The notes beneath the pieces are model-generated. The model saw only the letters and a program-made list of their open reading frames with translations. It searched no databases and was not told the DNA's origin. DNA of 64,000 nucleotides from Xanthobacteraceae bacterium (GTDB lineage: Bacteria; Pseudomonadota; Alphaproteobacteria; Rhizobiales; Xanthobacteraceae): assembly GCA_022841625.1 (NCBI GenBank), contig JALHRD010000007.1:1-64000 (forward strand), in the 5' to 3' direction. The position numbers were made by a program, and so were the translations under genes. Shown in pieces: positions 1-64,000 of this stretch (positions are counted from its first letter, which is position 1; every line of letters begins with the position of its first letter).

Positions 1-46
1 GCATCCCAGTTCCGCGCGCGATTTTGCGAATGTTAGAATTAAAGGA

Positions 47-146
47 CCACTAGCAAGTATAAGCTGCTAGTGGAGTTTTGGATTTGACATTCGCATCGCG
101 TGCGTGCTGCCAGGCGGGTAGCGAATGTCAAATCCACTCCACTAGT
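47..146. repeat. nested inverted repeats upstream of the ABC ATPase gene
   Basis: Two perfect inverted repeats sit here. Arms 47-55 and 65-73 (9 bp, CCACTAGCA / TGCTAGTGG) form a small hairpin. Arms 80-94 and 121-135 (15 bp, GGATTTGACATTCGC and its complement) form a larger one with a 26-nt loop. The stretch at 120-146 also partly repeats 24-52 in direct orientation (gcgaatgt ... ccactag). The block ends 19 bp before the ATPase start codon. It may be a dispersed intergenic palindrome, an operator or an mRNA leader structure. No second copy was noticed in this window. Confidence 0.7.
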
Positions 147-164
147 CCCAAACTGAGGAACGTA

Positions 165-1271
165 ATGGCTGGAATTTCGCTGCGGGGATTGTCGAAGTCG
201 TTTTCATCGCGCGATTCTGACGTCGCGGCGGTGGCCGATGTCGATATCGAGATCAAGGATAACTCCTTCGTCACGCTGCTCGGCCCTTCCGGCTGTGGCA
301 AGACCACGACGCTGCGGCTGATCGCCGGCTACATCACGCCCGATCGCGGCACCATTGAAATCAATGGCAAGCTGTTGTCGTCGCCGGATTCGGTGGTGCC
401 GCCGGAGGCGCGCGGCATGGGCATGGTATTCCAGAATTACGCGATTTGGCCGCATAAGAACGTGTTCGAGAATGTCGTGTTCGGTCTCAAGATCCGGAAG
501 GTTCCGGCCGCCGAAGCCCGCCGCAAGGTCGAGGAAGCGCTGGCGCTGGTCAATCTCTCCGGTCTTGAAACCCGCTATCCGGGCGAATTGTCCGGCGGTC
601 AGCAGCAGCGCGTCGCGCTGGCGCGCTCGCTGGTGGTCGAGCCCGATATCCTCTTGCTTGACGAGCCGCTGTCCAATCTGGACGCCAAGCTGCGCGAGCG
701 TATGCGCTCCGAGTTGAAGGAGTTGCAGCGTCGCACCGGCATCACCTTTGTTTACGTCACCCATGATCAAGCCGAGGCCCTGGCGCTGTCGGATCAGATC
801 GCGGTGATGAATCTTGGGCGCGTGCAGCAATACGGCACGCCGTTTGAGGTCTATGCCCATCCCGCCAACCGGATGGTCGCGGATTTCATGGGGCTGGTTA
901 ATCTCGTGCCGGGCACGGTGCGCGCGCGCGCCGGCGCCGGCGGCGAGGTCGAAATCGCGCCGGAATTCGTGGTTCGGGTCGACGCGCTTGGCGCTTTCGC
1001 GGTTGGCGACGCGGTCGATGTTGCGATCCGCCCGGAGAACATCCGACTCGATGCGCCCGGTGCGCCCGATGGTGCGCGGGCGGAAATCAGCAATCATATT
1101 TTTCTCGGTAACCTCAGTGAATATTATGCCAAACTGCCGTCCGGCTTGACGCTGCGGGTGCAAACCCATCCATTGCAGCGGTTCGCGGTCGGCGCCCCCT
1201 GCAAAATTGCGGTCGACGCCAGCCTTTGCAGTGTCTTCCGCGCTGGCGGCGATGCGCTCAAAGCCGCGTAG
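165..1271 (+). CDS. ABC transporter ATP-binding protein (MalK/UgpC type)
   Basis: Cytoplasmic ATPase subunit of an ABC importer. In the 368-residue product the Walker A motif GPSGCGKT is at residues 40-47, the signature LSGGQ at 142-146, the Walker B aspartate at 166 (LLLDEPLSNLD), and the H-loop follows in YVTHDQAEA. About 110 residues after the ATPase core look like the TOBE/OB domain of sugar, polyamine or iron importers (a VAIRPENIRL segment). The ATG at 165 is preferred over an in-frame start at 78 because GAGGAA lies just upstream and the family N-terminus begins here. No permease or binding protein is next to it in the window; partners may lie to the left. The substrate cannot be told from sequence. 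A hydrolase gene follows after 18 bp, probably in one transcript. Confidence 0.93.
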   Translation: MAGISLRGLSKSFSSRDSDVAAVADVDIEIKDNSFVTLLGPSGCGKTTTLRLIAGYITPDRGTIEINGKLLSSPDSVVPPEARGMGMVFQNYAIWPHKNVFENVVFGLKIRKVPAAEARRKVEEALALVNLSGLETRYPGELSGGQQQRVALARSLVVEPDILLLDEPLSNLDAKLRERMRSELKELQRRTGITFVYVTHDQAEALALSDQIAVMNLGRVQQYGTPFEVYAHPANRMVADFMGLVNLVPGTVRARAGAGGEVEIAPEFVVRVDALGAFAVGDAVDVAIRPENIRLDAPGAPDGARAEISNHIFLGNLSEYYAKLPSGLTLRVQTHPLQRFAVGAPCKIAVDASLCSVFRAGGDALKAA

Positions 1272-1289
1272 TCACAACGGAGTTTCAGC

Positions 1290-2213
1290 ATGAACAAACC
1301 TGTCAGCGCGCCAATCCGTGGCGAGGAACACTGGACCAACAAAGGCGCCGATGTTCGCCTGTTCATGTGGAACAAATGCGCCGATCCGTCCGGCCCGTCC
1401 GGCCGGATCCTGTTCGTGCATGGGTCGTCGATGGCGTCGACGCCGACCTTCGATCTCCAGGTGCCCGGCCGCGGCGATTCTTCCGCGATGGATTATTTCG
1501 CCGCGCGCGGCTTCGATACCTGGTGTGTCGATATGGAGGGCTATGGCAAGTCCACCAAGACGCGCGACAATAATGCACCGATTTCCTATGGCGCCGACGA
1601 CTGCTTTGCGGCGGCGAGCTATATCGAAAAGCTGCGCGGCAAGAAGCCGCTATTGGTTTATGGAATTTCGTCGGGTGCATTGCGCGCCGCGCTGTTCGCT
1701 CAGCGTCATCCCGAAATGGTGAAGCGGCTCGCGCTCGACGCCCATGTCTGGACCGGACAGGGCTCGCCGACACTCGCCGAGCGCGGCAAGCGGCTGGCCG
1801 AATTCCGCGCCAAGAATCGCCGGCCGATCGATCGGGCGTTCGTCCAGTCGATTTTCACGCGCGATCATCCCGGCACCGCCGACGACGCGGTCGTCAATGT
1901 ATTTGCCGACGCGGTCCTCGCGCTCGACGATTCGGTGCCGACCGGCACCTATGTCGACATGTGCACCAATCTACCGGTCTGCGATCCCGAAAAGATCACG
2001 GTGCCGACCTTGATCATGCGCGGGCAGTGGGACGGCATCGCGAGCTTTGAAGATCTGACGCGGTTTTTCGAGAAATTGCCGAACCCCGACAAGCAATTCG
2101 CGGTGATGCCGGGGATTGCGCATGCTTCGTTGCAGCAGAAGAACTACGCCATCGTCTATCACATCCTGATGAGCTGGTTCACGCAGCCCGACCCGGTCTA
2201 TAGGGGGCATTAG
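1290..2213 (+). CDS. alpha/beta hydrolase
   Basis: Alpha/beta-hydrolase fold enzyme of 307 residues without a signal peptide, so probably cytoplasmic. The oxyanion-hole strand is seen as LFVHGSS (residues 41-47) and the nucleophile elbow as GISSG (125-129, Ser127). The acid is probably in MRGQWDG and the catalytic His in GIAHAS near the C-terminus. The start ATG has ACGGAG upstream. It lies 18 bp behind the ABC ATPase and before a SnoaL-like gene, which suggests hydrolysis of an imported ester or a C-C bond, but this is inference. The substrate is unknown. Confidence 0.88.
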   Translation: MNKPVSAPIRGEEHWTNKGADVRLFMWNKCADPSGPSGRILFVHGSSMASTPTFDLQVPGRGDSSAMDYFAARGFDTWCVDMEGYGKSTKTRDNNAPISYGADDCFAAASYIEKLRGKKPLLVYGISSGALRAALFAQRHPEMVKRLALDAHVWTGQGSPTLAERGKRLAEFRAKNRRPIDRAFVQSIFTRDHPGTADDAVVNVFADAVLALDDSVPTGTYVDMCTNLPVCDPEKITVPTLIMRGQWDGIASFEDLTRFFEKLPNPDKQFAVMPGIAHASLQQKNYAIVYHILMSWFTQPDPVYRGH

Positions 2214-2235
2214 GGCAGTGCTCTCGAATGCTGAC

Positions 2236-2284
2236 CCGTCACCCTGAGGTGCTTGCGCACAGCGCAAGCACCTCAGGGTGACGG
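2236..2284. repeat. perfect 23-bp inverted repeat (REP-like hairpin)
   Basis: Two perfect 23-bp arms (2236-2258 and 2262-2284) are separated by only 3 nt (ACA). The arm contains CCGTCACCCTGAGGTGC, a sequence resembling short palindromic repeats common between genes in Bradyrhizobium-like genomes (recalled, not searched). It lies between the hydrolase and the SnoaL-like gene, where it could stabilise or attenuate the transcript. No T-run follows, so it is not a classical terminator. Confidence 0.85.
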
Positions 2285-2324
2285 ATCAAGAGTGCCTCAC
2301 ATCGCTTTGGAGAAAGAAGTCATC

Positions 2325-2792
2325 ATGACGCCGACCGAGAAAGCCAATCTCGAACTCGCCTACGAACATTTCGAGGCCGAGAGCGCGCACGACACTGAAC
2401 GCACGCTCAAGACACTTGCCGACGACGTGATGTATCGCGTCGTGGCGTCGGGCGCGGTGGTGTATGGCAAGGAAGCGGTGGCGAAATATTACGACGTCTG
2501 GTGGACGGCCTTCCCCGACGTCCATATCGAGATCAAGCGCATCGTGGCGGCCGGCGAATGGGTGTTTGCCGAGAATTTCGTCACCGCCACTCATCTCGGC
2601 CCGTGGCTCGGCCTGCCGCCGACCGGTAAGAAGGTGATCCAGCATTTGTGCGCGGTGATCCGTTGTCGGAACGGGCTGATGACCGAGGAGGCGGTCTATT
2701 ACGATCAGCTTGAACGGTTACGGCAAGTCGGATCGCAGTTTACGCTCGATGGTCGCAAGCTCGACGTGCCGGTGTGGACTGCGCCTAATTGA
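2325..2792 (+). CDS. SnoaL-like / nuclear transport factor 2-fold protein (ester cyclase family)
   Basis: A 155-residue protein of the NTF2-like superfamily, SnoaL/ester-cyclase branch. Family marks include an N-terminal helix (ANLELAYEHFEAES), a central YGKEAVAKYYDVWWTAFPDVHIE segment pattern and a closing strand with YYDQLERLRQ. Members are small cyclases, isomerases or binding proteins of unknown substrate. The ATG at 2325 has a strong GGAGAAAGAAG upstream; a longer in-frame start at 2253 would fall inside the hairpin repeat. It probably ends the plus-strand group begun by the ABC ATPase. Its last 8 bases overlap the end of the convergent Bug gene. Confidence 0.85.
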   Translation: MTPTEKANLELAYEHFEAESAHDTERTLKTLADDVMYRVVASGAVVYGKEAVAKYYDVWWTAFPDVHIEIKRIVAAGEWVFAENFVTATHLGPWLGLPPTGKKVIQHLCAVIRCRNGLMTEEAVYYDQLERLRQVGSQFTLDGRKLDVPVWTAPN

Positions 2793-3747
2793 TCTCGATC
2801 CCCGCCGCCTTGACCAGCACGGCATTGATTTCGATCTCTTTGCGCACAAAGGCATCGAACGCCGCCGGCGACATCGGCATCGGTTCGCCACCGGCCTTGC
2901 CCAGTCGCTCGATGACGGCGGGGCTGTTCAGCGCTTTGATCGTCTCTTCATGCAGGCGCGCCACGATCGCGGCTGGCGTCTTGACCGGTGCGAACAGTCC
3001 CATCCAGAAATTATATTCGGAATTGGGATAGCCGGCTTCGATGGTGGTCGGCACGTCCGGCAATGCCTTGGCGCGCGTTGCGTTGGACACCGCGAGCGCA
3101 TCGACTTTCTTGCCGGCAATGAGCCCGCGCGCCGGCGGCAGCGGCACGAAATAGAAGTCGACCCGGCCGGTCATGATTTCGGTCAGCGCCTCCGGTCCAC
3201 CTTTGAACGGAATGTGCTGCGCCTGGATGCCGGCTGCCATCAGAAGCCGCTCGGCGTTGAGGTGCGCCCCGCTGCCGGCGCCGGCCGAAGCGTAGTTCAG
3301 CGATCCCGGCTTGGCGCGCCCGGCTTCGATCATGTCCCTGACGGATTTGTATTTGCCCGGCGCCGTTACCAATACATTCGGCACGCTGGCAAGCGCGGTG
3401 ACGGCGACGAAATCCCTGCGCGCGTCGTAACCCGGATTGCTGTAGGTGGTCGCGGTCACCGCATGGGTGGTGGAATGGATCAGAACGGTGTGGCCGTCGG
3501 GATCGGCCTTGGCCACCAGGCCGACGCCAAGCGTGCCGCCGGCCCCGCCACGGTTCTCCACGATTACCGGTTGGCCGATCTGGGTCGCCACCTGTTCGGT
3601 GACGGCGCGCGCGACGATGTCGACAGCACTGCCGGCGGTGAATGGCACGATCACCCGGATCGGCTTGTTGGGCCAGCTCTGCGCGGACACCGTCGCGGTT
3701 CCGCACATACTCGCAAGCAGGACAATCGATGCCAGCAGCCGGCGCAT
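2785..3747 (-). CDS. tripartite tricarboxylate transporter (Bug family) solute-binding protein
   Basis: Periplasmic binding protein of the TctC/Bug family, 320 residues. A Sec signal peptide (MRRLLASIVLLASMCGTATVSAQ, cut after SAQ) is followed by the family start SWPNKPIRVIVPF. Further family marks are VENRGGAGG, GQPVIV, PGSLNYASAGAGSG and HIPFKGGPEALTE. Bug proteins bind small carboxylates or related anions. No TctA or TctB gene is adjacent, so it is an orphan of the kind common in this group of bacteria. The start has GAGAGGGG upstream. It converges on the SnoaL-like gene. Confidence 0.93.
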   Translation of the reverse strand: MRRLLASIVLLASMCGTATVSAQSWPNKPIRVIVPFTAGSAVDIVARAVTEQVATQIGQPVIVENRGGAGGTLGVGLVAKADPDGHTVLIHSTTHAVTATTYSNPGYDARRDFVAVTALASVPNVLVTAPGKYKSVRDMIEAGRAKPGSLNYASAGAGSGAHLNAERLLMAAGIQAQHIPFKGGPEALTEIMTGRVDFYFVPLPPARGLIAGKKVDALAVSNATRAKALPDVPTTIEAGYPNSEYNFWMGLFAPVKTPAAIVARLHEETIKALNSPAVIERLGKAGGEPMPMSPAAFDAFVRKEIEINAVLVKAAGIEIN

Positions 3748-3841
3748 GGGCCCCTCTCTTGGCGAGGTCTATGGCCTTCGCCTTCGAGCCTATATTAGGG
3801 ATCGATGCGCGCCGGGCAATGCGGAAAGTCCGCGCGTGGCG

Positions 3842-5800
3842 TTAGACCGCCACTTTTTGCAAGAAGCCTTCGACCTCGGTTTGCAAGCCGGAGGCAGCGG
3901 ATTCAACCGCATGTGAGGCCTTGAGCACAACCTCGGCCGAACGGCGCGCCTCGGAGGCGGCGTGGGTCACTTCGCCAAGAACGGTGACGATGGACTTGGT
4001 GCTTTGCGAAGCGCCGATCACGTTTTTCGAGATGTCGTTGGTCGCGGCCTTCTGCTGGTGTGCGGCGGTTTCGGCGGCCGAGGTGTAGCTGCTGATCTCC
4101 TTCATCCGTTCCACGATTCGACCGATGGCCTCGACCGCCGTGCCGGTGGAAACCTGCACCGCGGCGATTTGTCCGGCGATGTCCTCGGTCGCCTTTGCGG
4201 TTTGGACCGCCAGCGACTTCACCTCGGACGCCACCACCGCGAAACCACGACCGGCTTCGCCTGCGCGGGCGGCTTCGATCGTGGCGTTGAGCGCCAGCAG
4301 GTTGGTTTGCGCCGCGACGCTCTGGATCAGTTTGACGACGTCGCCGATCTTTTGAACCGAATGCGCCAGCGAGTTGATCTGCGTATTGGTCGTTCCGGCT
4401 TCGGAGACCGCGGTGTTGACGACGCTGTTGGTCTGTTCGAGCTGCCGGCTGATTTGGGCAATCGATGCCGACATTTCCTCCGCCGCGCCAGCCGCCATCT
4501 CGACATTCATCGATGCCTGGTTGGAGGTGTCGACGGCGCCCTCGGCGCGATTTGAGGTCTGGGCCGATGCCGCGGACAAGGTGGACGCGGTCGAGCGCAG
4601 CGCCGCGGTGTGCTCGGCGACCGTCCTCAGCATGTCCTCGACGCGTGAACGAAACGTCCCGATCGCCGCCTCAATCGTGGCGCGGCGTTGCGTTTCGGTG
4701 GCCATCGCGATCCGTTCCTGATCGTGCTGGCGTTGTTCGGTAATGTCCTGATGGGTCGACACCCAGCCGCCTTCGGGCAGCGCGCGGTTCGTGATTGAAT
4801 AAACGCGGTCGCCAACCGGCATGATCCGGTCGACCGATTCGCCGTGGCGGAACTTCTCCATAATCTCCGTGAGGTACGCGTCTGGGTTGCCGGCATAGGT
4901 CCCAACTCTGATGCGCTGCTCAAACAGTTCGCGCAGCGTTGTCCCGGGCTGGGCGTCGTCCGCGGACAGGCCATACATCTGCCGATAGCGCGCATTGACG
5001 AAAATCAGCCGGCCTGATGCGTCGAACAGGCTAAGACCTTGCGACATGTGGTCGAACGCGGCGGCAAGCTGGAGGCTTTGCGTGCGCATGCGCCAGTCCA
5101 CCAGCGTCGCGATCAGCGTGGTGCTTAGCAGCGCGGCGGCGATCATGGCGATCAGGATGGCCAGCAAGTTTGGCGAAATCGACCACGGGACGATCTTGCG
5201 CGCGTGATCGGGGATGATCTCGGCCGCGCCCATGGCGACAAAATGCAAGGCGACAATCGCCAGCGTCAGCAGAATGCCGGCGCTCGCGGAAGCGCGGCTG
5301 CGACGAAGCGCGACCGTCATTGCGGCGGCGGCAAGCGCCATGGCCATAAGGATCGAAACCGCAACCAGGGACATGTGCCAGTCGATGCGGCCCGGAACAT
5401 CAAGCGCGGCCATGCCGAGGTAATGCATCGCAACGATGCCGGCGCCGATAATCGCGCCACCGGTCGCTGCCCGATGCGAACCGGCGACGATCGCCACCGC
5501 GGCGCCCAATGCCGTGATCGCGACCACCGCGCCAAGCGAGAGGGCGGTCAGGCCGATGTCGTAACCCATCGGAACGGCCGGACGATGGGCCAGCATGGCA
5601 ATGAAATGGGTTGCCCAAATGCCGAAGCCGCCGACGCCACCGGCAATGGCGATCCAGCCGCGGCGCCATGGTCCCTGCGTGAGATTGGCGCGCTGTACGG
5701 CTCGAACTGCGATCAGGCCGGTGCAAAGCCCGACAATCATGGCCAGGGCAACAAGGCGCAGATCATGCGCGTTAAACAGGCTGTCAAAGACCCGAGACAT
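3842..5800 (-). CDS. MHYT-PAS methyl-accepting chemotaxis protein
   Basis: Inner-membrane chemoreceptor of 652 residues with an uncommon input part. The N-terminal ~230 residues hold seven or so hydrophobic helices with the MHYT-type motifs [17 protein letters not shown] and [10 protein letters not shown], a domain proposed to sense O2, CO or NO through bound metal. A PAS domain follows (about 240-350: [17 protein letters not shown]). The C-terminal ~300 residues are a methyl-accepting signalling domain with the conserved tip ([30 protein letters not shown]). No HAMP domain is obvious. It probably signals to CheA/CheW. The tip closely resembles that of the second receptor at 48.2-50.3 kb. Confidence 0.93.
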
Positions 5801-6053
5801 GGTTTGCCACCGAACGGAATTGGCCCGGGCAGAGCTTAGGTCGCGCGCGTTGCTTTATCGTTAACGAATGGTTGTGGCCTGACCCTAACTGCTTGTATCT
5901 GGGCAAAAATCGCCAAGGCGCCTCGGTCAATGCCAACAATCCGTGGCTGCCGCCATTGCGCCCCCTTGGTCGCCGGCGTTGGATTATCTTAATCATTGTC
6001 CGGCCATGGTCGCGCGCCACGATTGGCCGGCCGATTGGGGGAATTCGAACCAG

Positions 6054-6593
6054 ATGATTTTGGGTGTTCCAACCGCGTTGCGCGCCGGTCTGTGCGGGCT
6101 GGCGCTCACGCTGGTGGCGGCCTGCGGCAGCGATCGCGATCCGCCGGCTACCGGCGAACCGACCTTCTACCGCACCATGGCGGCGTCCGGCGCCCAGGTC
6201 GATGCGGCCGCCGCCGCATCGATGATTTCAGGCTATCGCAAAAACAACGGCCTTGGCGCGGTCACGGTCGACCCGCTGCTGATGAAACTGGCGGCCGAGC
6301 ATGCGCAGGCCATGGCGTCGCGCGATCGGCTCGATCACGATGTCGGCAAAAGCTTCAACCAGCGCATTGCCGGTTCCAGCTACAATGCCAGGGCGGCTTA
6401 CGAGAACATTGGCGCGGGCTACCACACACTGGCCGAGGCCTTCTCGGGCTGGCGTGGTTCGGCGGGTCACCGGGCCAACATGCTGCAGCGCGACGTTACC
6501 CACATCGGCATTGCGGCGGCCTACGCGCCGCGCTCGAAATACAAGGTGTTCTGGGCGCTGATCCTGGCGGCGCCGGACGGCCGGCGGCGCTAG
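6054..6593 (+). CDS. CAP/SCP-domain lipoprotein
   Basis: A 179-residue protein with a lipoprotein signal (hydrophobic stretch ending LTLVAAC, lipobox Cys) and a CAP (SCP/PR1) domain: NNGLGAVTVDPLLMKLA, AQAMASRDRLDHDVG, AYENIGAGY, and SGWRGSAGHRANML. These contain the HXXXE-like and GHRANML motifs of bacterial CAP proteins, whose role is mostly unknown. It should be anchored in the outer or inner membrane. The ATG at 6054 is chosen because it starts the signal peptide directly; longer in-frame starts would place 37 residues before it. A terminator-like hairpin follows. Confidence 0.85.
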   Translation: MILGVPTALRAGLCGLALTLVAACGSDRDPPATGEPTFYRTMAASGAQVDAAAAASMISGYRKNNGLGAVTVDPLLMKLAAEHAQAMASRDRLDHDVGKSFNQRIAGSSYNARAAYENIGAGYHTLAEAFSGWRGSAGHRANMLQRDVTHIGIAAAYAPRSKYKVFWALILAAPDGRRR

Positions 6594-6621
6594 TCAGGGC
6601 GCGCACGCCAAAAAACGCGGC

Positions 6622-6650
6622 GTCTGCTTTCCCCCACAAGCAGACATTTT
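6622..6650 (+). terminator. probable Rho-independent terminator after the CAP gene
   Basis: Arms GTCTGCTT (6622-6629) and AAGCAGAC (6638-6645) pair over an 8-nt loop and are followed by ATTTT. It lies 29 bp after the stop codon of the CAP lipoprotein gene. Confidence 0.6.
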
Positions 6651-6825
6651 ATGCGGCGATCAGCATGTCCGATTTGGGCCACACAAGCTGCCGTGGTCCA
6701 CCTTCCGCGCGGGTGCCAACGTGATGTAGCCTGATGGTATAGCTGCCAGCGCGGGACGTGCCGAACCCCTTCATTTAATGGCGGCGCAGGTGCCAGCGGC
6801 AGGCCGCATTCCTGGAGGCAACGCC

Positions 6826-7803
6826 ATGAAACTTCCCCACCGAAGACAATTTCTGCGTCTGGCCGCAGGCGCTACCGCACTTCCGGTCCTATCGCGAGCC
6901 GCTTCGGCGCAAGCCTATCCGACACGCCCGGTGCGCTGGATTGTCGCCGCTGGCCCCGGCAGCTCGCCGGATATTGTCGCGCGCTTGGTAGGACAGCGGC
7001 TGTCGGAACGGCTCGGCCAGCCCATCATTGTCGACAATCGCCCGGGTGGCGGCGGCAACATCGGCACCCAGGCGGTCGTGAATGCACCTCCGGACGGCTA
7101 CACGCTTCTCTTTGTCACCAATGCCAACGCGATCAACGCGACGCTCTACGAGAAGCTCAACTACAATTTCATACGCGATATTGCACCGGTGGCGCCTATC
7201 GTCCGCGTTCCCTTTGTCATGCTTGTGAATCCATCGCTTCCCGCCAAGACCGTTCCCGAGTTCATCGCTTATGCCAAGGCCAATGCGAGCAAGCTCACCA
7301 TGGCGTCGGCTGGCATCGGGACCGTGAGTCATGTGGCCGCCGAACTGTTCAAGATGATGACCGGTGTTAACGTTCTCACTGTGCCTTATCGGACCGGCCC
7401 GCCCGCGCTTACTGATCTGATTGCCGGGCATGTGCAGGTCATGTTCGACACATTGCCCAGTTCAATTGAGCACATCAGGACGGGTAAGCTTCGTGCGCTG
7501 GCGATGGTCGCTCCGACGCGCTCAGAGTTACTGCCGGACATCCCGACCATCACCGATTTCGTACCGGGCTATGAAGCAAGCGCAATGTTTGGCATCGGCG
7601 CGCCCAGAAATACGCCCACCGAGATTGTCGGCAGGCTCAACAAGGAGATCAACGCCCTGCTCGCGGAACCGGAGATAGGGGCGCGGTTTGCCGATATTGG
7701 TACGAAAGTTGCGCTCTCGCCTGCCGAATATGGCAAGCTCATTGCCGACGAAACCGAGAAGTGGGCCAAGGTGGTCAAGTTCGCGGGCATCAAGCCGGAG
7801 TAA
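6826..7803 (+). CDS. tripartite tricarboxylate transporter (Bug family) solute-binding protein
   Basis: A 325-residue Bug-family periplasmic protein, orphan like the one at 2.8-3.7 kb. The N-terminus HRRQFLRLAAGATALP has a twin-arginine pattern (RRQFLRL), so export may use Tat; cleavage is likely after ASAQA. Family segments are YPTRPVRWIVAAGPG, VDNRPGGGGNIG, MASAGIGTVSHV and LRALAMVAPTRS. The ATG at 6826 has GGAGG 8 nt upstream and is preferred over an in-frame start at 6778. No permease genes are adjacent. Confidence 0.92.
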   Translation: MKLPHRRQFLRLAAGATALPVLSRAASAQAYPTRPVRWIVAAGPGSSPDIVARLVGQRLSERLGQPIIVDNRPGGGGNIGTQAVVNAPPDGYTLLFVTNANAINATLYEKLNYNFIRDIAPVAPIVRVPFVMLVNPSLPAKTVPEFIAYAKANASKLTMASAGIGTVSHVAAELFKMMTGVNVLTVPYRTGPPALTDLIAGHVQVMFDTLPSSIEHIRTGKLRALAMVAPTRSELLPDIPTITDFVPGYEASAMFGIGAPRNTPTEIVGRLNKEINALLAEPEIGARFADIGTKVALSPAEYGKLIADETEKWAKVVKFAGIKPE

Positions 7804-7878
7804 TCCGCCGGCTGACAGTTCCATAAAACTCCGTTAGGCGAACGCGGCTTCGATGGAAGTGATGCGTGATCAGGTACT

Positions 7879-8313
7879 TCATTCTGATCGTGGCACCACC
7901 GCCAAGCGCTGGGCTTTAATGCAAGCCACGACCCCTTGCATGACTCGATCGAATATAGCGGGCGGCAACATGCCGTAGTCAAAGCGATCGGGCTCGTTCC
8001 GCGACACCGGCCGCAGGTCAGGGCCAGGCCATACGAAATGGTTGACTTCACTCACGACAACCCAAGAGCGCGCTTCGTCAAGGCCCAGGCGGGCCTTGCT
8101 GATCGCATGAAGCTCAATGGTTATATCGTCCGGCGCCGGCGGACTGTGTGTCACTGGAACCACGGTTACGATGATCTGTCCGCCATCGCGGCGCGCAAGG
8201 ACGATCACACAGGGGCGATCCTTCACGCCTTCTTCTTGGCCGCGGCGATATTCGGAACGCCAAAGATATGAGAAACTGATCACAAGGCCTGCTTCAGGAA
8301 CGGGAAGCGGCAC
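7879..8313 (-). CDS. MazF/PemK-like toxin of a toxin-antitoxin pair
   Basis: A 144-residue protein resembling the PemK/MazF endoribonuclease fold: an early strand GLVISFSYLWRSE, then RPCVIVLARRDGGQIIVTVVPVTHS, and later SWVVVSEVNHFVWPGPDL. Known members cut mRNA and are held inactive by the antitoxin. The gene follows its probable antitoxin gene on the minus strand after 8 bp, the usual antitoxin-toxin order. The family assignment is from pattern only; the sequence is divergent from classic MazF. Confidence 0.72.
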   Translation of the reverse strand: MPLPVPEAGLVISFSYLWRSEYRRGQEEGVKDRPCVIVLARRDGGQIIVTVVPVTHSPPAPDDITIELHAISKARLGLDEARSWVVVSEVNHFVWPGPDLRPVSRNEPDRFDYGMLPPAIFDRVMQGVVACIKAQRLAVVPRSE

Positions 8314-8321
8314 GCGGCAAC

Positions 8322-8576
8322 CTATTTCAATTCGTCATTAAGGTAGTTATAGCGCGGGTCCATTTTAGACGCAGCGATCTCGGCAATGTCAGCATCGCTT
8401 AACTCGCTGACAAGCAACGCCTTGCGCCAATAGCCGTCTGGGCGACGGCGATCCTCGGCGATGCGCTCGTCAATGGCGCGGCGGGCTGCTTCCTCGATCG
8501 AGGCAACGTCACCGGCCGCGACCCGAGCCCGCAACCATTCCTCTTGTTCATTCGTGAGATTGAGCGTGATTGTCAT
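8322..8576 (-). CDS. ribbon-helix-helix-like antitoxin
   Basis: An 84-residue protein beginning MTITLNLTNEQEEWLRARV, typical of ParD/CopG-like ribbon-helix-helix antitoxins: a short beta strand for DNA binding, then two helices (ASIEEAARRAIDERIAEDR). The C-terminal part is probably the toxin-binding tail. It precedes the MazF/PemK-like gene by 8 bp. A 12-bp direct repeat 33-56 bp upstream of its start could be an autoregulatory site. Pairing a ParD-type antitoxin with a PemK-type toxin is a mixed arrangement. Confidence 0.72.
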   Translation of the reverse strand: MTITLNLTNEQEEWLRARVAAGDVASIEEAARRAIDERIAEDRRRPDGYWRKALLVSELSDADIAEIAASKMDPRYNYLNDELK

Positions 8577-8608
8577 AAGCGCCTATACCACAAATGACCC
8601 GGTCCGGA

Positions 8609-8632
8609 CAGGCCAAAAGACAGGCCAAAAGA
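8609..8632. promoter_or_regulatory. 12-bp tandem direct repeat upstream of the antitoxin gene
   Basis: The unit CAGGCCAAAAGA occurs twice head to tail (8609-8620, 8621-8632), 32 bp upstream of the antitoxin start on the minus strand. Ribbon-helix-helix repressors bind short repeated half-sites, so this is a candidate operator. It could also be a chance duplication. Confidence 0.4.
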
Positions 8633-8834
8633 CGTCGCGCTGACGCGCACGATTTTGCGCATAACCACTGATGGGATCATTCCCAATTGGCCGACGGGTT
8701 GAGCCCGTGCAAAAATCCATATTGCGTGCGACGCAGGAGGGTGATGGCGTTCGCAAGAACCTGCCCCATCCCAGAATTATGTCTCTTATGGGTCAATGGC
8801 GGACACCCGATCTGCTCGCTGATGGGTACGCGCG

Positions 8835-9203
8835 TTAGTTCAGCCGCGGTCCGTTGTCGTCGTCACGGCCGAATACCCCGGGCACCCGGCGGTCGAGAAT
8901 ACGCCGGTAATGCGGGCGCAGCCGCCAATCGCCATAGCGCCGGTCGAGTTCCTTGAGCGCGTCCATGACGTCGTCGAACCGCCCGGGTTCGTTGCCCGCG
9001 GTTTGCCGTAGCGCCGGCGCCGCCTCGATCGCGCAGGCGTCCGCCGCCCACGACGCCAAGATGGCGCGCTTCTCGCTTAAGGTCAGATCGCGGTCGTCCA
9101 CCACATCCGTCGGGTGGTCGAAGGCATTGGCGGGGTGCAACAGTCGTCCGATGTCGAAACCATCGGCGCGACCGTTCGGATTGTTTGGCTTGCTGCGTGC
9201 CAT
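8835..9203 (-). CDS. small conserved protein of unknown function
   Basis: A soluble 122-residue protein. The middle part (LTLSEKRAILASWAADACAIE...APALRQTAG) looks like a family recalled from other Rhizobiales genomes, with no known function. The ATG at 9203 is chosen because the following MARSKPNNPNGRADGF is hydrophilic and family-like, whereas the upstream in-frame extension looks non-coding. It stands alone between the toxin-antitoxin pair and the MFS gene. Confidence 0.7.
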   Translation of the reverse strand: MARSKPNNPNGRADGFDIGRLLHPANAFDHPTDVVDDRDLTLSEKRAILASWAADACAIEAAPALRQTAGNEPGRFDDVMDALKELDRRYGDWRLRPHYRRILDRRVPGVFGRDDDNGPRLN

Positions 9204-9380
9204 GTCGTCGTTCTCGTCACTGTCGCACAACACTGGAAAACACGGGGAAAGCAGCATCCCGAGCCCGCGATGGGCCACTGGCGATCGTCGATTTAACTAG
9301 GAGATCGGTCTGGCGCTTTCAAGTCTGTGCGGGTCTAGAGGCGGGCGGTTAAGGAATCATGATTAATGCAATTTTTTCCA

Positions 9381-10601
9381 TCAGGCCGTCGGCGTCGGTT
9401 TGTCGGGCGGGCGCGGCCCGCGCTGTAGCGCCACCGCGCAGGTCGCCAGCGTCAGCGCATTGAGAATGAAGATGCCGAGCACGCCGGTGCCGGCCGCCAC
9501 CACGCCGGCGACAAACGGCATCAGCACCAGTCCGATACGATTGCCGGTGATGCGCAGCGACATCGCCGTGCCGCGCGCCTGCGGTGGCGAATATTCGGCG
9601 ACCCCCGACAGCGTCAGCGTCGAGGCGATGCCGAGACCGAGGCCGACCGTGACCGCGGCCAGATACATCACCGGCAATGACGGCACTGCGAGCAGCGCAA
9701 AGGCGCTGGCGGCAACCAGCGCGCTGCTAAGCGTCAGAGGCCGGCGGCCGACCGCATAGATCAGCCGGGAATAGAAGGCGCGCGCGATCAATGCCGCCAC
9801 CGACTTCACCAGCAGCAGGAAGCCGATATGGCTGGCGTCGATGTGGCGTTCGGCGCCCAGCAGCGGCAAATAGATGATCAGCAGGTCGCTGGCGGTGACC
9901 GTCACCACGCTGGCGATCAGGATCGGCAGCAGTCCCGGCACCCGCAGCAGCGCCTTGACCGGCATCAATGGCCCTTGATCGGTCGGCCGGCCGGTCGGCG
10001 GCCGTGGCCGCAACGCCAATGCGAAGGCCAGGCATATCGCGGCCGAGCCGATGCCAATGGCAAACAATGGCCCGGTGGGCGCCACCGTGGTGCCGCGCCC
10101 GATCAAGCCGACGATTAACGGCCCGAGCCCCTGACCGATCGAGATCGCCACCATGAAGTAGCCGAAGGCGGCCTCGCGCTTGTGCGGCGATGCACAACGC
10201 AGCGTCAACATCTGCTGCGAGGCCATCAGGAACATGTGGCCGGTGCCGAGCAGGACGGTGAAGAACAGCAGGTGCCAGGCCGCAATCGGCCACAGCCACA
10301 GGCAGACGCAGGCGGCCAGCATCATGATGCCGCCGATCCAGGCTGCATGGGCGTCATAGCCGCGGTCGATGAAGCGGCCGACTTTCAAGGCCACGAACAC
10401 CGGCAGGATCGCAAAGGCGGCGGAGATCGCGCCAAGCCAGACGACATTGAGTTCCAGTTCGACCGACCGATAGGAGGTGGCGACCCGCACCACCGCAATG
10501 ACGATATGGGTGAAAATGACGTGCCCGATCAACGGCGCAAGCAGCCGCCAATCGAATCCGCGATCGTCGGTCACATGCGGTTGTTCGGTCGGCGCCTGCA
10601 T
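9381..10601 (-). CDS. MFS transporter
   Basis: A 406-residue major facilitator superfamily permease with about 12 hydrophobic helices in two halves. The loop between helices 2 and 3 carries GRFIDRGYD, a degenerate form of the MFS signature. A charged middle loop (RPRPPTGRPTDQG) separates the halves. Substrate unknown; a drug or metabolite exporter is as likely as an importer. It reads in the same direction as the tct genes but is separated from tctA by 111 bp, lying downstream of it. Confidence 0.9.
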   Translation of the reverse strand: MQAPTEQPHVTDDRGFDWRLLAPLIGHVIFTHIVIAVVRVATSYRSVELELNVVWLGAISAAFAILPVFVALKVGRFIDRGYDAHAAWIGGIMMLAACVCLWLWPIAAWHLLFFTVLLGTGHMFLMASQQMLTLRCASPHKREAAFGYFMVAISIGQGLGPLIVGLIGRGTTVAPTGPLFAIGIGSAAICLAFALALRPRPPTGRPTDQGPLMPVKALLRVPGLLPILIASVVTVTASDLLIIYLPLLGAERHIDASHIGFLLLVKSVAALIARAFYSRLIYAVGRRPLTLSSALVAASAFALLAVPSLPVMYLAAVTVGLGLGIASTLTLSGVAEYSPPQARGTAMSLRITGNRIGLVLMPFVAGVVAAGTGVLGIFILNALTLATCAVALQRGPRPPDKPTPTA

Positions 10602-10712
10602 GGCGCTTGCTTAATCCGCCGCGCGGCCGTTGCAAAGTGGTGGAATTGTGCGTGCGTTATGCGGGCCGATATCCGCACTATCTTCATTTCTTCCGACCGC
10701 TGCGGCGCGGCT

Positions 10713-12212
10713 TCAATCAGCGTCGGACCTGAACCGGCCGAGCCCGCGCATGGCAAACGGGGCGATCAGCGCAATCAAAGCAATGGCTAGCAGCGTCGCC
10801 GACATCGGCGACTGCACCAGGACCAGCGGATCGCCGAGGCTGATCGCCAGTGCGCGGCGCAATTGCTGTTCGGCGACCGGGCCGAGGATCAGCCCGATCA
10901 CCACCGGCGCGATCGGAAAGTCGTGGCGCCGCATCAAATAGCCCATGACGCCGAACACCGCGAGCATGATCAGTTCCACCACCGAAGGCTTGGCGGCGAT
11001 GGTGCCCATGGTCGCAAACACCAGGATTCCCGCATAGAGCCATGGCTGCGGGATCGACAGCAGCCGCACCCATAAGCCAACCAGCGGCAGGTTGAGGATC
11101 AGCAGCATGAAGTTGGCAATGAACAGGCTTGCGATCAGGCCCCAAACCAGTTCGGGCCGCTCGGCAAACAAGAGCGGCCCTGGATTGAGGCCATATTGTT
11201 GGAAGCCCGCGAGCAACATCGCGGCGGTGGCGGAGGTCGGCAGCCCGAGCGTCAGGAGCGGTACCAGCGTGCCGGCGGCGGACGCGTTGTTGGCGGCTTC
11301 CGGCCCCGCCACGCCTTCGATCGCGCCGTGGCCGAACTCCTGGGGATATTTGGTCAGCCGCCGTTCCGTCGAATAGGACAGAAAGGTTGGGATCTCGGCG
11401 CCGCCGGCCGGCAATGCGCCAATGGGAAAGCCGAACAGTGTGCCGCGCAGCCAGGGTTTCCAGGACCGCGCCCAATCCTGCGCCGTCATCCACAAGGAGC
11501 CGCGCACCGGCTCCAGCGTGTCCTGGACCAGGTGCCGCCGCGACACCACGTACAGCGCTTCGCCGACCGCGAACAGTCCAACCGCCAGTGTGGTGATCTC
11601 GATGCCGTCGAGCAATTCCGGCACGCCAAAATGTAGCCGCGACTGGCCCGTCAGCTTGTCGATCCCAACCAGGCCGAGCGTCAGCCCGACAAACAGTGAG
11701 GTCAGACCACGGATCGGCGAGGCGCCGAAGGTCGCCGACACCGTGATGAAGGCAACGCACATCAATGCGAAATAATCCTCCGGGCCGAATCGGATTGCGA
11801 CTTCGACCAGCCACGGCGCCAGAAACACAATGCCGATGGTTGCGATGGTGCCGGCGACGAACGAGCCGATCGCGGCGGTGGCGAGCGCCGGTCCACCGCG
11901 GCCCGCCTTGGCCATCTTGTTGCCTTCGAGCGCGGTCGCAAGCGAGGCGCTTTCGCCGGGCGTGTTGATCAGGATCGCGGTGGTCGAACCGCCATACATG
12001 CCGCCGTAATAGATGCCGGCGAACATGATCAGCGAGCCCGCCGGGTCGAGCTTAAATGTCACCGGCAAGAGCAGCGCCACCGTCAATGCCGGCCCGATGC
12101 CGGGTAGCACGCCGACCGCGGTGCCAAGCAGCACGCCGACCAGCGCAAACAGAAGATTCATCGGCTGCAATGCGACCGTGAGCCCCTGCGCCAGCGCGGA
12201 AATCGGGTCCAT
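10713..12212 (-). CDS. tctA: tripartite tricarboxylate transporter, large permease TctA
   Basis: The 499-residue large membrane subunit of a TTT-type secondary transporter. Family hallmarks are [17 protein letters not shown] near the N-terminus, [20 protein letters not shown] and the long run of hydrophobic helices to the C-terminus. It works with TctB and the periplasmic TctC to import a carboxylate driven by an ion gradient. tctC, tctB and tctA lie in this order on the minus strand, with 15 bp between tctB and tctA. The substrate is not determined by sequence. Confidence 0.95.
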
Positions 12213-12227
12213 TGGCGGCTTTGGTCC

Positions 12228-12698
12228 TTAAAACAGGCGCTCAAGCGGCCCCATGGGCAGCGACAGCGACAGCAGTTTGGCGAACATCAGATAGGCGGCC
12301 GTGCCGAGCACGAAGCCAATCGCTAGATCGATCAGGATGGCGCGCCGGCCGAACGCCGCCGCGGTGGCAGCAAACAAGATCGTGACCGCTGGAATAAATC
12401 CGCCGCCAATGCCGATCAGCGCGATCACCGCGCCAAGCCCGCCAAGGATCAGCAGGATCGGCAGCATGGTCGGCTGTTCGCGTTCCTCGCCGCCGCCGCG
12501 AAACGCCAGCACCAGATTGCCGATTGACAGAAGCGCTAGACCGCTCGCCACCACGATCGGCATCGCCTTCGGACCGACGCCGTAGGTTTGGCTGATGGTA
12601 AGCGTCGTCATGTCCCAGATCACCACACCGGCCAGCACGGCCAGCAGCGCAGCGACAACGATGCCGACGCGGTCGACGCGCCGCGTTTGGGACTGCAT
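12228..12698 (-). CDS. tctB: tripartite tricarboxylate transporter, small permease TctB
   Basis: A 156-residue protein with four hydrophobic segments (VGIVVAALLAVLAGVVIW, PIVVASGLALLSIGNLVLA and two more toward the C-terminus), matching the small TctB subunit in size and in position between tctC and tctA. The ATG at 12698 is chosen because GGGGG lies 8 nt upstream; a longer in-frame start at 12746 lacks support. Confidence 0.9.
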   Translation of the reverse strand: MQSQTRRVDRVGIVVAALLAVLAGVVIWDMTTLTISQTYGVGPKAMPIVVASGLALLSIGNLVLAFRGGGEEREQPTMLPILLILGGLGAVIALIGIGGGFIPAVTILFAATAAAFGRRAILIDLAIGFVLGTAAYLMFAKLLSLSLPMGPLERLF

Positions 12699-12753
12699 GC
12701 GAACCCCCGGGGGATTTCGGCGCGTAGCGCCCGCGGCCGGCGCCAATGATGCT

Positions 12754-13719
12754 CTACGATTTCACCAGCCCCAATGATTTAAGCACATCTCCGACCCGCA
12801 CGATCTCGTTCTTGAGGAACGCCGTGAATGCATCGGCCGATAGATAGGCGTTATCCCAGCCCTTCTGCTTAAGCTGCTCCTGCCATGCGTTCGACTTCAC
12901 GGTCTTTTCAACCAGTGCGGTCAGCGCGGCCTTTTGCGCATCGCTGATGCCGGGCGCCGCCACCAGCGAGCGCCAATTGGTCAGGACGAGTTCGATGCCC
13001 TGTTCTTTGAATGTCGGGACATCGACGCCCGGAAGGCGGTTCGGCGACGACACGCCGATGGCGCGCAGGCGGCCGGTCTTGATCTGGCCTTCATACTCGC
13101 CATAGCCGGAAATCCCCGCGGTCACCCGGCCGCCCAGGATTGCGGCCAAAGATTCGCCGCCGCCGGAAAACGGAACGTAGTTGACCTTGGCGGCCTCGCC
13201 GCCGGATGCGCCGACGAACATGCCGGCCATGATGTGGTCGGCGCCACCGGCCGAGCCGCCCGCGAAAGTGACGCGCGCGACGTCCTTTTTCACGGCGGCG
13301 GCCAGGTCCTTCGCATCCTTGATCGGCGAATTCGCCGGCACGACGATCACCTGGGTTTCCTCGGTCAGCCGCGCAATTGGCGTGACCTGGCTGAGATTGA
13401 CCGGCGACTTGTTGAGCAGGATCGCACCGACCATTACGAAGCCGTTGACCATCAGCGTATTGCCGTCGCCCTTGGCGTTGACGAATTGGGCCAGCCCGAC
13501 GGTGCCGCCGGCGCCCGGGATGTTGACGACCTGTGCGCTCTTGACCAGTTTTTCGGCGGTCATCGCCTGTTGCAGGGAGCGCGCGGTCTGGTCCCAGCCG
13601 CCGCCCGGCGCCGCCGGCGCGATGATCCGCAGTTCCATCTGGGCCGCCGCCGATGTGGCGAGCACCGTCGCCATTGTGGCGGCAAGCGCTGCGGACCATG
13701 CAAATTTCACAACCGACAT
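12754..13719 (-). CDS. tctC: tripartite tricarboxylate transporter solute-binding protein TctC
   Basis: Periplasmic binding subunit, 321 residues, with a signal peptide ending in ATSAAAQ. The mature part begins MELRIIAPAAPGGGWDQTAR, which is closer to genuine TctC proteins than to the orphan Bug proteins of this window (GGGWDQTAR in place of the usual Bug pattern). It is the first gene of the tctCBA set. The ATG at 13719 has GGAGG upstream at good spacing. Confidence 0.93.
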   Translation of the reverse strand: MSVVKFAWSAALAATMATVLATSAAAQMELRIIAPAAPGGGWDQTARSLQQAMTAEKLVKSAQVVNIPGAGGTVGLAQFVNAKGDGNTLMVNGFVMVGAILLNKSPVNLSQVTPIARLTEETQVIVVPANSPIKDAKDLAAAVKKDVARVTFAGGSAGGADHIMAGMFVGASGGEAAKVNYVPFSGGGESLAAILGGRVTAGISGYGEYEGQIKTGRLRAIGVSSPNRLPGVDVPTFKEQGIELVLTNWRSLVAAPGISDAQKAALTALVEKTVKSNAWQEQLKQKGWDNAYLSADAFTAFLKNEIVRVGDVLKSLGLVKS

Positions 13720-13790
13720 GAAATGCCTCCTGAGACGAACTGGATTGTCACTCTCGCGCCTTTGGCCGGTGCGGGTCAACCCGGGTGCCG

Positions 13791-14336
13791 TCAGCCGGTA
13801 AAACCGCCGCTGTCGAGGAAGGCCTGCTCGACCGGCGTTGTCGCGCGCCCGAGCACGGCATTGCGATGCGGAAAACGGCCGAACCGCCGGATGATGTCGG
13901 CGTGCAGTTCCGCCCAGCGCAAGAGATCGGAATTGCCCAGCGCGCGAAACAGCGCGCAGCAGCGGTCCTGATCAGCCATGTCCTCGGAATGCTCGAACGG
14001 CAGATAGAAGAACATGCGCTCGTTGGCCGGTATCTGCTGGTCGAAGCGACGCGCCAAAGCGCGATCGGCGATGGCGCGCGCGACCGGGTCGGCGGCGAAA
14101 GCGCGGGCGTCGTCGCGGAACATGTTGCGTGGAAACTGGTCGAGCACGATGAGCAGCGCCAGCGCGCCGTCCGGTGTCGCCTCCCATTCCACTAGCGCAC
14201 CGGCCGCCGCGGCCTCATAGGCGGGGAGAAAACGCGCTCTAATCGCGGAGTCGAACGCGGCGTCTTTCGCAAACCATTTTTTGGCGCCCGCGTCGCGCCA
14301 AAACGCCAGCACCTCGGCGGCGGTCGCGACTGTCAC
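13791..14336 (-). CDS. DUF924 family protein
   Basis: A 181-residue soluble protein of the DUF924 family, recognised by VLAFWRDAGAKKWFAKD, the block LDQFPRNMFRDDARAF and a C-terminal RFGRFPHRNAVLGR. The family folds as a helical repeat and has no settled function. Its start overlaps the stop of the upstream acyl-CoA synthetase gene by 4 bp, so translation is probably coupled. It is the last gene of the set running down from 18.7 kb. Confidence 0.9.
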   Translation of the reverse strand: MTVATAAEVLAFWRDAGAKKWFAKDAAFDSAIRARFLPAYEAAAAGALVEWEATPDGALALLIVLDQFPRNMFRDDARAFAADPVARAIADRALARRFDQQIPANERMFFYLPFEHSEDMADQDRCCALFRALGNSDLLRWAELHADIIRRFGRFPHRNAVLGRATTPVEQAFLDSGGFTG

Positions 14337-16132
14337 AGGCGCACGTCTCCCGCGCAGATTCGTTGATAGAGCGCGGCATCGATCCGCACGAATGCCTTGG
14401 CGGCGGCGTCGCTGAAGTAAATCGGCTCGCCGATCGTTTGAGGATCGAAGCCTTGCGCGACGAGATCGACCTTCCTCTGCTTGAAGGTAGCGGTCATTTC
14501 CATGTTCTGGCGGATGCGCAGAAACACCGGCCGCGCATATTCAGGCAGCCGGCCGGCCAGATGGTCGCGCAGCGCCGCGAGGTTGAGATTGCCGTCGACC
14601 ACCAGCGCCGCCATGCCGGCGCGGCCGTCGCGACCGGGAACGCTGACGCCGTAGACATTGGCATCCAGAATGCCGTCAAAGGCGCCCAGCGCTTCAGCGA
14701 CCTCGGTGGTCGAGACATTCTCGCCCTTCCAGCGGAACGTGTCGCCGATGCGGTCGACAAAATAAAAATAGCCGCGCGCGTCCTTGCGCATGAGGTCGCC
14801 GGTGCGGAACCAGACATCGCCCTTCTCGAACGCGTCGCGCAGAATCTTTTTGTCGGTCTCGGCCTGGGTCGCATAGCCCTCGAAACGGGCCGCGGGTTTC
14901 GATGCGTCGCGGATGATCTTGCCGATCACCTCGCCGACTTCGTCGTGATCGCATTCAACGCAGAAGCCGTCGGCGGTGCGCACGGGCTGTTGCTGCTCGA
15001 TGTCGAAGCGCACCACTTTGATCGGGAAACGATGCGCGACAAACCAGGGCACGCGGCCGACCGCGCCGTCCTTGCCGTCGAAATTGAAGATCGTCACATT
15101 GCCTTCGGTGGCGGCGTAGAACTCGATGATGCGTGGGATTTGAAAGCGCTCCTTGAATTCGCTCCAGACGTCGGGACGTAGCCCGTTGCCGCAGGCCAGG
15201 CGCAATCTGTGGGCGCGTTCTTTCGGATGCGGCGGGGAATTGGCCAAGTAGCGGCAGAATTCGCCGATATATTGCAGGAGCGTGCAGTCCCAGCGCGTGA
15301 CTTCGTCCCAGAACTCGCGGGCGGAAAAGCGTTCGCGGATCACGACCGATCCGCCCTTGAGCAATAAGGGTCCGGTGGCGAGCACGCCGCCGGCGGTGTG
15401 ATAGAGCGGCAGGCAATTATACATGCGGTCGCTCGCGCGGGTGTTCATGACCGCGGCGAAGGCATGGGTCGCGAGCATCAGCCGGTAGTGGTTGATATTG
15501 GCGGCCTTGGGCAATCCGGTGGTGCCCGAGGTGTAGATGAACAGCGCGCGATCCTCAATGGTCAAGGCGCGGCGTTCGCCGTCGGTCAGCGGCGCGCCGT
15601 CGAGGGTCTCGACCGCGCGATCGATGCGCGACAGGTCGCAGGCGGCGTCGCCATGCAGCCAGGTTTTGGTGTTCGAGGTGCAATGCGGCTGCGCCGATTG
15701 CAGCGCGGCCAGCATGGCGGCATCGACGATAATGTGCTTCGGCGTCACCACATTGATGCAATGGGCCAGCGCCGTGCCCATCAGGTTGGTGTTGAGCAGC
15801 GCCACCACCCCGCCGATGCGGGTGATGCCGATCCAGATCGCCAGAAATTCCGGCCGGTTGGGCATCAGCAGGCAGACGGTGTCGCCCTTGGCCACACCCT
15901 GCGCCAGCGCCCAGCGCGCATAGCGGTTGGAGCGCATGCCAAGTTCGCGGTAGCTCAAATTTTCGCGGTCGGAGATCAGCGCTGGCGCGTCGCCATAGCG
16001 CTCCGCCACTTCTTCGATCAGTTGCGGGAAGACTCGCGTTGGATTTTTGGCAATATGGGTGGTGTAGCGCAATGCGCGCAGCGAGTCCCCGAGACAGATC
16101 AGGTCGGCCTTGAGCCGCTCCAGGATTTCCAT
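14333..16132 (-). CDS. long-chain acyl-CoA synthetase (FATP/FadD6 type)
   Basis: A 599-residue member of the adenylate-forming family that activates a fatty acid with ATP and CoA. The AMP-binding P-loop is YTSGTTGLPKAA, followed by the Y-A-A-T-E-G motif (EFYAATEGN) and the hinge region GDLMRKDARGYFYFVDRIGDTFRWKGENV-type segment. The YAATEG form and overall order match the very-long-chain synthetase/FATP group rather than classical FadD. The ATG at 16132 has GGAAG upstream; a GTG at 16165 would add 11 residues. It shares the transcript with DUF924 (4-bp overlap). Confidence 0.92.
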   Translation of the reverse strand: MEILERLKADLICLGDSLRALRYTTHIAKNPTRVFPQLIEEVAERYGDAPALISDRENLSYRELGMRSNRYARWALAQGVAKGDTVCLLMPNRPEFLAIWIGITRIGGVVALLNTNLMGTALAHCINVVTPKHIIVDAAMLAALQSAQPHCTSNTKTWLHGDAACDLSRIDRAVETLDGAPLTDGERRALTIEDRALFIYTSGTTGLPKAANINHYRLMLATHAFAAVMNTRASDRMYNCLPLYHTAGGVLATGPLLLKGGSVVIRERFSAREFWDEVTRWDCTLLQYIGEFCRYLANSPPHPKERAHRLRLACGNGLRPDVWSEFKERFQIPRIIEFYAATEGNVTIFNFDGKDGAVGRVPWFVAHRFPIKVVRFDIEQQQPVRTADGFCVECDHDEVGEVIGKIIRDASKPAARFEGYATQAETDKKILRDAFEKGDVWFRTGDLMRKDARGYFYFVDRIGDTFRWKGENVSTTEVAEALGAFDGILDANVYGVSVPGRDGRAGMAALVVDGNLNLAALRDHLAGRLPEYARPVFLRIRQNMEMTATFKQRKVDLVAQGFDPQTIGEPIYFSDAAAKAFVRIDAALYQRICAGDVRL

Positions 16133-16226
16133 GGCGCTTCCGTCAGCGTCGTCGCCGCGACTCACGGCGGCGAATCATCGGTCACTGGGCCGGTGGTGGC
16201 AAGGGGTGTAAACATGGGTGCGAAAG

Positions 16227-17357
16227 CTAGCGATCGATGCCGCCGAACGGGATCAGCGGGTTGTCGATCAGGCCCGCCATATCGGGGCGATCGGGCGCAG
16301 CCCGTTGGACGAAGGCGTCGAACAGCTTGGTGATGGCTTCCGGCGCGAGATCGCGGGCGATTACCACAATGCGGCTACGCCGGTCACTGTCAGGCCAACA
16401 TTCGAGCCGCGCCGGCGGATGCATCACGTGCTGGACGCCGTGGATCACCAGCGGTTGGTCGGGACTTTCCGCGATCTTCACAATGCCTTTGAGCCGCAGC
16501 AATTTCGGTCCGTGCAGCGAGCGCACGAGGTCGATGAACATTTCGAAAACCGCGCCTGGGATCGGCACGTCGGTTGCAAAGGTGAAGGCGCGGATGCGGG
16601 CATCATGGCGGTTGACGTCGTGGTGGTGCGCGTGGGGGTGGGCCGCCGCGGCATAGGCCTCGTCCGCGAGCCAGCGGCGGACATCGGGTGTCTTGCGCGT
16701 CGGGTCGTAGAGGCCGCAATTCAGGAGCGCCTCGGCTGTCGCTTCGTTGGCATCGAGCAATTGCGCCGCCGGATTGAGTGTCCTCAGACGCGCCAGCAGG
16801 CTTGCAAGGGCGTCGCGCCGGTCCGCGGAATCGACCAGATCGCGCTTGGTCAGCACCAGCCGGTCCGCCACCGCGACCTGCTTCACCGATTCCATGTTTT
16901 GGTCGAGCGTCGTGCCGCCATTGATGGCATCGACCACGGTGATGACGCCGTCGAGGCGGTAGCGCATCACTAGATAGGGATGCGCCATCGCGGTTTGTAA
17001 CAATGGCGCAGGGTCGGCGAGACCGGTGGTCTCCAAGACGACACGGTGAAAACTCACCCGGCCATTGTCGAGATCGCGCAACAGGTTTTCGAGCGCGGCT
17101 ACGAGATCGCCGCGCAGGGTGCAGCACAGGCAGCCGCTTTGCAGCAGCACCATATTGTCGTCGATGGTCTTGACCAGGAGATGGTCGAGCCCGATTTCGC
17201 CGAATTCATTGATGATGACGGCGGTGCCGGCGAGCGCCGGGTCGTCCAGCAGGCGATTGAGCAGCGTCGATTTGCCGGCGCCGAGAAAGCCGGTCAGCAC
17301 CGTGAGTGGGATCGGTTCCGCCGGGCCTTGCGGGCGGGTTGCACCATCGCCGGTCAT
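16227..17357 (-). CDS. CobW-family G3E GTPase (metal chaperone)
   Basis: A 376-residue G3E GTPase. The Walker A motif GFLGAGKS is at residues 23-30, the family metal site GCLCC at 75-79, and NEFGEIGLDH lies between them. The C-terminal CobW_C domain includes RLKGIVKIAESPDQPLVIHGVQH. A His-rich stretch (AHPHAHHHDVNRHD) lies before it, typical of zinc-handling members. These proteins deliver metal, often zinc, to client enzymes. Its start overlaps the stop of the carboxypeptidase gene by 4 bp (ATGA), so the pair is co-translated; the carboxypeptidase itself is a serine enzyme, so no client relation is implied. Confidence 0.93.
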   Translation of the reverse strand: MTGDGATRPQGPAEPIPLTVLTGFLGAGKSTLLNRLLDDPALAGTAVIINEFGEIGLDHLLVKTIDDNMVLLQSGCLCCTLRGDLVAALENLLRDLDNGRVSFHRVVLETTGLADPAPLLQTAMAHPYLVMRYRLDGVITVVDAINGGTTLDQNMESVKQVAVADRLVLTKRDLVDSADRRDALASLLARLRTLNPAAQLLDANEATAEALLNCGLYDPTRKTPDVRRWLADEAYAAAAHPHAHHHDVNRHDARIRAFTFATDVPIPGAVFEMFIDLVRSLHGPKLLRLKGIVKIAESPDQPLVIHGVQHVMHPPARLECWPDSDRRSRIVVIARDLAPEAITKLFDAFVQRAAPDRPDMAGLIDNPLIPFGGIDR

Positions 17358-18688
17358 TGCTTGGCGGGCGTTGCGGTTTTTTTGGTGTCGGCTTTTTTGG
17401 CGTCGGTTTTGGTTTTAGCGCTGACCTTGGCCGTGGCTTGTGCGTCTTTCTTGGCGTCTTTGACCGCTTCCTTCTTGGTCGCTTCTTTCTTGGCCGCCGG
17501 TTTTTTGGCGTCAGGCGTTGTGCTCGCGACTTTCGGTTCGCCGGCTTTTTTGCTCTTGGCGATCTTGCTCTTGCTCTTGGCTTCGGCGGGCGCCACTTCG
17601 ACCGGCGCGCTCGGCGACCCGAGGAATACGCGCACCGGCTCACCTAGTCGGACATCCTGCAACAGCGGACCGCTGCTGCCACCGGTGCCGCGGACGGTCG
17701 CGAGGAAGGCGGCGTAGGGCGAATCGGAAGAAGCCTCGGTGAGCGGATCGTTCTCGGCCTCCTCCGAGGGTGGCCGGCGGCGGCCCTTGCCGCACATGGT
17801 CTCGCGCAGATTGGGCGGATCGATATTGGTTGGCGTCAAGGCGTCGACCTGGCCGAGCGCCGGTGTCAGCCATGACAGCGGCCGCACCTGAAAGCCGCGC
17901 TCGAACAATTGCGCCGCCTTGACCGCGCGCACCGCCGGCGACGGCGAACCCAGCACCACAGCGATCAGCCGCTTGCCGCCGCGGGTGGCGGTCGCCACCA
18001 CGTTGAAGCCGGATGCGCAGATGAAGCCGGTCTTCATGCCGTCGGTGCCTTCGTAGCGGCCCATCAAATTATTGTGGTTGCGGTAGATCCGCTTGCCCAG
18101 GCGGATTCCGGGCAAGCTCCAATAATAATTGTATTCCGGGAATTCGGTCAGTACGACGCGGGCGAGCATCGCCATGTCGCGGGCCGAGGTGATCTGCTGG
18201 TCGGCCGGCAGCCCGTGCGGGTTGACGAAATTCGATTGCGTCATGCCGATGCGTCGGGCTTGCGCGTTCATCTGATCGGCGAAACCCTCCACCGAGCCGC
18301 CGACGCCCTCCGCGATCACCACGGCGATGTCGTTGGCGGACTTCACCATCAGCATCTTGATGGCGTTGTCGAGCGTGACAGTGGTGCCTGGCGGAAAACC
18401 CATCTTGGTCGGCGCGGCGGCGGTGGCATTGCTCGACACCCGCAACAGCGAGTCGAGCTTCATACGGCCTTCCTTGACGGCACGCAGCGCGACATAGGCG
18501 GTCATGATCTTGGTGATCGAAGCCGGATACCAGGGCGTGGTCGCCTGGTCCGCATGCAGCACCTTGCCGGTGTCGGCCTCGATCACCAGCAGAGCTTCCG
18601 CGCTAGCCCGTCCGAATGACAGCGCCACGAGCGCGCAAGTCGCTGCGGCAAGCACTGTGCTCCGGCCAAAAAACTGACGTAGCGTCAT
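17354..18688 (-). CDS. D-alanyl-D-alanine carboxypeptidase (PBP5/6, DacF-like)
   Basis: A 444-residue exported serine peptidase that trims the terminal D-Ala of peptidoglycan stem peptides. A signal peptide ends near RASA. The penicillin-binding motifs are SITK (Ser57, Lys60), SAN (117-119) and KTG in DGMKTGFICASG. After about residue 340 comes a low-complexity tail of Lys, Ala and Ser (APAEAKSKSKIAKSKKAGE and on), unusually basic, which may bind the wall or DNA-like polymers. The ATG at 18688 is chosen because the signal peptide begins there. It leads the minus-strand operon with CobW. Confidence 0.92.
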   Translation of the reverse strand: MTLRQFFGRSTVLAAATCALVALSFGRASAEALLVIEADTGKVLHADQATTPWYPASITKIMTAYVALRAVKEGRMKLDSLLRVSSNATAAAPTKMGFPPGTTVTLDNAIKMLMVKSANDIAVVIAEGVGGSVEGFADQMNAQARRIGMTQSNFVNPHGLPADQQITSARDMAMLARVVLTEFPEYNYYWSLPGIRLGKRIYRNHNNLMGRYEGTDGMKTGFICASGFNVVATATRGGKRLIAVVLGSPSPAVRAVKAAQLFERGFQVRPLSWLTPALGQVDALTPTNIDPPNLRETMCGKGRRRPPSEEAENDPLTEASSDSPYAAFLATVRGTGGSSGPLLQDVRLGEPVRVFLGSPSAPVEVAPAEAKSKSKIAKSKKAGEPKVASTTPDAKKPAAKKEATKKEAVKDAKKDAQATAKVSAKTKTDAKKADTKKTATPAKQ

Positions 18689-18880
18689 GCGATACTGCGC
18701 GGCTCCGATGGCCGGCCCGTGGAACAAGTCATTCCAAAGGCCTCACGCGGCCACCATCTAACGGAAGACGCCTCGAAAGGCAAAAGCTTGGCCGCGGAAC
18801 GGCAGGCGGTCGCAGACAAGGGCTGCCAATTGTGGATGAAATCGGCCAAAATCTTACAGCGGTGCGAATCGGAGGCTGTC

Positions 18881-20047
18881 ATGAGCGCATGTATTGTCGG
18901 ATGGGCCCATACGCCGTTCGGAAAACTTGAAGGCGAAACCGTCGAGAGTTTGATTGTCCGTGTCGCGGCCGGTGCGCTGGCCGATGCGGGCATCGCGCCG
19001 GCCGATGTCGATGAGATCGTGCTCGGTCATTTCAATGCTGGCTTCTCGGCGCAGGATTTCACCGCATCGCTGGTGTTGCAGGCGTCGCCGGAACTGCGCT
19101 TCAAGCGGGCGACCAGGGTCGAGAACGCCTGCGCCACCGGCTCGGCTGCGGTGCACCAAGGGCTCAACGCGATTGCCGCCGGTAACGCGCGCATTGTGCT
19201 GGTGGTCGGCGTCGAGCAGATGACCACCACCCCCGCCGCCGAGATTGGCAAGAACCTGCTTAAGGCGTCTTACGTCAGCGAAGAAGCCACGATCGATGGC
19301 GGGTTCGCGGGGATATTCGGTCGCATTGCCGCGTTGTATTTTCAGAAATATGGCGACCAGTCGGATGCGCTGGCGCTGATCGCCGCCAAGAACCACAAAA
19401 ATGGCGTCGGCAATCCGCTGGCGCAAATGCGCAAGGACCTCGGCTTTGAATTCTGCCGGCGCGAGAGCGAGCGAAATCCCTTTGTCGCGGGGCCGCTCAA
19501 GCGCACCGATTGCGCGCTGGTGTCGGACGGCGCGGCGGCGATCGTGTTGGCGGATGCCGAGACCGCGCGCGGTTTGGGCAAGGCGGTGGCGTTTCGCGCG
19601 CACGCCCATGTCCAGGATTTTCTGCCAATGTCGAAGCGCGATATTCTCAAATTCGAGGGCTGCGCGCTGGCGTGGCGGCGCGCGCTGGGCGATGCCGGGC
19701 TTGGGCTCGGGGATTTGTCATTGGTCGAAACCCACGACTGTTTCACCATTGCCGAGCTGATCGAGTATGAGGCGATGGGGCTCGCCGCCGAAGGGCGCGG
19801 CGCCAGCGTCATCAAGGACGGGCTGACCCAGATCGGCGGCGTCCTGCCGGTCAATCCGTCGGGTGGGCTCAAGGCCAAAGGCCATCCGATCGGCGCCACG
19901 GGTGTCTCGATGCATGCGCTGTGCGCGATGCAGCTCACCGGCGCGGCCGGCGATTTTCAGGTGAAGGACGCGACGTTGGCCGGCCTGTTCAACATGGGCG
20001 GCAGCGCGGTGGCGAATTATGTCAGCATCCTGGAGCGGGTCGGGTAG
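18881..20047 (+). CDS. thiolase family protein (acetyl-CoA acetyltransferase)
   Basis: A 388-residue thiolase. The acyl-accepting cysteine lies in VENACATGSAAVHQG, and the C-terminal base region is seen as GGLKAKGHPIGATG. The segment ETHDCFTIAELIEYE places it in the SCP-x/non-specific lipid transfer thiolase branch, which act in degradation of branched or steroid-like acyl chains as well as fatty acids. The ATG at 18881 has GGAGG 5 nt upstream. It diverges from the carboxypeptidase gene and appears to be transcribed alone. Confidence 0.93.
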   Translation: MSACIVGWAHTPFGKLEGETVESLIVRVAAGALADAGIAPADVDEIVLGHFNAGFSAQDFTASLVLQASPELRFKRATRVENACATGSAAVHQGLNAIAAGNARIVLVVGVEQMTTTPAAEIGKNLLKASYVSEEATIDGGFAGIFGRIAALYFQKYGDQSDALALIAAKNHKNGVGNPLAQMRKDLGFEFCRRESERNPFVAGPLKRTDCALVSDGAAAIVLADAETARGLGKAVAFRAHAHVQDFLPMSKRDILKFEGCALAWRRALGDAGLGLGDLSLVETHDCFTIAELIEYEAMGLAAEGRGASVIKDGLTQIGGVLPVNPSGGLKAKGHPIGATGVSMHALCAMQLTGAAGDFQVKDATLAGLFNMGGSAVANYVSILERVG

Positions 20048-20134
20048 TCCGGTTTGCCGCCATGAATTGATCGTGCGGAGCACCGCCGCGGGCTATGCTC
20101 GGCTGGCTGTGGCCCCTGCGCTGGACTAAGTTCC

Positions 20135-21409
20135 ATGATCCGAATAATCACCGCGGTCTTCATCATGGCGCCATTCGCCTTCTCGCCCGCAACCGATGCG
20201 GCTCAGGCCCAAGCTCAGGCCCAAGCTCAGGCCCAAGCTCAGGCCCAAGCGCCCGAACGCGCGGCGATCGACCGGCAGCTGCGCGCGGCAATCGAGCGCA
20301 AGGATGTGCCGGGCGTGGTTGCGCTCGTCACCGGTCGTCAGGGTGTGATCTATCAGGGCGCATTCGGCGTCGCGGATGTCGCGACCGCCCGTCCGCTGGC
20401 GGCGGATGCGCTGTTCCGGATCGCCTCGATGAGCAAACCGATCACGTCGGTTGCAGCCATGCAGCTGGTCGAGCGGGGCAAGATCGCGCTCGACGATCCG
20501 GTCGAGAGGCTTCTTCCCGCGCTGGCGAAATTGCCGGTCTTTGAGGCCTTCGATGCCAAGTCCGGGCAGTATCGTCTGCGTCCATCGACCAAGCCGATTA
20601 CATTGCGGCATTTGCTGACCCACACGTCGGGCCTCGGTTATGCGTTCACCAGCACGACCTTGCGCGACTTCAAGCCGCGCAGCGGCGAAGCCTATCCGCT
20701 CGGCCCGCTATTGTTCGAACCGGGCGAGCAATGGTGGTACGGAACCAGCACGGACGTGGTCGGGCGCCTGGTCGAAGTCGTCTCCGGGCAGAAGCTCGAT
20801 GACTATGTCCGCCGCCACATCTTCGCGCCGCTCGCCATGAACGACACCTTCTACAATGTGCCGTCGGACAAGGCCGGGCGCTTGGTCGCCGCGCAACAGC
20901 GCGACGGCGCCCGGTTGAACGGGACGATCGTCAGGCAGGCGGCGCAGCCGGGGCTGACCGTGCCGCGGCCCAGCGGTGGCGGTGGGCTGGTGTCGACCGC
21001 GAGCGACTATGGCCGCTTCATGCGGATGCTGCTGAATGGCGGCGAACTCGACGGCGCCCGCGTGCTCAAGGCGGACACGGTCGCCGTGATGGGGCAAAAC
21101 CACATCGGCGCGGTGTCGGTCCCGGCGCACAAAGTGGCGACGCCACGCAGCCGGGATTTCAGCTTCATCGCCGACGGCCGCGACAAATGGGGCCTCGGAT
21201 TCCTGATCACCGCCGATCAGGTTGCCGGCAAGCGCTCGGCCGGCAGCCTGAGCTGGGGCGGCATCAACAACACTTATTTCTGGATCGATCCGAGCCGCGG
21301 GATCGCCGGCGTGATCCTGATGCAATTCCTGCCATTTGCCGATCCCCAGGCGCTCGCGGTCTATGATGCCTTCGAGCGCGCGACCTATCGTCTGGCCGCC
21401 GCAATGTGA
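20135..21409 (+). CDS. beta-lactamase-fold serine hydrolase
   Basis: A 424-residue exported serine hydrolase of the class C beta-lactamase/esterase family. After a signal peptide comes a (Ala-Gln)n tract encoded by tandem 12-bp repeats. The catalytic SMSK is at residues 98-101, HLLTHTSGLGY follows, and the second motif is probably Y in WWYGTSTD. The C-terminal GGINNTYFWIDPSRGIAG corresponds to the KTG-like region, with HTG/KTG replaced by WGG. Such enzymes are more often esterases or D-aminopeptidases than true beta-lactamases. No partner genes are near. Confidence 0.9.
   Translation: MIRIITAVFIMAPFAFSPATDAAQAQAQAQAQAQAQAQAPERAAIDRQLRAAIERKDVPGVVALVTGRQGVIYQGAFGVADVATARPLAADALFRIASMSKPITSVAAMQLVERGKIALDDPVERLLPALAKLPVFEAFDAKSGQYRLRPSTKPITLRHLLTHTSGLGYAFTSTTLRDFKPRSGEAYPLGPLLFEPGEQWWYGTSTDVVGRLVEVVSGQKLDDYVRRHIFAPLAMNDTFYNVPSDKAGRLVAAQQRDGARLNGTIVRQAAQPGLTVPRPSGGGGLVSTASDYGRFMRMLLNGGELDGARVLKADTVAVMGQNHIGAVSVPAHKVATPRSRDFSFIADGRDKWGLGFLITADQVAGKRSAGSLSWGGINNTYFWIDPSRGIAGVILMQFLPFADPQALAVYDAFERATYRLAAAM
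20201..20248 (+). repeat. four tandem 12-bp repeats coding for Ala-Gln dipeptides
   Basis: Exact copies of GCTCAGGCCCAA at 20201-20212, 20213-20224, 20225-20236 and 20237-20248. They lie in frame just after the signal peptide of the serine hydrolase and encode alternating Ala and Gln. Exact identity suggests recent slippage, so copy number may vary between strains without breaking the frame. Confidence 0.95.
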
Positions 21410-21490
21410 CGCCAGCCGGGTGCGAGCGATGTCAGCATTCCGGAGCGCGTGCGGTTAGCGGCTCGCCAAATTCCATTGGCCAAGCGGTGC

Positions 21491-23290
21491 CTAGGTCTCC
21501 ACCGGGGTCGGCGCGTCGTCGGTTCGTGGCCGTTCGCCGTCGCTGACCATGAACTGGGTTTTTGCCAGTTCGGCAAAATGGCCGCCGCGGCGCACCAATT
21601 CGTCGAAGCTTCCGGTTTCAATGATGCGCCCGCCCTCGAACACCAGAATGCGCGTGGCATTGCGGATGGTGGCCAGCCGGTGCGCAATCACAAAGGTGGT
21701 GCGGCCCTTCATCACCTCGTCCAAGGCCGCCTGCACCTTGGCCTCGGTGAGCGCGTCAAGCGCGCTGGTCGCCTCGTCGAGGATCAGGATCGGGGGATTT
21801 TTCAAGAGCGCGCGCGCGATCGAGATACGTTGGCGTTCGCCGCCCGACAGCATGCGGCCGCGTTCACCGGCGCTGGCTTCAAGCCCCTGCGGGTTGCGCT
21901 CAAGAATTTCGAGTGCCTGCGCGCGCCGGCAGGCGTCGAGCAGTTCCGCTTCGGTGGCGTCGGGTTTGCCGACGCGCAAATTGTCGGCGATCGAGCGGTT
22001 GAACAACAGTGCTTCCTGGAACACGACGCCGATGTTCTTGCGCAAGCCCGACAAGGTGAGGCCGCGGATATCCATGCCGTCGATTTTCACCGAGCCCGAT
22101 TGCGGGTCGTAGACGCGGTGCAGCAAAGCAAGCGCCGTTGACTTGCCGGCTCCGGTTGCGCCGACCATCGCGATAGTCTCGCCGGGCAGCGCGGTAAAGC
22201 TGAGATCCTGCACCGCGGAGCGTTTGCCGTCGTAGGAGAAGCTGACGTCAGCGAACTCGACCAGCCCCCGCACTTGGCCCGGATCGACCGCATCGGGGCG
22301 GTCGCGGACCGCAGGGGCGGTGTCGAGCACGTCAAAAAATTCCTGCAGCCGCGGTCCTTCCATCACCATATGATTGGCGAAATGTACGACGTGTTCGAGT
22401 TTGCCGATCAGCATGGTGGCGAAACTCATGAACATCACGATTTCGCCGACGGTGGTCTGGCCGTGGACATAGAAGTAGATGCCGAGGATCAGGATCGTCA
22501 GCATGGTGATGGTGGTGGAGGCCTTGGTCAGTACCGTCGCCAGCGCCCACCACCACAGCACCGGCATTTGCGCGCTGAGCAGCTCCCGGCCGACCTTGCG
22601 CATCGCCGATACTTCCATATCGATGCGGGCGAAGCTCTGAATCAGGGCGATGTTGCCGAGCGTGTCGGAGGTGCGCTCCGCCTGGTCCGTATAATAGGTC
22701 TCGACCGAGCTTTGCAGCTTTTCGGTCCGGCGCAGCACGAACGCGATCAGGATGGCAAAGACGCCGCACAGCGCCATCAACAGCAGCGCATAACGCCAGT
22801 TGAGGAACAGCGTCAGCGGCATCAGGATGAACAGCGAAACGAAACTGGTGAAGTGATCGCGGAAGAACGAGAGCCACATCCCCCACAGGGTGTTGGTGCC
22901 GGTGATCATGACTTTCATCAGCCGGCCGGAATGGGTGCCGCTGTGATAGCTGAGCGGCAGTTGCAGGATGTGTCCGAAATAATCCGCCCGCACCGCCTGG
23001 CAGTGGCGATGGGCGAGCCGGTCGGCGTGCAGCGAGACGATGGTGCCGGCGACGATGATGAAAAGACCGAAGCCGACCCAGGCCGCCACCAGCGGGAACA
23101 GGGCGCCCCAATCCAGTTGTCGCGCGCCGCCTTGCGCGTTCGCCAGGGTGTCGACAATGCGGCCGAACAGGATCGGCTCGACGAAATTGGCCGCGGCCAG
23201 CCCCACGCCGGCCAGCGCCAAGATCCAGCCGAGCTTGGCCTCGGGCCCGAGCAATTCGAGCACGCGTAGATAAATCCGCAGAAATTTCAT
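21491..23290 (-). CDS. ndvA: ABC exporter, cyclic beta-1,2-glucan type (NdvA/ChvA-like)
   Basis: A 599-residue half-transporter: an N-terminal six-helix membrane domain and a C-terminal ATPase. Visible motifs are Walker [10 protein letters not shown], signature [15 protein letters not shown] and Walker [13 protein letters not shown]. The N-terminus ([18 protein letters not shown] ... [12 protein letters not shown]) and size agree with NdvA/ChvA, which moves cyclic beta-1,2-glucan to the periplasm in rhizobia and agrobacteria. No ndvB synthase gene is in the window. The name rests on recognition of sequence features, so a related lipid or glucan exporter remains possible. Confidence 0.85.
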
Positions 23291-23552
23291 GATGCCAATT
23301 CGACCACCCCTGGGGAGCTTACTCTAGCCGAATGCTTGGCGGCCGCAACGATCTCCAATCGTCCAATAGTGGAGATAGTCGGTCTACGACAGCGGACAAA
23401 AAGAGAATGCGATTCTTTTTTTGGGGGGTCGGCTGGTGCTGCGACAAATTCGCAGACCAGGTGCGCGCCAAGCACTAATCGCTTGAACGGTGCGGCCTCT
23501 CAAGATGAGTATGCGCGCCGAGCAAAAGACCTGATGGGGTGCAAGCTAGCCG

Positions 23553-24470
23553 ATGCAGACAATTCCAACCGAGCTGCTGCGCACCCTCGTCACCATTGTC
23601 GATCTGCGTAGCTTTACAAAAGCGGCGCAGGTGCTGGGATTGAGCCAGCCGGCGGTGAGCGCCCAGATCAAGCGGCTGCAATCGCTGATCGGCCAAGACC
23701 TGCTCGATAAGAGCGCGCCCGGCGTCAGTCTCACGCCGCGCGGTGTCGCGGTGGTCGCGGCCGCGCGCCGGCTGTTGGCAATCAACGATGAAATCCTGCA
23801 GGCGTCGAACGGCGCGTCCCCGCACCAGACGCTGCGGGTTGGAATTCCCAACGATTACTCCGGTTCGCGAATTCCGGCGACCTTGGCGCGGTTTCGCCTG
23901 CGTTGGCCGAAGATTGGCTTTGTCGTTACCAGCGGCACCTCGGACAGCATGCTGCGCGCGCTCGGGCAGGGCGATCTCGACCTGGTCTTGGCAGTGACCG
24001 AAACTCCGCCGAACGCCAAGCCGCGCCACATGTGGATGCGTCAGGCAGTGTGGGTCCGCAGCGATACCACCCGCATTGACCGGGACCGGCCGGTCCCGCT
24101 GGTGTCGTATGGCGAGGACTGTGCCTGCCAGCGCGTCGCGGTGGCGGCGCTCAGCCAAACCGGGCGTCGGTTCGATTTGGTGTTTACTTCGGTGAGCTTG
24201 ACCAGTTTGGCGGCGGCGGTGGCGGCCGGGTTCGGCGTGCTGGTCATGCCACGCGGCCGCGCCTTAAAGAACAATCTCTTCATCTGGGACGATGCGCCGT
24301 TGCCGACGCTGCCGCAGCTCTATTGCGGCATCTATGTTCGCGACGAAGCTGGCGCGATGCGGACCGCGGCCGACGACTTGGCGGATTATCTCAATGCGGA
24401 CTTGCGCGCGGAACCGCAGCCGCCCCATTGGGATACCGGCGCCGTGGTCGCCGAACTGCGTGCCGGCTAA
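23553..24470 (+). CDS. LysR family transcriptional regulator
   Basis: A 305-residue LysR-type regulator. The N-terminal winged helix-turn-helix reads TLVTIVDLRSFTKAAQVLG, LSQPAVSAQIKRLQ and IGQDLLDKSAPGVSLTPRG. The effector-binding domain starts near residue 90 (LRVGIPNDYSG). No divergent gene lies close; 262 bp separate it from the ndvA start. It converges with the nearby substrate-binding protein gene, so the target is not evident from position. Confidence 0.93.
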   Translation: MQTIPTELLRTLVTIVDLRSFTKAAQVLGLSQPAVSAQIKRLQSLIGQDLLDKSAPGVSLTPRGVAVVAAARRLLAINDEILQASNGASPHQTLRVGIPNDYSGSRIPATLARFRLRWPKIGFVVTSGTSDSMLRALGQGDLDLVLAVTETPPNAKPRHMWMRQAVWVRSDTTRIDRDRPVPLVSYGEDCACQRVAVAALSQTGRRFDLVFTSVSLTSLAAAVAAGFGVLVMPRGRALKNNLFIWDDAPLPTLPQLYCGIYVRDEAGAMRTAADDLADYLNADLRAEPQPPHWDTGAVVAELRAG

Positions 24471-24475
24471 AGTTT

Positions 24476-24494
24476 GCTCCGGTTCGAACGGAGC
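24476..24494. terminator. hairpin between convergent genes
   Basis: GCTCCG (24476-24481) and CGGAGC (24489-24494) pair over a 7-nt loop in the 29-bp gap between the LysR gene and the convergent substrate-binding protein gene. No T-run follows on either strand, so a terminator role is only suggested by position. Confidence 0.35.
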
Positions 24495-24499
24495 CGCTC

Positions 24500-25546
24500 T
24501 CAATTGGTGCGGCGCTCCGCCAGCGGCGGCAGGAACGAGGGGTCGAACACTGATTCCGCCTTCGGCCGCGTTTTGAAGGTGTAGCCCATTGCGATCTGGT
24601 TGATGGTCTCTTCCAGCCGGGCCGGATCGACCGCGCCGAAGCCATTGGCCTTGACCTCGGGCGTGATGACGTTCTCGCGGATCGCCATACGCAAGCGCTC
24701 GACTTCGACATCCTTTTTGGCGAGTTCATTGCGGCGGAGCACCGGCTCGACAGCGGTGGTGGGGTTGCGGATCGTCTCCCGGAAGCCGCGCACGGTCGCG
24801 CGCAGGAATTTCCGCACCGCATCCGGTTGCTCGGTGGCGAATTTCGCATTCACGACGATCGCGGCGCCATACAGGCGCATATTATAGTCCGCCATCTGCA
24901 TCTGCATGATGTCGCCAACCGGGACGCCGCGGTCCTTGAGGTCGACATAGAGCCCGAACGCGTAGCCAAGGGTGGCGTCCAACTGTCCGGCGGCGAGCAT
25001 GGGAACCCGCACCGGCGCCGCGATGTTTTCCAGCGTGACCTTGCCGGCATCGATCTCGGTAAGCCGTGCGAACAGCGGCCATTGATGGAAGGTGGATGTG
25101 GCCGGCGGCGCGCCGAGCCGTTTGCCCTCCAAGCTTTTGGGGTCGCTAATGCCACGGCTCTTGCGGCCGATCACCGCGAATGGCGGCCGGTTGTAGACCA
25201 TGAACACCACCCGGATCGGCGCGGTCGGGTTCTGGTCGCGATAGCGAATCACCGCATTGATATCGACCAGCGCCATGTCATGGCTGCCGGATGCGACGCG
25301 GGTGATCGGCTCAAGCGGCGTCGCTGCTTCGTCGAAGGTGACCCCGAGCGACTCGCTTTTGTAGTAACCTCGATCGAGCGGCAACAGAAACAGAGCCGAG
25401 GGCCCTTCAATGCGTCCATCCAGGCTAAAGCGGAGCGGCGTCGGTTCGGTCGGTTGTGCGCTGGCAGGGCTCGCTGCGATCAGCGCAAGCGCCACCGCCA
25501 ACAGGCATGAGGATCGACCGGGCCTGATTTGGTCGAGGACGCTCAT
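24500..25546 (-). CDS. ABC transporter substrate-binding protein (NMT1/SsuA/ThiY-like)
   Basis: A 348-residue periplasmic protein with a signal peptide (LLAVALALIAASPASAQ). The mature part has the NMT1/THI5-like pattern: FSLDGRIEGPSALFLLPLDRGYYKSE, then LEGKRLGAPPATSTFHQWP and AVRKFLRATVRGFRETI. Members bind sulfonates, nitrate, taurine, pyrimidine precursors or aromatic compounds. No permease or ATPase is adjacent, so it is an orphan here. The ATG at 25546 is preferred over a much longer in-frame extension because the signal peptide follows it directly. Confidence 0.88.
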   Translation of the reverse strand: MSVLDQIRPGRSSCLLAVALALIAASPASAQPTEPTPLRFSLDGRIEGPSALFLLPLDRGYYKSESLGVTFDEAATPLEPITRVASGSHDMALVDINAVIRYRDQNPTAPIRVVFMVYNRPPFAVIGRKSRGISDPKSLEGKRLGAPPATSTFHQWPLFARLTEIDAGKVTLENIAAPVRVPMLAAGQLDATLGYAFGLYVDLKDRGVPVGDIMQMQMADYNMRLYGAAIVVNAKFATEQPDAVRKFLRATVRGFRETIRNPTTAVEPVLRRNELAKKDVEVERLRMAIRENVITPEVKANGFGAVDPARLEETINQIAMGYTFKTRPKAESVFDPSFLPPLAERRTN

Positions 25547-25753
25547 AAGACGACATACTCCTACGATAGTCGCGTCGGTCCCCGCCCCGAGGCCGCAACA
25601 GATGCAAATTCCGGCCAACAAAGTACAGGATGACCGAAAGCGCAAGCGGGAACCGGCGGGCCCGCGACATATTGCGCAATGGCGAATAGCGCAATGGCAA
25701 ACATCCGCATGCGCCAGATTGCCCCTGCCGGCCATTGTTTACCGGAGCCCGCA

Positions 25754-28700
25754 ATGACGGCCGATGGTCACGATCTCACAGTCTGCCGAATGCCTTACTT
25801 CGAGGCCGATGAGGCGATCGCAACGCGGCTGCTGGCGAGCGTGGTCCGTCCGGAAGCGGCCGAGCAGCGGATCGATCGCCGCGCCGGGGCGCTGATCGCA
25901 GGAATTCGCAGCCGCGCCGGTGGGCTTGGCGGTGTTGAGGATTTCTTGCATGCCTATTCTTTGTCCACCAAGGAAGGGCTGGCGCTGATGGTGTTGGCGG
26001 AGGCGCTGTTGCGCGTGCCCGACGATGCCACCACCGATCGCCTGATCGAGGACAAGCTCGCCAGCGGCGCCTGGGACACCGCCGAAACCAAATCGGATGC
26101 CTTCCTGGTGTCGGCCTCGGCCTGGACGCTTGGCATCACCGCGCGGGTCATTCAGCCCGGCGAAACCCCGGAAACCATACTCGACAGTTTGCTCAAGCGG
26201 CTCGGATTGCCAGCGGTGCGCACCGCGACACGACAGGCGATGCGGTTGCTGGGCTCGCATTTCGTGCTCGGCCAGACCATCGCTGAGGCGCTGCATCGGG
26301 CGGGCAGCCATCCGGAAGCACGCTACTCGTTCGACATGCTGGGCGAAGGCGCGCGCACCGCGGCCGACGCGCTGCGCTATCGCGACGCCTATGCGGCGGC
26401 GATCGGCGCCATCGGCGCCAGCGCCGGTACGGGTGCGCTGCCGGATCGGCCGGGCATTTCGATCAAGCTGTCCGCGCTGCATCCGCGCTTTGAGGCGGTG
26501 TCGCGGGCGCGGGTGCTTCAGGAATTGGTGCCGGATGTGCTGACGCTGGCGCGTCAGGCGCGCGACCACGATCTCAATTTCACCATCGATGCCGAGGAGG
26601 CCGACCGGTTGGAATTGACCCTGGATGTGATTGCGCGGGTGCTCGCGGACCCCTCGCTGCGCGGCTGGGAAGGCTTTGGCCTTGCGGTGCAGGCCTATCA
26701 GAAACGCGCGGAAGCGGTGATCGATTGGCTTGACGATGCCGCGCGCCGGCTCCGCCGCCGCCTGATGGTGCGTCTGGTCAAAGGCGCCTATTGGGACACC
26801 GAGATCAAGCGGGCGCAGGAGCGCGGGCTCGCCGACTATCCGGTATTCACCCGCAAGGCGATGACCGATCTTTGCTACGCTGCCTGCGCCCGGCGGCTGC
26901 TCGCCGCGCGCACGCGTCTGTTCCCGCAATTTGCGACCCACAATGCGCTCACGGTCGCGAGCGCGATTGAAGATGCCGGCGGTGTCGATGGCTTTGAATT
27001 CCAGCGCCTGCACGGCATGGGTGAGGTGCTGTACGAAACCTTGCGGGAACAGTTTGCGGATGTCGCGGTGCGCGTCTACGCGCCGGTTGGCGGCCATCGG
27101 GATCTGCTGGCCTATCTGGTGCGGCGTCTGCTGGAGAATGGCGCGAACGCGTCGTTTGTCGCAGCGGCCGCGGATGCGTCGGTGCCGGTGGCGACGCTGT
27201 TGAAACGCCCGCAGGCCTGGATCGCGGAAGCCGCGCAAGCGCGCCATCCGCGCATTCCAATGCCGCGCGACCTTTACGGCCCGGCGCGGCGCAATGCATT
27301 GGGCGTCGAGTTCGGCCATCAGGCCAGTCTGGACGCGCTGCTGGCCGAGTTGCGCGCCAAGCCGCAAATGTCCAGCCCGCCGGCCGCCGACGCCACCGCC
27401 GCGCACGCCGCCATGGCAGCTGCGCATGGAGCGTTCCCAGAATGGCGGGCCATGCCGGTGGCGGAGCGCGCGACGGTCTTGGAACGCGCTGGCGATCTGA
27501 TGGAGGCCCAACGCGGCCGGTTGCTCGCCTTGTTGCAAAGCGAAGGCCGCAAGACGCTCGACGATGCGGTCGCCGAGTTGCGCGAGGCGGTCGATTTCTG
27601 CCGCTATTACGCACTCGAAGCCGGTACCGCCTTCGCGTCACAATCGCTGCCGGGTCCGACCGGCGAAAGCAACACGCTGCATTATCGGGGCCGCGGCGTT
27701 TTCGTCTGCATCAGTCCTTGGAATTTTCCGCTGTCGATTTTCGTCGGGCAGGTGGCGGCGGCGCTGGTTGCCGGCAACAGCGTTGTGGCCAAGCCGGCGG
27801 AGCAGACGCCGCTGGTCGCCGCGCAAGCCGTGCGCCTGTTGCATGAGGCCGGTGTGCCACGCGAGGCGCTGCGATTGGTCGCCGGCGCCGGTGCGATCGG
27901 CGCGGCCTTGGTGGCCGATCCGCATGTCGCCGGTGTCGCCTTCACCGGATCGACCGCGGTGGCGCATGCGATCAACCGCGCGCTGGCCGCCAAGGATCGA
28001 CCGATCGTGCCGCTGATCGCCGAGACCGGCGGTATTAATCCGATGATTGTCGACGCCACCGCGCTGCCCGAGCAGGTCACCGACGACGTGGTTATGTCGG
28101 CGTTCCGTTCCGCCGGGCAGCGCTGCTCGGCGCTGCGGCTGCTATGCGTGCAGGAAGACATCGCCGATCGCATGATCGACATGATCGCAGGGGCGGCGCG
28201 CGAACTTCGGCTCGGCGATCCCGCCGATCCGGCCAGCCATGTCGGCCCGGTGATCGACCGAGACGCCAAGCAGCGGCTCGATCGCTGGATCGCCGCGATG
28301 GATCGGCAAGGGCGGGTGCGGTTCCGCTGGGACGCATTCAGGTCGCTGCCGGAAGGGTTGTTCGTACCGCCGGTCATCATTGCGCTCGACCACGCGCGCG
28401 ATCTCACCGAGGAGGTGTTCGGGCCGATCCTGCATGTGGTGCGCTGGCGCGCCGGCGCGCTCGATGCGCTGCTCGATGGCATTGCCAGGAACGGCACCGC
28501 GCTGACCTTGGGCATCCATTCCCGCATCGACCAAACCGTCGCGCGCATTGTCGCGCGCGTCCCACACGGCAACGTCTATGTGAATCGCAGCATGATCGGC
28601 GCGGTGGTCGGCGTCCAGCCGTTCGGCGGCACGCTGCTGTCCGGCACCGGACCGAAAGCCGGCGGCGCAAACTACCTGCGGCGTTTCAGCACGGAGCAGA

Positions 28701-28762
28701 CCGTCACCATCAACACCGCGGCGGCCGGCGGCAATGCCAGCCTGTTGACCGCCGAGGAATGA
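25754..28762 (+). CDS. putA: bifunctional proline dehydrogenase / L-glutamate-gamma-semialdehyde dehydrogenase PutA
   Basis: A 1002-residue enzyme that oxidises proline to glutamate in two steps. The N-terminal half is the FAD-dependent proline dehydrogenase barrel (GISIKLSALHPRFE, RLMVRLVKGAYWDTEIKRAQ, ATHNALTVASAI). The second half is the NAD-dependent aldehyde dehydrogenase: ISPWNFPLSIFVGQVAAAL, FTGSTAVAH, ETGGINPMIVD and the catalytic cysteine in SAGQRCSALR. The N-terminus lacks the ribbon-helix-helix DNA-binding domain of enterobacterial PutA, so it is the short, non-regulatory type. The ATG at 25754 has GGAG upstream. No Lrp-type regulator is adjacent. Confidence 0.96.
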   Translation: MTADGHDLTVCRMPYFEADEAIATRLLASVVRPEAAEQRIDRRAGALIAGIRSRAGGLGGVEDFLHAYSLSTKEGLALMVLAEALLRVPDDATTDRLIEDKLASGAWDTAETKSDAFLVSASAWTLGITARVIQPGETPETILDSLLKRLGLPAVRTATRQAMRLLGSHFVLGQTIAEALHRAGSHPEARYSFDMLGEGARTAADALRYRDAYAAAIGAIGASAGTGALPDRPGISIKLSALHPRFEAVSRARVLQELVPDVLTLARQARDHDLNFTIDAEEADRLELTLDVIARVLADPSLRGWEGFGLAVQAYQKRAEAVIDWLDDAARRLRRRLMVRLVKGAYWDTEIKRAQERGLADYPVFTRKAMTDLCYAACARRLLAARTRLFPQFATHNALTVASAIEDAGGVDGFEFQRLHGMGEVLYETLREQFADVAVRVYAPVGGHRDLLAYLVRRLLENGANASFVAAAADASVPVATLLKRPQAWIAEAAQARHPRIPMPRDLYGPARRNALGVEFGHQASLDALLAELRAKPQMSSPPAADATAAHAAMAAAHGAFPEWRAMPVAERATVLERAGDLMEAQRGRLLALLQSEGRKTLDDAVAELREAVDFCRYYALEAGTAFASQSLPGPTGESNTLHYRGRGVFVCISPWNFPLSIFVGQVAAALVAGNSVVAKPAEQTPLVAAQAVRLLHEAGVPREALRLVAGAGAIGAALVADPHVAGVAFTGSTAVAHAINRALAAKDRPIVPLIAETGGINPMIVDATALPEQVTDDVVMSAFRSAGQRCSALRLLCVQEDIADRMIDMIAGAARELRLGDPADPASHVGPVIDRDAKQRLDRWIAAMDRQGRVRFRWDAFRSLPEGLFVPPVIIALDHARDLTEEVFGPILHVVRWRAGALDALLDGIARNGTALTLGIHSRIDQTVARIVARVPHGNVYVNRSMIGAVVGVQPFGGTLLSGTGPKAGGANYLRRFSTEQTVTINTAAAGGNASLLTAEE

Positions 28763-28917
28763 TCCGGAAGCCGCTATTCGTTGCAAATGTAATTGCTGAA
28801 CGTCCGTTGATCTACATTGCCAAAACATAATTATTCGCGCCGCTAATTATGTCGGAGCGATCTGCTTAACTCGAGTTGTTCCCCAATTTGGGGACGACAT
28901 GAGCGAGGAAACTGACA

Positions 28918-29223
28918 ATGCGTGTTATGACCAGCCGCGCAATCGCCGTTGCTGCTGCGGCCGCGATTGCACTGACGACGGCCACCTTGCCGGCCAGCGC
29001 CGGCGGCGGATACTACGATCGCAACCATGACGCGGCGGCGGCCGCAGCCGCGATTGCGGCGTTCGGCGCCATCGCGACCATCATCGCCTCGAGCCAGCAC
29101 CGCCGGACGCACCAGTACTACCATCCGGACGTTCATTATCGCGGGCATTGGCACGGCGGGCATCGCAATTATCATGATCGGGATCGGCACCATCGCCATT
29201 ATCACTACCGCTATCACCGCTAG
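28918..29223 (+). CDS. small exported histidine-rich protein
   Basis: A 101-residue protein of unknown family. Residues 1-28 are a signal peptide (AIAVAAAAAIALTTATLPASA). Then come GGGYYDRNHD, an Ala/Ile-rich segment of about 20 residues that could insert in a membrane, and a C-terminal tail with 13 His among the last 44 residues plus many Arg and Tyr. The composition suggests metal binding in the periplasm. A Rho-independent terminator follows, and 155 bp without a gene precede it, so it is probably a single-gene transcript. No function is known to me. Confidence 0.75.
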   Translation: MRVMTSRAIAVAAAAAIALTTATLPASAGGGYYDRNHDAAAAAAAIAAFGAIATIIASSQHRRTHQYYHPDVHYRGHWHGGHRNYHDRDRHHRHYHYRYHR

Positions 29224-29242
29224 GTTGTCGTGCGTGCGTAAG

Positions 29243-29276
29243 CCGGCGCCGCCAATGTGGCGGCGCCGGTCTTTAA
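29243..29276 (+). terminator. Rho-independent terminator
   Basis: A perfect 11-bp GC-rich stem (29243-29253 with 29259-29269) and 5-nt loop AATGT are followed by TCTTTAATTT, 20 bp after the stop of the histidine-rich protein gene. Confidence 0.8.
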
Positions 29277-29330
29277 TTTCTAGCCGCGCCGTAATGGACA
29301 ATCCCGGCCCGCGCCGCTAAGCAAACGGCC

Positions 29331-29912
29331 ATGCTGCGAAGAACCTACAACTGGTGCATCGCGACCGCGGGCAAGCCCTATGCGACGTGGTCGATGGGCG
29401 CGGTCTCGTTCGTGGAAAGTTCGTTCTTTCCGATCCCGCCCGACGCCATGCTGATTCCAATGTCGCTGGCGCGGCCGGACCGGGCCTATTACTTCGCGAC
29501 CGTCTGCACCGTCACCTCAGTGGCGGGCGGCATCCTTGGCTATGTCATCGGCTATTTTCTCTACGAGTCGCTTGGCCTCTGGTTGATGCAGCTCTACGGT
29601 TATGGCGACAAGATCGAGGCCTTCCAGCACGCCTATAATGAGTGGGGCGCCTGGATCATCGTGATAAAGGGGCTGACGCCGATCCCGTACAAGCTTGTCA
29701 CCATTGCGTCGGGCTTTGCGCATTATCCGATTCTGCCATTCATCCTGCTGTCGTTTATTGCGCGCGGCATGCGGTTTTATGCGGTGGCATTTCTCATTCA
29801 CCGCTACGGCGAACGCGCCCGCGCCATCATTGAGGAGCGGTTGGGGCTGTGGACCGCGATTGCGGCCGTTGTCCTGGTCGCGGGCATCGTTGCCGCGGTG
29901 TACTTGTTTTAG
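29331..29912 (+). CDS. DedA/YqaA family membrane protein
   Basis: A 193-residue inner-membrane protein of the DedA/SNARE-associated (YqaA-like) group. The early amphipathic re-entrant part reads VSFVESSFFPIPPDAMLIP, with the acidic residue and Pro pairs of the family, then GILGYVIGYFLYESLG, and the conserved KGLTPIPYKLVTIASGFA. DedA relatives take part in lipid flipping and envelope homeostasis. It reads with the same strand as its neighbours but is separated by terminator and gap. Confidence 0.9.
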   Translation: MLRRTYNWCIATAGKPYATWSMGAVSFVESSFFPIPPDAMLIPMSLARPDRAYYFATVCTVTSVAGGILGYVIGYFLYESLGLWLMQLYGYGDKIEAFQHAYNEWGAWIIVIKGLTPIPYKLVTIASGFAHYPILPFILLSFIARGMRFYAVAFLIHRYGERARAIIEERLGLWTAIAAVVLVAGIVAAVYLF

Positions 29913-29991
29913 CTTCTCATTTTTGCCATTTGCGGGCATTACGCTGCACGCTTGAAACAGGAGTGCCCGGCCTGCGCTGGGTTAACGGCCT

Positions 29992-30564
29992 TTGCTTCAT
30001 AATCGGCTTCATATCCGGCAATGCAAATTCCGGCAGCGGTGCGGCGTTAACCGCCATTCGTTAACGCGGTATCCGGCGCGGCTGGCGGTCGCGGCGCTGG
30101 CGTGCGGCCTGTTGGCCGTGGCGCCTGCGCTGGCGCAGCGCGGCCCCGAACCGCCATCGGAACCGCCGGCGGTCGAAACGCCGAGCCAGCGGCCCGGCTT
30201 GCTCGATACGCTTGGCCGCTGGTTCGACGATTCGAAAGCGGCGCTCGATTCACAGTTCCGCGGCACCCAGCAGACCCTCGGCACATTGGGCGGCCAGGCC
30301 CGCGATGCCGCCGGCTCCGTGGCCGCGATGCCGGGGACGCGGATTATCACCGGGCGTCAATTATGTCCGGTGGCAACGAATGGCGCGCCGGATTGCCAGC
30401 AAGGCGCCGAGGCATTGTGTCGCGCCAAGGGCCTGCAGACCGGTCGCTCGATCGACGTGACCTCGTCGCAGCGGTGCCCAACCAAGGTTTGGATTTCCGG
30501 GCGCGGGCCGAACGAAGGCGAGTGCCGGCTCGAAACTTATGTGACGCGCGCGGTTTGCCAATAA
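29992..30564 (+). CDS. exported protein of unknown function
   Basis: A protein of up to 190 residues. A hydrophobic export segment (RLAVAALACGLLAVAPALAQ) is followed by a Pro/Glu-rich linker, an amphipathic middle (LLDTLGRWFDDSKAALD ... TLGTLGGQARDAAGS) and a C-terminal part with six cysteines (QLCPVA, PDCQQGAEALCRAKG, SQRCPTKVWIS, GECRLETYVTRAVCQ), likely disulfide-bonded in the periplasm. The only available in-frame start is TTG at 29992, about 30 residues before the hydrophobic core, with no good ribosome site; the true start is uncertain. Confidence 0.65.
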   Translation: MLHNRLHIRQCKFRQRCGVNRHSLTRYPARLAVAALACGLLAVAPALAQRGPEPPSEPPAVETPSQRPGLLDTLGRWFDDSKAALDSQFRGTQQTLGTLGGQARDAAGSVAAMPGTRIITGRQLCPVATNGAPDCQQGAEALCRAKGLQTGRSIDVTSSQRCPTKVWISGRGPNEGECRLETYVTRAVCQ

Positions 30565-30780
30565 CGCGGCACCGGCCTGGACCTTGCTCCTGATCTTGGC
30601 GCGCACGGCATCTTGGCGCGCACAGCGCGCGTGACGGTTTCATTGCCCCGCCACATTGCCGTGCAAAGCTCTATGCATGCCGCGCTAGAACGTCACCCAG
30701 CGGCAGCGTCACTTTGAGCTTATTTCGGTGCGCGCGCCCCGCCATGTCAGGGTGGGCCCGGTGCGAAAGCCGACGATGTG

Positions 30781-30815
30781 CAAAAAAACCTGCCAACGTG
30801 AAAGATCGGCAGGTT
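30781..30815 (-). terminator. minus-strand Rho-independent terminator without an annotated gene upstream
   Basis: Read on the minus strand, AACCTGCC (30815-30808) pairs with GGCAGGTT (30794-30787) over a 13-nt loop and runs into seven consecutive T. On the plus strand no T-run follows. The nearest clear minus-strand gene is beyond a plus-strand small gene, so the terminated transcript may be an unannotated small RNA. Confidence 0.6.
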
Positions 30816-30849
30816 AAGTATCTATGATTACAAGTGAATTGTGCCTTTT

Positions 30850-30964
30850 GCGATCTTACAGCGCGCTGTAAGAGGGTGAAAGACTTACGGCGCAAGCATC
30901 TGATAAAATTGATAAACTCGGCTTTTTCCGGTTTTGCCGTAAGAGCGTAAGACTGTAAGATCGC
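30850..30964. repeat. nested inverted repeats built from CTTACAG/CTTACGG motifs
   Basis: A 12-bp outer inverted repeat (GCGATCTTACAG at 30850-30861, complement at 30953-30964) encloses an 8-bp inner one (CTTACGGC 30884-30891, complement 30936-30943). In addition 30855-30872 is a perfect 18-bp palindrome (CTTACAGCGCGCTGTAAG). In all, six CTTAC-type half-sites occur within 115 bp. It could be a folded RNA or a cluster of protein-binding half-sites. Confidence 0.75.
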
Positions 30965-31047
30965 GACAATCGGCCGACACGGCCTGTGCGCGCGCCGTTA
31001 GCGGCGGTTGCGGTGGCCAAATGGCCAATAATTTCCCATAAGGGGCT

Positions 31048-31254
31048 ATGGCAACGCACAAGCCTTCACGCGCCGACGAGGCGCATATCGTTACGGCCGA
31101 GTATCAGCGCAAGCAAAAGGCGAGCGCTGAACGCATGGCGCAGCTCAAGATTTTGCGGCTTGCGCAGGCGACGAAGGCCGAGACGCCCAAGCCGAAGCGC
31201 AAGGGAAGCGCGGTCCGTCATACCAAAACCCGCGGGTTTGGCCGTTGGTCATAG
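31048..31254 (+). CDS. small basic protein of unknown function
   Basis: A 68-residue, Lys/Arg/Ala-rich soluble protein. AAGGGG precedes the ATG by 4 nt. The first half is predicted helical (YQRKQKASAERMAQLKILRLAQATKA) and the C-terminus is basic (KPKRKGSAVRHTKTRGFGRWS). No family recognised. The coding call rests on the ribosome site and amino-acid composition. Confidence 0.5.
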   Translation: MATHKPSRADEAHIVTAEYQRKQKASAERMAQLKILRLAQATKAETPKPKRKGSAVRHTKTRGFGRWS

Positions 31255-31293
31255 CGCGATGCGTGTTGGCGGAACAAATCCGACCGCGCGGGG

Positions 31294-31503
31294 CTAACCG
31301 CTTTTGGGCCGCTGCGGCTGGCGCTTGCGCTTGTATGAGCGCTGGCGCTCTCCGCACACCCACTCGTCGTCATGTGCCAGCGACTTGTAGGCCGCCGCCA
31401 CGCTGAAATGGGCGTCGCGATCGTCGCCGGGCGCGACCCCGCGGGCGCTGCGCAGCGCGTCGGCGGCCATCTTGCGAAACGTTTTCGACCTGCTGGCTGG
31501 CAA
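31294..31503 (-). CDS. small hypothetical protein, possibly a remnant
   Basis: Up to 69 residues. The central part (FRKMAADALRSARG ... DDRDAHFSVAAAYKSLAHDDEW) resembles short helical proteins repeatedly present in Bradyrhizobium-like genomes, recalled from memory. The first start is TTG at 31503; an ATG at 31470 would give 58 residues. No clear ribosome site is visible for either. It may be a degraded copy, as the reading upstream breaks off. Confidence 0.45.
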   Translation of the reverse strand: MPASRSKTFRKMAADALRSARGVAPGDDRDAHFSVAAAYKSLAHDDEWVCGERQRSYKRKRQPQRPKSG

Positions 31504-31868
31504 GGGTCAGGCCTTTCAGTGTTCGTGAATGGAAGAACTTAATCGGATCTCGTGTTGCTCCGGCAGCACCGCCGCGCTGGTTCCCCAGCTGCGCAGCGGC
31601 GACGGCGCCGCCGACCTTGTATCGGGCGTCGACAATCCGGCTTTCAGCCTTGCGCTGGGGCGATCGTTTGCGCCGGCTCAAAGCCGCCGCCCGGACCCTG
31701 GAAATGAATGATAATGCGGTCAAGATCGACGCGATATAACAATGATATCAAATATTCGACCAAGCTCATAGATGTTTCAAAGTTCTGCTACTTGTAATGT
31801 TTGTTATTGAACACATTTGATAAGTCTATTCGGAAATATTTCTGAGTAGAAATACGAAAGATCATTTC
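31504..31868. other. intergenic region containing an AT-rich block
   Basis: No gene is supported between the minus-strand small gene and the 50-residue gene at 31869. About 31725-31870 is visibly AT-rich against a GC-rich background and contains GAAATATTTC, a 10-bp palindrome. It is probably a promoter and silencer region for the small genes that follow. Confidence 0.55.
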
Positions 31869-32021
31869 ATGATCAGCATCGATATTACTGCATCTGAGCC
31901 GAACAAGCCCGCGAACCCGTCCCAGCCCAGCCAAACGCCTCAGCAGACGCAGCAGCCCGGCCCGCAGACCCAGCAGCAGGGCGACCAGGCCGACAAAGAC
32001 AAGCCGGCGCAGCAGAAATAA
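31869..32021 (+). CDS. 50-residue low-complexity Gln/Pro-rich peptide
   Basis: An ATG at 31869 opens a 50-codon frame ending in TAA at 32019-32021. The product starts MISIDITASEPNKPANPSQ and continues with Gln, Pro and Thr-rich repeats, ending DKDKPAQQK. It is hydrophilic and probably disordered. The ribosome site is weak (GAAAG). It directly follows the AT-rich block and lies 30 bp before a small membrane protein gene, with which it may form a transcript. Function unknown. Confidence 0.45.
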   Translation: MISIDITASEPNKPANPSQPSQTPQQTQQPGPQTQQQGDQADKDKPAQQK

Positions 32022-32051
32022 AAAGATCATTCGATCCCAAGGAGATTTCTT

Positions 32052-32219
32052 ATGACCGATCCAGCCGTCCAAAGCCCCGCGGTCGCCAAGCCCGAGGTTT
32101 CAATCAATGACAATTTGCCCACCAGCAGCCCAAGCCCCCGGAGCACGCTGATCGGCTTTGCTTGCGTCGTCGGGGTCATCACACTCTTTACGTTGTACAC
32201 GCAGCTTATCGGGTTCTGA
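32052..32219 (+). CDS. 55-residue single-span membrane protein
   Basis: An ATG at 32052 with a strong AAGGAGA 6 nt upstream opens a 55-codon frame ending in TGA at 32217-32219. The first 30 residues are polar and Ser/Pro-rich; residues 32-55 form a hydrophobic helix (LIGFACVVGVITLFTLYTQ). It is thus a small tail-anchored membrane protein. The ribosome site is among the best in the region, which is the main support. No family recognised. Confidence 0.65.
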   Translation: MTDPAVQSPAVAKPEVSINDNLPTSSPSPRSTLIGFACVVGVITLFTLYTQLIGF

Positions 32220-32400
32220 CAGTCCGGCATTACCGCTGCCGGCAGAACGCGGTCGACGCGCCGAATGCCCCAGGGGTGCATCCTCCTGAGCGCGTGCTCT
32301 TGGGGCGGATGCTTTTGGGGCGGCGGCTCTTGAGGCACATTTGGGCGCGTTCGGAAAATCCGTACCAAAATCGGCGACAGGGTGACCCGCTTGGCGATCG

Positions 32401-32718
32401 ATGACTCCGTTTAACTATGACATTATCGCCGAACTGTTTCCGACCAGGGATGACGTGGCGCTATTTCCCGTCAAGAGTCGAAGGGTCAAGCGCCCGCCGT
32501 TAGGCTATGGGCGGTTTGCGCGCGCGGCCTATGCAATCCGTTTCGCAATCGAAGATCTTCCGGCCGACCTGCTCTCGGCCACGTGCCTGCAAGTCGACGA
32601 CCAGATATTCAACTGCGACGGAATTCGCCGGCTGTACGACAGCAAAGATTACCCGCTGGTCCGGCGCGCAGGCCCCGATGAGGGCGGCGAATACCAAACA
32701 TTATTCCCGGAGCATTAG
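32401..32718 (+). CDS. hypothetical protein
   Basis: A 105-residue soluble protein with no recognised domain. It contains YGRFARAAYAIRFAIEDLPADLL, LQVDDQIFNCDGIRRLYDSKDYPL and ends in an acidic tail (GPDEGGEYQTLFPEH). Amino-acid use is balanced and looks coding. No clear ribosome site is visible before the ATG at 32401. It belongs to the cluster of small unknown genes at 31-33 kb. Confidence 0.6.
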   Translation: MTPFNYDIIAELFPTRDDVALFPVKSRRVKRPPLGYGRFARAAYAIRFAIEDLPADLLSATCLQVDDQIFNCDGIRRLYDSKDYPLVRRAGPDEGGEYQTLFPEH

Positions 32719-32815
32719 GAGAACAGGGCGCGCGTACCAGCGAACCGCGCAAATTGCGGCGAAGGAATCGACCGAACCTCAAGGCCGCTCGGTCGCTCGG
32801 TGGTCAGCGCCGAAC

Positions 32816-33187
32816 CTACAGCTTCACGTTAGCAAGCAATTCCGCGCAGGCACCCGCCACGCCGTAGTCAGGTGCGGTCGCGCCCGGCATTGTAGCCCAT
32901 CCGCCTTTTTCAACGAATGTGCCACGGTCCCAAGCGTAACTGATCTTGTTCAACGCCGTGAGATTCGCGGCGACATCCTTCGCCTGGCGAAACTTGTCGA
33001 CGCAGATTGGTGCAAGCGCAACGACGACGGCCGCAGCAGCGCGTTCCTTCGTCGTCTTTTCGACGGTGCTGCCAAGCGTCCAGCCGCCCCAGTTAAAGCC
33101 AACGACGATGGTCACGACAACGCCGGCCATCGCACCTTGCACGAGACGCGTAAGCGATTCGCCTTGCAGAATTGCAGGAAGTTCCAT
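32816..33187 (-). CDS. small membrane-associated protein of unknown function
   Basis: A 123-residue protein. Residues 15-40 include a hydrophobic helix (LVQGAMAGVVVTIVVGFNWGGW), followed by EKTTKERAAAAVVVALAPICVDKFRQ and a C-terminal ALNKISYAWDRGTFVEKGGWATMPG segment. Similar proteins are, as far as I recall, present in Bradyrhizobium-type genomes without known function. The ATG at 33187 has AAGGCG upstream; a longer in-frame start at 33322 would run through a palindrome and looks non-coding. Confidence 0.7.
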   Translation of the reverse strand: MELPAILQGESLTRLVQGAMAGVVVTIVVGFNWGGWTLGSTVEKTTKERAAAAVVVALAPICVDKFRQAKDVAANLTALNKISYAWDRGTFVEKGGWATMPGATAPDYGVAGACAELLANVKL

Positions 33188-33211
33188 GATTTTCGCCTTT
33201 TGATAAGGGAG

Positions 33212-33231
33212 GCGCGCTGCATGCAGCGCGC
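33212..33231. promoter_or_regulatory. 20-bp perfect palindrome upstream of a small membrane gene
   Basis: GCGCGCTGCATGCAGCGCGC is its own complement over 20 bp and lies 25 bp upstream of the start codon at 33187 (minus strand). It may be an operator or a leader hairpin. Confidence 0.5.
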
Positions 33232-33328
33232 GGACACGTCCGGAACGGCTTCCAAGAGCCTGTTCCGAACGCAGCTCAATTGTGAGTTCGATTGTGCCTG
33301 CCGATGGCAACCGGGCTGCCAATTGCGG

Positions 33329-33359
33329 AAACGGCGTCTTCGGTACGACGCCGTTTTTA
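33329..33359 (+). terminator. Rho-independent terminator with a UUCG-containing loop
   Basis: AAACGGCGTC (33329-33338) pairs with GACGCCGTTT (33347-33356), loop TTCGGTAC, and is followed by further T residues. It points along the plus strand, where the last supported gene ended at 32718, so the transcript it stops is not obvious. Confidence 0.7.
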
Positions 33360-33877
33360 TGCAGCTCGCAGAGAGACTACAGCTTACCTGTATTCAAGTA
33401 CATGGGATGTGGGGCGAAAAGCACAAGTGGGACCGAAAAATGACGGCGAAGCAATTGTGCCGGCGGTTAGTACTCTCCTCGCGTGAGGGTCCTGAAATGG
33501 CCGATCGCCTTAAAGGCCATCGGCTGCGTTTGCAATGACTTAGCGTGTTATCGCGCCCGCGAGCGGGATCCAATTCAACCTGACAATGTTTCAGCCCGGC
33601 AGAAGCGGCGGCGATCAACGCCTGCCCTTGAATTCGACGCCGTTGTCCCCACATATAAGAACTTGTCCAAACAAACTGGTCTTAGGAACAGCGCGCAGTC
33701 GCGGCTGCTTCGATCGATTCTTCGTTTGTTTTCGCGCGCGATTTCTAATCTCCAGCGCCCCGGATTTACATCTCGTCGATTCACGCAGCCGGCGCTGGTG
33801 TTTCGAAGATTTCGTCGCATCTCTGCGACCAAATCCGCGACCCAAATACGGCATCGGTCGAACATCAGGTTGAGGTT

Positions 33878-34843
33878 ATGACGATTGAACATGCGCGCGC
33901 GCATGCACTACCAAAGCCTTGGGGCGTTGCGGATCTCCGTCCTTGGAGCAACGTGAAACATGACAGCGGTACCGTCGGCGAAATCTGGTATGAGAGACCC
34001 GGCAGGTCGGCCGCAGATTCATTGCTCTTGCTGAAGTTGCTGTTTACGAGCCAGCAGCTTTCCATTCAGGTTCATCCGGGCGATGCGTTCGCCCATACGA
34101 TGGGCCTGCCAAGCGGCAAGACCGAAGCCTGGTACGTCCTGAGCGCCGCTCCTGACGCCAAGGTTGCCCTCGGCCTCGATCGAGTTCTGACACCGCAGCA
34201 ACTACGCGAGGCTATCGACGACGGCTCGATCGCTGAGCGCGTCGTGTGGCGGCCTGTGTCAGCAGACGATGTGATTGTCGTCCCCGCTGGTACGATTCAC
34301 GCGATTGGCGCGGGCCTCGTCATAGCAGAAATCCAACAACGGAGCGACACGACATTCCGCCTATTCGATCATGGTCGAGCGCGAGAACTTCATATCGAAA
34401 ACGCCATCTCGGTGGCGAATGCCGGACCAACCGGTCTTCAGGTGCAACCGCGCCAGCTGACGGAAGAACGGACGCTCCTCGTTTCCGGTCCATACTTCGT
34501 GTTCGAACGGATCAACCTCGCTCCGGATTCCTCGTGGTGTCTGGAAGCGGATCGAGAGACTTGGCTTCTCGTTCTCAGCGGCAGCGCAATCACCGGATCG
34601 TTCGACGTCGTCGTGGGCGATGCGGTTTTTGCGCAATCGGACCGGATCGAAATACACCCCGGCAGCGTCGGCATGGTGGGCCTCGTGGCGTATACGGGCG
34701 GCGAACCGATTCCGCACCTGCTGCAACGCTTCGCACCGCCAAGCGTGACGGGCGCAGCACCGCCAGCAGAGGCGCAGGCATTGACTTCTCGCACTCAAAC
34801 AAGGGCGGTCACGACAAGCGGCCGCTTGGAAACAACCAAATGA
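33878..34843 (+). CDS. manA: class I mannose-6-phosphate isomerase
   Basis: A 321-residue zinc-dependent isomerase of mannose-6-phosphate and fructose-6-phosphate. Cupin-type metal motifs are seen in LSIQVHPGD, PSGKTEAWYVL and VPAGTIHAIGAGLVIAEIQQ, with the end of the core in RLFDHGRARELHIENA. It is shorter than E. coli ManA, like other bacterial short forms. The start ATG follows GAGGTT. Its stop overlaps the ATG of the glycosyltransferase gene (ATGA at 34840-34843), so translation is coupled. It links the mannoside cluster to central sugar phosphates. Confidence 0.92.
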   Translation: MTIEHARAHALPKPWGVADLRPWSNVKHDSGTVGEIWYERPGRSAADSLLLLKLLFTSQQLSIQVHPGDAFAHTMGLPSGKTEAWYVLSAAPDAKVALGLDRVLTPQQLREAIDDGSIAERVVWRPVSADDVIVVPAGTIHAIGAGLVIAEIQQRSDTTFRLFDHGRARELHIENAISVANAGPTGLQVQPRQLTEERTLLVSGPYFVFERINLAPDSSWCLEADRETWLLVLSGSAITGSFDVVVGDAVFAQSDRIEIHPGSVGMVGLVAYTGGEPIPHLLQRFAPPSVTGAAPPAEAQALTSRTQTRAVTTSGRLETTK

Positions 34844-37257
34844 AATCGTTCCAGCGTGTTGCGTTCATCGGCAATCACCTTCCGCGCCGCTGCGGAATCG
34901 CGACCTTTACCCACGATCTTCATCAGGCGATTTCGACAGCGCGCCCGGATTTGGAAACCTGCGTCGTCGCAATGACGGACCCCGGTCGCTCCTATGACTA
35001 TCCGTCGGCGGTGCGCTTTCAGGTTCAAGACGAAAAAATCGGCGACTATGTTCGGGCGGCCGCGTTCATGAACAATGCGGGCTTCGATGCTGTTTCACTT
35101 CAACACGAATATGGAATTTTTGGTGGTGAGGCTGGCGGGAATATCGTCGAATTGTTGTCGCGCCTCGAAATGCCGATTGTCACGACGCTGCACTCGGTGC
35201 TGGCCAAGCCGACGCCCACCCAGCGCGACGTGATGGGCCGAATCATCGATATTTCGGCGAAAATCGTCGTCATGTCGGAAAAGGGTCGGGAACTGCTGCG
35301 TTCCGTTCACAACGTGCCAACGCACAAGATTGAGGTCATACCGCACGGAATACCCGACTTTCCGCTCGTCGAATCGCATCACGCCAAAGCAAAATTCGGC
35401 TTTGTCGGAAAGACGGTCATTTTAACGTTCGGCCTGCTGTCTCCGAACAAAGGCATCGAGACCATGCTCGACGCCATGCCGGAAATCATCAAATCCTGTC
35501 CGAGTGCTGTTTATGTCGTTCTTGGCGCGACTCATCCTCACCTCTTGCGGGATCAGGGCGAGGCCTATCGCGACGGCTTGACGGCGCGCGTCCAGGAACT
35601 CGGCATCGGGGATCATGTCGTTTTCTTCAACCAGTTCGTCGACCAGGCCAGACTGTTGGACTTCATTTCGATGTGCGATGTCTATGTGACGCCGTATCTC
35701 AATGAGGCCCAGATGACGTCAGGCACGCTCGCCTACAGCTTTGGTCTGGGAAAGGCAGTCGTATCGACACCCTACTGGCACGCCGCAGAACTGCTGAGCG
35801 ACGGACACGGCATTCTGGTTCCCTTTGGGGATGCCGACGCGGTGGGCAGCGAGATCGCCGGTTTGCTGACTGACGACTTCCGACGCAACGCAATGGGCGC
35901 GCGCGCGTATGCTGCGAGCCGGTCGATGACCTGGGCACAGTCGGCCAAGCGCAACCTGGCGGTCTTTGAGAGTGCGCGCGAGCGCCCCCGGCCTGGAAAA
36001 GTGGCTCCAATTGACCTGATCGTCTCCGCGCGCAAGCAACACCGCATTCCGGAAGTGCGGATGGAGCATTTCCTTTCGCTCTGCGATAGTACGGGCTTGC
36101 TGCAACACGCGGTCCATTCAATACCTGACCGATCCCACGGCTACTGTGTCGACGACAACGCGCGCGCGCTGCTGTTGTCTTGCGCACTTTCAGGCGCTGG
36201 TGAAGCACAACTACCGGAGATAATGACGACACGCTTTGCCGCGTTCATCCAGCACGCATGGAATCCGCACACCCGTCGATTCCGCAATTTTCAAAGCTAC
36301 GACCGACGATGGCTGGAAGATCAGGGATCGGAAGACAGTCATGGTAGGACACTTTGGGCATTGGCCGAATGCGCAGGGAAGGACGCTGACCCGTCGCGCC
36401 GCCGATGGGCGGCAGCGCTTTTCACGGCCGCGCTTCCTGCCGTCGAGGCGTTCTCCTCTCCGCGGGCCTGGGCCTTCTCGCTCCTGGGGTTGGACGCCCA
36501 TTGCAGATTGGTTGGTGGTGACATCTTGGCCGAGCGCATGCGCAGACTATTGGCCGACCGATTGATGGCGCTATTTGCTGCGACAGAATCCAAAGATTGG
36601 GTCTGGTTTGAAGACCTGCTCGCCTACGACAACGCGCGGCTTCCCCAGGCGCTGATCCAAACCGGCCTGACGACCCAGACGCGTCCCTATGTTGAGGTCG
36701 GTCTCCGATCGCTCCGTTGGCTCATGTCGCTTCAAACCGCGTCCTGCGGAAGCTTCAGGCCAGTTGGGACCATGAGTTTCGGCAGGCTCCGCCAGCAGCC
36801 CGAAGCGTTTGATCAGCAACCCGTCGAGGCGGCTGCAACGATTTCGGCTTGCCTTGCTGCATGGCAGGTGGATGGTGGCGCGGAGTGGCCGGTGGGGGCG
36901 ATGCGCGCGTTCGAGTGGTTTCTCGGCGAAAACGACCTGCAGACGGCACTGATCGATTCGGAAACGGGCAGCTGCTCGGATGGACTCCACCCGGATCGGC
37001 CAAATGAGAACAAGGGCGCAGAATCAGTACTGTCGTATCTTCTTGGCCTGGTAGAGATGCGTCAGTTCAAGCGTGCCGTTGCGGCAGCCCGAGCCTGTCC
37101 GGCGCCTAAATTAGTGCCCGTCGCCAGCAGCGCGATTCCAGCTCGAGCAACCCCAGGGAGCATCTTTGTCCCAATCCCAATTCTTGAATCGCCAGACCTT
37201 GTATCTGCGCCCGGACCCGGCCCGGGTCGTCGTCCGGCCCTTCAAGCCGGCGACTGA
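34840..37257 (+). CDS. GT4-type glycosyltransferase with C-terminal helical extension
   Basis: An 805-residue protein in two parts. Residues 1 to about 390 are a GT-B fold glycosyltransferase of family 4: RRCGIATFTHDLHQAI, LQHEYGIFGGEAGG, KIEVIPHGIPDFPL, LTFGLLSPNKGIETMLDAMP and the donor site segment VTPYLNEAQMTSGTLAYSF. After about residue 410 comes a helical region (LLQHAVHSIPDRSHGYCVDDN, ARALLLSCAL) that resembles an alpha/alpha-barrel. From its neighbours it is probably a mannosyltransferase; donor and product are not shown by sequence. Start is by ATGA overlap with manA. The end overlaps the next gene by 92 bp. Confidence 0.9.
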   Translation: MKSFQRVAFIGNHLPRRCGIATFTHDLHQAISTARPDLETCVVAMTDPGRSYDYPSAVRFQVQDEKIGDYVRAAAFMNNAGFDAVSLQHEYGIFGGEAGGNIVELLSRLEMPIVTTLHSVLAKPTPTQRDVMGRIIDISAKIVVMSEKGRELLRSVHNVPTHKIEVIPHGIPDFPLVESHHAKAKFGFVGKTVILTFGLLSPNKGIETMLDAMPEIIKSCPSAVYVVLGATHPHLLRDQGEAYRDGLTARVQELGIGDHVVFFNQFVDQARLLDFISMCDVYVTPYLNEAQMTSGTLAYSFGLGKAVVSTPYWHAAELLSDGHGILVPFGDADAVGSEIAGLLTDDFRRNAMGARAYAASRSMTWAQSAKRNLAVFESARERPRPGKVAPIDLIVSARKQHRIPEVRMEHFLSLCDSTGLLQHAVHSIPDRSHGYCVDDNARALLLSCALSGAGEAQLPEIMTTRFAAFIQHAWNPHTRRFRNFQSYDRRWLEDQGSEDSHGRTLWALAECAGKDADPSRRRWAAALFTAALPAVEAFSSPRAWAFSLLGLDAHCRLVGGDILAERMRRLLADRLMALFAATESKDWVWFEDLLAYDNARLPQALIQTGLTTQTRPYVEVGLRSLRWLMSLQTASCGSFRPVGTMSFGRLRQQPEAFDQQPVEAAATISACLAAWQVDGGAEWPVGAMRAFEWFLGENDLQTALIDSETGSCSDGLHPDRPNENKGAESVLSYLLGLVEMRQFKRAVAAARACPAPKLVPVASSAIPARATPGSIFVPIPILESPDLVSAPGPGPGRRPALQAGD

Positions 37258-38464
37258 ACCCCGAGACCTCAACCCAACCGATAAGCTCCGGGCCAATCAT
37301 ATCGTCGACAGGGTTCTTCGGCTCGATCCCGCAGCCGCCGCGCGACAACTGACAGACGTGCTCGAAAACTTCGAAGGCCGTCACAGGAACCTGCTCGATA
37401 TCTTCGAGGCGCGCGCTCAGGATATGGAGCCGGCGCTGGCGCCGCATGTGGAATTGAACGAAACGCAACGCCGACTGATTGGCGCTTATTTTCTTCATGA
37501 ATACTCGTTCGAGGCATCGGCCTTGTTCAATCCGAGTATCGTCCGGCATCCCGACCAGACCGGCGCGCCGGCAAATGGCTGCCGGTTCATCTTGAGTCTT
37601 CGCGCCGTTGGCGAGGGTCATATTTCATCGCTGACGTTCCGTTCCGGCACCGTCGCCGCAGACGGTAGCGTGACGGTCGATCCAACCGCGCGCCTTGCAT
37701 CGATCCCGAAGATTCATAGCCGGACGCCCCAGCACAATGGCGAGGGTGTCGAAGTCATCTTCCGGCCCGACGGAGACCTGAGCGAACGGGTGATCTTTCC
37801 GATCACCGACACCCAAGCAAACGGCATCGAGGACGCCCGATTCGTTGAGTTCAACGACGACGGAAAAAGGACGTTCTATGCGACCTACACCGCCTATAGC
37901 GGCCGATCGATCCGTTCTGAATTGATCGAAACGACCGATTTTCGATCATTCCGGATGACACCGCTCAGCGGTTCGGCGGCGGGCAATAAGGGCATGGCGC
38001 TATTTCCGCGGAAGATCGATGGCCGCTATGCGATGATCGCTCGGCAGGACAATGAGAACCTCTATCTGATTTATTCCGACGACCTTCATACATGGGACGG
38101 TGGTCGCTCGATCCTTCAGCCCGAGTATCCCTGGGAATTCGTCCAGATCGGCAATTGCGGCTCACCCGTCGAGTTGGACGATTGCTGGCTGATGTTGATT
38201 CACGGGGTTGGCCCAGTCCGAAAATATTCAATTGGGGCTGTTCTCCTGGACAAGAAGGATCCCTCAAAGGTTCTTGCGCGCTCCCGCGATCCTCTGATTC
38301 GTCCCGAGCCCACGGAACGCGAGGGTTATGTGCCCAACGTTGTCTATACCTGTGGCGCAATGCGTCACGGCGCCCGGATCATCTTGCCTTATGGGGTATC
38401 CGACACCTTTTCGACTTTTGCGACGATCGAGATCGCCACGTTGATGAAAGCCGTTGCGGGCTGA
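37166..38464 (+). CDS. glycoside hydrolase family 130 protein (beta-mannoside phosphorylase/hydrolase)
   Basis: A 432-residue GH130 enzyme with the five-bladed beta-propeller pattern. Visible family segments are NGIEDARFVEF (catalytic Asp region), YLIYSDDLHTWDGG, IGNCGSPVELDDCWLMLIHGV, YSIGAVLLDKKDPSKVLARS and EGYVPNVVYTCG. GH130 members split or make beta-1,2- or beta-1,4-mannosides, many by phosphorolysis giving mannose-1-phosphate. The start is TTG at 37166 with GGGAG 5 nt upstream; conserved N-terminal sequence (LYLRPDPARVVVRPF) begins at once, so the 92-bp overlap with the glycosyltransferase gene is real. Phosphorylase or hydrolase cannot be decided here. Confidence 0.92.
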   Translation: MSQSQFLNRQTLYLRPDPARVVVRPFKPATEPRDLNPTDKLRANHIVDRVLRLDPAAAARQLTDVLENFEGRHRNLLDIFEARAQDMEPALAPHVELNETQRRLIGAYFLHEYSFEASALFNPSIVRHPDQTGAPANGCRFILSLRAVGEGHISSLTFRSGTVAADGSVTVDPTARLASIPKIHSRTPQHNGEGVEVIFRPDGDLSERVIFPITDTQANGIEDARFVEFNDDGKRTFYATYTAYSGRSIRSELIETTDFRSFRMTPLSGSAAGNKGMALFPRKIDGRYAMIARQDNENLYLIYSDDLHTWDGGRSILQPEYPWEFVQIGNCGSPVELDDCWLMLIHGVGPVRKYSIGAVLLDKKDPSKVLARSRDPLIRPEPTEREGYVPNVVYTCGAMRHGARIILPYGVSDTFSTFATIEIATLMKAVAG

Positions 38465-38538
38465 TGTCTACGCGCGGAGTCCATTGTCTCATTTGGTGAT
38501 CATGCCCGCAGCAGGATGCGTTGACCACGGCGCCAGCG

Positions 38539-39450
38539 ATGGAGATCATGCAGGTACTTTTCATCGGACAGACTTATATTGACGTGACCTTTCTTACCGA
38601 CCGGATGCCAACCGGCGACGAGAAACATGTGGCGTCGGCTTACGCCGTCTCATTTGGCGGTAACGCGGTCACCGCCGCCTTCTGCTGCGCGAAATTGGGA
38701 GTTGTACCGGATGTACTCACGACCGTCGCGGATGACTGGCTCGGGCGCATGTTTCTGGACATGGCGGCCAAATATGGACTGTCGATCCACGCCAGAAAAG
38801 TCGGAACGTCGTCTTTGTCGTTCATCATGCCGAAAGATGGCAAGCGGGCCATCGTCCGCTGTCGTGACGCCGACTATCTCCACCCGTTTCCGATCCTGAA
38901 CCTGTCAGGGTGCCGCGCGCTTCATTTGGACGGGCACCAGCCGGACGCTGCGGTTCACTATGCCAAGCTATGCCGGGATGCGGGGGTTCTCACCTCGCTC
39001 GACGGTGGCGGACTGCGGTCGAATACCCACGATCTCCTCCGCTACGTCGACGTGGCGGTCGTGGCCGAGCGCCTGTGCCAGCAGATGGGGCATGATCCGG
39101 CAACGATGCTCGACTACCTTAAGAGCCGGGGCTGTCGGATTGGCGGGGTGACGCTGGGCGAGCGCGGATTGGTCTGGTACGATGCCACCGGCGCGGTGCG
39201 GACGCTTCCTGCTCTTGCTGTGCCGTCCGATAAAGTTCTTGATACCAGTGGGGCCGGAGACATTTTCCACGGCGCCTATATTTGTTCTTACCTGACCAAT
39301 CCGGCGATGACTTGGGAAGAACATTTCCGTTTCGCGCGCGCGGCCTCCGCCTACAAGATCCAACATCTCGGCAATGAGGCCGGCTTGCCGACACTCGCGG
39401 ACATTGCTTCCGTGGCGAGCGCGTTCGAAGCGCCAGTGCCGCCGATCTGA
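38539..39450 (+). CDS. PfkB family carbohydrate kinase
   Basis: A 303-residue ribokinase-fold kinase. The N-terminal sugar-site block is seen in FIGQTYIDVTFLTDRMPTG and VSFGGNAVTAAFCCAKLG; the C-terminal ATP and catalytic motif is DTSGAGDIFHGAYI, with the base Asp in GAGD. It probably phosphorylates a sugar released by the preceding GH130 enzyme; the sugar is unknown. Starts at 38521 (TTG), 38539 and 38548 (ATG) are all possible; AGGA precedes the first and GGAG the last. The last five codons (VPPI then stop) lie inside the 72-bp repeat, so the original C-terminus may differ. Confidence 0.88.
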   Translation: MEIMQVLFIGQTYIDVTFLTDRMPTGDEKHVASAYAVSFGGNAVTAAFCCAKLGVVPDVLTTVADDWLGRMFLDMAAKYGLSIHARKVGTSSLSFIMPKDGKRAIVRCRDADYLHPFPILNLSGCRALHLDGHQPDAAVHYAKLCRDAGVLTSLDGGGLRSNTHDLLRYVDVAVVAERLCQQMGHDPATMLDYLKSRGCRIGGVTLGERGLVWYDATGAVRTLPALAVPSDKVLDTSGAGDIFHGAYICSYLTNPAMTWEEHFRFARAASAYKIQHLGNEAGLPTLADIASVASAFEAPVPPI

Positions 39451-39507
39451 AGTTCCTGCAGCGGCTGCGGCAAATTCGGTTGGGAACTTCGGATCGAAAA
39501 GCGGCGC
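39436..39507. repeat. 72-bp dispersed palindromic repeat, copy 1
   Basis: Matches 44528-44599 in 62 of 72 positions by eye, without gaps. The ends are inverted (GTGCCGCCGATCT... / ...GATCGAAAAGCGGC) around a core TGCGGCAAATTCGGTT. It overlaps the 3' end of the PfkB kinase gene and provides its stop codon (39448-39450). Confidence 0.85.
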
Positions 39508-39544
39508 TAGCCTGACATATTGGTCGATCCCGCCGCACTCGACT

Positions 39545-39772
39545 TCATGCGAAGAAACCAAATTCCGCGTGCAATTTGCGATACGATCTTTTGAGTTTCG
39601 CGGTCGCATAACGCCGTGCGTTGTTAGGTCTGTCATCGGAACTGCGCAGGCTTTTATAGGCTTCGATATAGTCTGTCTCTTCGACCGGTTTGTTGTGGTT
39701 GGCTTTCAGCCATGCGACGTGGGCCGGCTGATGTTGTTTAGAGCACCGATCCCAATCAAATTCCCGTTTCAT
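39545..39772 (-). CDS. small basic protein of unknown function
   Basis: A 75-residue soluble protein: MKREFDWDRCSKQHQPAHVA, then WLKANHNKPVEETDYIEAYKSL and a basic helix (RYATAKLKRSYRKLHAEF). An ATG at 39772 is chosen; an upstream in-frame start at 39787 adds five residues. No family recognised. It points toward the repeat and the PfkB gene. Confidence 0.55.
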   Translation of the reverse strand: MKREFDWDRCSKQHQPAHVAWLKANHNKPVEETDYIEAYKSLRSSDDRPNNARRYATAKLKRSYRKLHAEFGFFA

Positions 39773-40039
39773 GCTTTCACTTTCCACGCGTGCTGATTAT
39801 GGAGATCGGGACCGCGCACGAATGCGGCCGGATCGGATCGAGCGCCGTCTTGCCCGCCCACCGAGGGCCAACGAGCAGGACAACGGGCGCTTCGGTGAGG
39901 GCCTCGACCGGCCGCCGGTGAATGAAGCGTCGGAACAAACGATTATCCTGAATCGCGATCCGGCGATGAGGAGTAGGATATCCGGCAATTAGGAATCAAC
40001 GGAGCGGTGATTAGGCGCCGAAAATAGGAATAAATACTT

Positions 40040-40126
40040 TGGTGCCCCTGGCCGGACTCGAACCAGCACGATGTTGCCACCAACAGATTTTGAGTCTGCC
40101 GCGTCTACCAATTCCGCCACAGGGGC
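40040..40126 (-). tRNA. tRNA-Leu (CAA)
   Basis: On the minus strand an 87-nt cloverleaf starts GCCCCTGTGGCGGAATTGG, with acceptor stem GCCCCTG paired to CAGGGGC, a long variable arm (class II, as in Leu), T-loop GGTTCGAGTCC and an encoded 3' CCA (40040-40042). The anticodon loop CTCAAAA gives anticodon CAA, reading the UUG codon. Confidence 0.96.
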
Positions 40127-40222
40127 CTGCGGGCCGGGATAATAGTGCCGTGCCGCGCCGGGTCAATCGTTACGCCATATTTCTGTGCGCGACGTGATCG
40201 CGGGCATGGAGTAAAATCGCGC

Positions 40223-40786
40223 ATGGACGCACGGATGCAGCAACCGGGTTTGTTGGCCGCTTGGATGGCCTGGGCGCAGGCTCGGCCGATCATGGCGTCG
40301 GCCGCCGTGGTTGTGGTCGGCGGCGCGGCGACCATTCTTGGGGCGCTGTTCTTCCAATATGGCCTGGGCTTGCGGCCCTGTCCGCTCTGCCTCGAACAAC
40401 GCTACCCGTATTATTTCGCGATCCCGCTCGCGGTTTTCATTCTGCTGGGCGAAACCGTGGGCAGCCGACGCCGCGTCCTGCTCGCCGCCCTGGCGGCGAT
40501 CGTGGGGCTGATGCTGTGGAACGCCGGCCTCGGCGTCTATCACGCCGGCGTCGAATGGAAGTGGTGGCCCGGGCCCAACACCTGCGGCGGCACGCCCGAT
40601 CTCGGCACCGGCGGCAATTTGCTCAAGCAGTTGCAGTCGATCAATGTCGTGCGCTGCGACGAAATCCCCTGGAGCTTTCTCGGCCTGTCGCTTGCCGGAT
40701 ACAACGCGCTGATCTCGCTTACGCTCGCCGCGGTGGCGGCGTGGGGGTTCCGCGGCGGATGGAAGCTGCCGCCGCAGCGCGACTGA
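40223..40786 (+). CDS. dsbB: disulfide bond formation protein DsbB
   Basis: A 187-residue inner-membrane protein with four hydrophobic segments that reoxidises DsbA using quinone. The first catalytic pair is CPLC at residues 53-56 (LRPCPLCLEQRYPYY); the second pair is in NTCGGTP and NVVRCDEIPW in the large periplasmic loop. All four essential cysteines are therefore present. The ATG at 40223 is chosen because the first membrane helix follows after about 20 residues. No dsbA is adjacent. Confidence 0.93.
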   Translation: MDARMQQPGLLAAWMAWAQARPIMASAAVVVVGGAATILGALFFQYGLGLRPCPLCLEQRYPYYFAIPLAVFILLGETVGSRRRVLLAALAAIVGLMLWNAGLGVYHAGVEWKWWPGPNTCGGTPDLGTGGNLLKQLQSINVVRCDEIPWSFLGLSLAGYNALISLTLAAVAAWGFRGGWKLPPQRD

Positions 40787-40800
40787 CTGCGATCGGGCGC

Positions 40801-41358
40801 TTACGGATCGAGCTCGGTGTCCCAATAGAGATAGTCGAGCCAGCTATCGTGCAGATAGTTCGGCGGGAACAGCCGCCCATTACGGTGCAGGTGATGCACC
40901 GAAGGCTGGAACGGCAGCTGCGAGGGATACATCGCGGCTTCCGTCATGGTCTTGTTGCCCTTGCGCAGATTGCAGGGCGAACATGCCGCCACGACATTGC
41001 CCCAGGTGGTGTGCCCGCCGCGCGAACGCGGCACCAGATGATCGAATGTCAGGTCGTCGCGCGAGCCGCAATACTGGCAAGAGAAACGGTCGCGCAGGAA
41101 CACATTGAATCGGGTGAAGGCGGGCTGGGTCGCGGGCCGCACAAAGGTCTTGAGGGAGACCACACTCGGCAGCTTGATCTCAAAGCTCGGGCTATGCACC
41201 GCGCGATCATAATGGGCGACGATGTTGACGCGATCGAGGAACACCGCCTTGATCGTGTCCTGCCAGGACCACAGCGACAGCGGGTAATAGCTCAGCGGGC
41301 GGAAGTCCGCGTTCAAGACCAGTGCGGGAAAGCCTGTCGGCGACACATGCGAATTCAC
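40801..41358 (-). CDS. HNH endonuclease
   Basis: A 185-residue HNH nuclease of the widespread chromosomal type. The zinc and catalytic motif is visible: CQYCGSRDDLTFDHLVPRS, then GGHTTWGNVVAACSPCNLRKGN, with two CxxC pairs and the DH. The cellular role of this group is unsettled (DNA repair or mobile-element-like). The start is a GTG at 41358 with AAGGAGG upstream, spaced about 14 nt; a second GTG lies at 41346. Its end lies close to dsbB (convergent, 14 bp). Confidence 0.9.
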   Translation of the reverse strand: MNSHVSPTGFPALVLNADFRPLSYYPLSLWSWQDTIKAVFLDRVNIVAHYDRAVHSPSFEIKLPSVVSLKTFVRPATQPAFTRFNVFLRDRFSCQYCGSRDDLTFDHLVPRSRGGHTTWGNVVAACSPCNLRKGNKTMTEAAMYPSQLPFQPSVHHLHRNGRLFPPNYLHDSWLDYLYWDTELDP

Positions 41359-41456
41359 GGCAGCGTCTTCGACCTCCTTTAAATGAGCGACACCGCAATA
41401 CCGTATAATTTATAGAATAGCGCGACAGAATTGTGAAGCCGCCCGAATCTGCGCGG

Positions 41457-42122
41457 TTACAGCCGCCGCGCGATGAATTCGCCGCCCTGGCGCAGCCCTT
41501 CTTGGTCGATGCCGTGGCCGATTCCTGCCGACAAGTGCCACTCGACCGGCACGCCCAGCGCGGCCAAGCCGTTGGCCGACATGAACAAGGCCTGCGGCGG
41601 AATCAATTCATCGCTGTCGCCATGAATCAGTAGCACCGGCGGGCGCGCTTTGATTTGCGCGGCCAGCGTCTCCGGCTTGGCGTCGGGTTCGGTCACCAGC
41701 ACGCCGGAATAGCCGACGATCGCGCATGGCGCGGTGGCGCGGCGCAGCCCGACATGCAGCGCCATCATCGTGCCCTGGCTGAAGCCGACCAGCGCCAGCG
41801 CCCGCGGCGGCAGATTGCGGCGCGTGAGTTCGGCATCGAGGAATGCATCCAGCACCGGCGCCGCGCTGCCGACGCCAAGCCAGCGTTCGCTCTGCGCCCG
41901 GTTGGTGAGCGGGAACCATTCGCGGCCGGTCGGCGACTGTCCGCACGGATGCGGCGCGTGCGGCGACACGAAGGCGGCATGCGGCATGACGGCTTGCCAC
42001 GCGCGCCCGATGTCGATCAGATCGTTGCCGTCCGCGCCATAGCCGTGCAGGAACACCACCAATTGGCGCGCCGCGCCGCCGGCACGCGGCTCGATCCGGG
42101 GACCGTCGAGTTGGGCAGCCAT
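41457..42122 (-). CDS. phospholipase/carboxylesterase family hydrolase
   Basis: A 221-residue alpha/beta hydrolase of the carboxylesterase/acyl-protein thioesterase (YpfH-like) group. The oxyanion segment is VVFLHGYGADGNDLID, the nucleophile elbow GFSQG (ALVGFSQGTMMAL), the acid HGDSDELIP and the His in GIGHGIDQEG. No signal peptide, so cytoplasmic. It may cleave short acyl esters. It precedes alkA-like and other minus-strand genes without overlap. Confidence 0.92.
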   Translation of the reverse strand: MAAQLDGPRIEPRAGGAARQLVVFLHGYGADGNDLIDIGRAWQAVMPHAAFVSPHAPHPCGQSPTGREWFPLTNRAQSERWLGVGSAAPVLDAFLDAELTRRNLPPRALALVGFSQGTMMALHVGLRRATAPCAIVGYSGVLVTEPDAKPETLAAQIKARPPVLLIHGDSDELIPPQALFMSANGLAALGVPVEWHLSAGIGHGIDQEGLRQGGEFIARRL

Positions 42123-42222
42123 GGTGGAAAACTCCTGGAGGGATCGGTGGTCGTGAAGCGCCGTCTGACGGCTCGGGGTCTATCATGGCGCACGAGGGCG
42201 CGCGTGTCGTTGCAGCATCGTA

Positions 42223-42888
42223 TCATCGGCCTGCCGTTTTGGCGCGGGTTTGGATCGGCGCGCCGTCGCGCTGCTTGGCGACGCGGTAATAGGCCCACAG
42301 CGTATAGGCGGCGGCGCCGCGCCAGGGGCGCCAGCGCTCCGCCAGCGGTTGCATTTCTTTTGCAGTCGGCCGCGACTCCAATTTGAACAAAAGCCGCGCC
42401 GCCTCTTGCAGCGCCAGGTCGCCGGCCGGCCAAGCATCGGCATGGCCGAGGCAAAACAACAGATAGATATCGGCGGTCCAAGGTCCGATGCCGTGAATTG
42501 CGGTCAGCGCCTGATGCGCTTGGTCGGCGGGCATTTCGACGAGTGCGGCGAGATCGAGATCGCCGCACATGGCCGCCTTCGCAATCGCCTTGAGCGTCCG
42601 TATTTTCGGCGCCGACAGGCCGGCGCGCGCCAGCCTGGCAGGGCGTGCCCGTGCGACCGCGGCGGCATCGAGCGGGTCGAGCGCCGACTCAAGCCGGCCC
42701 CAAATGGCCTTGGCGCTGGCGGTCGAGAGCTGTTGCGACACCACAATGGCGGCCAGTCCGGCAAAACCGTCGGCGCGCTTGCGCAACGGCGGATGGCCGG
42801 CCAGCGCGAGCGCTTCGGCGAACCGCCGGTCAGCTTTGGTCAGCGCCGTAACGGCGCGCGCGAGTTCGACTTCGGTGCGGATGTACAT
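42223..42888 (-). CDS. DNA-3-methyladenine glycosylase II (AlkA-like)
   Basis: A 221-residue HhH-GPD superfamily base-excision enzyme that removes alkylated bases. The helix-hairpin-helix and catalytic Asp region reads ALTAIHGIGPWTADIYLLFCLG; the upstream helices include FAGLAAIVVSQQLSTASAKAIWGRL. It lacks the extra N-terminal domain of E. coli AlkA, as in many short homologues. It is followed by the dioxygenase gene on the same strand, 6 bp away, but in transcription order the dioxygenase comes first. Confidence 0.92.
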   Translation of the reverse strand: MYIRTEVELARAVTALTKADRRFAEALALAGHPPLRKRADGFAGLAAIVVSQQLSTASAKAIWGRLESALDPLDAAAVARARPARLARAGLSAPKIRTLKAIAKAAMCGDLDLAALVEMPADQAHQALTAIHGIGPWTADIYLLFCLGHADAWPAGDLALQEAARLLFKLESRPTAKEMQPLAERWRPWRGAAAYTLWAYYRVAKQRDGAPIQTRAKTAGR

Positions 42889-42894
42889 CCGGCG

Positions 42895-43440
42895 TCAGAG
42901 TACCACCCACCCGGCCGGCGGAATCTTGCCGGGATGGAGCGTGCCGCAATTCTTGCAGGTGCGGGCGCTGTGGTCGGCATAGAAGGATTCATAGAGCGGC
43001 GGCAGGTCCTTCACGAGATGCTGGACCTTGACTTCGATGCGGTGGACCAGATGTCCGCACGCGAAACAGTACCAGTTGAAGCCATCGGATTCGTTCGGCC
43101 GCGCCGCCTCGACCACCAATCCGATCGAGCCTTCCTGTGGCCGCTGCGGCGAGTGCGGGGTGTGCGGTGGCAGCAGGAACACTTCGCCCTCGCGGATCGG
43201 CACGTCGTAGAACTGGCCGCGGTCGCAGACCTTCAGCACCATGTCGCCCTTGAGCTGGTAGAAAAACTCCTCGACCGGATCGTCGTGAAAATCGGTGCGC
43301 TGGTTGGGTCCGCCGACGACCTGCACCGTCATTTCGCCGTCCTCGAACACTTTCTTGTTGCCGACCGGCGGTTGAAGCAAATGTTGGTTTTCACCGATCC
43401 ACTTCTGGAAATTAAAGGCGCGCAGGCGTCCGGTCGCCAT
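42895..43440 (-). CDS. nbaC: 3-hydroxyanthranilate 3,4-dioxygenase
   Basis: A 181-residue cupin dioxygenase that opens the ring of 3-hydroxyanthranilate in tryptophan or nitrobenzoate breakdown. Cupin iron ligands lie in DFHDDPVEEFFYQLKGDM and VFLLPPHTPHSPQRP. The C-terminal rubredoxin-like iron site is present as CFACGH and CKNCG, as in bacterial HAO. The ATG at 43440 has GGAGA upstream. A DapA-family gene precedes it by 19 bp and probably shares the transcript. No other kynurenine-pathway gene is adjacent, although an ACMSD-like amidohydrolase lies at 52.8 kb. Confidence 0.94.
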   Translation of the reverse strand: MATGRLRAFNFQKWIGENQHLLQPPVGNKKVFEDGEMTVQVVGGPNQRTDFHDDPVEEFFYQLKGDMVLKVCDRGQFYDVPIREGEVFLLPPHTPHSPQRPQEGSIGLVVEAARPNESDGFNWYCFACGHLVHRIEVKVQHLVKDLPPLYESFYADHSARTCKNCGTLHPGKIPPAGWVVL

Positions 43441-43459
43441 GGTTGGTCTCCGCAATGGT

Positions 43460-44434
43460 TCAGGCCGCCGACGAGCGAACGCCCGGCAGCCGTAGGCCGC
43501 AATTCTCGAACGCCCGCCGCGTGATGTCCTTCTCGGCCTCGGTCAGTTCCAGCAGCGGCGGCCGCACCGTGCCGCCGGCTTGGCCAAGCAATTTCTGCCA
43601 GTATTTTGAATGCGCGTGAAATTTCTCCGCCGGCCGGCTACGCTTGAAGGCTTCGCGCACCGGATCGAGGCTGTCGCGCACGATCTTGGCGCGCGCGATC
43701 TCGCCGCGGAAGGCGAGGTCGGTGTATTCGCGCATGCGGCGATCGATCGCAGTCTGGTAGACATAGGGCGGTGACGAGCACAGATAAAGCCGCCAGCCAA
43801 GCTCGACAATATTGTCGAACCATTCGTCCTCGGAGGCAGTGCTGACGATCAGTCTGTCGCCGGCGAGTTGCGTCAGCTTGGCATACATCGGGCGCGGAAC
43901 GCTGTATTTGATCGCGACAACATTCGGCAGCGTGGCAACGCGCGCACATAATTCCGGGCTCATGAGATAACCCGAGTCCGGGTGGCTCCACAATGCGATG
44001 CCGATGTCCACCTGCTCGCTGACGGCGCGGTAATAGGCCAGCAAGGTCTCGTCCTGCGCGGACAGGAAGTGCAGCACCGGCGCATGCACCACGATGTAGT
44101 CGGAACCAATCGCCTGTGCGTGCTTGGCGAGTTCGATCACGGTATTCAGATTTTGGTCCGAGCAGGACAGAATGGTTCGAGCGCCGCCGATCGTGTCCAC
44201 GGCAATTTCAAAGGTGCGCTTGCGTTCGGCCAGCGACATCGAGAAGAACTCGCCTTGCTTGCCAGAAACAAATACGCCGTCGACACCGAGGTCGTCGACC
44301 CAATGCTTGAGATTGCGCCGCAGGCCGGCCTCGTCGATGGCGAGGTTGGGCGTGAAGGGCGTCTGTGCCGCCGCCCAGATGCCGCGCAGATTTTCGCGGG
44401 CGTAGGCCTTGGCATCGTTGCGAGAGTAGGACAT
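43460..44434 (-). CDS. dihydrodipicolinate synthase family protein (aldolase/lyase)
   Basis: A 324-residue DapA/NAL-fold TIM barrel enzyme. The Schiff-base lysine is in VVAIKYSVPRPMY, and the glycine loop in GVFVSGKQGEFFSMS (in place of the usual GTTGE). The altered loop suggests a substrate other than that of lysine biosynthesis, such as a keto acid from an aromatic degradation route. It is directly upstream of the 3-hydroxyanthranilate dioxygenase gene, which supports a link with that pathway but does not prove it. Confidence 0.88.
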   Translation of the reverse strand: MSYSRNDAKAYARENLRGIWAAAQTPFTPNLAIDEAGLRRNLKHWVDDLGVDGVFVSGKQGEFFSMSLAERKRTFEIAVDTIGGARTILSCSDQNLNTVIELAKHAQAIGSDYIVVHAPVLHFLSAQDETLLAYYRAVSEQVDIGIALWSHPDSGYLMSPELCARVATLPNVVAIKYSVPRPMYAKLTQLAGDRLIVSTASEDEWFDNIVELGWRLYLCSSPPYVYQTAIDRRMREYTDLAFRGEIARAKIVRDSLDPVREAFKRSRPAEKFHAHSKYWQKLLGQAGGTVRPPLLELTEAEKDITRRAFENCGLRLPGVRSSAA

Positions 44435-44527
44435 CGGCTCACCGGTTAATTTGAAATATTCTGCGCCTTTTCTGCGTTCTTGTCATTCCGTTTTGGAACG
44501 CCAAGGGTTTTGGAACGCCAAGGGCTA

Positions 44528-44599
44528 GTGCCGCCGATCTAAATTTCCTACACCACCTGCGGCAAATTCGGTTAGGAACTTCAGATCGAGAAGCGGCAC
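44528..44599. repeat. 72-bp dispersed palindromic repeat, copy 2
   Basis: Second copy of the element at 39436-39507 (62 of 72 positions equal). The arms are more complete here: GTGCCGCCGATCT at the left and AGATCGAGAAGCGGCAC at the right, and CTAG occurs just outside both ends. It lies in the gap between the DapA-family gene and gluQRS, which are divergent. Confidence 0.85.
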
Positions 44600-44618
44600 C
44601 TAGAATCATGGCGCTGCC

Positions 44619-44690
44619 AGTGCCCCTTGGATTCCGAAGTTCGTATAGGTGGGCGCAGCGATGGTTCATGAACTTCGGAAACGGGGCACT
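44619..44690 (+). promoter_or_regulatory. imperfect inverted repeat overlapping the gluQRS ribosome site
   Basis: Arms AGTGCCCC...TTCCGAAGTTC (44619-44642) and GAACTTCGGAA...GGGGCACT (44670-44690) pair over 8 and 11 bp with a small bulge between. The right arm ends 5 nt before the gluQRS ATG (44696) and holds GGGG, the likely ribosome-binding bases. Confidence 0.6.
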
Positions 44691-44695
44691 CGACC

Positions 44696-45568
44696 ATGAC
44701 CGCACCGGTTTTCCGCTTCGCGCCGTCGCCGAATGGCTATCTGCATCTCGGCCATGCGCTGTCGGCGTATGTTAATTTCGAGCTGGCGCGGGCGGCGGGC
44801 GGCACGATGCTGCTGCGCATCGAGGATATCGATGAGGCCCGCTGCAAGCCCGAGTTCGAGCAGGCGATCTTCGAGGATCTCGCTTGGCTCGGCATCGAAT
44901 GGCAGCAGCCGGTGCGGCGGCAGAGCGAACATTTCGAAGCTTACCGCGCCGCGCTCGCCAAGCTCGATGCGCAAAAGCTGCTCTATCTAAGCTTTGAGAG
45001 CCGGGCCGAGATTGCGGCGCTGGTCGCGGAACGGGAGCGGCACGGGCCCTGGCCGCGCGATCCCGACGGCGCGCCGATCTATCCGGGCAGCGCCAAGTCG
45101 CTGTCGGCCGCCGATCGCGCACGGCGGATGGCGGCCGGCGAGCCCTATGCATTGCGGCTCGACATGGCGGCGGCCATCGCGCGTGCCGGCGCCATCGCGT
45201 GGCAGGAAACCGGCCAGGGACCCCATGGCGAGAACGGCACAATCCCCGCCGATCCGGCCGTCTGGGGTGACGTGGTGCTGGCGCGCAAGGAAACGCCGAC
45301 CAGCTATCATCTGGCGGTGGTTGTCGATGACGCCATCCAGGGCGTGACCCATGTGGTGCGCGGGCAGGACTTGTTTCGCGCGACTGGCGTTCACCGCCTG
45401 TTGCAGGTGCTGCTGGGTCTGCCGGCGCTGGTCTATCATCACCACCGCCTGGTGCTCGAAGCCGATGGCCACAAACTGGCAAAATCGACCCAGGCGACCG
45501 GGCTGCGTGAACTGCGTGCCCAGGGCCTCAAACCATCGGATATCCGGCGATTAATCGGCCTTTCTTAG
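44696..45568 (+). CDS. gluQRS: glutamyl-Q tRNA(Asp) synthetase
   Basis: A 290-residue paralogue of the GluRS catalytic core that adds glutamate to the queuosine of tRNA(Asp). The HIGH-type motif is HLGH at residues 17-20 (FAPSPNGYLHLGHAL) and the KMSKS counterpart is HKLAKST. The tRNA anticodon-binding domain of GluRS is absent, as in all members. The segment YLSFESRAEIAAL replaces the usual zinc-binding Cys residues of some homologues. The ATG at 44696 follows a hairpin that may control it. Confidence 0.93.
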   Translation: MTAPVFRFAPSPNGYLHLGHALSAYVNFELARAAGGTMLLRIEDIDEARCKPEFEQAIFEDLAWLGIEWQQPVRRQSEHFEAYRAALAKLDAQKLLYLSFESRAEIAALVAERERHGPWPRDPDGAPIYPGSAKSLSAADRARRMAAGEPYALRLDMAAAIARAGAIAWQETGQGPHGENGTIPADPAVWGDVVLARKETPTSYHLAVVVDDAIQGVTHVVRGQDLFRATGVHRLLQVLLGLPALVYHHHRLVLEADGHKLAKSTQATGLRELRAQGLKPSDIRRLIGLS

Positions 45569-45583
45569 TGCGCGGCCATGGTC

Positions 45584-45601
45584 CCATGCCGGCCGGCATG
45601 G
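45584..45601. repeat. 18-bp perfect palindrome between gluQRS and the histidine kinase
   Basis: CCATGCCGGCCGGCATGG is self-complementary over 18 bp. It lies 15 bp after the gluQRS stop and 22 bp before the kinase start. It may act as a processing or weak termination hairpin; no T-run follows. Confidence 0.5.
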
Positions 45602-45623
45602 CAATGTGCGCGCGGAAGGGGCT

Positions 45624-46820
45624 ATGGCGACCAAGCGACCAAAGCGACCTGTGGTCAAACCGAAACCGCGTCTGAAATCCGGACCGGGGGCACCGCAATT
45701 GTCGCGCCGCGCGATCGAGGCGACGCTGGCGGAACTGGCGCACGAGATCAGGACGCCATTGTCTGGCATCGTGGCGCTTGGAGAACTTCTGGCCACCGCC
45801 GGCTTGGCCCCGCGCGAACGCGAATGGGCGACAGCGATCAAGAGCACGGGCGAGCACCTTGCCATGTTGACGTCGCTGATCGTCGACGCGGCGCGCGCCG
45901 ACGCCCGGGGTTTGGTTCTGCGTCGCGACCTGATCCGGCCGCACGCTTTCGCGCAATCGCTTTCAGTCTCGCTGGCGGCGCGCGCGCAGAGCAAGAACCT
46001 GGGCTGCGATGTGACCATTGCACCGGATCTGCCGGCGGCCGTGATCGGCGATTCGATTCGCTTGCGGGCGGCGCTTGAAAATTTGATCGACAATGCCGTG
46101 AAGTTTACCGAGCGCGGCACGGTCCGGCTCGACGTCACCAGCGAAGCAGCCGGCCGCGATCGCATCCGGCTGAGCTTCGCGATGACCGATACCGGGGTCG
46201 GTCTTAGCACGGCTGAAATCAAACGATTGTTCCGGCCATTCGCACAGGCGAACGAGGCGGTCGCGCGGCGTTACGGCGGCGCGGGTCTCGGCTTGAGCTA
46301 TGTGCGGCGCATTGCCCGGGCGATGGGCGGCGACCTCACGGTTGTGAGCAATCCCGGCGGAGGTAGCCGCTTTGCATTCAGCGCCATCGTGACCAAGGTG
46401 AAGGCGAGCGACGCCAATGAAAGTCGTGACGGTGACAACGCGCGCACGGCGCCATCGCGATCGCTCGCGGTTTTGTGTGTCGAGGACAATCCATATGGCC
46501 GGGTGGTTCTTAATACGATTCTGACAGAACTCGGCCATCGCGCCGATTTTGTCGGAACCGGCGAGATCGCAGTCGATGCGGTCGCCAATGGCGGTTACGA
46601 CGCCGTGCTGATGGACATTACGCTGCCGGGCATCGATGGCTTTGAAGCGACGCGTCGCATTCGCGCTCTGCCACGTCCAGCCGGCGCGGTCAGGATCGTC
46701 GGCGTATCTGGCCGTGCCAGCGCCGCGGACGCAGCGGCCGGACGCGCCGCCGGAATGGACGGCTACCTGGCCAAGCCGTTGAGCCCAAGCACGCTGGCGG
46801 CGGCGTTGCCCGCGGCTTGA
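45624..46820 (+). CDS. soluble hybrid histidine kinase/response regulator
   Basis: A 398-residue protein with a basic N-terminus, an HisKA dimerisation domain (His40 in LAHEIRTPLSG), an ATPase domain (NLIDNAVKFTERG, DTGVGLSTAEI, GGAGLGLSYVRRIA) and a C-terminal receiver (phospho-acceptor Asp331 in VLMDITLPGIDG). No membrane helix or sensory domain (PAS, GAF) is present, so input must come from a partner or through the receiver. The kinase has no cognate regulator gene beside it. ATG at 45624 has GGAAGGGG upstream, preferred over 45606. Confidence 0.93.
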   Translation: MATKRPKRPVVKPKPRLKSGPGAPQLSRRAIEATLAELAHEIRTPLSGIVALGELLATAGLAPREREWATAIKSTGEHLAMLTSLIVDAARADARGLVLRRDLIRPHAFAQSLSVSLAARAQSKNLGCDVTIAPDLPAAVIGDSIRLRAALENLIDNAVKFTERGTVRLDVTSEAAGRDRIRLSFAMTDTGVGLSTAEIKRLFRPFAQANEAVARRYGGAGLGLSYVRRIARAMGGDLTVVSNPGGGSRFAFSAIVTKVKASDANESRDGDNARTAPSRSLAVLCVEDNPYGRVVLNTILTELGHRADFVGTGEIAVDAVANGGYDAVLMDITLPGIDGFEATRRIRALPRPAGAVRIVGVSGRASAADAAAGRAAGMDGYLAKPLSPSTLAAALPAA

Positions 46821-46825
46821 ATTTG

Positions 46826-46840
46826 CTCCAGGAGTGGAGC
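46826..46840. terminator. hairpin between convergent genes
   Basis: GCTCCA and TGGAGC form a 6-bp stem with a 4-nt loop between the kinase stop (46820) and the end of the GlsB-like gene (46853). No T-run; the role is uncertain. Confidence 0.3.
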
Positions 46841-46852
46841 GCCGTTGGGCGG

Positions 46853-47107
46853 CTATCGTCGCTTGACCAGGCCGATAACAATCAGCAGCAGCACCGCACC
46901 GATAAAGGCGTGGATCAGCATCCCTGGGATACCCGAACCGATGCTGATGCCGATCCGCGGCAGCAACCACCCGGCGATCACCGCGCCGATAATGCCGACG
47001 ACAATATTGCCGATCAGGCCCAGGCCAAAACCTTTCACAATGCGGCCAGCCAGCCAGCCGGCGATGCCGCCGACCACCAGCCAGACGATCAGCGCTTCAA
47101 GCGTCAT
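46853..47107 (-). CDS. GlsB/YeaQ/YmgE family stress-response membrane protein
   Basis: An 84-residue protein with three hydrophobic segments and the glycine-rich pattern of the transglycosylase-associated family: WLVVGGIAGWLAGRIVKG, GLIGNIVVGIIGAVIAGW and LIHAFIGAVLLLIVIGL. Members are induced by osmotic or envelope stress. GGAGCC precedes the start (minus strand). It appears to be transcribed alone. Confidence 0.92.
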   Translation of the reverse strand: MTLEALIVWLVVGGIAGWLAGRIVKGFGLGLIGNIVVGIIGAVIAGWLLPRIGISIGSGIPGMLIHAFIGAVLLLIVIGLVKRR

Positions 47108-47261
47108 GATTGGCTCCTTTTTGTATTGCCGTCGTGGGCCGTTCCCACGATTGATTCCGCTGCGCAGCCAAACGACCGCAGTAATTATGCTATCATGACT
47201 ATGTGCTCTGAAGACGGGAAATGTGGCGTTTGTCCACGCCCATGAAGTCGTGCCGGGATCG

Positions 47262-48143
47262 TCAGGTCGCGGTCGCCGGTTGGGTGCGGCTGGCGTCGCC
47301 GAAGCGGACCCGCAGGATGGCTGCGTTCAACTCGCCGCCGAGCACAAAAATCGACGCCGTGAGATACAAAAACACCAGCGCGATCATCACCGAGGCAAGG
47401 CCGGCATAATAGCTGACATAGACCGAAGGAAATTCAGCCAAATAGCGGCCGAACAGCATTCCGCCCGCGAGCCAAAGGAAAAGGGTGGCAACGATTCCCG
47501 GAGCAATCTCTTGGAGTTTTCGGCGCCCCGCAGGAAGCCACTTGTGCGCGATAAAGAGCGCGATGATGAGCGTCACGCTTGCGACCGAATATCGCGCGAC
47601 GGTGATATCCCATTCGAACTGCCCGAGCGCGGGGGCGAATTTGTTTGCGGTTGCAAACAGCAGCGGGCCGAGCACGATCAAGAACGCCATGGCCAGCAGC
47701 GCAAGCGCTCCAATCAGGACATAGCCGATCGATTCCAGGCGCAGCACGAACCAGTAGCGCTGCTCGGCGATGCCATAGGCGCGGTTGAGCCCGATGCGCA
47801 GGCTCTCGATGCCGCTCGACGCAAAGAAGATCGCTAGGCCAACACTGATGGTCAAGAGGTCGCCGCGGGTGGTGGTCAGGACCACGTGAATTTCGCGGGC
47901 GATCGGTGCGGCGACTTCCTCCGGCCAGGTTTCGAGCAGCAGACGCACGACTTCGTTGGCGAGTTCGGTCGAGCCAAAGAACGACGCCGCCAGCGATGTC
48001 ACCAGGATCAGAAATGGAAACAGCGCCAACAGGATCGACAATGCGATGTGGCTCGCGATCGCCCAGCCATCGGCATCGCTGAAGTGATCGTAGGCGTCAG
48101 CGGTCACGCGCCAGCACAGGCGGATGATATGAAAGAGTTTCAT
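47262..48143 (-). CDS. YihY/virulence factor BrkB family membrane protein
   Basis: A 293-residue inner-membrane protein with six or so helices, typical of the YihY/BrkB family: DAYDHFSDADGWAIASHIALSILLALFPFLI, then SSGIESLRIGLNRAYGI, and WLAGGMLFGRYLAEFPSVYVSYYAGLASVMIALVF-like final helices. The biochemical function is unknown; the family is proposed to be an envelope transporter. It lies near GlsB on the same strand. Confidence 0.9.
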   Translation of the reverse strand: MKLFHIIRLCWRVTADAYDHFSDADGWAIASHIALSILLALFPFLILVTSLAASFFGSTELANEVVRLLLETWPEEVAAPIAREIHVVLTTTRGDLLTISVGLAIFFASSGIESLRIGLNRAYGIAEQRYWFVLRLESIGYVLIGALALLAMAFLIVLGPLLFATANKFAPALGQFEWDITVARYSVASVTLIIALFIAHKWLPAGRRKLQEIAPGIVATLFLWLAGGMLFGRYLAEFPSVYVSYYAGLASVMIALVFLYLTASIFVLGGELNAAILRVRFGDASRTQPATAT

Positions 48144-48233
48144 CGTTACGACATGATACGTCGATAGTGCTGCGACGCCAAATCAATGAACGACGCCCGC
48201 CGCGTGCGCAATGGAGGCAGATGTTGGAGGGGC

Positions 48234-50255
48234 TTATGCCGCCTGCACTTCCGACAAGAACTGACCGATCTGGGTGCTGAGGCATTCGGCCTCGACCGTA
48301 AGGGTTTCTGCGAGTTCCTTGACGCTTGCGGCGGTGGTGCGCGCTTCATTTGACGCACCGGCCACTCGGCCCATTGCTTCGGCGCCCCCGCGCGCTTCGG
48401 ACGATGCCCGGTTGACGCCTTCGGTGATTTGCGCGACCGCTTGGTGCTGCTGCTCGACGGTGGTGGCGACGGAGGCGGAAATCATCGAGATCTCGTCGAT
48501 GATGGTGTTGACCTGCGCGATGGCATGGGCGGCTTCGCTAACGGCGGTCTGGATGGCGGTAACCTGGCCGGCAATTTCCTCAGTGGCGCTGGCGGTTTGT
48601 CCAGCCAGCGACTTCACTTCGGCGGCGACCACGGCGAAACCACGGCCGGCTTCACCGGCGCGGGCGGCTTCGATGGTGGCGTTGAGCGCAAGCAAATTGG
48701 TTTGACCGGCAATCGCCTGGATCAGCCCAACGACCTCGCCGATGCGGCTGGCAGCGTCACCGAGCTTGGACATGGTGGATCCGGTGCGGCGGGCCTCGCT
48801 GACCGCGCGCGCCGAGACTTCCTTGGAGCGATGGGCCTGGCCGGCGATCTCGCCGATCGAGGCGGCGAGTTCTTCGACCGAGGAGGCGGACGACGTGACA
48901 TTGCCGGATGCGGTGGTGACCCGCTGCTCGGCAGTGCGCGCTTCGGTCGAAACCGAGTCGGCGGCATCATTGAGCTTGGTTGAGGTACGCTCCAGCCGAT
49001 CGCCGGCCTCGCGCACCCGGGCAAGCGCCTGGTTCACTGACGAATTGAAGCTTGCAATGGCGGTCGCGATGGTTTCGGCGCGTTTCTCGCGTTCGCGGTT
49101 GGCCGCGGCCTGCCGCTCGGCCAGCTGGGCGCGCTCAAGCGTGGTGTCGCGGAACACCAGGACGGTGCGCGCCATCGCGCCGAGTTCGTCTTTGGAGTTG
49201 GTCGCCGGAATTTTTGTGGTGGTATCGCCGGCGGCGAGCTGGGTCATTGCGCGTGCAAGCCCGTTTAGGGGCCGCGTGATGCTTCGCCCAAGCAGCCAGC
49301 TCAATGCGAGGCCGATTATCACCGAGCCGATCCCGACCAGGACGATGATGGAGCTGGTGCGCGTTTGGGAATTTGCAAAGGCTGTTTCGGCTGCGGTGTT
49401 CCGATCTTGGGCAATGGTAAGGGTCGCGTGCGCCTGCGGAACCATTTGGTTAATGGCGTCGGTGATCTCTCTAAGCGATCGCTGGATGTTTTGGTTGTAT
49501 CGGTTCCATTGCGCCAGCGTCGAGGTATAGCTCTGCGCGTTGCGTATAACCTGCTGCCGCGCCTCGTCGTCGACCTGCGCCTTGCGCAGGAGCGCTTCGA
49601 AATCGCGGAATTCCTTGAAGAATTGCTCCCAGGTGGCACTGGATTGACTGAGCCGGTATTGCGCCTCGAGGCGGCGCATGGTTGCAAGCGTCAGCAATAG
49701 CCGCGCTCGATCGGCCTCGGTGATTTCGGCATCGCCATTTTTTTTCTTGATGGCTTGCTCAATTCCAGTGGCGGCGTCATCCAGCCGCTTTTTGATGCCC
49801 TGATCCTCCGACAATCCAAGCTCGGCCTGTTCTTCGGCGAGATAACCAAATGCCAGTTTGAGCTCTGCGAGCTTCTGACGAATACTCTCAACATCTTTCA
49901 TGCCGATGGCGCCGGCTGCCGCCGCCAGCGTTTCGAAATGCGACGACGCGAGCGAAAGATTGGCTTCAAATGCCTTTACCGGCTCGCTTGATGGCGTTGC
50001 GACGAACTCTGTCGCCGCGAATTGCATGGACACCAGCGCGATTCTGAATTCGCGGCTGGCATCGGATAGCGCCGATGTCGCCTCCACATCGCGGAACGCA
50101 TTCGCAACGTCCTGATTGCCGGCAAAGAATGTTGCGCCATTGGTGAGGAAGCCAACAACCGGGATGAGCGCAATCCCTATGATGCGGGTTCTGACCGAGA
50201 CCGAGGTGAAGGCGGCTGCCAGTGACTGGATCGGCTTTGTCAGAACTGTGATCAT
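48234..50255 (-). CDS. methyl-accepting chemotaxis protein
   Basis: A 673-residue receptor of the usual plan. Helix 1 is [20 protein letters not shown], a large periplasmic helical-bundle sensor follows (to about 300), then helix 2 ([20 protein letters not shown]), HAMP ([21 protein letters not shown]) and the signalling domain with the tip [17 protein letters not shown] and [15 protein letters not shown]. The sensor may be of the 4HB or HBM type. Its tip is nearly identical to that of the MHYT receptor. It diverges from the acyl-CoA dehydrogenase gene. Confidence 0.93.
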
Positions 50256-50564
50256 GATTTCAAGCTGTTGCCGTTATGGAATGGAACTGGCGGCGATAGC
50301 GATCACCTGGCAAATATGGCATCGACAATTCACAGGTCGAACCCGCCAAGCACTGGTCGACAATGCAGTGGCGGCGGGTGCTTATTTCCGCGCCAGGCCT
50401 TCAGTGGGTCAGAGTAAACAGTGGAATGGTAAATTATCCGCAAACCGGCCTGCGGGATTGTGAATAAAATCACATTGTGGCCCTGTAGATCCAGCCGTCA
50501 GGCCAGCACAGGCGGCTGGCCGTGCGGGTAGCGGCCGGGCATGGCGCGACAGTGGGGAATGGCG
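50256..50564. other. 309-bp intergenic region between divergent genes
   Basis: No gene, RNA or clear repeat is seen between the chemoreceptor start and the acyl-CoA dehydrogenase start. It should contain promoters for both. Confidence 0.5.
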
Positions 50565-52244
50565 ATGACCGAGCAATCAGCCCATCGCGCGGCGGGGCCT
50601 GAAATTCTTGCATTGGCCGGCGCGGCGCTCGCAACGGCGGAGGCGGTTCTGCGGGACGCAATCGCAGCGGTGCGCGCGCGGGTGACCGACGACGCGTGTG
50701 ACGGCGGCCGGCCGTTTGACCGCGAGCAGCGCGCCACCCACGGGCTTGCCTGGCTCGCAACTTATGTCGAGGGCATCCGCCAGGTCACCGCCTTTGCCGA
50801 GCGCCGCCACCGGTCCGATGCGTTTGGCGAGCTTGAGCAACTCCTGGTCCAAATCGGAATCGCCGAATTTCTGGCGCAGATTCAGGGCGGCATTCCGATG
50901 AGCCAGGGCGAAATCGTTCGCCCGGCCGACCTCGGATTGAATGCCGCGGCGGTGGCGGCGGGTTTGGCGGGTCCGCTCGATCGCCTCACACTTGGTAACC
51001 GGCAGCGCCGCGCGCGCCTTCTTGCCCTCGTGGGGGGCGCCAACGACCTCACCATCGGCGGTCCAAGCGACGATGCGGCGCTGGCGTCGATCCGCCAGGC
51101 AGTCCGCAAGTTCACTGAGAACGAAGTCATGCCGCGGGCGCAGGCGTGGCATCTCGCAAACCAAACGATCCCGATTGAGATCGTTGCGCAGATGGCGGCG
51201 CTTGGCGTGTTCGGGCTCACGATCGCGGAACGCTATGGCGGCATGGGCCTGGGTCGCGAGGCCATGTGTGTCGTGTCCGAGGAATTGTCGCGCGGCTACA
51301 TCGGCGTCGGCTCGCTCGGCACGCGATCGGAGATTGCCGCCGAATTGATCGCCAGCGGCGGCACCGAAGAGCAGCGGCGCATGTGGCTTCCGAAGATCGC
51401 ATCCGGCGCGGTGCTGCCAACGGCGGTGTTCACCGAACCGGATTTTGGCTCCGACATCGCATCGGTCAAGACGCGCGCGGTTCGGCACGGCGACGTCTAT
51501 CGCGTTCATGGCAACAAGACCTGGATCACCCACGCCGCGCGCGCCGATCTCATGGTGCTGTTGGCGCGCACCGATCCGGCGGAGCCGGGCTATCGCGGCC
51601 TATCCTTGCTGCTGGCGGAAAAGCCGCGCGGTGACGATGCGAAGCCGTTCCCCGCCGCTGGCATGTCCGGCACCGAAATCGCGGTGCTCGGCTATCGCGG
51701 CATGAAGGAATACGAAATCGCTTTTGACGGTTTCACGGTGCCGGCGGCAAACCTGCTTGGCGGCATCGAGGGGCACGGTTTCAAGCAATTGATGCAGACC
51801 TTCGAGGCGGCGCGCATCCAAACCGCGGCACGCGCCGTTGGGGTTGCCCAGGCTGCGATGGAAATCGCGCATCGCTATGCGCGCGAGCGGACGCAATTCG
51901 GGGCGCCGATCGTCGGCTTCCCACGGGTTGCCGACAAGATCGCAATGATGGCGGCGGAGATCCTGATCGCGCGCGAACTGACTTATTTCGCCGCGCGCTG
52001 CAAGGATTCCGGGGAGCGCTGCGATCTTGAGGCCGGCATGGCAAAACTGCTGGCCGCGCGCGTTGCCTGGTCGGCGGCCGACAATGCCGTGCAAATTCAC
52101 GGTGGCAACGGCTTTGCGCTGGAGTTCCCGGTGTCGCGGCTGCTATGCGATGCCCGCATTCTGTCGATCTTCGAGGGCGCGGCGGAAATCCAGGCCAATG
52201 TCATCGCGCGCCGCCTGTTGGACGGGGCGCAGGCGCGGAATTGA
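50565..52244 (+). CDS. mcd: acyl-CoA dehydrogenase, probably (2S)-methylsuccinyl-CoA dehydrogenase
   Basis: A 559-residue FAD enzyme. Residues from about 170 form the ACD core ([69 protein letters not shown]). The extra N-terminal ~150 residues and the total length match methylsuccinyl-CoA dehydrogenase of the ethylmalonyl-CoA pathway ([30 protein letters not shown]), which passes electrons to ETF. The identification is by recalled family features. The ATG at 50565 has GGGG upstream; 50541 and 50559 are alternatives. EtfBA and a B12 adenosyltransferase gene lie 3-6 kb downstream. Confidence 0.85.
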
Positions 52245-52314
52245 CCTATGACAAGGCGCGCTAGGTGCGCCGCTCCAATGTTATTCTTGAAAAGTGACTT
52301 TGGAGAGGTCGGGC

Positions 52315-52761
52315 ATGTCCAAATTGAAAATTCGTCAGGGCGATTGGGTGGTCGTCTGCGACGGCAAGAAGGCGCTGGTGCTTGAAAACGCCGGCGACGA
52401 GAAGTTTCTCAATCTCAAGACGCTCCAGGTGTTCGAACATCCCGATCGGAAGACCAGCGAGTTGGGCTCCGACGCGCCCGGCCGCTCGATCAGCTCGATG
52501 GGTCATGGGCGCAGCGCCATGGAGCAGACCGATTGGCATACCCTGGAGGAGGAGCGTTTCCTGCGGACATTGATTGGTTTTCTCAATACCGAAGTGACGG
52601 CCAATCGGTTCAAATCGTTGGTCATGGTCGCGCCGCCACGGGCGCTTGGGGTGCTGCGTCCGTTCTATTCGCACGATCTGCGCAAGGCATTGCACACCGA
52701 GATCGACAAGGATCTGGTGGCAATGCCGGTGCACGAAATCGAAAAGCGCCTGGCTGCGTAA
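52315..52761 (+). CDS. host attachment family protein
   Basis: A 148-residue protein of the host attachment (AtsE/BaeRF-like) family: an N-terminal WVVVCDGKKALVLEN, a mid-region SSMGHGRSAMEQTDWH and a conserved end (VMVAPPRALGVLRPFYSHDL, EIDKDLVAMPVHEIEKRL). The family, found through attachment mutants in Agrobacterium, is not biochemically defined. The ATG at 52315 has GGAGAGG upstream. It converges on the amidohydrolase. Confidence 0.88.
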   Translation: MSKLKIRQGDWVVVCDGKKALVLENAGDEKFLNLKTLQVFEHPDRKTSELGSDAPGRSISSMGHGRSAMEQTDWHTLEEERFLRTLIGFLNTEVTANRFKSLVMVAPPRALGVLRPFYSHDLRKALHTEIDKDLVAMPVHEIEKRLAA

Positions 52762-52767
52762 AGCGCC

Positions 52768-53745
52768 TTATTTGTTTCGCTTGAGCAGTTTGCTCACATT
52801 GCCGGACAGGATCGCTTCGCCGTCCTTGCCGAGGGCGCGGATCTCGCGGACGAAATCACGCACCACGTCGCGGGCGCGAATTTCCTGCGGGTAGTCGGTG
52901 GCAAACACAATGCGGGCCGCCGGGATCTCGACCATCGACGATTTCACCGAGGTTATCGCGCCCGCGAATCCGGCGGTGTCGAACACCAGGTTGTTGTTGA
53001 TGTAGTGATCGAAATCCTTGGCCGCCTTGGCGCCGTGGCGGGGATTGCCCTTGGTGCCCCAGAAATCCTTGTCCTGATAGCTACGAATGCGTCCCAACAC
53101 CGAGGCCACGCCGCCGGACAGATGCGCCATGTGGACCGTGAGATTGGGGTGACGGTCGAACACGCCGGAATTGACCAGGCGAATGGTCGCCATCACCAGC
53201 GAGAATTCGCGACCGACCGAGCGGGCGGTGTCGAAAGCATCGAACTGCTGTGAATAATTGAGCTTCAACGCAGGATGCACGAAGACAAACATGCCGAGCC
53301 GCGCAACTTCGGTCCAGAACGGTTCGTAGGCGGCATTGTCGAGGAACTTGCCGTCATGCTCGGAGGTGATGACGACGCCTTCGCAGCCGAGCTCGTGCCG
53401 GCAGCGATTGAGTTCCTTCAGCGCATCGTGGCCACCCAGCGGATTGGCATGGGCGGCGGCAATGAAGCGGCCGGGATAATCGGTTTCCGCCTTTTTGGCC
53501 TTGTCGTTGACCAGCCGCGAGGTCTCAAGGTCGGCGCACATGCCCTGTGCGCTGGTCAGCCAAGCGGCGTCGATTCCCGAAACGTCCATCATTCGCACAT
53601 GCTCGTCGAGATCGTATAGCAGCGAATGGATGGTGTAGCTTGGCGCGCCTTGGGCATCGTAATGCAGGATCAGCTTGTCGCCGGGGTCCTCTTTGATCAA
53701 TTCGCGCGGCGTGAAGTGGTGCTGGAAGTCGACAATCATTGACAC
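52768..53745 (-). CDS. amidohydrolase family protein (ACMSD-like)
   Basis: A 325-residue TIM-barrel metal enzyme of the amidohydrolase 2 family, which includes 2-amino-3-carboxymuconate-6-semialdehyde decarboxylase (ACMSD). Metal ligands are in the start motif DFQHHFTP, in FVFVHPALKLN, in HMAHLSGGVASV and in FATDYPQEI. Members decarboxylate or hydrolyse aromatic-ring-derived acids. The 3-hydroxyanthranilate dioxygenase at 42.9 kb makes an ACMSD-type substrate, but the two genes are 9 kb apart, so the link is only possible. Confidence 0.88.
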   Translation of the reverse strand: MSMIVDFQHHFTPRELIKEDPGDKLILHYDAQGAPSYTIHSLLYDLDEHVRMMDVSGIDAAWLTSAQGMCADLETSRLVNDKAKKAETDYPGRFIAAAHANPLGGHDALKELNRCRHELGCEGVVITSEHDGKFLDNAAYEPFWTEVARLGMFVFVHPALKLNYSQQFDAFDTARSVGREFSLVMATIRLVNSGVFDRHPNLTVHMAHLSGGVASVLGRIRSYQDKDFWGTKGNPRHGAKAAKDFDHYINNNLVFDTAGFAGAITSVKSSMVEIPAARIVFATDYPQEIRARDVVRDFVREIRALGKDGEAILSGNVSKLLKRNK

Positions 53746-53803
53746 GGTCCTTTACAACAGAACGGGCGGGTAGAGACGGGAGGAAGTGTCACGAAATTCG
53801 GCC

Positions 53804-54733
53804 TTAGGCAATCGCACCGAGTTCGCGCAGCGAACGGGTCACCGCGGTGTCGAGCGGCGTGCGCGGCGCTTGGCCAATCGCCGCGGCAAGCTTGCCGCCA
53901 TCGATGAGGTGCGGCACCTGCCAGAGATAGCCGATGTCGGAGAGTTCACGGCCCATTTTCCAGATACTGCCGACGGTGCGCATCATCCACCAATTGATGT
54001 GACCGACCCGGAGCGGGCGGCCGCTGGCTTTGGCGATGGCCGAAACGAACTCCTGTCCGGTCACGGCATGTCCGGGGAAGCCGAAAGTCTCGAACGGCGT
54101 GAGCGTCGCGCGAATTTCGGCCAGCCGGATCAGCGCCGCGATGTAATCGGGCAGATAGGCCCAGGCGTGCATCACGTCGAGCGGACCCGGATAGGTGACC
54201 TTGTTCTTGGCGAGTTCCTTGATCAGGACGAGATCGAACCACGATCCTCGGCCGCGGCCGAAGAAATCGCCGGCGCGCAGGATAATGGTGCGCATGCCGC
54301 GGTCGGACGCCTCTTGTAGGCGCTGCTCGATCTCGCAGCGTATTTTGCCCTTGCGCGAGGTCGGGTGCATCGGCGTCGCTTCATCGAGCACCGGTGGCAT
54401 GCCGGCGCCGTAATTATAGACATTGCCTGGGAACATCAGGGTTGCGCCGGATTGCTCCGCCGCCTCGATCGCGGAATAGGCCAGCGGTAGCGCATGCCGC
54501 GCCCAGCCGGGATAGGGTGCGTTGAGCGCGTGCAACACGATGTCGGTGCCGCGCGCCTCTTTCACCGCGACGGCGCGGTTATTGGTTTCGATAACCGCGA
54601 TGCCGCGCGGCGCGCGCGGTTCCGCGCCCGGCCGCACCAGGCCTTTGACGCTCCAGCCGGCATCGCGGAACGCCTCCGCGGCTGCGAAGCCGAGCCGTCC
54701 GGCGGCGCCGAGCACCAGGATCTGGCCCTTCAT
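53804..54733 (-). CDS. NAD(P)-dependent epimerase/dehydratase family protein
   Basis: A 309-residue extended short-chain reductase-type protein with a Rossmann start (QILVLGAAGRLGFAAAEAF, NAD loop GAAGRLG). The usual YxxxK catalytic pair is not evident, and a segment FPGNVYNYGAGMPPVLDEA replaces it, so it may act as an isomerase-like or regulatory NAD-binding protein. Substrate unknown. It follows the amidohydrolase on the same strand, 58 bp upstream in transcription, and the two may be co-transcribed. Confidence 0.85.
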   Translation of the reverse strand: MKGQILVLGAAGRLGFAAAEAFRDAGWSVKGLVRPGAEPRAPRGIAVIETNNRAVAVKEARGTDIVLHALNAPYPGWARHALPLAYSAIEAAEQSGATLMFPGNVYNYGAGMPPVLDEATPMHPTSRKGKIRCEIEQRLQEASDRGMRTIILRAGDFFGRGRGSWFDLVLIKELAKNKVTYPGPLDVMHAWAYLPDYIAALIRLAEIRATLTPFETFGFPGHAVTGQEFVSAIAKASGRPLRVGHINWWMMRTVGSIWKMGRELSDIGYLWQVPHLIDGGKLAAAIGQAPRTPLDTAVTRSLRELGAIA

Positions 54734-54922
54734 GCCGGCCTCGTCTGCGTGGGTTCGCGCCCCGCCGGGAGGCGGTTATCGGGCCGGGCGGTTCGATCGA
54801 AAATCATTAATCACCAAGATCCAACATTGCCTTTCAGACGCAACGAAAAAAACGTAGCAGGCGATGCGCCGGCCCGCTAGCGTCCGGTGGTTTCACGGCG
54901 ACGGGGGTGATATTGATAGCAG

Positions 54923-55117
54923 ATGGCCGACGTTCTGATCTATGCTCTGGTGCCGCTGACGCTCGTTGCCGTTGCCGGCGTGCTGCTGTTTGGGCTGCTC
55001 AATTTCGCGCGCGGCGGCTCGCCGCAGACCTCGCAGAAGCTCATGCGCTGGCGGGTTCTCATGCAATTCGTCGCGCTTATTGCGCTCGTCGTGACGATCT
55101 GGATCGTGAAGCGCTGA
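54923..55117 (+). CDS. HIG1-domain twin-transmembrane protein
   Basis: A 64-residue membrane protein with two hydrophobic helices (LIYALVPLTLVAVAGVLLFGL and VLMQFVALIALVVTIWIVK) around a short polar loop RGGSPQTSQKLMRWR, the layout of HIG1-domain proteins in alphaproteobacteria. HIG1 proteins are associated with respiratory complex assembly. It is followed after 9 bp by the adenosyltransferase gene and probably begins that transcript. Confidence 0.88.
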   Translation: MADVLIYALVPLTLVAVAGVLLFGLLNFARGGSPQTSQKLMRWRVLMQFVALIALVVTIWIVKR

Positions 55118-55126
55118 GGGCGGTCG

Positions 55127-55699
55127 ATGGTGGTTCTCAATCGCATTTATACCCGCACCGGCGACGACGGCACCACCGCGCTTGGCTCCGGCGAGCGACG
55201 CAAGAAATACGATTTGCGCGTTGCCGCCTACGGCACGCTGGATGAAGTCAACGCGGCGATCGGAATTGCGCGGCTGCATACGGCGGGCGCTGCGCAAGTC
55301 GATACCGCCTTGGTGCGGATCCAGAACGATCTGTTCGACGTTGAAGCCGAGTTGTGCCTTGCCGCCAAGGGACCCGGCGGCGCGGCTTTGACCGTGACGG
55401 CGGCGCAGGTCGCATGGCTTGAGGCCGAGATCGACGGTCTTAACGCAGCGCTCGCCCCGCTCCGCTCGTTTGTGTTGCCGGGCGGCACCCAGGCCGCGGC
55501 CTATCTGCATCTCGCGCGCACGGTCTGTCGCCGCGCCGAGCGGATCATGGTCGAACTCAAGGATCGGCCGGGCGAGGAGGTCTCGCCGGCGGCGCTGCAA
55601 TACGTCAACCGATTGTCGGATTATCTGTTCGTCGCGAGCCGATTCCTGAACAGCAAGGGTGAAAGCGACGTGCTCTGGGTGCCCGGCCAGAATCGGTGA
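55127..55699 (+). CDS. PduO-type cob(I)alamin adenosyltransferase
   Basis: A 190-residue enzyme that makes adenosylcobalamin from cob(I)alamin and ATP. Family features are the ATP-binding N-terminus YTRTGDDGTTALGSGERRKK, the conserved core YGTLDEVNAAIG and the C-terminal LARTVCRRAERIMVEL and RLSDYLFVASRFLN. It supplies the cofactor of methylmalonyl- and ethylmalonyl-CoA mutases, which suits the nearby Mcd and ETF genes. The rhomboid gene starts immediately after its TGA. Confidence 0.94.
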   Translation: MVVLNRIYTRTGDDGTTALGSGERRKKYDLRVAAYGTLDEVNAAIGIARLHTAGAAQVDTALVRIQNDLFDVEAELCLAAKGPGGAALTVTAAQVAWLEAEIDGLNAALAPLRSFVLPGGTQAAAYLHLARTVCRRAERIMVELKDRPGEEVSPAALQYVNRLSDYLFVASRFLNSKGESDVLWVPGQNR

Positions 55700-55708
55700 G
55701 TGCGCTTC

Positions 55709-56443
55709 ATGGTCATGCCGCTCTATGACGACAATCCATTCAAACTGCCGCGGACTCCGGTGGTGAGCTGGGCCCTGATCGCTGTAACGATTGTCGCATT
55801 CATTCTGGAATTCAGCGTCACCGACAATCCGGCCGTGCTCGCCCATCAGCTTGGCGTAGTCCCGGCCGCGATTTTTGGCGCTTATAGCCATCCCGGCGCC
55901 ATCGGCGCGCTACTGACGCCGTTCACTTATCAATTTCTGCATGCCGATGTCATGCATTTGATTGGCAATCTGATCTTCCTGTGGGTGTTTGCCGACAATG
56001 TCGAGCAGGCGCTCGGCCGCTGGCGATTCCTGATTTTCTATCTGCTGGCCGGCGCGCTGGCGGGGCTTGCCTACGCGGTCAGCGATCCGGGATCGAAAGT
56101 GCCGCTAATCGGCGCTTCGGGTTCCGTCTCGGGGGTGGTGATCGCCTATTTGATGCTGCGGCCATGCGCCAAGCTGACCGCGCTGGTCATGGGCATTCCT
56201 TTGCGGATCAGCGCCTACTGGATCATTGGTGTTTTCATCGCCATCCAGTTCGTCAATCTGGGGGCGGCGGCAAGGAGCGACGTCGCTTGGTGGTGCCATA
56301 TCGGCGGCATGGCGGCCGGCGGATTGCTGCTGCTGTTGCTGAAACGCTCCGGCGTGAAGCTGTTCGAATGCATCCGCCCGGGCGATATCCCGCTGGAACC
56401 GGCCATGCCCCAGACCGCGCGCCTGCCGGGCGCGCCACGTTGA
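55709..56443 (+). CDS. rhomboid family intramembrane serine protease
   Basis: A 244-residue membrane protease with six or so helices. The catalytic serine lies in GASGSVSGVVIAY and the partner His in CHIGGMAAGGLLLLL. The conserved HADVMHLIGNLIFLWVFADNVE precedes them. It cleaves unknown membrane substrates. ATG at 55709 has GGTGAG 8 nt upstream, bases that overlap the stop of the preceding gene; a GTG at 55700 is the alternative. Confidence 0.92.
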   Translation: MVMPLYDDNPFKLPRTPVVSWALIAVTIVAFILEFSVTDNPAVLAHQLGVVPAAIFGAYSHPGAIGALLTPFTYQFLHADVMHLIGNLIFLWVFADNVEQALGRWRFLIFYLLAGALAGLAYAVSDPGSKVPLIGASGSVSGVVIAYLMLRPCAKLTALVMGIPLRISAYWIIGVFIAIQFVNLGAAARSDVAWWCHIGGMAAGGLLLLLLKRSGVKLFECIRPGDIPLEPAMPQTARLPGAPR

Positions 56444-56533
56444 CCGCGGGTCGGTGCGCGATTAGCTTGCGCGGTCATTCGCCCTGCCATCGCGCGGGCA
56501 ACGAACCGTCGCGCTTCGAACGAGAACCTCCGC

Positions 56534-57283
56534 ATGAAGATCCTGGTGCCCGTCAAACGGGTGGTCGACTACAACGTCAAGATCCGCGTCAAGAGCGACG
56601 GTTCCGGCGTCGAACTCGCGAATGTCAAAATGTCGATGAATCCGTTTGACGAGATCGCGGTCGAGGAGGCGATCCGGCTGAAGGAAAAAGGCCAGGCGAC
56701 CGAGATCGTGGTCGTATCGATCGGGCCGGCGCAAGCGGCGGAAACTATCCGCACGGCGCTGGCGATGGGCGCCGATCGCGGCATCCTGGTGAAGGTGGAC
56801 TCGATCGTCGAGCCGCTTGCGGTCGCAAAAATCCTCAAGGCCATTGTCGAGCAGGAGAAGCCCGGCCTGGTGATCTTGGGCAAACAAGCCATCGATGACG
56901 ACTGTAACCAGACCGGCCAGATGCTGGCCGCGCTCACCGGCTGGCCGCAGGGAACCTTCGCGTCCAAGATCGCGATCGAGGGCGACAGTCTGTCGGTGAC
57001 CCGCGAGGTCGACGGCGGACTACAGACCGTCAAGCTTAAGACACCTGCGATCGTCACCACCGACCTGCGACTCAACGAGCCGCGTTATGCCAGCTTGCCA
57101 AACATCATGAAGGCGAAGAAGAAACCGATCGAAGATAAGACGCCGGACGCCTACGGCGTCAACGTGTCGCCGCGCATCGAGGTGATGAAGACGACCGAGC
57201 CGCCGGGCCGCAAGTCCGGCGCCAAGGTGAAGAGCGTCGCCGAATTGGTCGACAAGCTGAGGAACGAGGCGGGGATTATTTGA
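56534..57283 (+). CDS. etfB: electron transfer flavoprotein subunit beta
   Basis: The 249-residue beta subunit of ETF, which carries electrons from acyl-CoA dehydrogenases to the quinone pool. Family segments are [55 protein letters not shown] and [18 protein letters not shown] (the signature). The stop codon overlaps the etfA start by one base (TGATG). Confidence 0.96.
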
Positions 57284-58227
57284 TGACAACGCTGCTGATT
57301 GCCGAGCACGATAATAAATCGCTCAAGGACGCAACCAACAAGGCGCTCACCGCCGCTACGGCAATCGGCCAGCCGGTGCATGTCCTGGTCGCGGGCAAGG
57401 GGGCCCGCGCGGTTGCGGAGGCCGCCGCCAAACTCGATGGCGTCGCGAAAGTGCTGCATGCCGACCATGCCTGTTACGAACACATGCTAGCGGAGCCGGT
57501 CGCGGCGCTGGTTGTCGCGCTGGCGCCGGCCTATGGCGCGATTGTCGCGGCGGCGACCACCACCGGCAAGAACTTCATGCCGCGGGCAGCGGCGCTGCTC
57601 GATGTAATGCAGATGTCTGACATCACCAAGGTGGTTGCGCCCGATACGTTCGAACGTCTGATCTACGCCGGCAATGCGGTGCAGACCGTGCGTTCGAAGG
57701 ACAAGATCAAAGTCATCACCGTGCGGACTTCGACCTTCCAGGCGACCGGCGCGACCGGTTCGGCGCCGATCGAGGATGTGGCGGCCGCGCCCGATCCGGC
57801 GATTTCGTCGTTTGCCGGGGAGGAACTGTCCAAGTCGGATCGGCCGGAACTGACCTCGGCCAAGATCATCATCTCCGGCGGTCGCGCGATGCAAAGCCGT
57901 GAGAACTTCACCAAGTATATCGAGCCGGTGGCCGATCAGTTGGGCGCGGCGGTTGGTGCCTCGCGCGCCGCGGTCGACGCCGGCTATGCGCCCAATGACT
58001 GGCAGGTCGGCCAGACCGGCAAAGTGGTCGCGCCGGATCTCTATATTGCGGTCGGGATTTCGGGGGCGATCCAGCACCTCGCCGGCATGAAGGATTCCAA
58101 GGTGATCGTGGCGATCAACAAGGACGAGGAGGCCCCGATCTTCCAGGTGGCCGACTACGGCCTGGTGGCCGATCTTTACCAAGCTTTGCCGGAATTGGCC
58201 CAGGAACTCGGCAAGATTCGCCGTTGA
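57283..58227 (+). CDS. etfA: electron transfer flavoprotein subunit alpha
   Basis: The 314-residue alpha subunit. The C-terminal FAD-binding domain is clear: [20 protein letters not shown], then [41 protein letters not shown] and [23 protein letters not shown] at 57283 shares its A with the etfB stop, giving translational coupling. It forms a heterodimer with EtfB. Confidence 0.96.
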
Positions 58228-58296
58228 CCTTACCGATGGATAAGGTTCGCGGCGGTGGCGCCGGGCAGGGGATCGTCATAGATTAAGGTAGCTTTA

Positions 58297-59232
58297 ATGA
58301 ACGATGTAAAGGATCGCGCGACGGCGCTTGCCGGCGAGCGGGCACAAACCATGGCAAGCAACATTCGGAAGGTCGGTGTCGTTGGCGCCGGTCAAATGGG
58401 CAGCGGCATCGCCCATGTCTGCGCACTGGCCGGCCTCAATGTCGCGATCAACGACCTGTCGGGTGACCGCATCAAGGCCGGGATCGCCACCATCAATGGC
58501 AATATGGCGCGGCAGGTCAGCCGCAAGCGCATCACCGAGGACGAGCGCCAGGCCGCGCTCAAGCGCATCGCCGCGGCGGAAAGTTTTGATGCACTCGGCG
58601 ACTGCGACCTCGTTATCGAGGCCGCCACCGAGAAGGAAGACGTCAAGCGCGGCATCTTCACCAATCTGTGTCCGTCGCTAAAGCCCGATGCCATTGTCGC
58701 GAGCAACACCTCGTCGATCTCGATCACACGGCTGGCGTCCTCGACCGACCGGCCGGAGCGCTTCATTGGCATTCACTTCATGAATCCGGTGCCGCTGATG
58801 GAGCTGGTCGAGGTGATCCGCGGGATCGCCACCGACGACAGGACCTTCGAAACGACCAAGCAGTTCATCAGCAAGCTCGGCAAGACCATCGCGGTGGCGG
58901 AGGATTTTCCGGCCTTTATCGTCAATCGCGTGCTGATGCCGATGATCAACGAGGCGATCTACACGCTTTATGAGGGCGTCGGCAATGTCGAGGCGATCGA
59001 CACCGCCATGCGGCTTGGCGCGCACCATCCGATGGGGCCCTTGGAGCTCGCCGATTTCATTGGGCTCGATACTTGTCTCTCGGTCATGCAGGTATTGCAC
59101 GACGGGCTGGCGGATTCGAAATACCGTCCGTGCCCGCTGCTGGTGAAATATGTCGAGGCCGGCTGGCTCGGCCGCAAGACCCAGCGCGGGTTTTACGACT
59201 ACCGCGGCGAAAAGCCGGTGCCGACCCGCTGA
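58297..59232 (+). CDS. 3-hydroxybutyryl-CoA dehydrogenase
   Basis: A 311-residue NAD(P)-dependent enzyme that interconverts 3-hydroxybutyryl-CoA and acetoacetyl-CoA. The dinucleotide loop is GVVGAGQMGSGIAHV, the catalytic His-containing block is FIGIHFMNPVPLMELVEVIRG, and the C-terminal domain reads RLGAHHPMGPLELADFIGLD. AAGGTAG precedes the ATG at 58297. An internal ATG at 58351 fits the usual family start better, so the first 18 residues are uncertain. It follows etfBA by 69 bp. Confidence 0.94.
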   Translation: MNDVKDRATALAGERAQTMASNIRKVGVVGAGQMGSGIAHVCALAGLNVAINDLSGDRIKAGIATINGNMARQVSRKRITEDERQAALKRIAAAESFDALGDCDLVIEAATEKEDVKRGIFTNLCPSLKPDAIVASNTSSISITRLASSTDRPERFIGIHFMNPVPLMELVEVIRGIATDDRTFETTKQFISKLGKTIAVAEDFPAFIVNRVLMPMINEAIYTLYEGVGNVEAIDTAMRLGAHHPMGPLELADFIGLDTCLSVMQVLHDGLADSKYRPCPLLVKYVEAGWLGRKTQRGFYDYRGEKPVPTR

Positions 59233-59258
59233 ACGCGGCGATCGTCAGAGCGAAACGA

Positions 59259-59990
59259 TCACGTCGCGGCCGGGCAGCCGGCAATGTCAGTGTAATCGCT
59301 ATAGTAGCGCGCGGTCATCCGTCCGACATAGCGGCGCAGATTGGCGTGGCGCTCGGCGTGGTCGCGGACCGGCGTGGTAAACACCGGACAGAGCGTGGCA
59401 GCGACAAACGCGAATAGGGTGGCGTCGACGCCTTTGGGCTCGGCGCCCATGAAAAACGGCTTGTCGCCGAGATAAGTGGCGATGGCGTCGATCGAGTGGC
59501 AGCCCAGCGCGGCGATTTCGTCGGCGGTGTGCCGGCCGATGCCATGGGCGTGCAGCGATTTGCGGACCTGGCGCCGCACCATCGCGACGATCAACGGGCG
59601 GATCGGCGCCGGCGCCGACTTGAAGAATGCGCGCGGCCCATTGTTGAAATTGTCGTCGCGGTTCCAGCGCGCGTCGACGGTGACCCAGTAGAGGTTGTCC
59701 TCGGCCATTTTCTCGAACGCCCAGGCGATAGCCTTCTGTTCGGCGCTCAAGCCTCGATCGAAATCGAAGCCGTATTTGGTTTCAAGATGTCGCCGGATGA
59801 AGGTCGAATCGGCGACCTTGCCGCCATCGTCGTCGATGTAGGGCAGCTTGCCTTTCGGCGCTTTTGAGAAGCCGGTGGTATCGGTGCGATAGGCGAGCCC
59901 GCTCATCTTCAAGAGAACTTCCGCCTTGGTGACGAACGGACTGGGATCGGGCAGGCCGAAATGCGGCCCGAAACTGTAGAGCGTAATCAT
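59259..59990 (-). CDS. glutathione S-transferase family protein
   Basis: A 243-residue GST-fold protein. The thioredoxin-like N-terminus begins MITLYSFGPHFGLPDPSPFV and a glutathione-site-like segment KGKLPYIDDDGGKVADSTFI is present. The C-terminal helical domain is longer than usual (WVTVDARWNRDDNF, GVDATLFAFVAATL). This form is seen in metaxin-like/GST proteins of unknown substrate. GAGGTG precedes the ATG at 59990. Confidence 0.9.
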   Translation of the reverse strand: MITLYSFGPHFGLPDPSPFVTKAEVLLKMSGLAYRTDTTGFSKAPKGKLPYIDDDGGKVADSTFIRRHLETKYGFDFDRGLSAEQKAIAWAFEKMAEDNLYWVTVDARWNRDDNFNNGPRAFFKSAPAPIRPLIVAMVRRQVRKSLHAHGIGRHTADEIAALGCHSIDAIATYLGDKPFFMGAEPKGVDATLFAFVAATLCPVFTTPVRDHAERHANLRRYVGRMTARYYSDYTDIAGCPAAT

Positions 59991-60048
59991 GCAACACCTC
60001 ATCAAGCGCTGCGACGCCTGCCTTTTGGCCCAGGTTCGAACGAAAGCT

Positions 60049-60684
60049 TTACGCCGCAGCGGCAGCCGGTTGCGGCGCGGCGTCGCGCCAGGCGGGCAGC
60101 GCCGAGACGCGGCCGAACCATTCCGTCACCCGCGGGTAAGCCCCGACCGGCAGATCGGCCTGCTGGCTGTAGAACAGCGGGGATGCGACGGAGAAGTCCG
60201 CCAGCGTCAGGTTCTGGCCGGCCAGGTATGGCTGCTTGGCAAGGTGAGCGTCGAGCACCTTGGCCTCCTTGTTGAACGCCGCGACGCCCCTGGTCACGGC
60301 GACCTCGTCCGGTGCGCCGAGGTTGAGAAATTGCTTGACCAGCCGGTTGAACAGCAGCGGCTCGCAGGCCTCCTTGCTCCAATGCGCGAGGTGCCAGCTT
60401 TGCCAACGCATGATATCGGCGCGGGCGCGCGCATCGTCAGGCCAGAGTGCATTGGGCTTGCAACTGGCGATGTGTTGTACGATCGCCGTGGTCTCCCAGA
60501 GTTTGAAATCGCCGTCGATCAGTGCCGGTGTGCGGCCGGTCGGATTGATCTTGAGGAATTCGGGTGTGTGCGAGCCGCCCTTGCTCAGGTCGACGAATTC
60601 GAATTCGAGCGGAATACCTAGATGGGCCGCGACGGCGCGAACCATCCAGGTGTTGGTCGATGGCGGAAATCCGTAAAGCTTCAT
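60049..60684 (-). CDS. glutathione S-transferase
   Basis: A 211-residue GST. The N-terminal glutathione-binding domain reads MKLYGFPPSTNTWMVRAVA, with NPTGRTPALIDGDFKLWETTAI carrying the cis-Pro and E-T (SNAIL-type) site. The C-terminal domain includes YLAGQNLTLADFSVASPLFY. It probably conjugates electrophiles. Both GST genes read in the same direction, 58 bp apart, but belong to different subgroups. Confidence 0.93.
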   Translation of the reverse strand: MKLYGFPPSTNTWMVRAVAAHLGIPLEFEFVDLSKGGSHTPEFLKINPTGRTPALIDGDFKLWETTAIVQHIASCKPNALWPDDARARADIMRWQSWHLAHWSKEACEPLLFNRLVKQFLNLGAPDEVAVTRGVAAFNKEAKVLDAHLAKQPYLAGQNLTLADFSVASPLFYSQQADLPVGAYPRVTEWFGRVSALPAWRDAAPQPAAAAA

Positions 60685-60762
60685 GGTCTTACTCCTCCGG
60701 TTGGTGGGAACAATTCATCGTTGACTACATCCAATTCGGACGAAGCGCGTCTCCGCCGGAAC

Positions 60763-61203
60763 TCACGCGACGAATCTTTCGAGCTTGTCGAGCGATTCCG
60801 TCCAGCCCTGATGGTGGCGGTCGCGCGCCGCCTCGTCGAAGAACTGCTCGTGCGTGAGGGTGAGCAAGGTGCCGTCGCCGTCGGGCTTAAATTCCACCGT
60901 CACCAGCGACTGACGATCTGGCGTGGTCTTCCAGGCCCAGGTGAACACCAGCTTTTCGTTTGGCACTACTTCCCGATAGACGCCGCTGACATCGTGCTCG
61001 TCGCCATTGGGCGCGCGCATCACCAGGCGATAACGGCCGCCGGTGCGGGCATCGATCTCGCAGCTGATTCCCTGCACTCCTTCGGGACCCATCCATTGCT
61101 TCATTTTTTCCGGGTCGATCCAGGCGGCGAAGACCTTGGCGCGGGTCGCTTTGAAGCGGCGCTTGAGGGTGAGGCTAGGTTTGGTGGCTGTTTGGGTAGA
61201 CAT
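60763..61203 (-). CDS. AHSA1/SRPBCC domain protein
   Basis: A 146-residue SRPBCC-fold protein of the AHSA1 family: LKRRFKATRAKVFAAWIDPEKMKQWMGPEG, then RLVMRAPNGDEHDVSGVYREVV and the closing HHQGWTESLDKLERFV. Such proteins bind hydrophobic ligands and are commonly controlled by a paired ArsR regulator. The ATG at 61203 has GGAGGAAG upstream and lies within the 3' end of the ArsR reading frame, so the two genes overlap by 103 bp. Confidence 0.9.
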   Translation of the reverse strand: MSTQTATKPSLTLKRRFKATRAKVFAAWIDPEKMKQWMGPEGVQGISCEIDARTGGRYRLVMRAPNGDEHDVSGVYREVVPNEKLVFTWAWKTTPDRQSLVTVEFKPDGDGTLLTLTHEQFFDEAARDRHHQGWTESLDKLERFVA

Positions 61204-61535
61204 GACTCGTCTTCCTCCAGGAATGCGCCGAGCCGGTCGAGCCGGTCGGACCAGAAGCGTTCGTATTGGTGCAGCCAATCCATCGCTGACTTCATGGTGG
61301 CCGCGGTGAGGCGACAGGCGACGGTGCGGCCGTTCTTGTCGCGCGTGATCAGTCCCGCGCCCGACAGCACGTTGAGATGCTTCATTACCGCCGGCAGCGA
61401 CATCGGCAATGGCGCCGCCAGTTCGCTGATCGACAGGCTTTCCGCCTCTCCCAGGCGGGCCAGCAGCGCCCGCCGGGTGGGGTCGGAAAGCGCCGCAAAC
61501 GTACGGTCGAGCGCGGCATCTTGATACTTAACCAT
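61101..61535 (-). CDS. ArsR family transcriptional regulator
   Basis: A 144-residue winged-helix repressor: FAALSDPTRRALLARLGEAE, ISELAAPLPMSLPAVMKHLNVL and GLITRDKNGRTVACRL. It lacks the Cys pair of metal-sensing ArsR, as in most regulators of AHSA1 genes. The C-terminal ~34 residues (from about FLEEDESCLPKQ) run out of frame through the SRPBCC gene and look like chance sequence, so the functional protein is about 110 residues. A perfect inverted repeat over its start codon is a likely operator. Confidence 0.9.
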   Translation of the reverse strand: MVKYQDAALDRTFAALSDPTRRALLARLGEAESLSISELAAPLPMSLPAVMKHLNVLSGAGLITRDKNGRTVACRLTAATMKSAMDWLHQYERFWSDRLDRLGAFLEEDESCLPKQPPNLASPSSAASKRPAPRSSPPGSTRKK

Positions 61536-61547
61536 AAAGTTAAGTAT
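61524..61547. promoter_or_regulatory. probable ArsR operator overlapping the start codon
   Basis: ATACTTAAC (61524-61532) and GTTAAGTAT (61539-61547) are perfect inverted repeats with a 6-bp spacer (CATAAA). The ATG of the ArsR gene lies at 61535-61533, in the spacer and left arm. A dimeric winged-helix repressor would fit this 24-bp site and block its own expression and that of the overlapping SRPBCC gene. Confidence 0.75.
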
Positions 61548-61693
61548 AGGGCGGCCGGGCGCCCGTCGTCAAGGCCGGTTTAGAATTGCGCCGGTACGTC
61601 GCGACCGTCGTAAACCGCGCGCTTCACCACTCGTTAGCTTTTAAAGTCTGTTAATCCGCGTTGTTTATGGTCGCTGCCAGCGGGTAGGGGATC

Positions 61694-62167
61694 ATGGCGG
61701 GCATTCAATCCAGAAGCTTAAATTGGAGCCCTAGCGTTCCAGCCTGGCGGCAGATGGAAGTGTGGCGGCAAAAGCAGGCCGCCCGTACTGAAAATGCCAT
61801 TTCCAACATTTCGGTACTAGGCGATGCCCTCGGCGCGGCGATGGTTAACCAGACGGCCGGCACCGGCGAGTTGATGTCGAAAATCGCCATTGAACGTTTG
61901 CAGACCAAGCCCGATACCAAGGCTGCGGTCGACAAGCTGCGAGCTTATGTCGCGGTCGTTGAGGCCGGCGGCTACACCGCAGCCAGCAAGAAGCTCGGCA
62001 AACGTGAGTCGGAACTGAAAACGCAAGTGGAGCAGCTCGAATCGCAGGTTGGCCGCCCGATCTTTGTGCGTGGGGCCAGCACCATGAAGCTCACCTTGGA
62101 CGGTCAGAAATTGATGGTTTATGCGCGCGAAATGATCCGGCGTGACGCGCTGGCTGAGAATGGATGA
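61694..62167 (+). CDS. protein with a LysR-type DNA-binding domain fused to a short motility-linked N-terminus
   Basis: A 157-residue protein. Residues 1-75 (QMEVWRQKQAARTENAISNI, ALGAAMVNQTAGTGELMSKI) have the helical, Gln/Asn/Ala-rich look of small proteins found beside flagellar or YjfB-like genes in Bradyrhizobium. Residues 80-152 are an almost complete LysR-type winged helix (LRAYVAVVEAGGYTAASKKLG, ESELKTQVEQLESQVG, PIFVRGASTMKLTLDG). There is no effector domain. The ATG at 61694 follows TAGGGGATC. It precedes a YjfB-like gene by 53 bp. Confidence 0.82.
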   Translation: MAGIQSRSLNWSPSVPAWRQMEVWRQKQAARTENAISNISVLGDALGAAMVNQTAGTGELMSKIAIERLQTKPDTKAAVDKLRAYVAVVEAGGYTAASKKLGKRESELKTQVEQLESQVGRPIFVRGASTMKLTLDGQKLMVYAREMIRRDALAENG

Positions 62168-62220
62168 CCAATCTTTCTTTGCAACCGCCGGCAGTCGGCA
62201 AACCTTAAGTATCGTGCGTC

Positions 62221-62418
62221 ATGGAACCAGCGCTCATCAATAGCCTCATCTCCGCCCGTGCAGGGCAAACGCAGATGGCCGTGGCCGCGAAAATGATGCG
62301 CATGAATGCGGACGCCGCTGCATCGATCGTGCAGGTGATCGAAGCCGCGCAGCAGAACTTGAATCGCCTCGCCAATGTCGCGTCCGGCATCGGCGGCAAT
62401 CTCGATATTTCAACCTGA
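62221..62418 (+). CDS. YjfB-like putative motility protein
   Basis: A 65-residue protein resembling the YjfB putative motility family: PALINSLISARAGQTQMAVAA, KMMRMNADAAASIVQVIEAA. The order of a short amphipathic N-terminus, a Met/Ala-rich middle and an end NVASGIGG matches that group. No signal peptide or membrane helix. Found just after the LysR-domain protein and facing tlpA. Confidence 0.75.
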   Translation: MEPALINSLISARAGQTQMAVAAKMMRMNADAAASIVQVIEAAQQNLNRLANVASGIGGNLDIST

Positions 62419-62428
62419 TCTTGCGGAA

Positions 62429-63091
62429 CTACGGCTCGACCCGGCCGAGCGCCGCGCCAACAAGCTTGAGCGCGTCTTCGCTCGCCCATTCCGCTGGCCC
62501 CGCCAAATTGCCGATTTCGCAGCCGGCCGGATCGACCAGAATTGTGGTCGGCATGCCCCAGGCCTTGCCGACCTGCTTGAGGTCGATGAAGACCTTCGAA
62601 GTCGGGTCGGCATAATAGGCTAAACGTTCGATCCCGACTTCTTTGAGCCAAGCGCGCGGCTTTTGGAGTTCGCGGGTGTCGATATTGACCGCGACCACCT
62701 CGAAATCGGCGCCGCCAAGCTTGGCCTGCAATTCGTCAAGCGCCGGCATTTCCTTGCGGCAGGGCAGGCACCAGGTGGCCCATAGATTGAACAACACCGT
62801 GCGGCCGCGCCAATCGGAAAGCCGCCGATCGGTGCCATTGCCATCCTGGAAGGCCATATCGGGAAGCCGGATTGGCCGGCGGGCCGCGCTCATGGCGGCG
62901 ACCTCGCCGCGCGCAAAGGGCGCGATCCGCCGCGCCGTCTCGACGGTCGGCTGGCAGGCCGGGTCGATCGGCGGATTGCCTAGCAACAGGCTGATCCCGT
63001 ATACCCCCGCCAGCCCGACCGCCACGCCGGCAATGCCGCCGGCTAGGATCAGCGAAAGCCGCCATTTGGCTGGGTTTTGGGCGCTGGTCAT
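62429..63091 (-). CDS. tlpA: membrane-anchored thiol:disulfide oxidoreductase TlpA
   Basis: A 220-residue periplasmic thioredoxin-like protein with an N-terminal anchor (LSLILAGGIAGVAVGLAGVYG). The active site WCLPC has Cys108 and Cys111 (NLWATWCLPCRKEMP). Two further cysteines (PACQP near 46 and PAGCEIG near the end) fit the structural disulfide known for Bradyrhizobium TlpA, which is of similar length and acts in cytochrome oxidase maturation. ATG at 63091 is chosen because the anchor follows; it lies 27 bp from the divergent argH start. Confidence 0.94.
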   Translation of the reverse strand: MTSAQNPAKWRLSLILAGGIAGVAVGLAGVYGISLLLGNPPIDPACQPTVETARRIAPFARGEVAAMSAARRPIRLPDMAFQDGNGTDRRLSDWRGRTVLFNLWATWCLPCRKEMPALDELQAKLGGADFEVVAVNIDTRELQKPRAWLKEVGIERLAYYADPTSKVFIDLKQVGKAWGMPTTILVDPAGCEIGNLAGPAEWASEDALKLVGAALGRVEP

Positions 63092-63118
63092 GGTCGGTGA
63101 AACCTCGGTGGACGTATT

Positions 63119-64000
63119 ATGAGCAACAAGATGTGGGGCGGCCGGTTCGCCGACGGTCCCGATGCGATCATGGAGGACATTAACGCTTCCATCGATTTCG
63201 ATCGCCACCTCTACCGGCAGGACATCGCCGCCAGCAAGGCCCATGCCGCAATGCTGGGCAAGCGCGGTATTATCTCGGCCAATGATGCCGCCAAGATCGC
63301 GCAAGGTCTAAACACGATCCTGTCAGAAATCGAGAGCGGAAAATTGACCTTCAAGCGCGCGCTTGAAGACATCCATATGAATATTGAGAGCCGGCTCGCG
63401 GAGTTGATCGGGCCGGCGGCCGGGCGGTTGCACACCGCGCGCTCGCGCAACGACCAAGTGGCGACCGATTTCCGGCTTTGGGTGCGCGCCACCATCGATG
63501 CGATCGATGCCGCGCTCCTGGCGTATCAGCAGGCGCTTGCGGAAAAGGCGCTGGAGCACGCCGCAACCGTGATGCCGGGCTTTACGCATTTGCAGACCGC
63601 GCAGCCCGTCACCTTCGGTCATCATCTGCTGGCCTATGTCGAAATGGCGGCGCGGGACCGCGGCCGCTTCAAGGATGCGCGCAAGCGGCTCAACGAGTCG
63701 CCGCTCGGCGCGGCGGCACTGGCCGGCACAGCGTTTCCGATCGATCGCGCCATGACCTCCGACGCACTTGAATTCGATCGGCCAATGGCGAATTCGCTGG
63801 ATGCGGTCGCGGACCGCGACTTCGTGCTGGAGACGCTGGCGGCGGCTTCGATCGCCGCGGTGCATTTGTCGCGCTTCGCCGAGGAAATTGTGATCTGGAC
63901 CTCGCCATTGACCGGCCTGCTGACGCTGTCCGATCGGTTCACCACCGGTTCTTCAATCATGCCGCAGAAACGCAATCCGGATGCCGCGGAACTGGTGCGC
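63119..64000 (+). CDS. argH: argininosuccinate lyase, 5' part (runs off the window)
   Basis: The first 294 codons of argH, which splits argininosuccinate to arginine and fumarate. It begins [18 protein letters not shown], contains the conserved blocks [35 protein letters not shown] and [17 protein letters not shown], and reaches the fumarase-family signature [18 protein letters not shown] at the window edge. GGTGG precedes the ATG at 63119. The gene is intact as far as seen; the remaining third lies outside. Confidence 0.96.

Follow-up and report, generated by a model that had tools for sequence, protein, structure and literature searches.

A two-gene core, consisting of a transferase that fuses a GT4 half to an (alpha/alpha)6 domain and of the GH130 enzyme encoded beside it, is the conserved unit in the 64,000-nucleotide stretch of DNA analysed here (the window), and it is accompanied by replaceable mannose-phosphate supply genes rather than being part of a set of four equal genes. 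A sequence-only reading of the window had placed four genes in one mannoside module, and all four were confirmed as plus-strand open reading frames:

33878-34843, plus strand: manA (ORF list), class I mannose-6-phosphate isomerase, short and divergent; a replaceable supply gene
34840-37257, plus strand: transferase fusion GT4-(alpha/alpha)6, 805 aa; core gene 1
37166-38464, plus strand: GH130 enzyme of the 'long' clade, 432 aa, TTG start; core gene 2
38521-39450, plus strand: PfkB-family sugar kinase, start at TTG 38521 or ATG 38539; peripheral, lineage-specific

The manA and transferase genes overlap by four bases (ATGA, at 34840), the GH130 gene overlaps the transferase gene by 92 bp, and the gap from GH130 to the kinase is 74 bp with the ATG start or 56 bp with the TTG start. 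The 92-bp overlap and the transferase residues beyond ~754 are a lineage feature, with 51 of 59 homologues being 721-785 aa long, and residues 754-805 had a pLDDT below 50 in the AF2 model. The start region of the GH130 enzyme is conserved among homologues. The transferase is present as a single copy in its own genome.

As an order of four genes the module did not hold up, and manA-GT-GH130-kinase was found in only 4 of 80 related loci (L001, L003, L006 and L014). The proposal that the transferase and the GH130 enzyme belong together fared better: the two genes were adjacent in 74 of the 80 loci and both were present in the same 8 of 101 related genomes (own genome counted), and thus their grouping goes beyond chance. 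The evidence for grouping was weaker for manA, which lay upstream of the transferase in 53/80 loci, and weak for the kinase, which lay within 6 kb in 5/80 loci, once on the other strand. For three loci (L008, L052 and L065) the whole genome had no GH130 match. The largest ORF clusters among the neighbours of the 80 loci were antisense shadows of the module and were left out. A phage-integrase ORF beside GH130 was rejected as a part of the module since its recurrence by coordinates was an antisense shadow of GH130; the Phage_integrase domain was confirmed for the one ORF tested, in L046.

The supply genes vary by lineage, and manA and the kinase are outside the conserved core. ManA scored 50 bits to TIGR00218 (cut-off 116.2), to which it is the only match in its own genome, and 14 bits to PF20511 (cut-off 22). 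Two plasmids carry homologues in this position, with the annotation 'class I mannose-6-phosphate isomerase'. The kinase belongs to the PfkB family (PF00294, 91.2 bits against a cut-off of 25.8), and its nearest solved relative is the sulfofructose kinase 7ag6 (E 2.7e-22). The same genome encodes one ManC homologue and two PGM/PMM proteins. In other loci the place of the supply genes is taken by ManC and phosphomannomutase, or by an epimerase-family protein. On a Sphingobium plasmid the order is groES-groEL-manC-manA-GT-GH130-PMM, so that the route from Fru6P to GDP-mannose is encoded next to the core.

The transferase was found on 28 plasmids, and the fusion is present in Pseudomonadota, Fusobacteriota and Deinococcota; no near-identical DNA was found on plasmids. 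In Ilyobacter a short GT4 and a short GH130 lie beside the long GH130 and the fusion, and in Deinococcus short GT4 and GH130 genes come after the fusion, the GH130 of this stretch being outside the long clade. Among the matches listed in a search of the open-access literature, there was no report of the GT4-GH130 pair or of the fusion.

The module lies in a segment that differs from a same-genus genome, G299, and is bounded by a tRNA gene:

30565-40039: variable segment with the module, ~9.5 kb; right edge at the tRNA-Leu 3' end, from comparison of the flanks with G299
40040-40126, minus strand: tRNA-Leu (CAA), boundary of the variable segment, from ARAGORN and flank comparison
21497-23290, minus strand: NdvA/ChvA-type glucan exporter (886 bits against a cut-off of 733), 10.6 kb left of the module

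Contig C145 of G299 carries both flanks in order with ~16 kb between them, the right-flank match beginning at 40040, and G299 had neither a transferase match nor a GH130 match. No exact repeat of the tRNA 3' end of at least 15 bases was found in the window. The earlier remark that no exporter is nearby stands for directly adjacent genes, but the glucan exporter lies 10.6 kb away, as the only transporter among the flanking window genes scanned, and 12 of the 80 loci have an ABC-type ATPase ORF no more than 6 kb away, with both strands counted. In 8 of the 80 loci a groEL-like ORF, in one case a short fragment, was present within 6 kb; on the Sphingobium plasmid groES-groEL immediately precedes the supply genes, and a cold-shock protein gene lies near the Sinorhizobium module. 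A general-stress (EcfG-like) promoter was rejected because there was no such motif just upstream of the window operon, the nearest (33242-33266) being more than 600 bases before manA. Across loci the motif occurred in 7/78, compared to 93/3240 background 600-base stretches, which is a weak excess. Scans for sigma-70 promoters found 2 against 2.2 expected, and scans for terminator-like sites found 11 against 7.3 expected.

The transferase has two domains:

34840-35979, plus strand: N-terminal GT-B / GT4 domain, residues 1-380, with a non-canonical donor site; Pfam, PimA and MshA matches
36043-37095, plus strand: C-terminal (alpha/alpha)6 barrel, residues ~402-752, with invariant D438, D439, E591, E663, D714 and E728

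The AF2 model of the whole fusion had a mean pLDDT of 85.2 and a pTM of 0.51, and the top 50 of the full-length fold search listed both GT-B enzymes and 7TEM. The N-terminal half is GT4-type both by its GT-B fold matches and by the Pfam GT1/GT4 models PF13692 (60.6 bits), PF00534 (59.6 bits) and PF13439 (33.6 bits), all over cut-off (26.4-27 bits for the two top models). Its best solved match by sequence was PimA, a GDP-mannose alpha-mannosyltransferase (phosphatidylinositol mannosyltransferase), and the fold matches include the small-acceptor enzymes MshA and BshA. Canonical NDP-sugar-using GT4 enzymes have an Arg...Lys pair and an EX7E motif. In the 60-sequence alignment A1 the canonical Arg position, which was taken from a PimA alignment and corresponds to Gly198 or Leu199 according to where the gap is set, was Leu199 in 60/60 sequences; Lys204 was kept in 60/60, and the EX7E positions were occupied by Gln291 (60/60) and Tyr299 (58/60). 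Because the GT4 half is without the canonical Arg and EX7E, GDP-mannose as the donor is uncertain. In contrast to the fusion, the short GT4s next to it in Ilyobacter and Deinococcus have both.

The C-terminal part, when predicted alone, gave a confident barrel (AF2: pLDDT 92.8, pTM 0.92). The fold search returned YPO2471 (PDB 7TEM) at Z 38.1, cellobiose 2-epimerase at Z ~30 and GH76 and GH9 rows at Z ~24-30; the profile match to 7TEM had an E of 3e-9. Identity to the fold matches was 6-20%, and for AGE epimerases, GH76 and GH9 the comparison yielded fold matches only. An open-access literature search found no paper on YPO2471. In the model the invariant acids are predicted at the presumed active-site face, and the invariant polar and aromatic residues were at inner-helix starts in 22/28 cases compared to 38% expected, with inner and outer helices assigned by alternation and not by coordinates. 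The helical part had been read as either a second catalytic domain or a size-limiting one, and the confident barrel with its enzyme-like invariants favours the former. A size-limiting helical domain was rejected, since the invariant residues cluster under the assignment by alternation. AGE-type epimerases have a two-His arrangement, which seems to be absent from the barrel as H423 is its only invariant His, and thus an AGE-type identity is unlikely.

The GH130 enzyme carries the following residues, counted over 83 aligned sequences:

37832-37834, plus strand: catalytic Asp223 codon (IEDAR motif); Asp in 82/83, gap in 1
37988-37990, plus strand: Lys275 codon (NKG motif), probably corresponding to the lysine that sets beta-1,2 specificity; Lys in 82/83, gap in 1
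38042-38044, plus strand: Arg293 codon, candidate phosphate-binding residue; Arg in 81/83, gap in 2
38201-38203, plus strand: His346 codon (HGVG), candidate phosphate-binding residue; His in 81/83, gap in 2

The enzyme is a member of PF04041 (126.3 bits against a cut-off of 26) and scored 152.4 bits against the cut-off of 450 for NF052550, the beta-1,2-mannobiose phosphorylase equivalog. Among solved structures, 7fip, a beta-1,2-mannobiose phosphorylase and the nearest by sequence (121.5 bits), and 9fj8 (120.5 bits) came first, with Lin0857 third. A subfamily assignment by phylogeny, which the earlier reading had proposed, placed the long clade nearest Lin0857 and Uhgb_MS (node 1.0; support of the long clade itself 0.87). 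Compared to enzymes of the Lin0857, Teth514_1788/1789 and Uhgb_MS type there are ~80-115 more residues before the aligned part. N122, R146, E222, D223 and K275 were kept in 82/83 sequences and R293, H346 and D413 in 81/83, the rest being gaps, and thus the catalytic Asp and the Asn and Asp of the -1 subsite (N122, D223, D413) are present; their roles follow excerpts of PMC4599007, and residues were matched by motif to BT3780, which was outside the alignment. The same excerpts attribute beta-1,2 specificity to BT3780 Lys199 (PMC4599007), of which Lys275 is the probable counterpart. The solved enzymes aligned had Lys at this position in 4/4 of the beta-1,2 enzymes and Arg in 5/5 of the beta-1,4 enzymes, and in the short GH130 of Ilyobacter the residue is Arg instead of Lys. 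Arg293 and His346 align with an Arg and a His of 7fip, and the Arg also with one in 3was. These two are candidates for two of the three basic phosphate-binding residues of GH130 phosphorylases. GH130 hydrolases have acidic residues in place of basic ones, according to part of PMC4599007; as Arg293 and His346, which would correspond to Glu positions of BT3780, are basic, it is unlikely that the enzyme is a hydrolase. The earlier suggestion that the enzyme may release mannose-1-phosphate agrees with its mannoside-phosphorylase features (Asp223, Lys275, Arg293 and His346), and judged by these residues the enzyme probably uses phosphate. In cells the reaction may run toward phosphorolysis only. 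No signal sequence was evident by eye in the GH130 enzyme, and both core enzymes are expected to be soluble.

We tentatively favour, while holding it to be somewhat short of probable, a mobile two-enzyme module for a cytosolic mannoside, built by the fusion, with the GH130 enzyme adding and removing beta-1,2-mannose. The GT4 half would use GDP-mannose, or a different mannosyl donor, to attach alpha-mannose to an acceptor, the (alpha/alpha)6 domain fused to it would act on the mannoside, for example by trimming or transfer, and the GH130 enzyme, through the residues observed, would reversibly add or remove chain-end beta-1,2-mannose with mannose-1-phosphate and phosphate. ManA would here link Fru6P with Man6P, and free mannose or fructose may re-enter the pool of hexose phosphates through the kinase. 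The role is likely that of a turnover pool (reserve or protectant), and to call the product a 'reserve' is a guess. The GH130 enzyme had been proposed to break down the mannose oligomer that the transferase makes, which fits poorly with the chemistry of the two families. GT4 enzymes retain the anomer and hence make alpha links. Since GH130 enzymes act on beta-mannosides, the bond made by the transferase is probably not the bond that the GH130 enzyme acts on. Relatives within GH130 may nevertheless form other than beta links, because Uhgb_MS is listed in part of PMC8950772 as also making alpha-1,2-mannotriose; there it uses Man-1-P with mannose or alpha-1,2-mannobiose, with products including beta-1,2-mannobiose and beta-1,2-capped alpha-mannotriose. 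A bolder reading, which we hold to be distinctly unlikely, is that the fusion is a bifunctional sugar polymerase of a new kind. Its GT4-like half, with a donor site rebuilt to lack the canonical Arg and EX7E and perhaps fed by Man-1-P instead of a nucleotide sugar, would join with its own (alpha/alpha)6 half and the GH130 enzyme in the synthesis and recycling of an intracellular mixed alpha/beta-mannan, and this bacterial equivalent of mannogen would have spread over at least three phyla by plasmids and islands.

The product might instead be a small stress-protective mannosyl glycoside, a compatible solute and not a polymer, with the GT4 half mannosylating a small acceptor and the GH130 enzyme recycling the product. 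The groEL-like ORFs near 8/80 loci (one a short fragment), the groES-groEL pair before the Sphingobium supply genes, the cold-shock gene near the Sinorhizobium module and the fold matches to MshA and BshA all speak for such a solute, but it is difficult to see why a disaccharide would need a second catalytic barrel, and the missing EcfG-like motif upstream of the window operon and its weak excess across loci also count against it; on balance we regard it as unlikely.

Two further explanations would place the substrate or the product outside the cell. Salvage, in which imported beta-mannosides are degraded and Man-1-P enters GDP-mannose, is modelled on Thermoanaerobacter Teth514_1788/1789, where two GH130 phosphorylases are paired with a GT4 gene and a mannose-1-phosphate guanylyltransferase (part of PMC4264767). 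PfkB and ManA could handle the freed mannose, and the ABC-type ATPases near 12/80 loci would also fit. However, a sugar ABC importer and a GH5 enzyme belong to the Thermoanaerobacter cluster (PMC4264767, same part), whereas no importer was found among the scanned flanking window genes, of which only the distant glucan exporter is a transporter, and six plasmid stretches, for which the PLSDB gene tables are incomplete, show none in their annotation next to the core. We hold salvage to be improbable. We consider it very improbable that the module modifies a surface glycan or glycolipid whose export depends on genes located elsewhere. In favour are the phosphatidylinositol mannosyltransferase as the solved GT4 closest in sequence, the presence of beta-1,2-mannose in certain O-antigens (PMC4264767, in part) and the NdvA-type exporter at 10.6 kb, but the same six stretches, with their incomplete tables, list neither a flippase nor a polymerase nor an exporter next to the core, and a phosphorylase without an evident signal sequence (by eye) makes little sense on an exported glycan.

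If the pair does make a mannose chain, its product would be an unrecognised class of intracellular bacterial carbohydrate, and the pair could offer a phosphate-driven route to beta-1,2-mannosides, which are difficult to make. Gene order and co-occurrence tie this GH130 enzyme to a transferase with a second, enzyme-like domain; part of PMC8950772 presents GH130 enzymes chiefly as ones that break down mannans of dietary, plant or host origin. With Lin0857, Teth514_1788/1789 and Uhgb_MS it has the Pfam family and the catalytic Asp, beta-1,2 Lys and Arg/His positions in common, and it differs from them in forming its own clade, in its longer N-terminal part, in scoring far below the NF052550 cut-off and in its link to a GT4 fusion. 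The fusion shares the GT-B fold and the Pfam GT1/GT4 models with GT4 enzymes of the PimA/PimB' and MshA type, but has Leu199 in place of their Arg, and Q...Y where they have EX7E. Its barrel has the fold of YPO2471, AGE epimerases, GH76 and GH9, although the single invariant His seems to set it apart from the AGE epimerases. In the Thermoanaerobacter GDP-mannose salvage cluster, which comprises GH130 phosphorylases, a GT4 gene, a mannose-1-phosphate guanylyltransferase, an ABC importer and a GH5 (PMC4264767, in part), the phosphorylases likewise adjoin the GT4 and guanylyltransferase genes, whereas neither an ABC importer nor a GH5 is adjacent at the present locus. The Leishmania mannogen system is alike in the idea of a beta-1,2-mannan that is kept inside the cell and turned over there by enzymes with a five-bladed propeller, but these dual transferase-phosphorylases form a family of their own, GT108 (part of PMC8950772).

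ORF calling bore out the four genes, the overlaps and the spacing described in the sequence-only reading of a mannoside module:

33878-34843, + strand, manA
34840-37257, + strand, 805-residue transferase fusion
37166-38464, + strand, GH130 enzyme of 432 residues
38521 or 38539 to 39450, + strand, PfkB kinase

The GT4-type transferase scored 59.6-60.6 bits in two models (cut-offs 26.4-27), the GH130 product 126 bits (cut-off 26), and the kinase, whose nearest solved relative was sulfofructose kinase, 91 bits (cut-off 25.8). ManA was divergent and fell under the cut-off of both curated models. Only one copy of the transferase was present in the 4.9 Mb genome, where the module GH130 and manA were the sole PF04041 and TIGR00218 matches, respectively. 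Because a ManC homologue (619 bits) and two PGM/PMM proteins are encoded outside the module, the host is probably able to make GDP-mannose. A dispersed palindromic repeat of ~75-85 bp (39425-39515) began within the 3′ end of the kinase gene. At least 40 matches were found in its own genome, itself included (40 of 72 candidates were scored), the others at 77-91% identity, along with dozens in related genomes. It had a strong hairpin fold (z -4.0) and is possibly a REP-like element.

A scan of species genomes reported 110 transferase relatives, and 80 loci (L-numbers) were kept. Taken as lower bounds, because flank lengths vary among the loci, the neighbour counts were 74 of 80 for a GH130 gene adjoining the transferase on the same strand, 53 for manA 5′ of the transferase (51 in a stricter position test, as frames ran together in L013 and L027), 52 for the three genes together, and five for a kinase within 6 kb, four of them sharing the strand. 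Thus, the transferase-GH130 pair is general, but the full four-gene order is local. The six loci without an adjoining GH130 included three whose contigs run out at the transferase or within it (L008, L051 and L069) and three whose contigs do not (L052, L065 and L077). When whole genomes were searched, those of L051, L069 and L077 yielded a GH130 homologue, and those of L008, L052 and L065 did not. Of the 27 loci lacking manA, seven had an epimerase-family (AGE, PF07221) ORF like that of L048 within 6 kb, as did none of the 53 manA-bearing loci:

L048, L056, L071, L072, L073, L075, L076: PF07221-like ORF by the core, manA absent

This protein is a possible non-homologous replacement of manA in these seven loci.

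The two genes also kept company across genomes. With thresholds of E <= 1e-40 for the transferase and E <= 1e-3 for GH130, both were confined to the same eight of 101 genomes (own included), and this search found neither in the seven other genomes of the genus. Among 299 genomes of the phylum, 15 had a transferase match of at least 560 bits, and 14 of these had a PF04041 match; the exception was G128, where the transferase match sits at the beginning of a contig. The PF04041 match of G136 was in a shorter frame on a different contig from the transferase, and 15 further genomes had PF04041 without such a transferase.

The two-gene unit is mobile. The transferase was found on 28 plasmid records (E <= 1e-40), with at least 80% of its length in one place in 25, and the hosts included Sphingomonas, Sphingobium, Neorhizobium, Rhizobium, Novosphingobium, Croceicoccus, one Fusobacteriota (Ilyobacter) and one Deinococcus. 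Two Novosphingobium plasmids carried the pair alone, Sinorhizobium had the order manA, transferase, GH130, and a Sphingobium amiense plasmid had groES, groEL, manC, manA, transferase, GH130, phosphomannomutase. The G+C content of the module genes was 58.1-60.5% compared to 63.1-63.7% in the 20 kb on either side. In G299, a genome of the same genus, both module flanks lay in order on one contig, separated by ~16 kb that had no match to the window among the matches listed for that contig; both flanks on one contig were not found in the other six genomes of the genus. The right-flank match in G299 began at 40040, and the comparison delimited one segment:

30565-40039, variable segment, right boundary at the 3′ end of tRNA-Leu

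A small protein without a Pfam match (32819-33322, - strand) had similar ORFs near the module in 13 of the 80 loci. Two further kinds of ORF lay within 6 kb of the core, groEL-like ORFs in eight of the 80 loci (a short fragment in L024) and on the Sphingobium plasmid, and ABC-type ATPase ORFs, on either strand, in 12 of the 80:

L009, L011, L012, L017, L019, L023, L024, L036, L091: groEL-like ORF near the module
L001:880-1779, - strand: ABC-type ATPase ORF, with similar ORFs in 11 other loci

An NdvA/ChvA-type glucan ABC exporter (21497-23290, - strand; NF010178, 886 bits, cut-off 733) was located 10.6 kb left of the module.

The N-terminal half of the transferase matched GT4-type GT-B enzymes, including PimA and retaining MshA. 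The usual Arg position of GT4 was Leu199 in 60 of 60 sequences, Lys204 was kept in all 60, and the EX7E motif was replaced by Gln291 (60/60) to Tyr299 (58/60; Cys in two). For the C-terminal part, a second catalytic domain or a size-limiting domain had been suggested, and structure prediction of this half alone gave an (alpha/alpha)6 barrel (pLDDT 92.8) that matched 7TEM (Z 38.1; 2.6 Å, 334 residues), cellobiose 2-epimerase (Z 30), and GH76 and GH9 entries (Z ~24-30). The full-length model (pTM 0.51) did not reliably position the two halves against each other. In (alpha/alpha)6 barrels, the loop before and the first turn of the inner helices form the active-site face. In 14 sequences reaching Fusobacteriota and Deinococcota, 28 polar or aromatic residues of this half were invariant, and 22 of them, including six of the seven invariant acids, were at these positions of the six presumed inner helices (38% expected; binomial P 1.4e-5). 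With the invariants clustered on this face, we read the predicted barrel as a putative second catalytic domain. The sequence-only reading caught something real and conserved and proposed a sensible functional class for it, but the unit is smaller and mobile, and its transferase is more unusual than was proposed.

In GH130, N122, R146, E222, D223 and K275 were kept in 82 of 83 aligned sequences and R293, H346 and D413 in 81, the remainder being gaps. According to section 20 of PMC4599007, beta-1,2 enzymes are marked by a particular lysine; in our alignment, this position was Lys in the window GH130 and in four of four solved beta-1,2 enzymes, and Arg in five of five solved beta-1,4 enzymes. A passage of PMC4599007 also describes acidic residues replacing the basic phosphate-binding ones in GH130 hydrolases; the window GH130 had basic Arg and His at the candidate positions, which were placed by alignment with 7fip and not with BT3780. 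A sequence search ranked 7fip and 9fj8 as the top solved relatives. Phylogeny had been proposed for subfamily assignment, and a tree built on ~200 C-terminal residues grouped the long GH130s in a single clade (0.87), with Lin0857 and Uhgb_MS as its neighbours (1.0 at the joint node). A listing in PMC8950772 gives Man-1-P with mannose or alpha-1,2-mannobiose as substrates of Uhgb_MS, and beta-1,2-mannobiose, alpha-1,2-mannotriose and beta-1,2-capped alpha-mannotriose as products. Together, the kept residues, the lysine, the place in the tree and the Uhgb_MS reactions suggest that GH130 is a beta-1,2-mannoside phosphorylase or synthase that works in both directions.

GT4 is a retaining family, so by analogy the GT4 half of the fusion would make alpha-mannosides, and GH130 enzymes act on beta-mannosides. 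From the observed genes, conservation, residues and predicted folds, we infer every reaction, its direction, product and role. In the simplest joint scheme, the fusion would make an alpha-mannoside, and GH130 would add beta-1,2-mannose to it, or remove it, with Man-1-P and phosphate. ManA here, with ManC and PMM elsewhere, would feed both donors, and the kinase may return free hexose.

Related enzymes stand beside the fusion in two other hosts. The Ilyobacter fusion and its long GH130 come after a short GT4 and a short GH130. Deinococcus has, behind the fusion, a short GT4 and a 323-aa protein that Pfam places in GH130; a long GH130 was absent from the annotation of this stretch. The beta-1,2 marker position of the short GH130s was Lys in Deinococcus and Arg in Ilyobacter. 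The neighbouring short GT4s of both organisms kept the Arg and the EX7E motif, unlike the GT4 half of the fusion.
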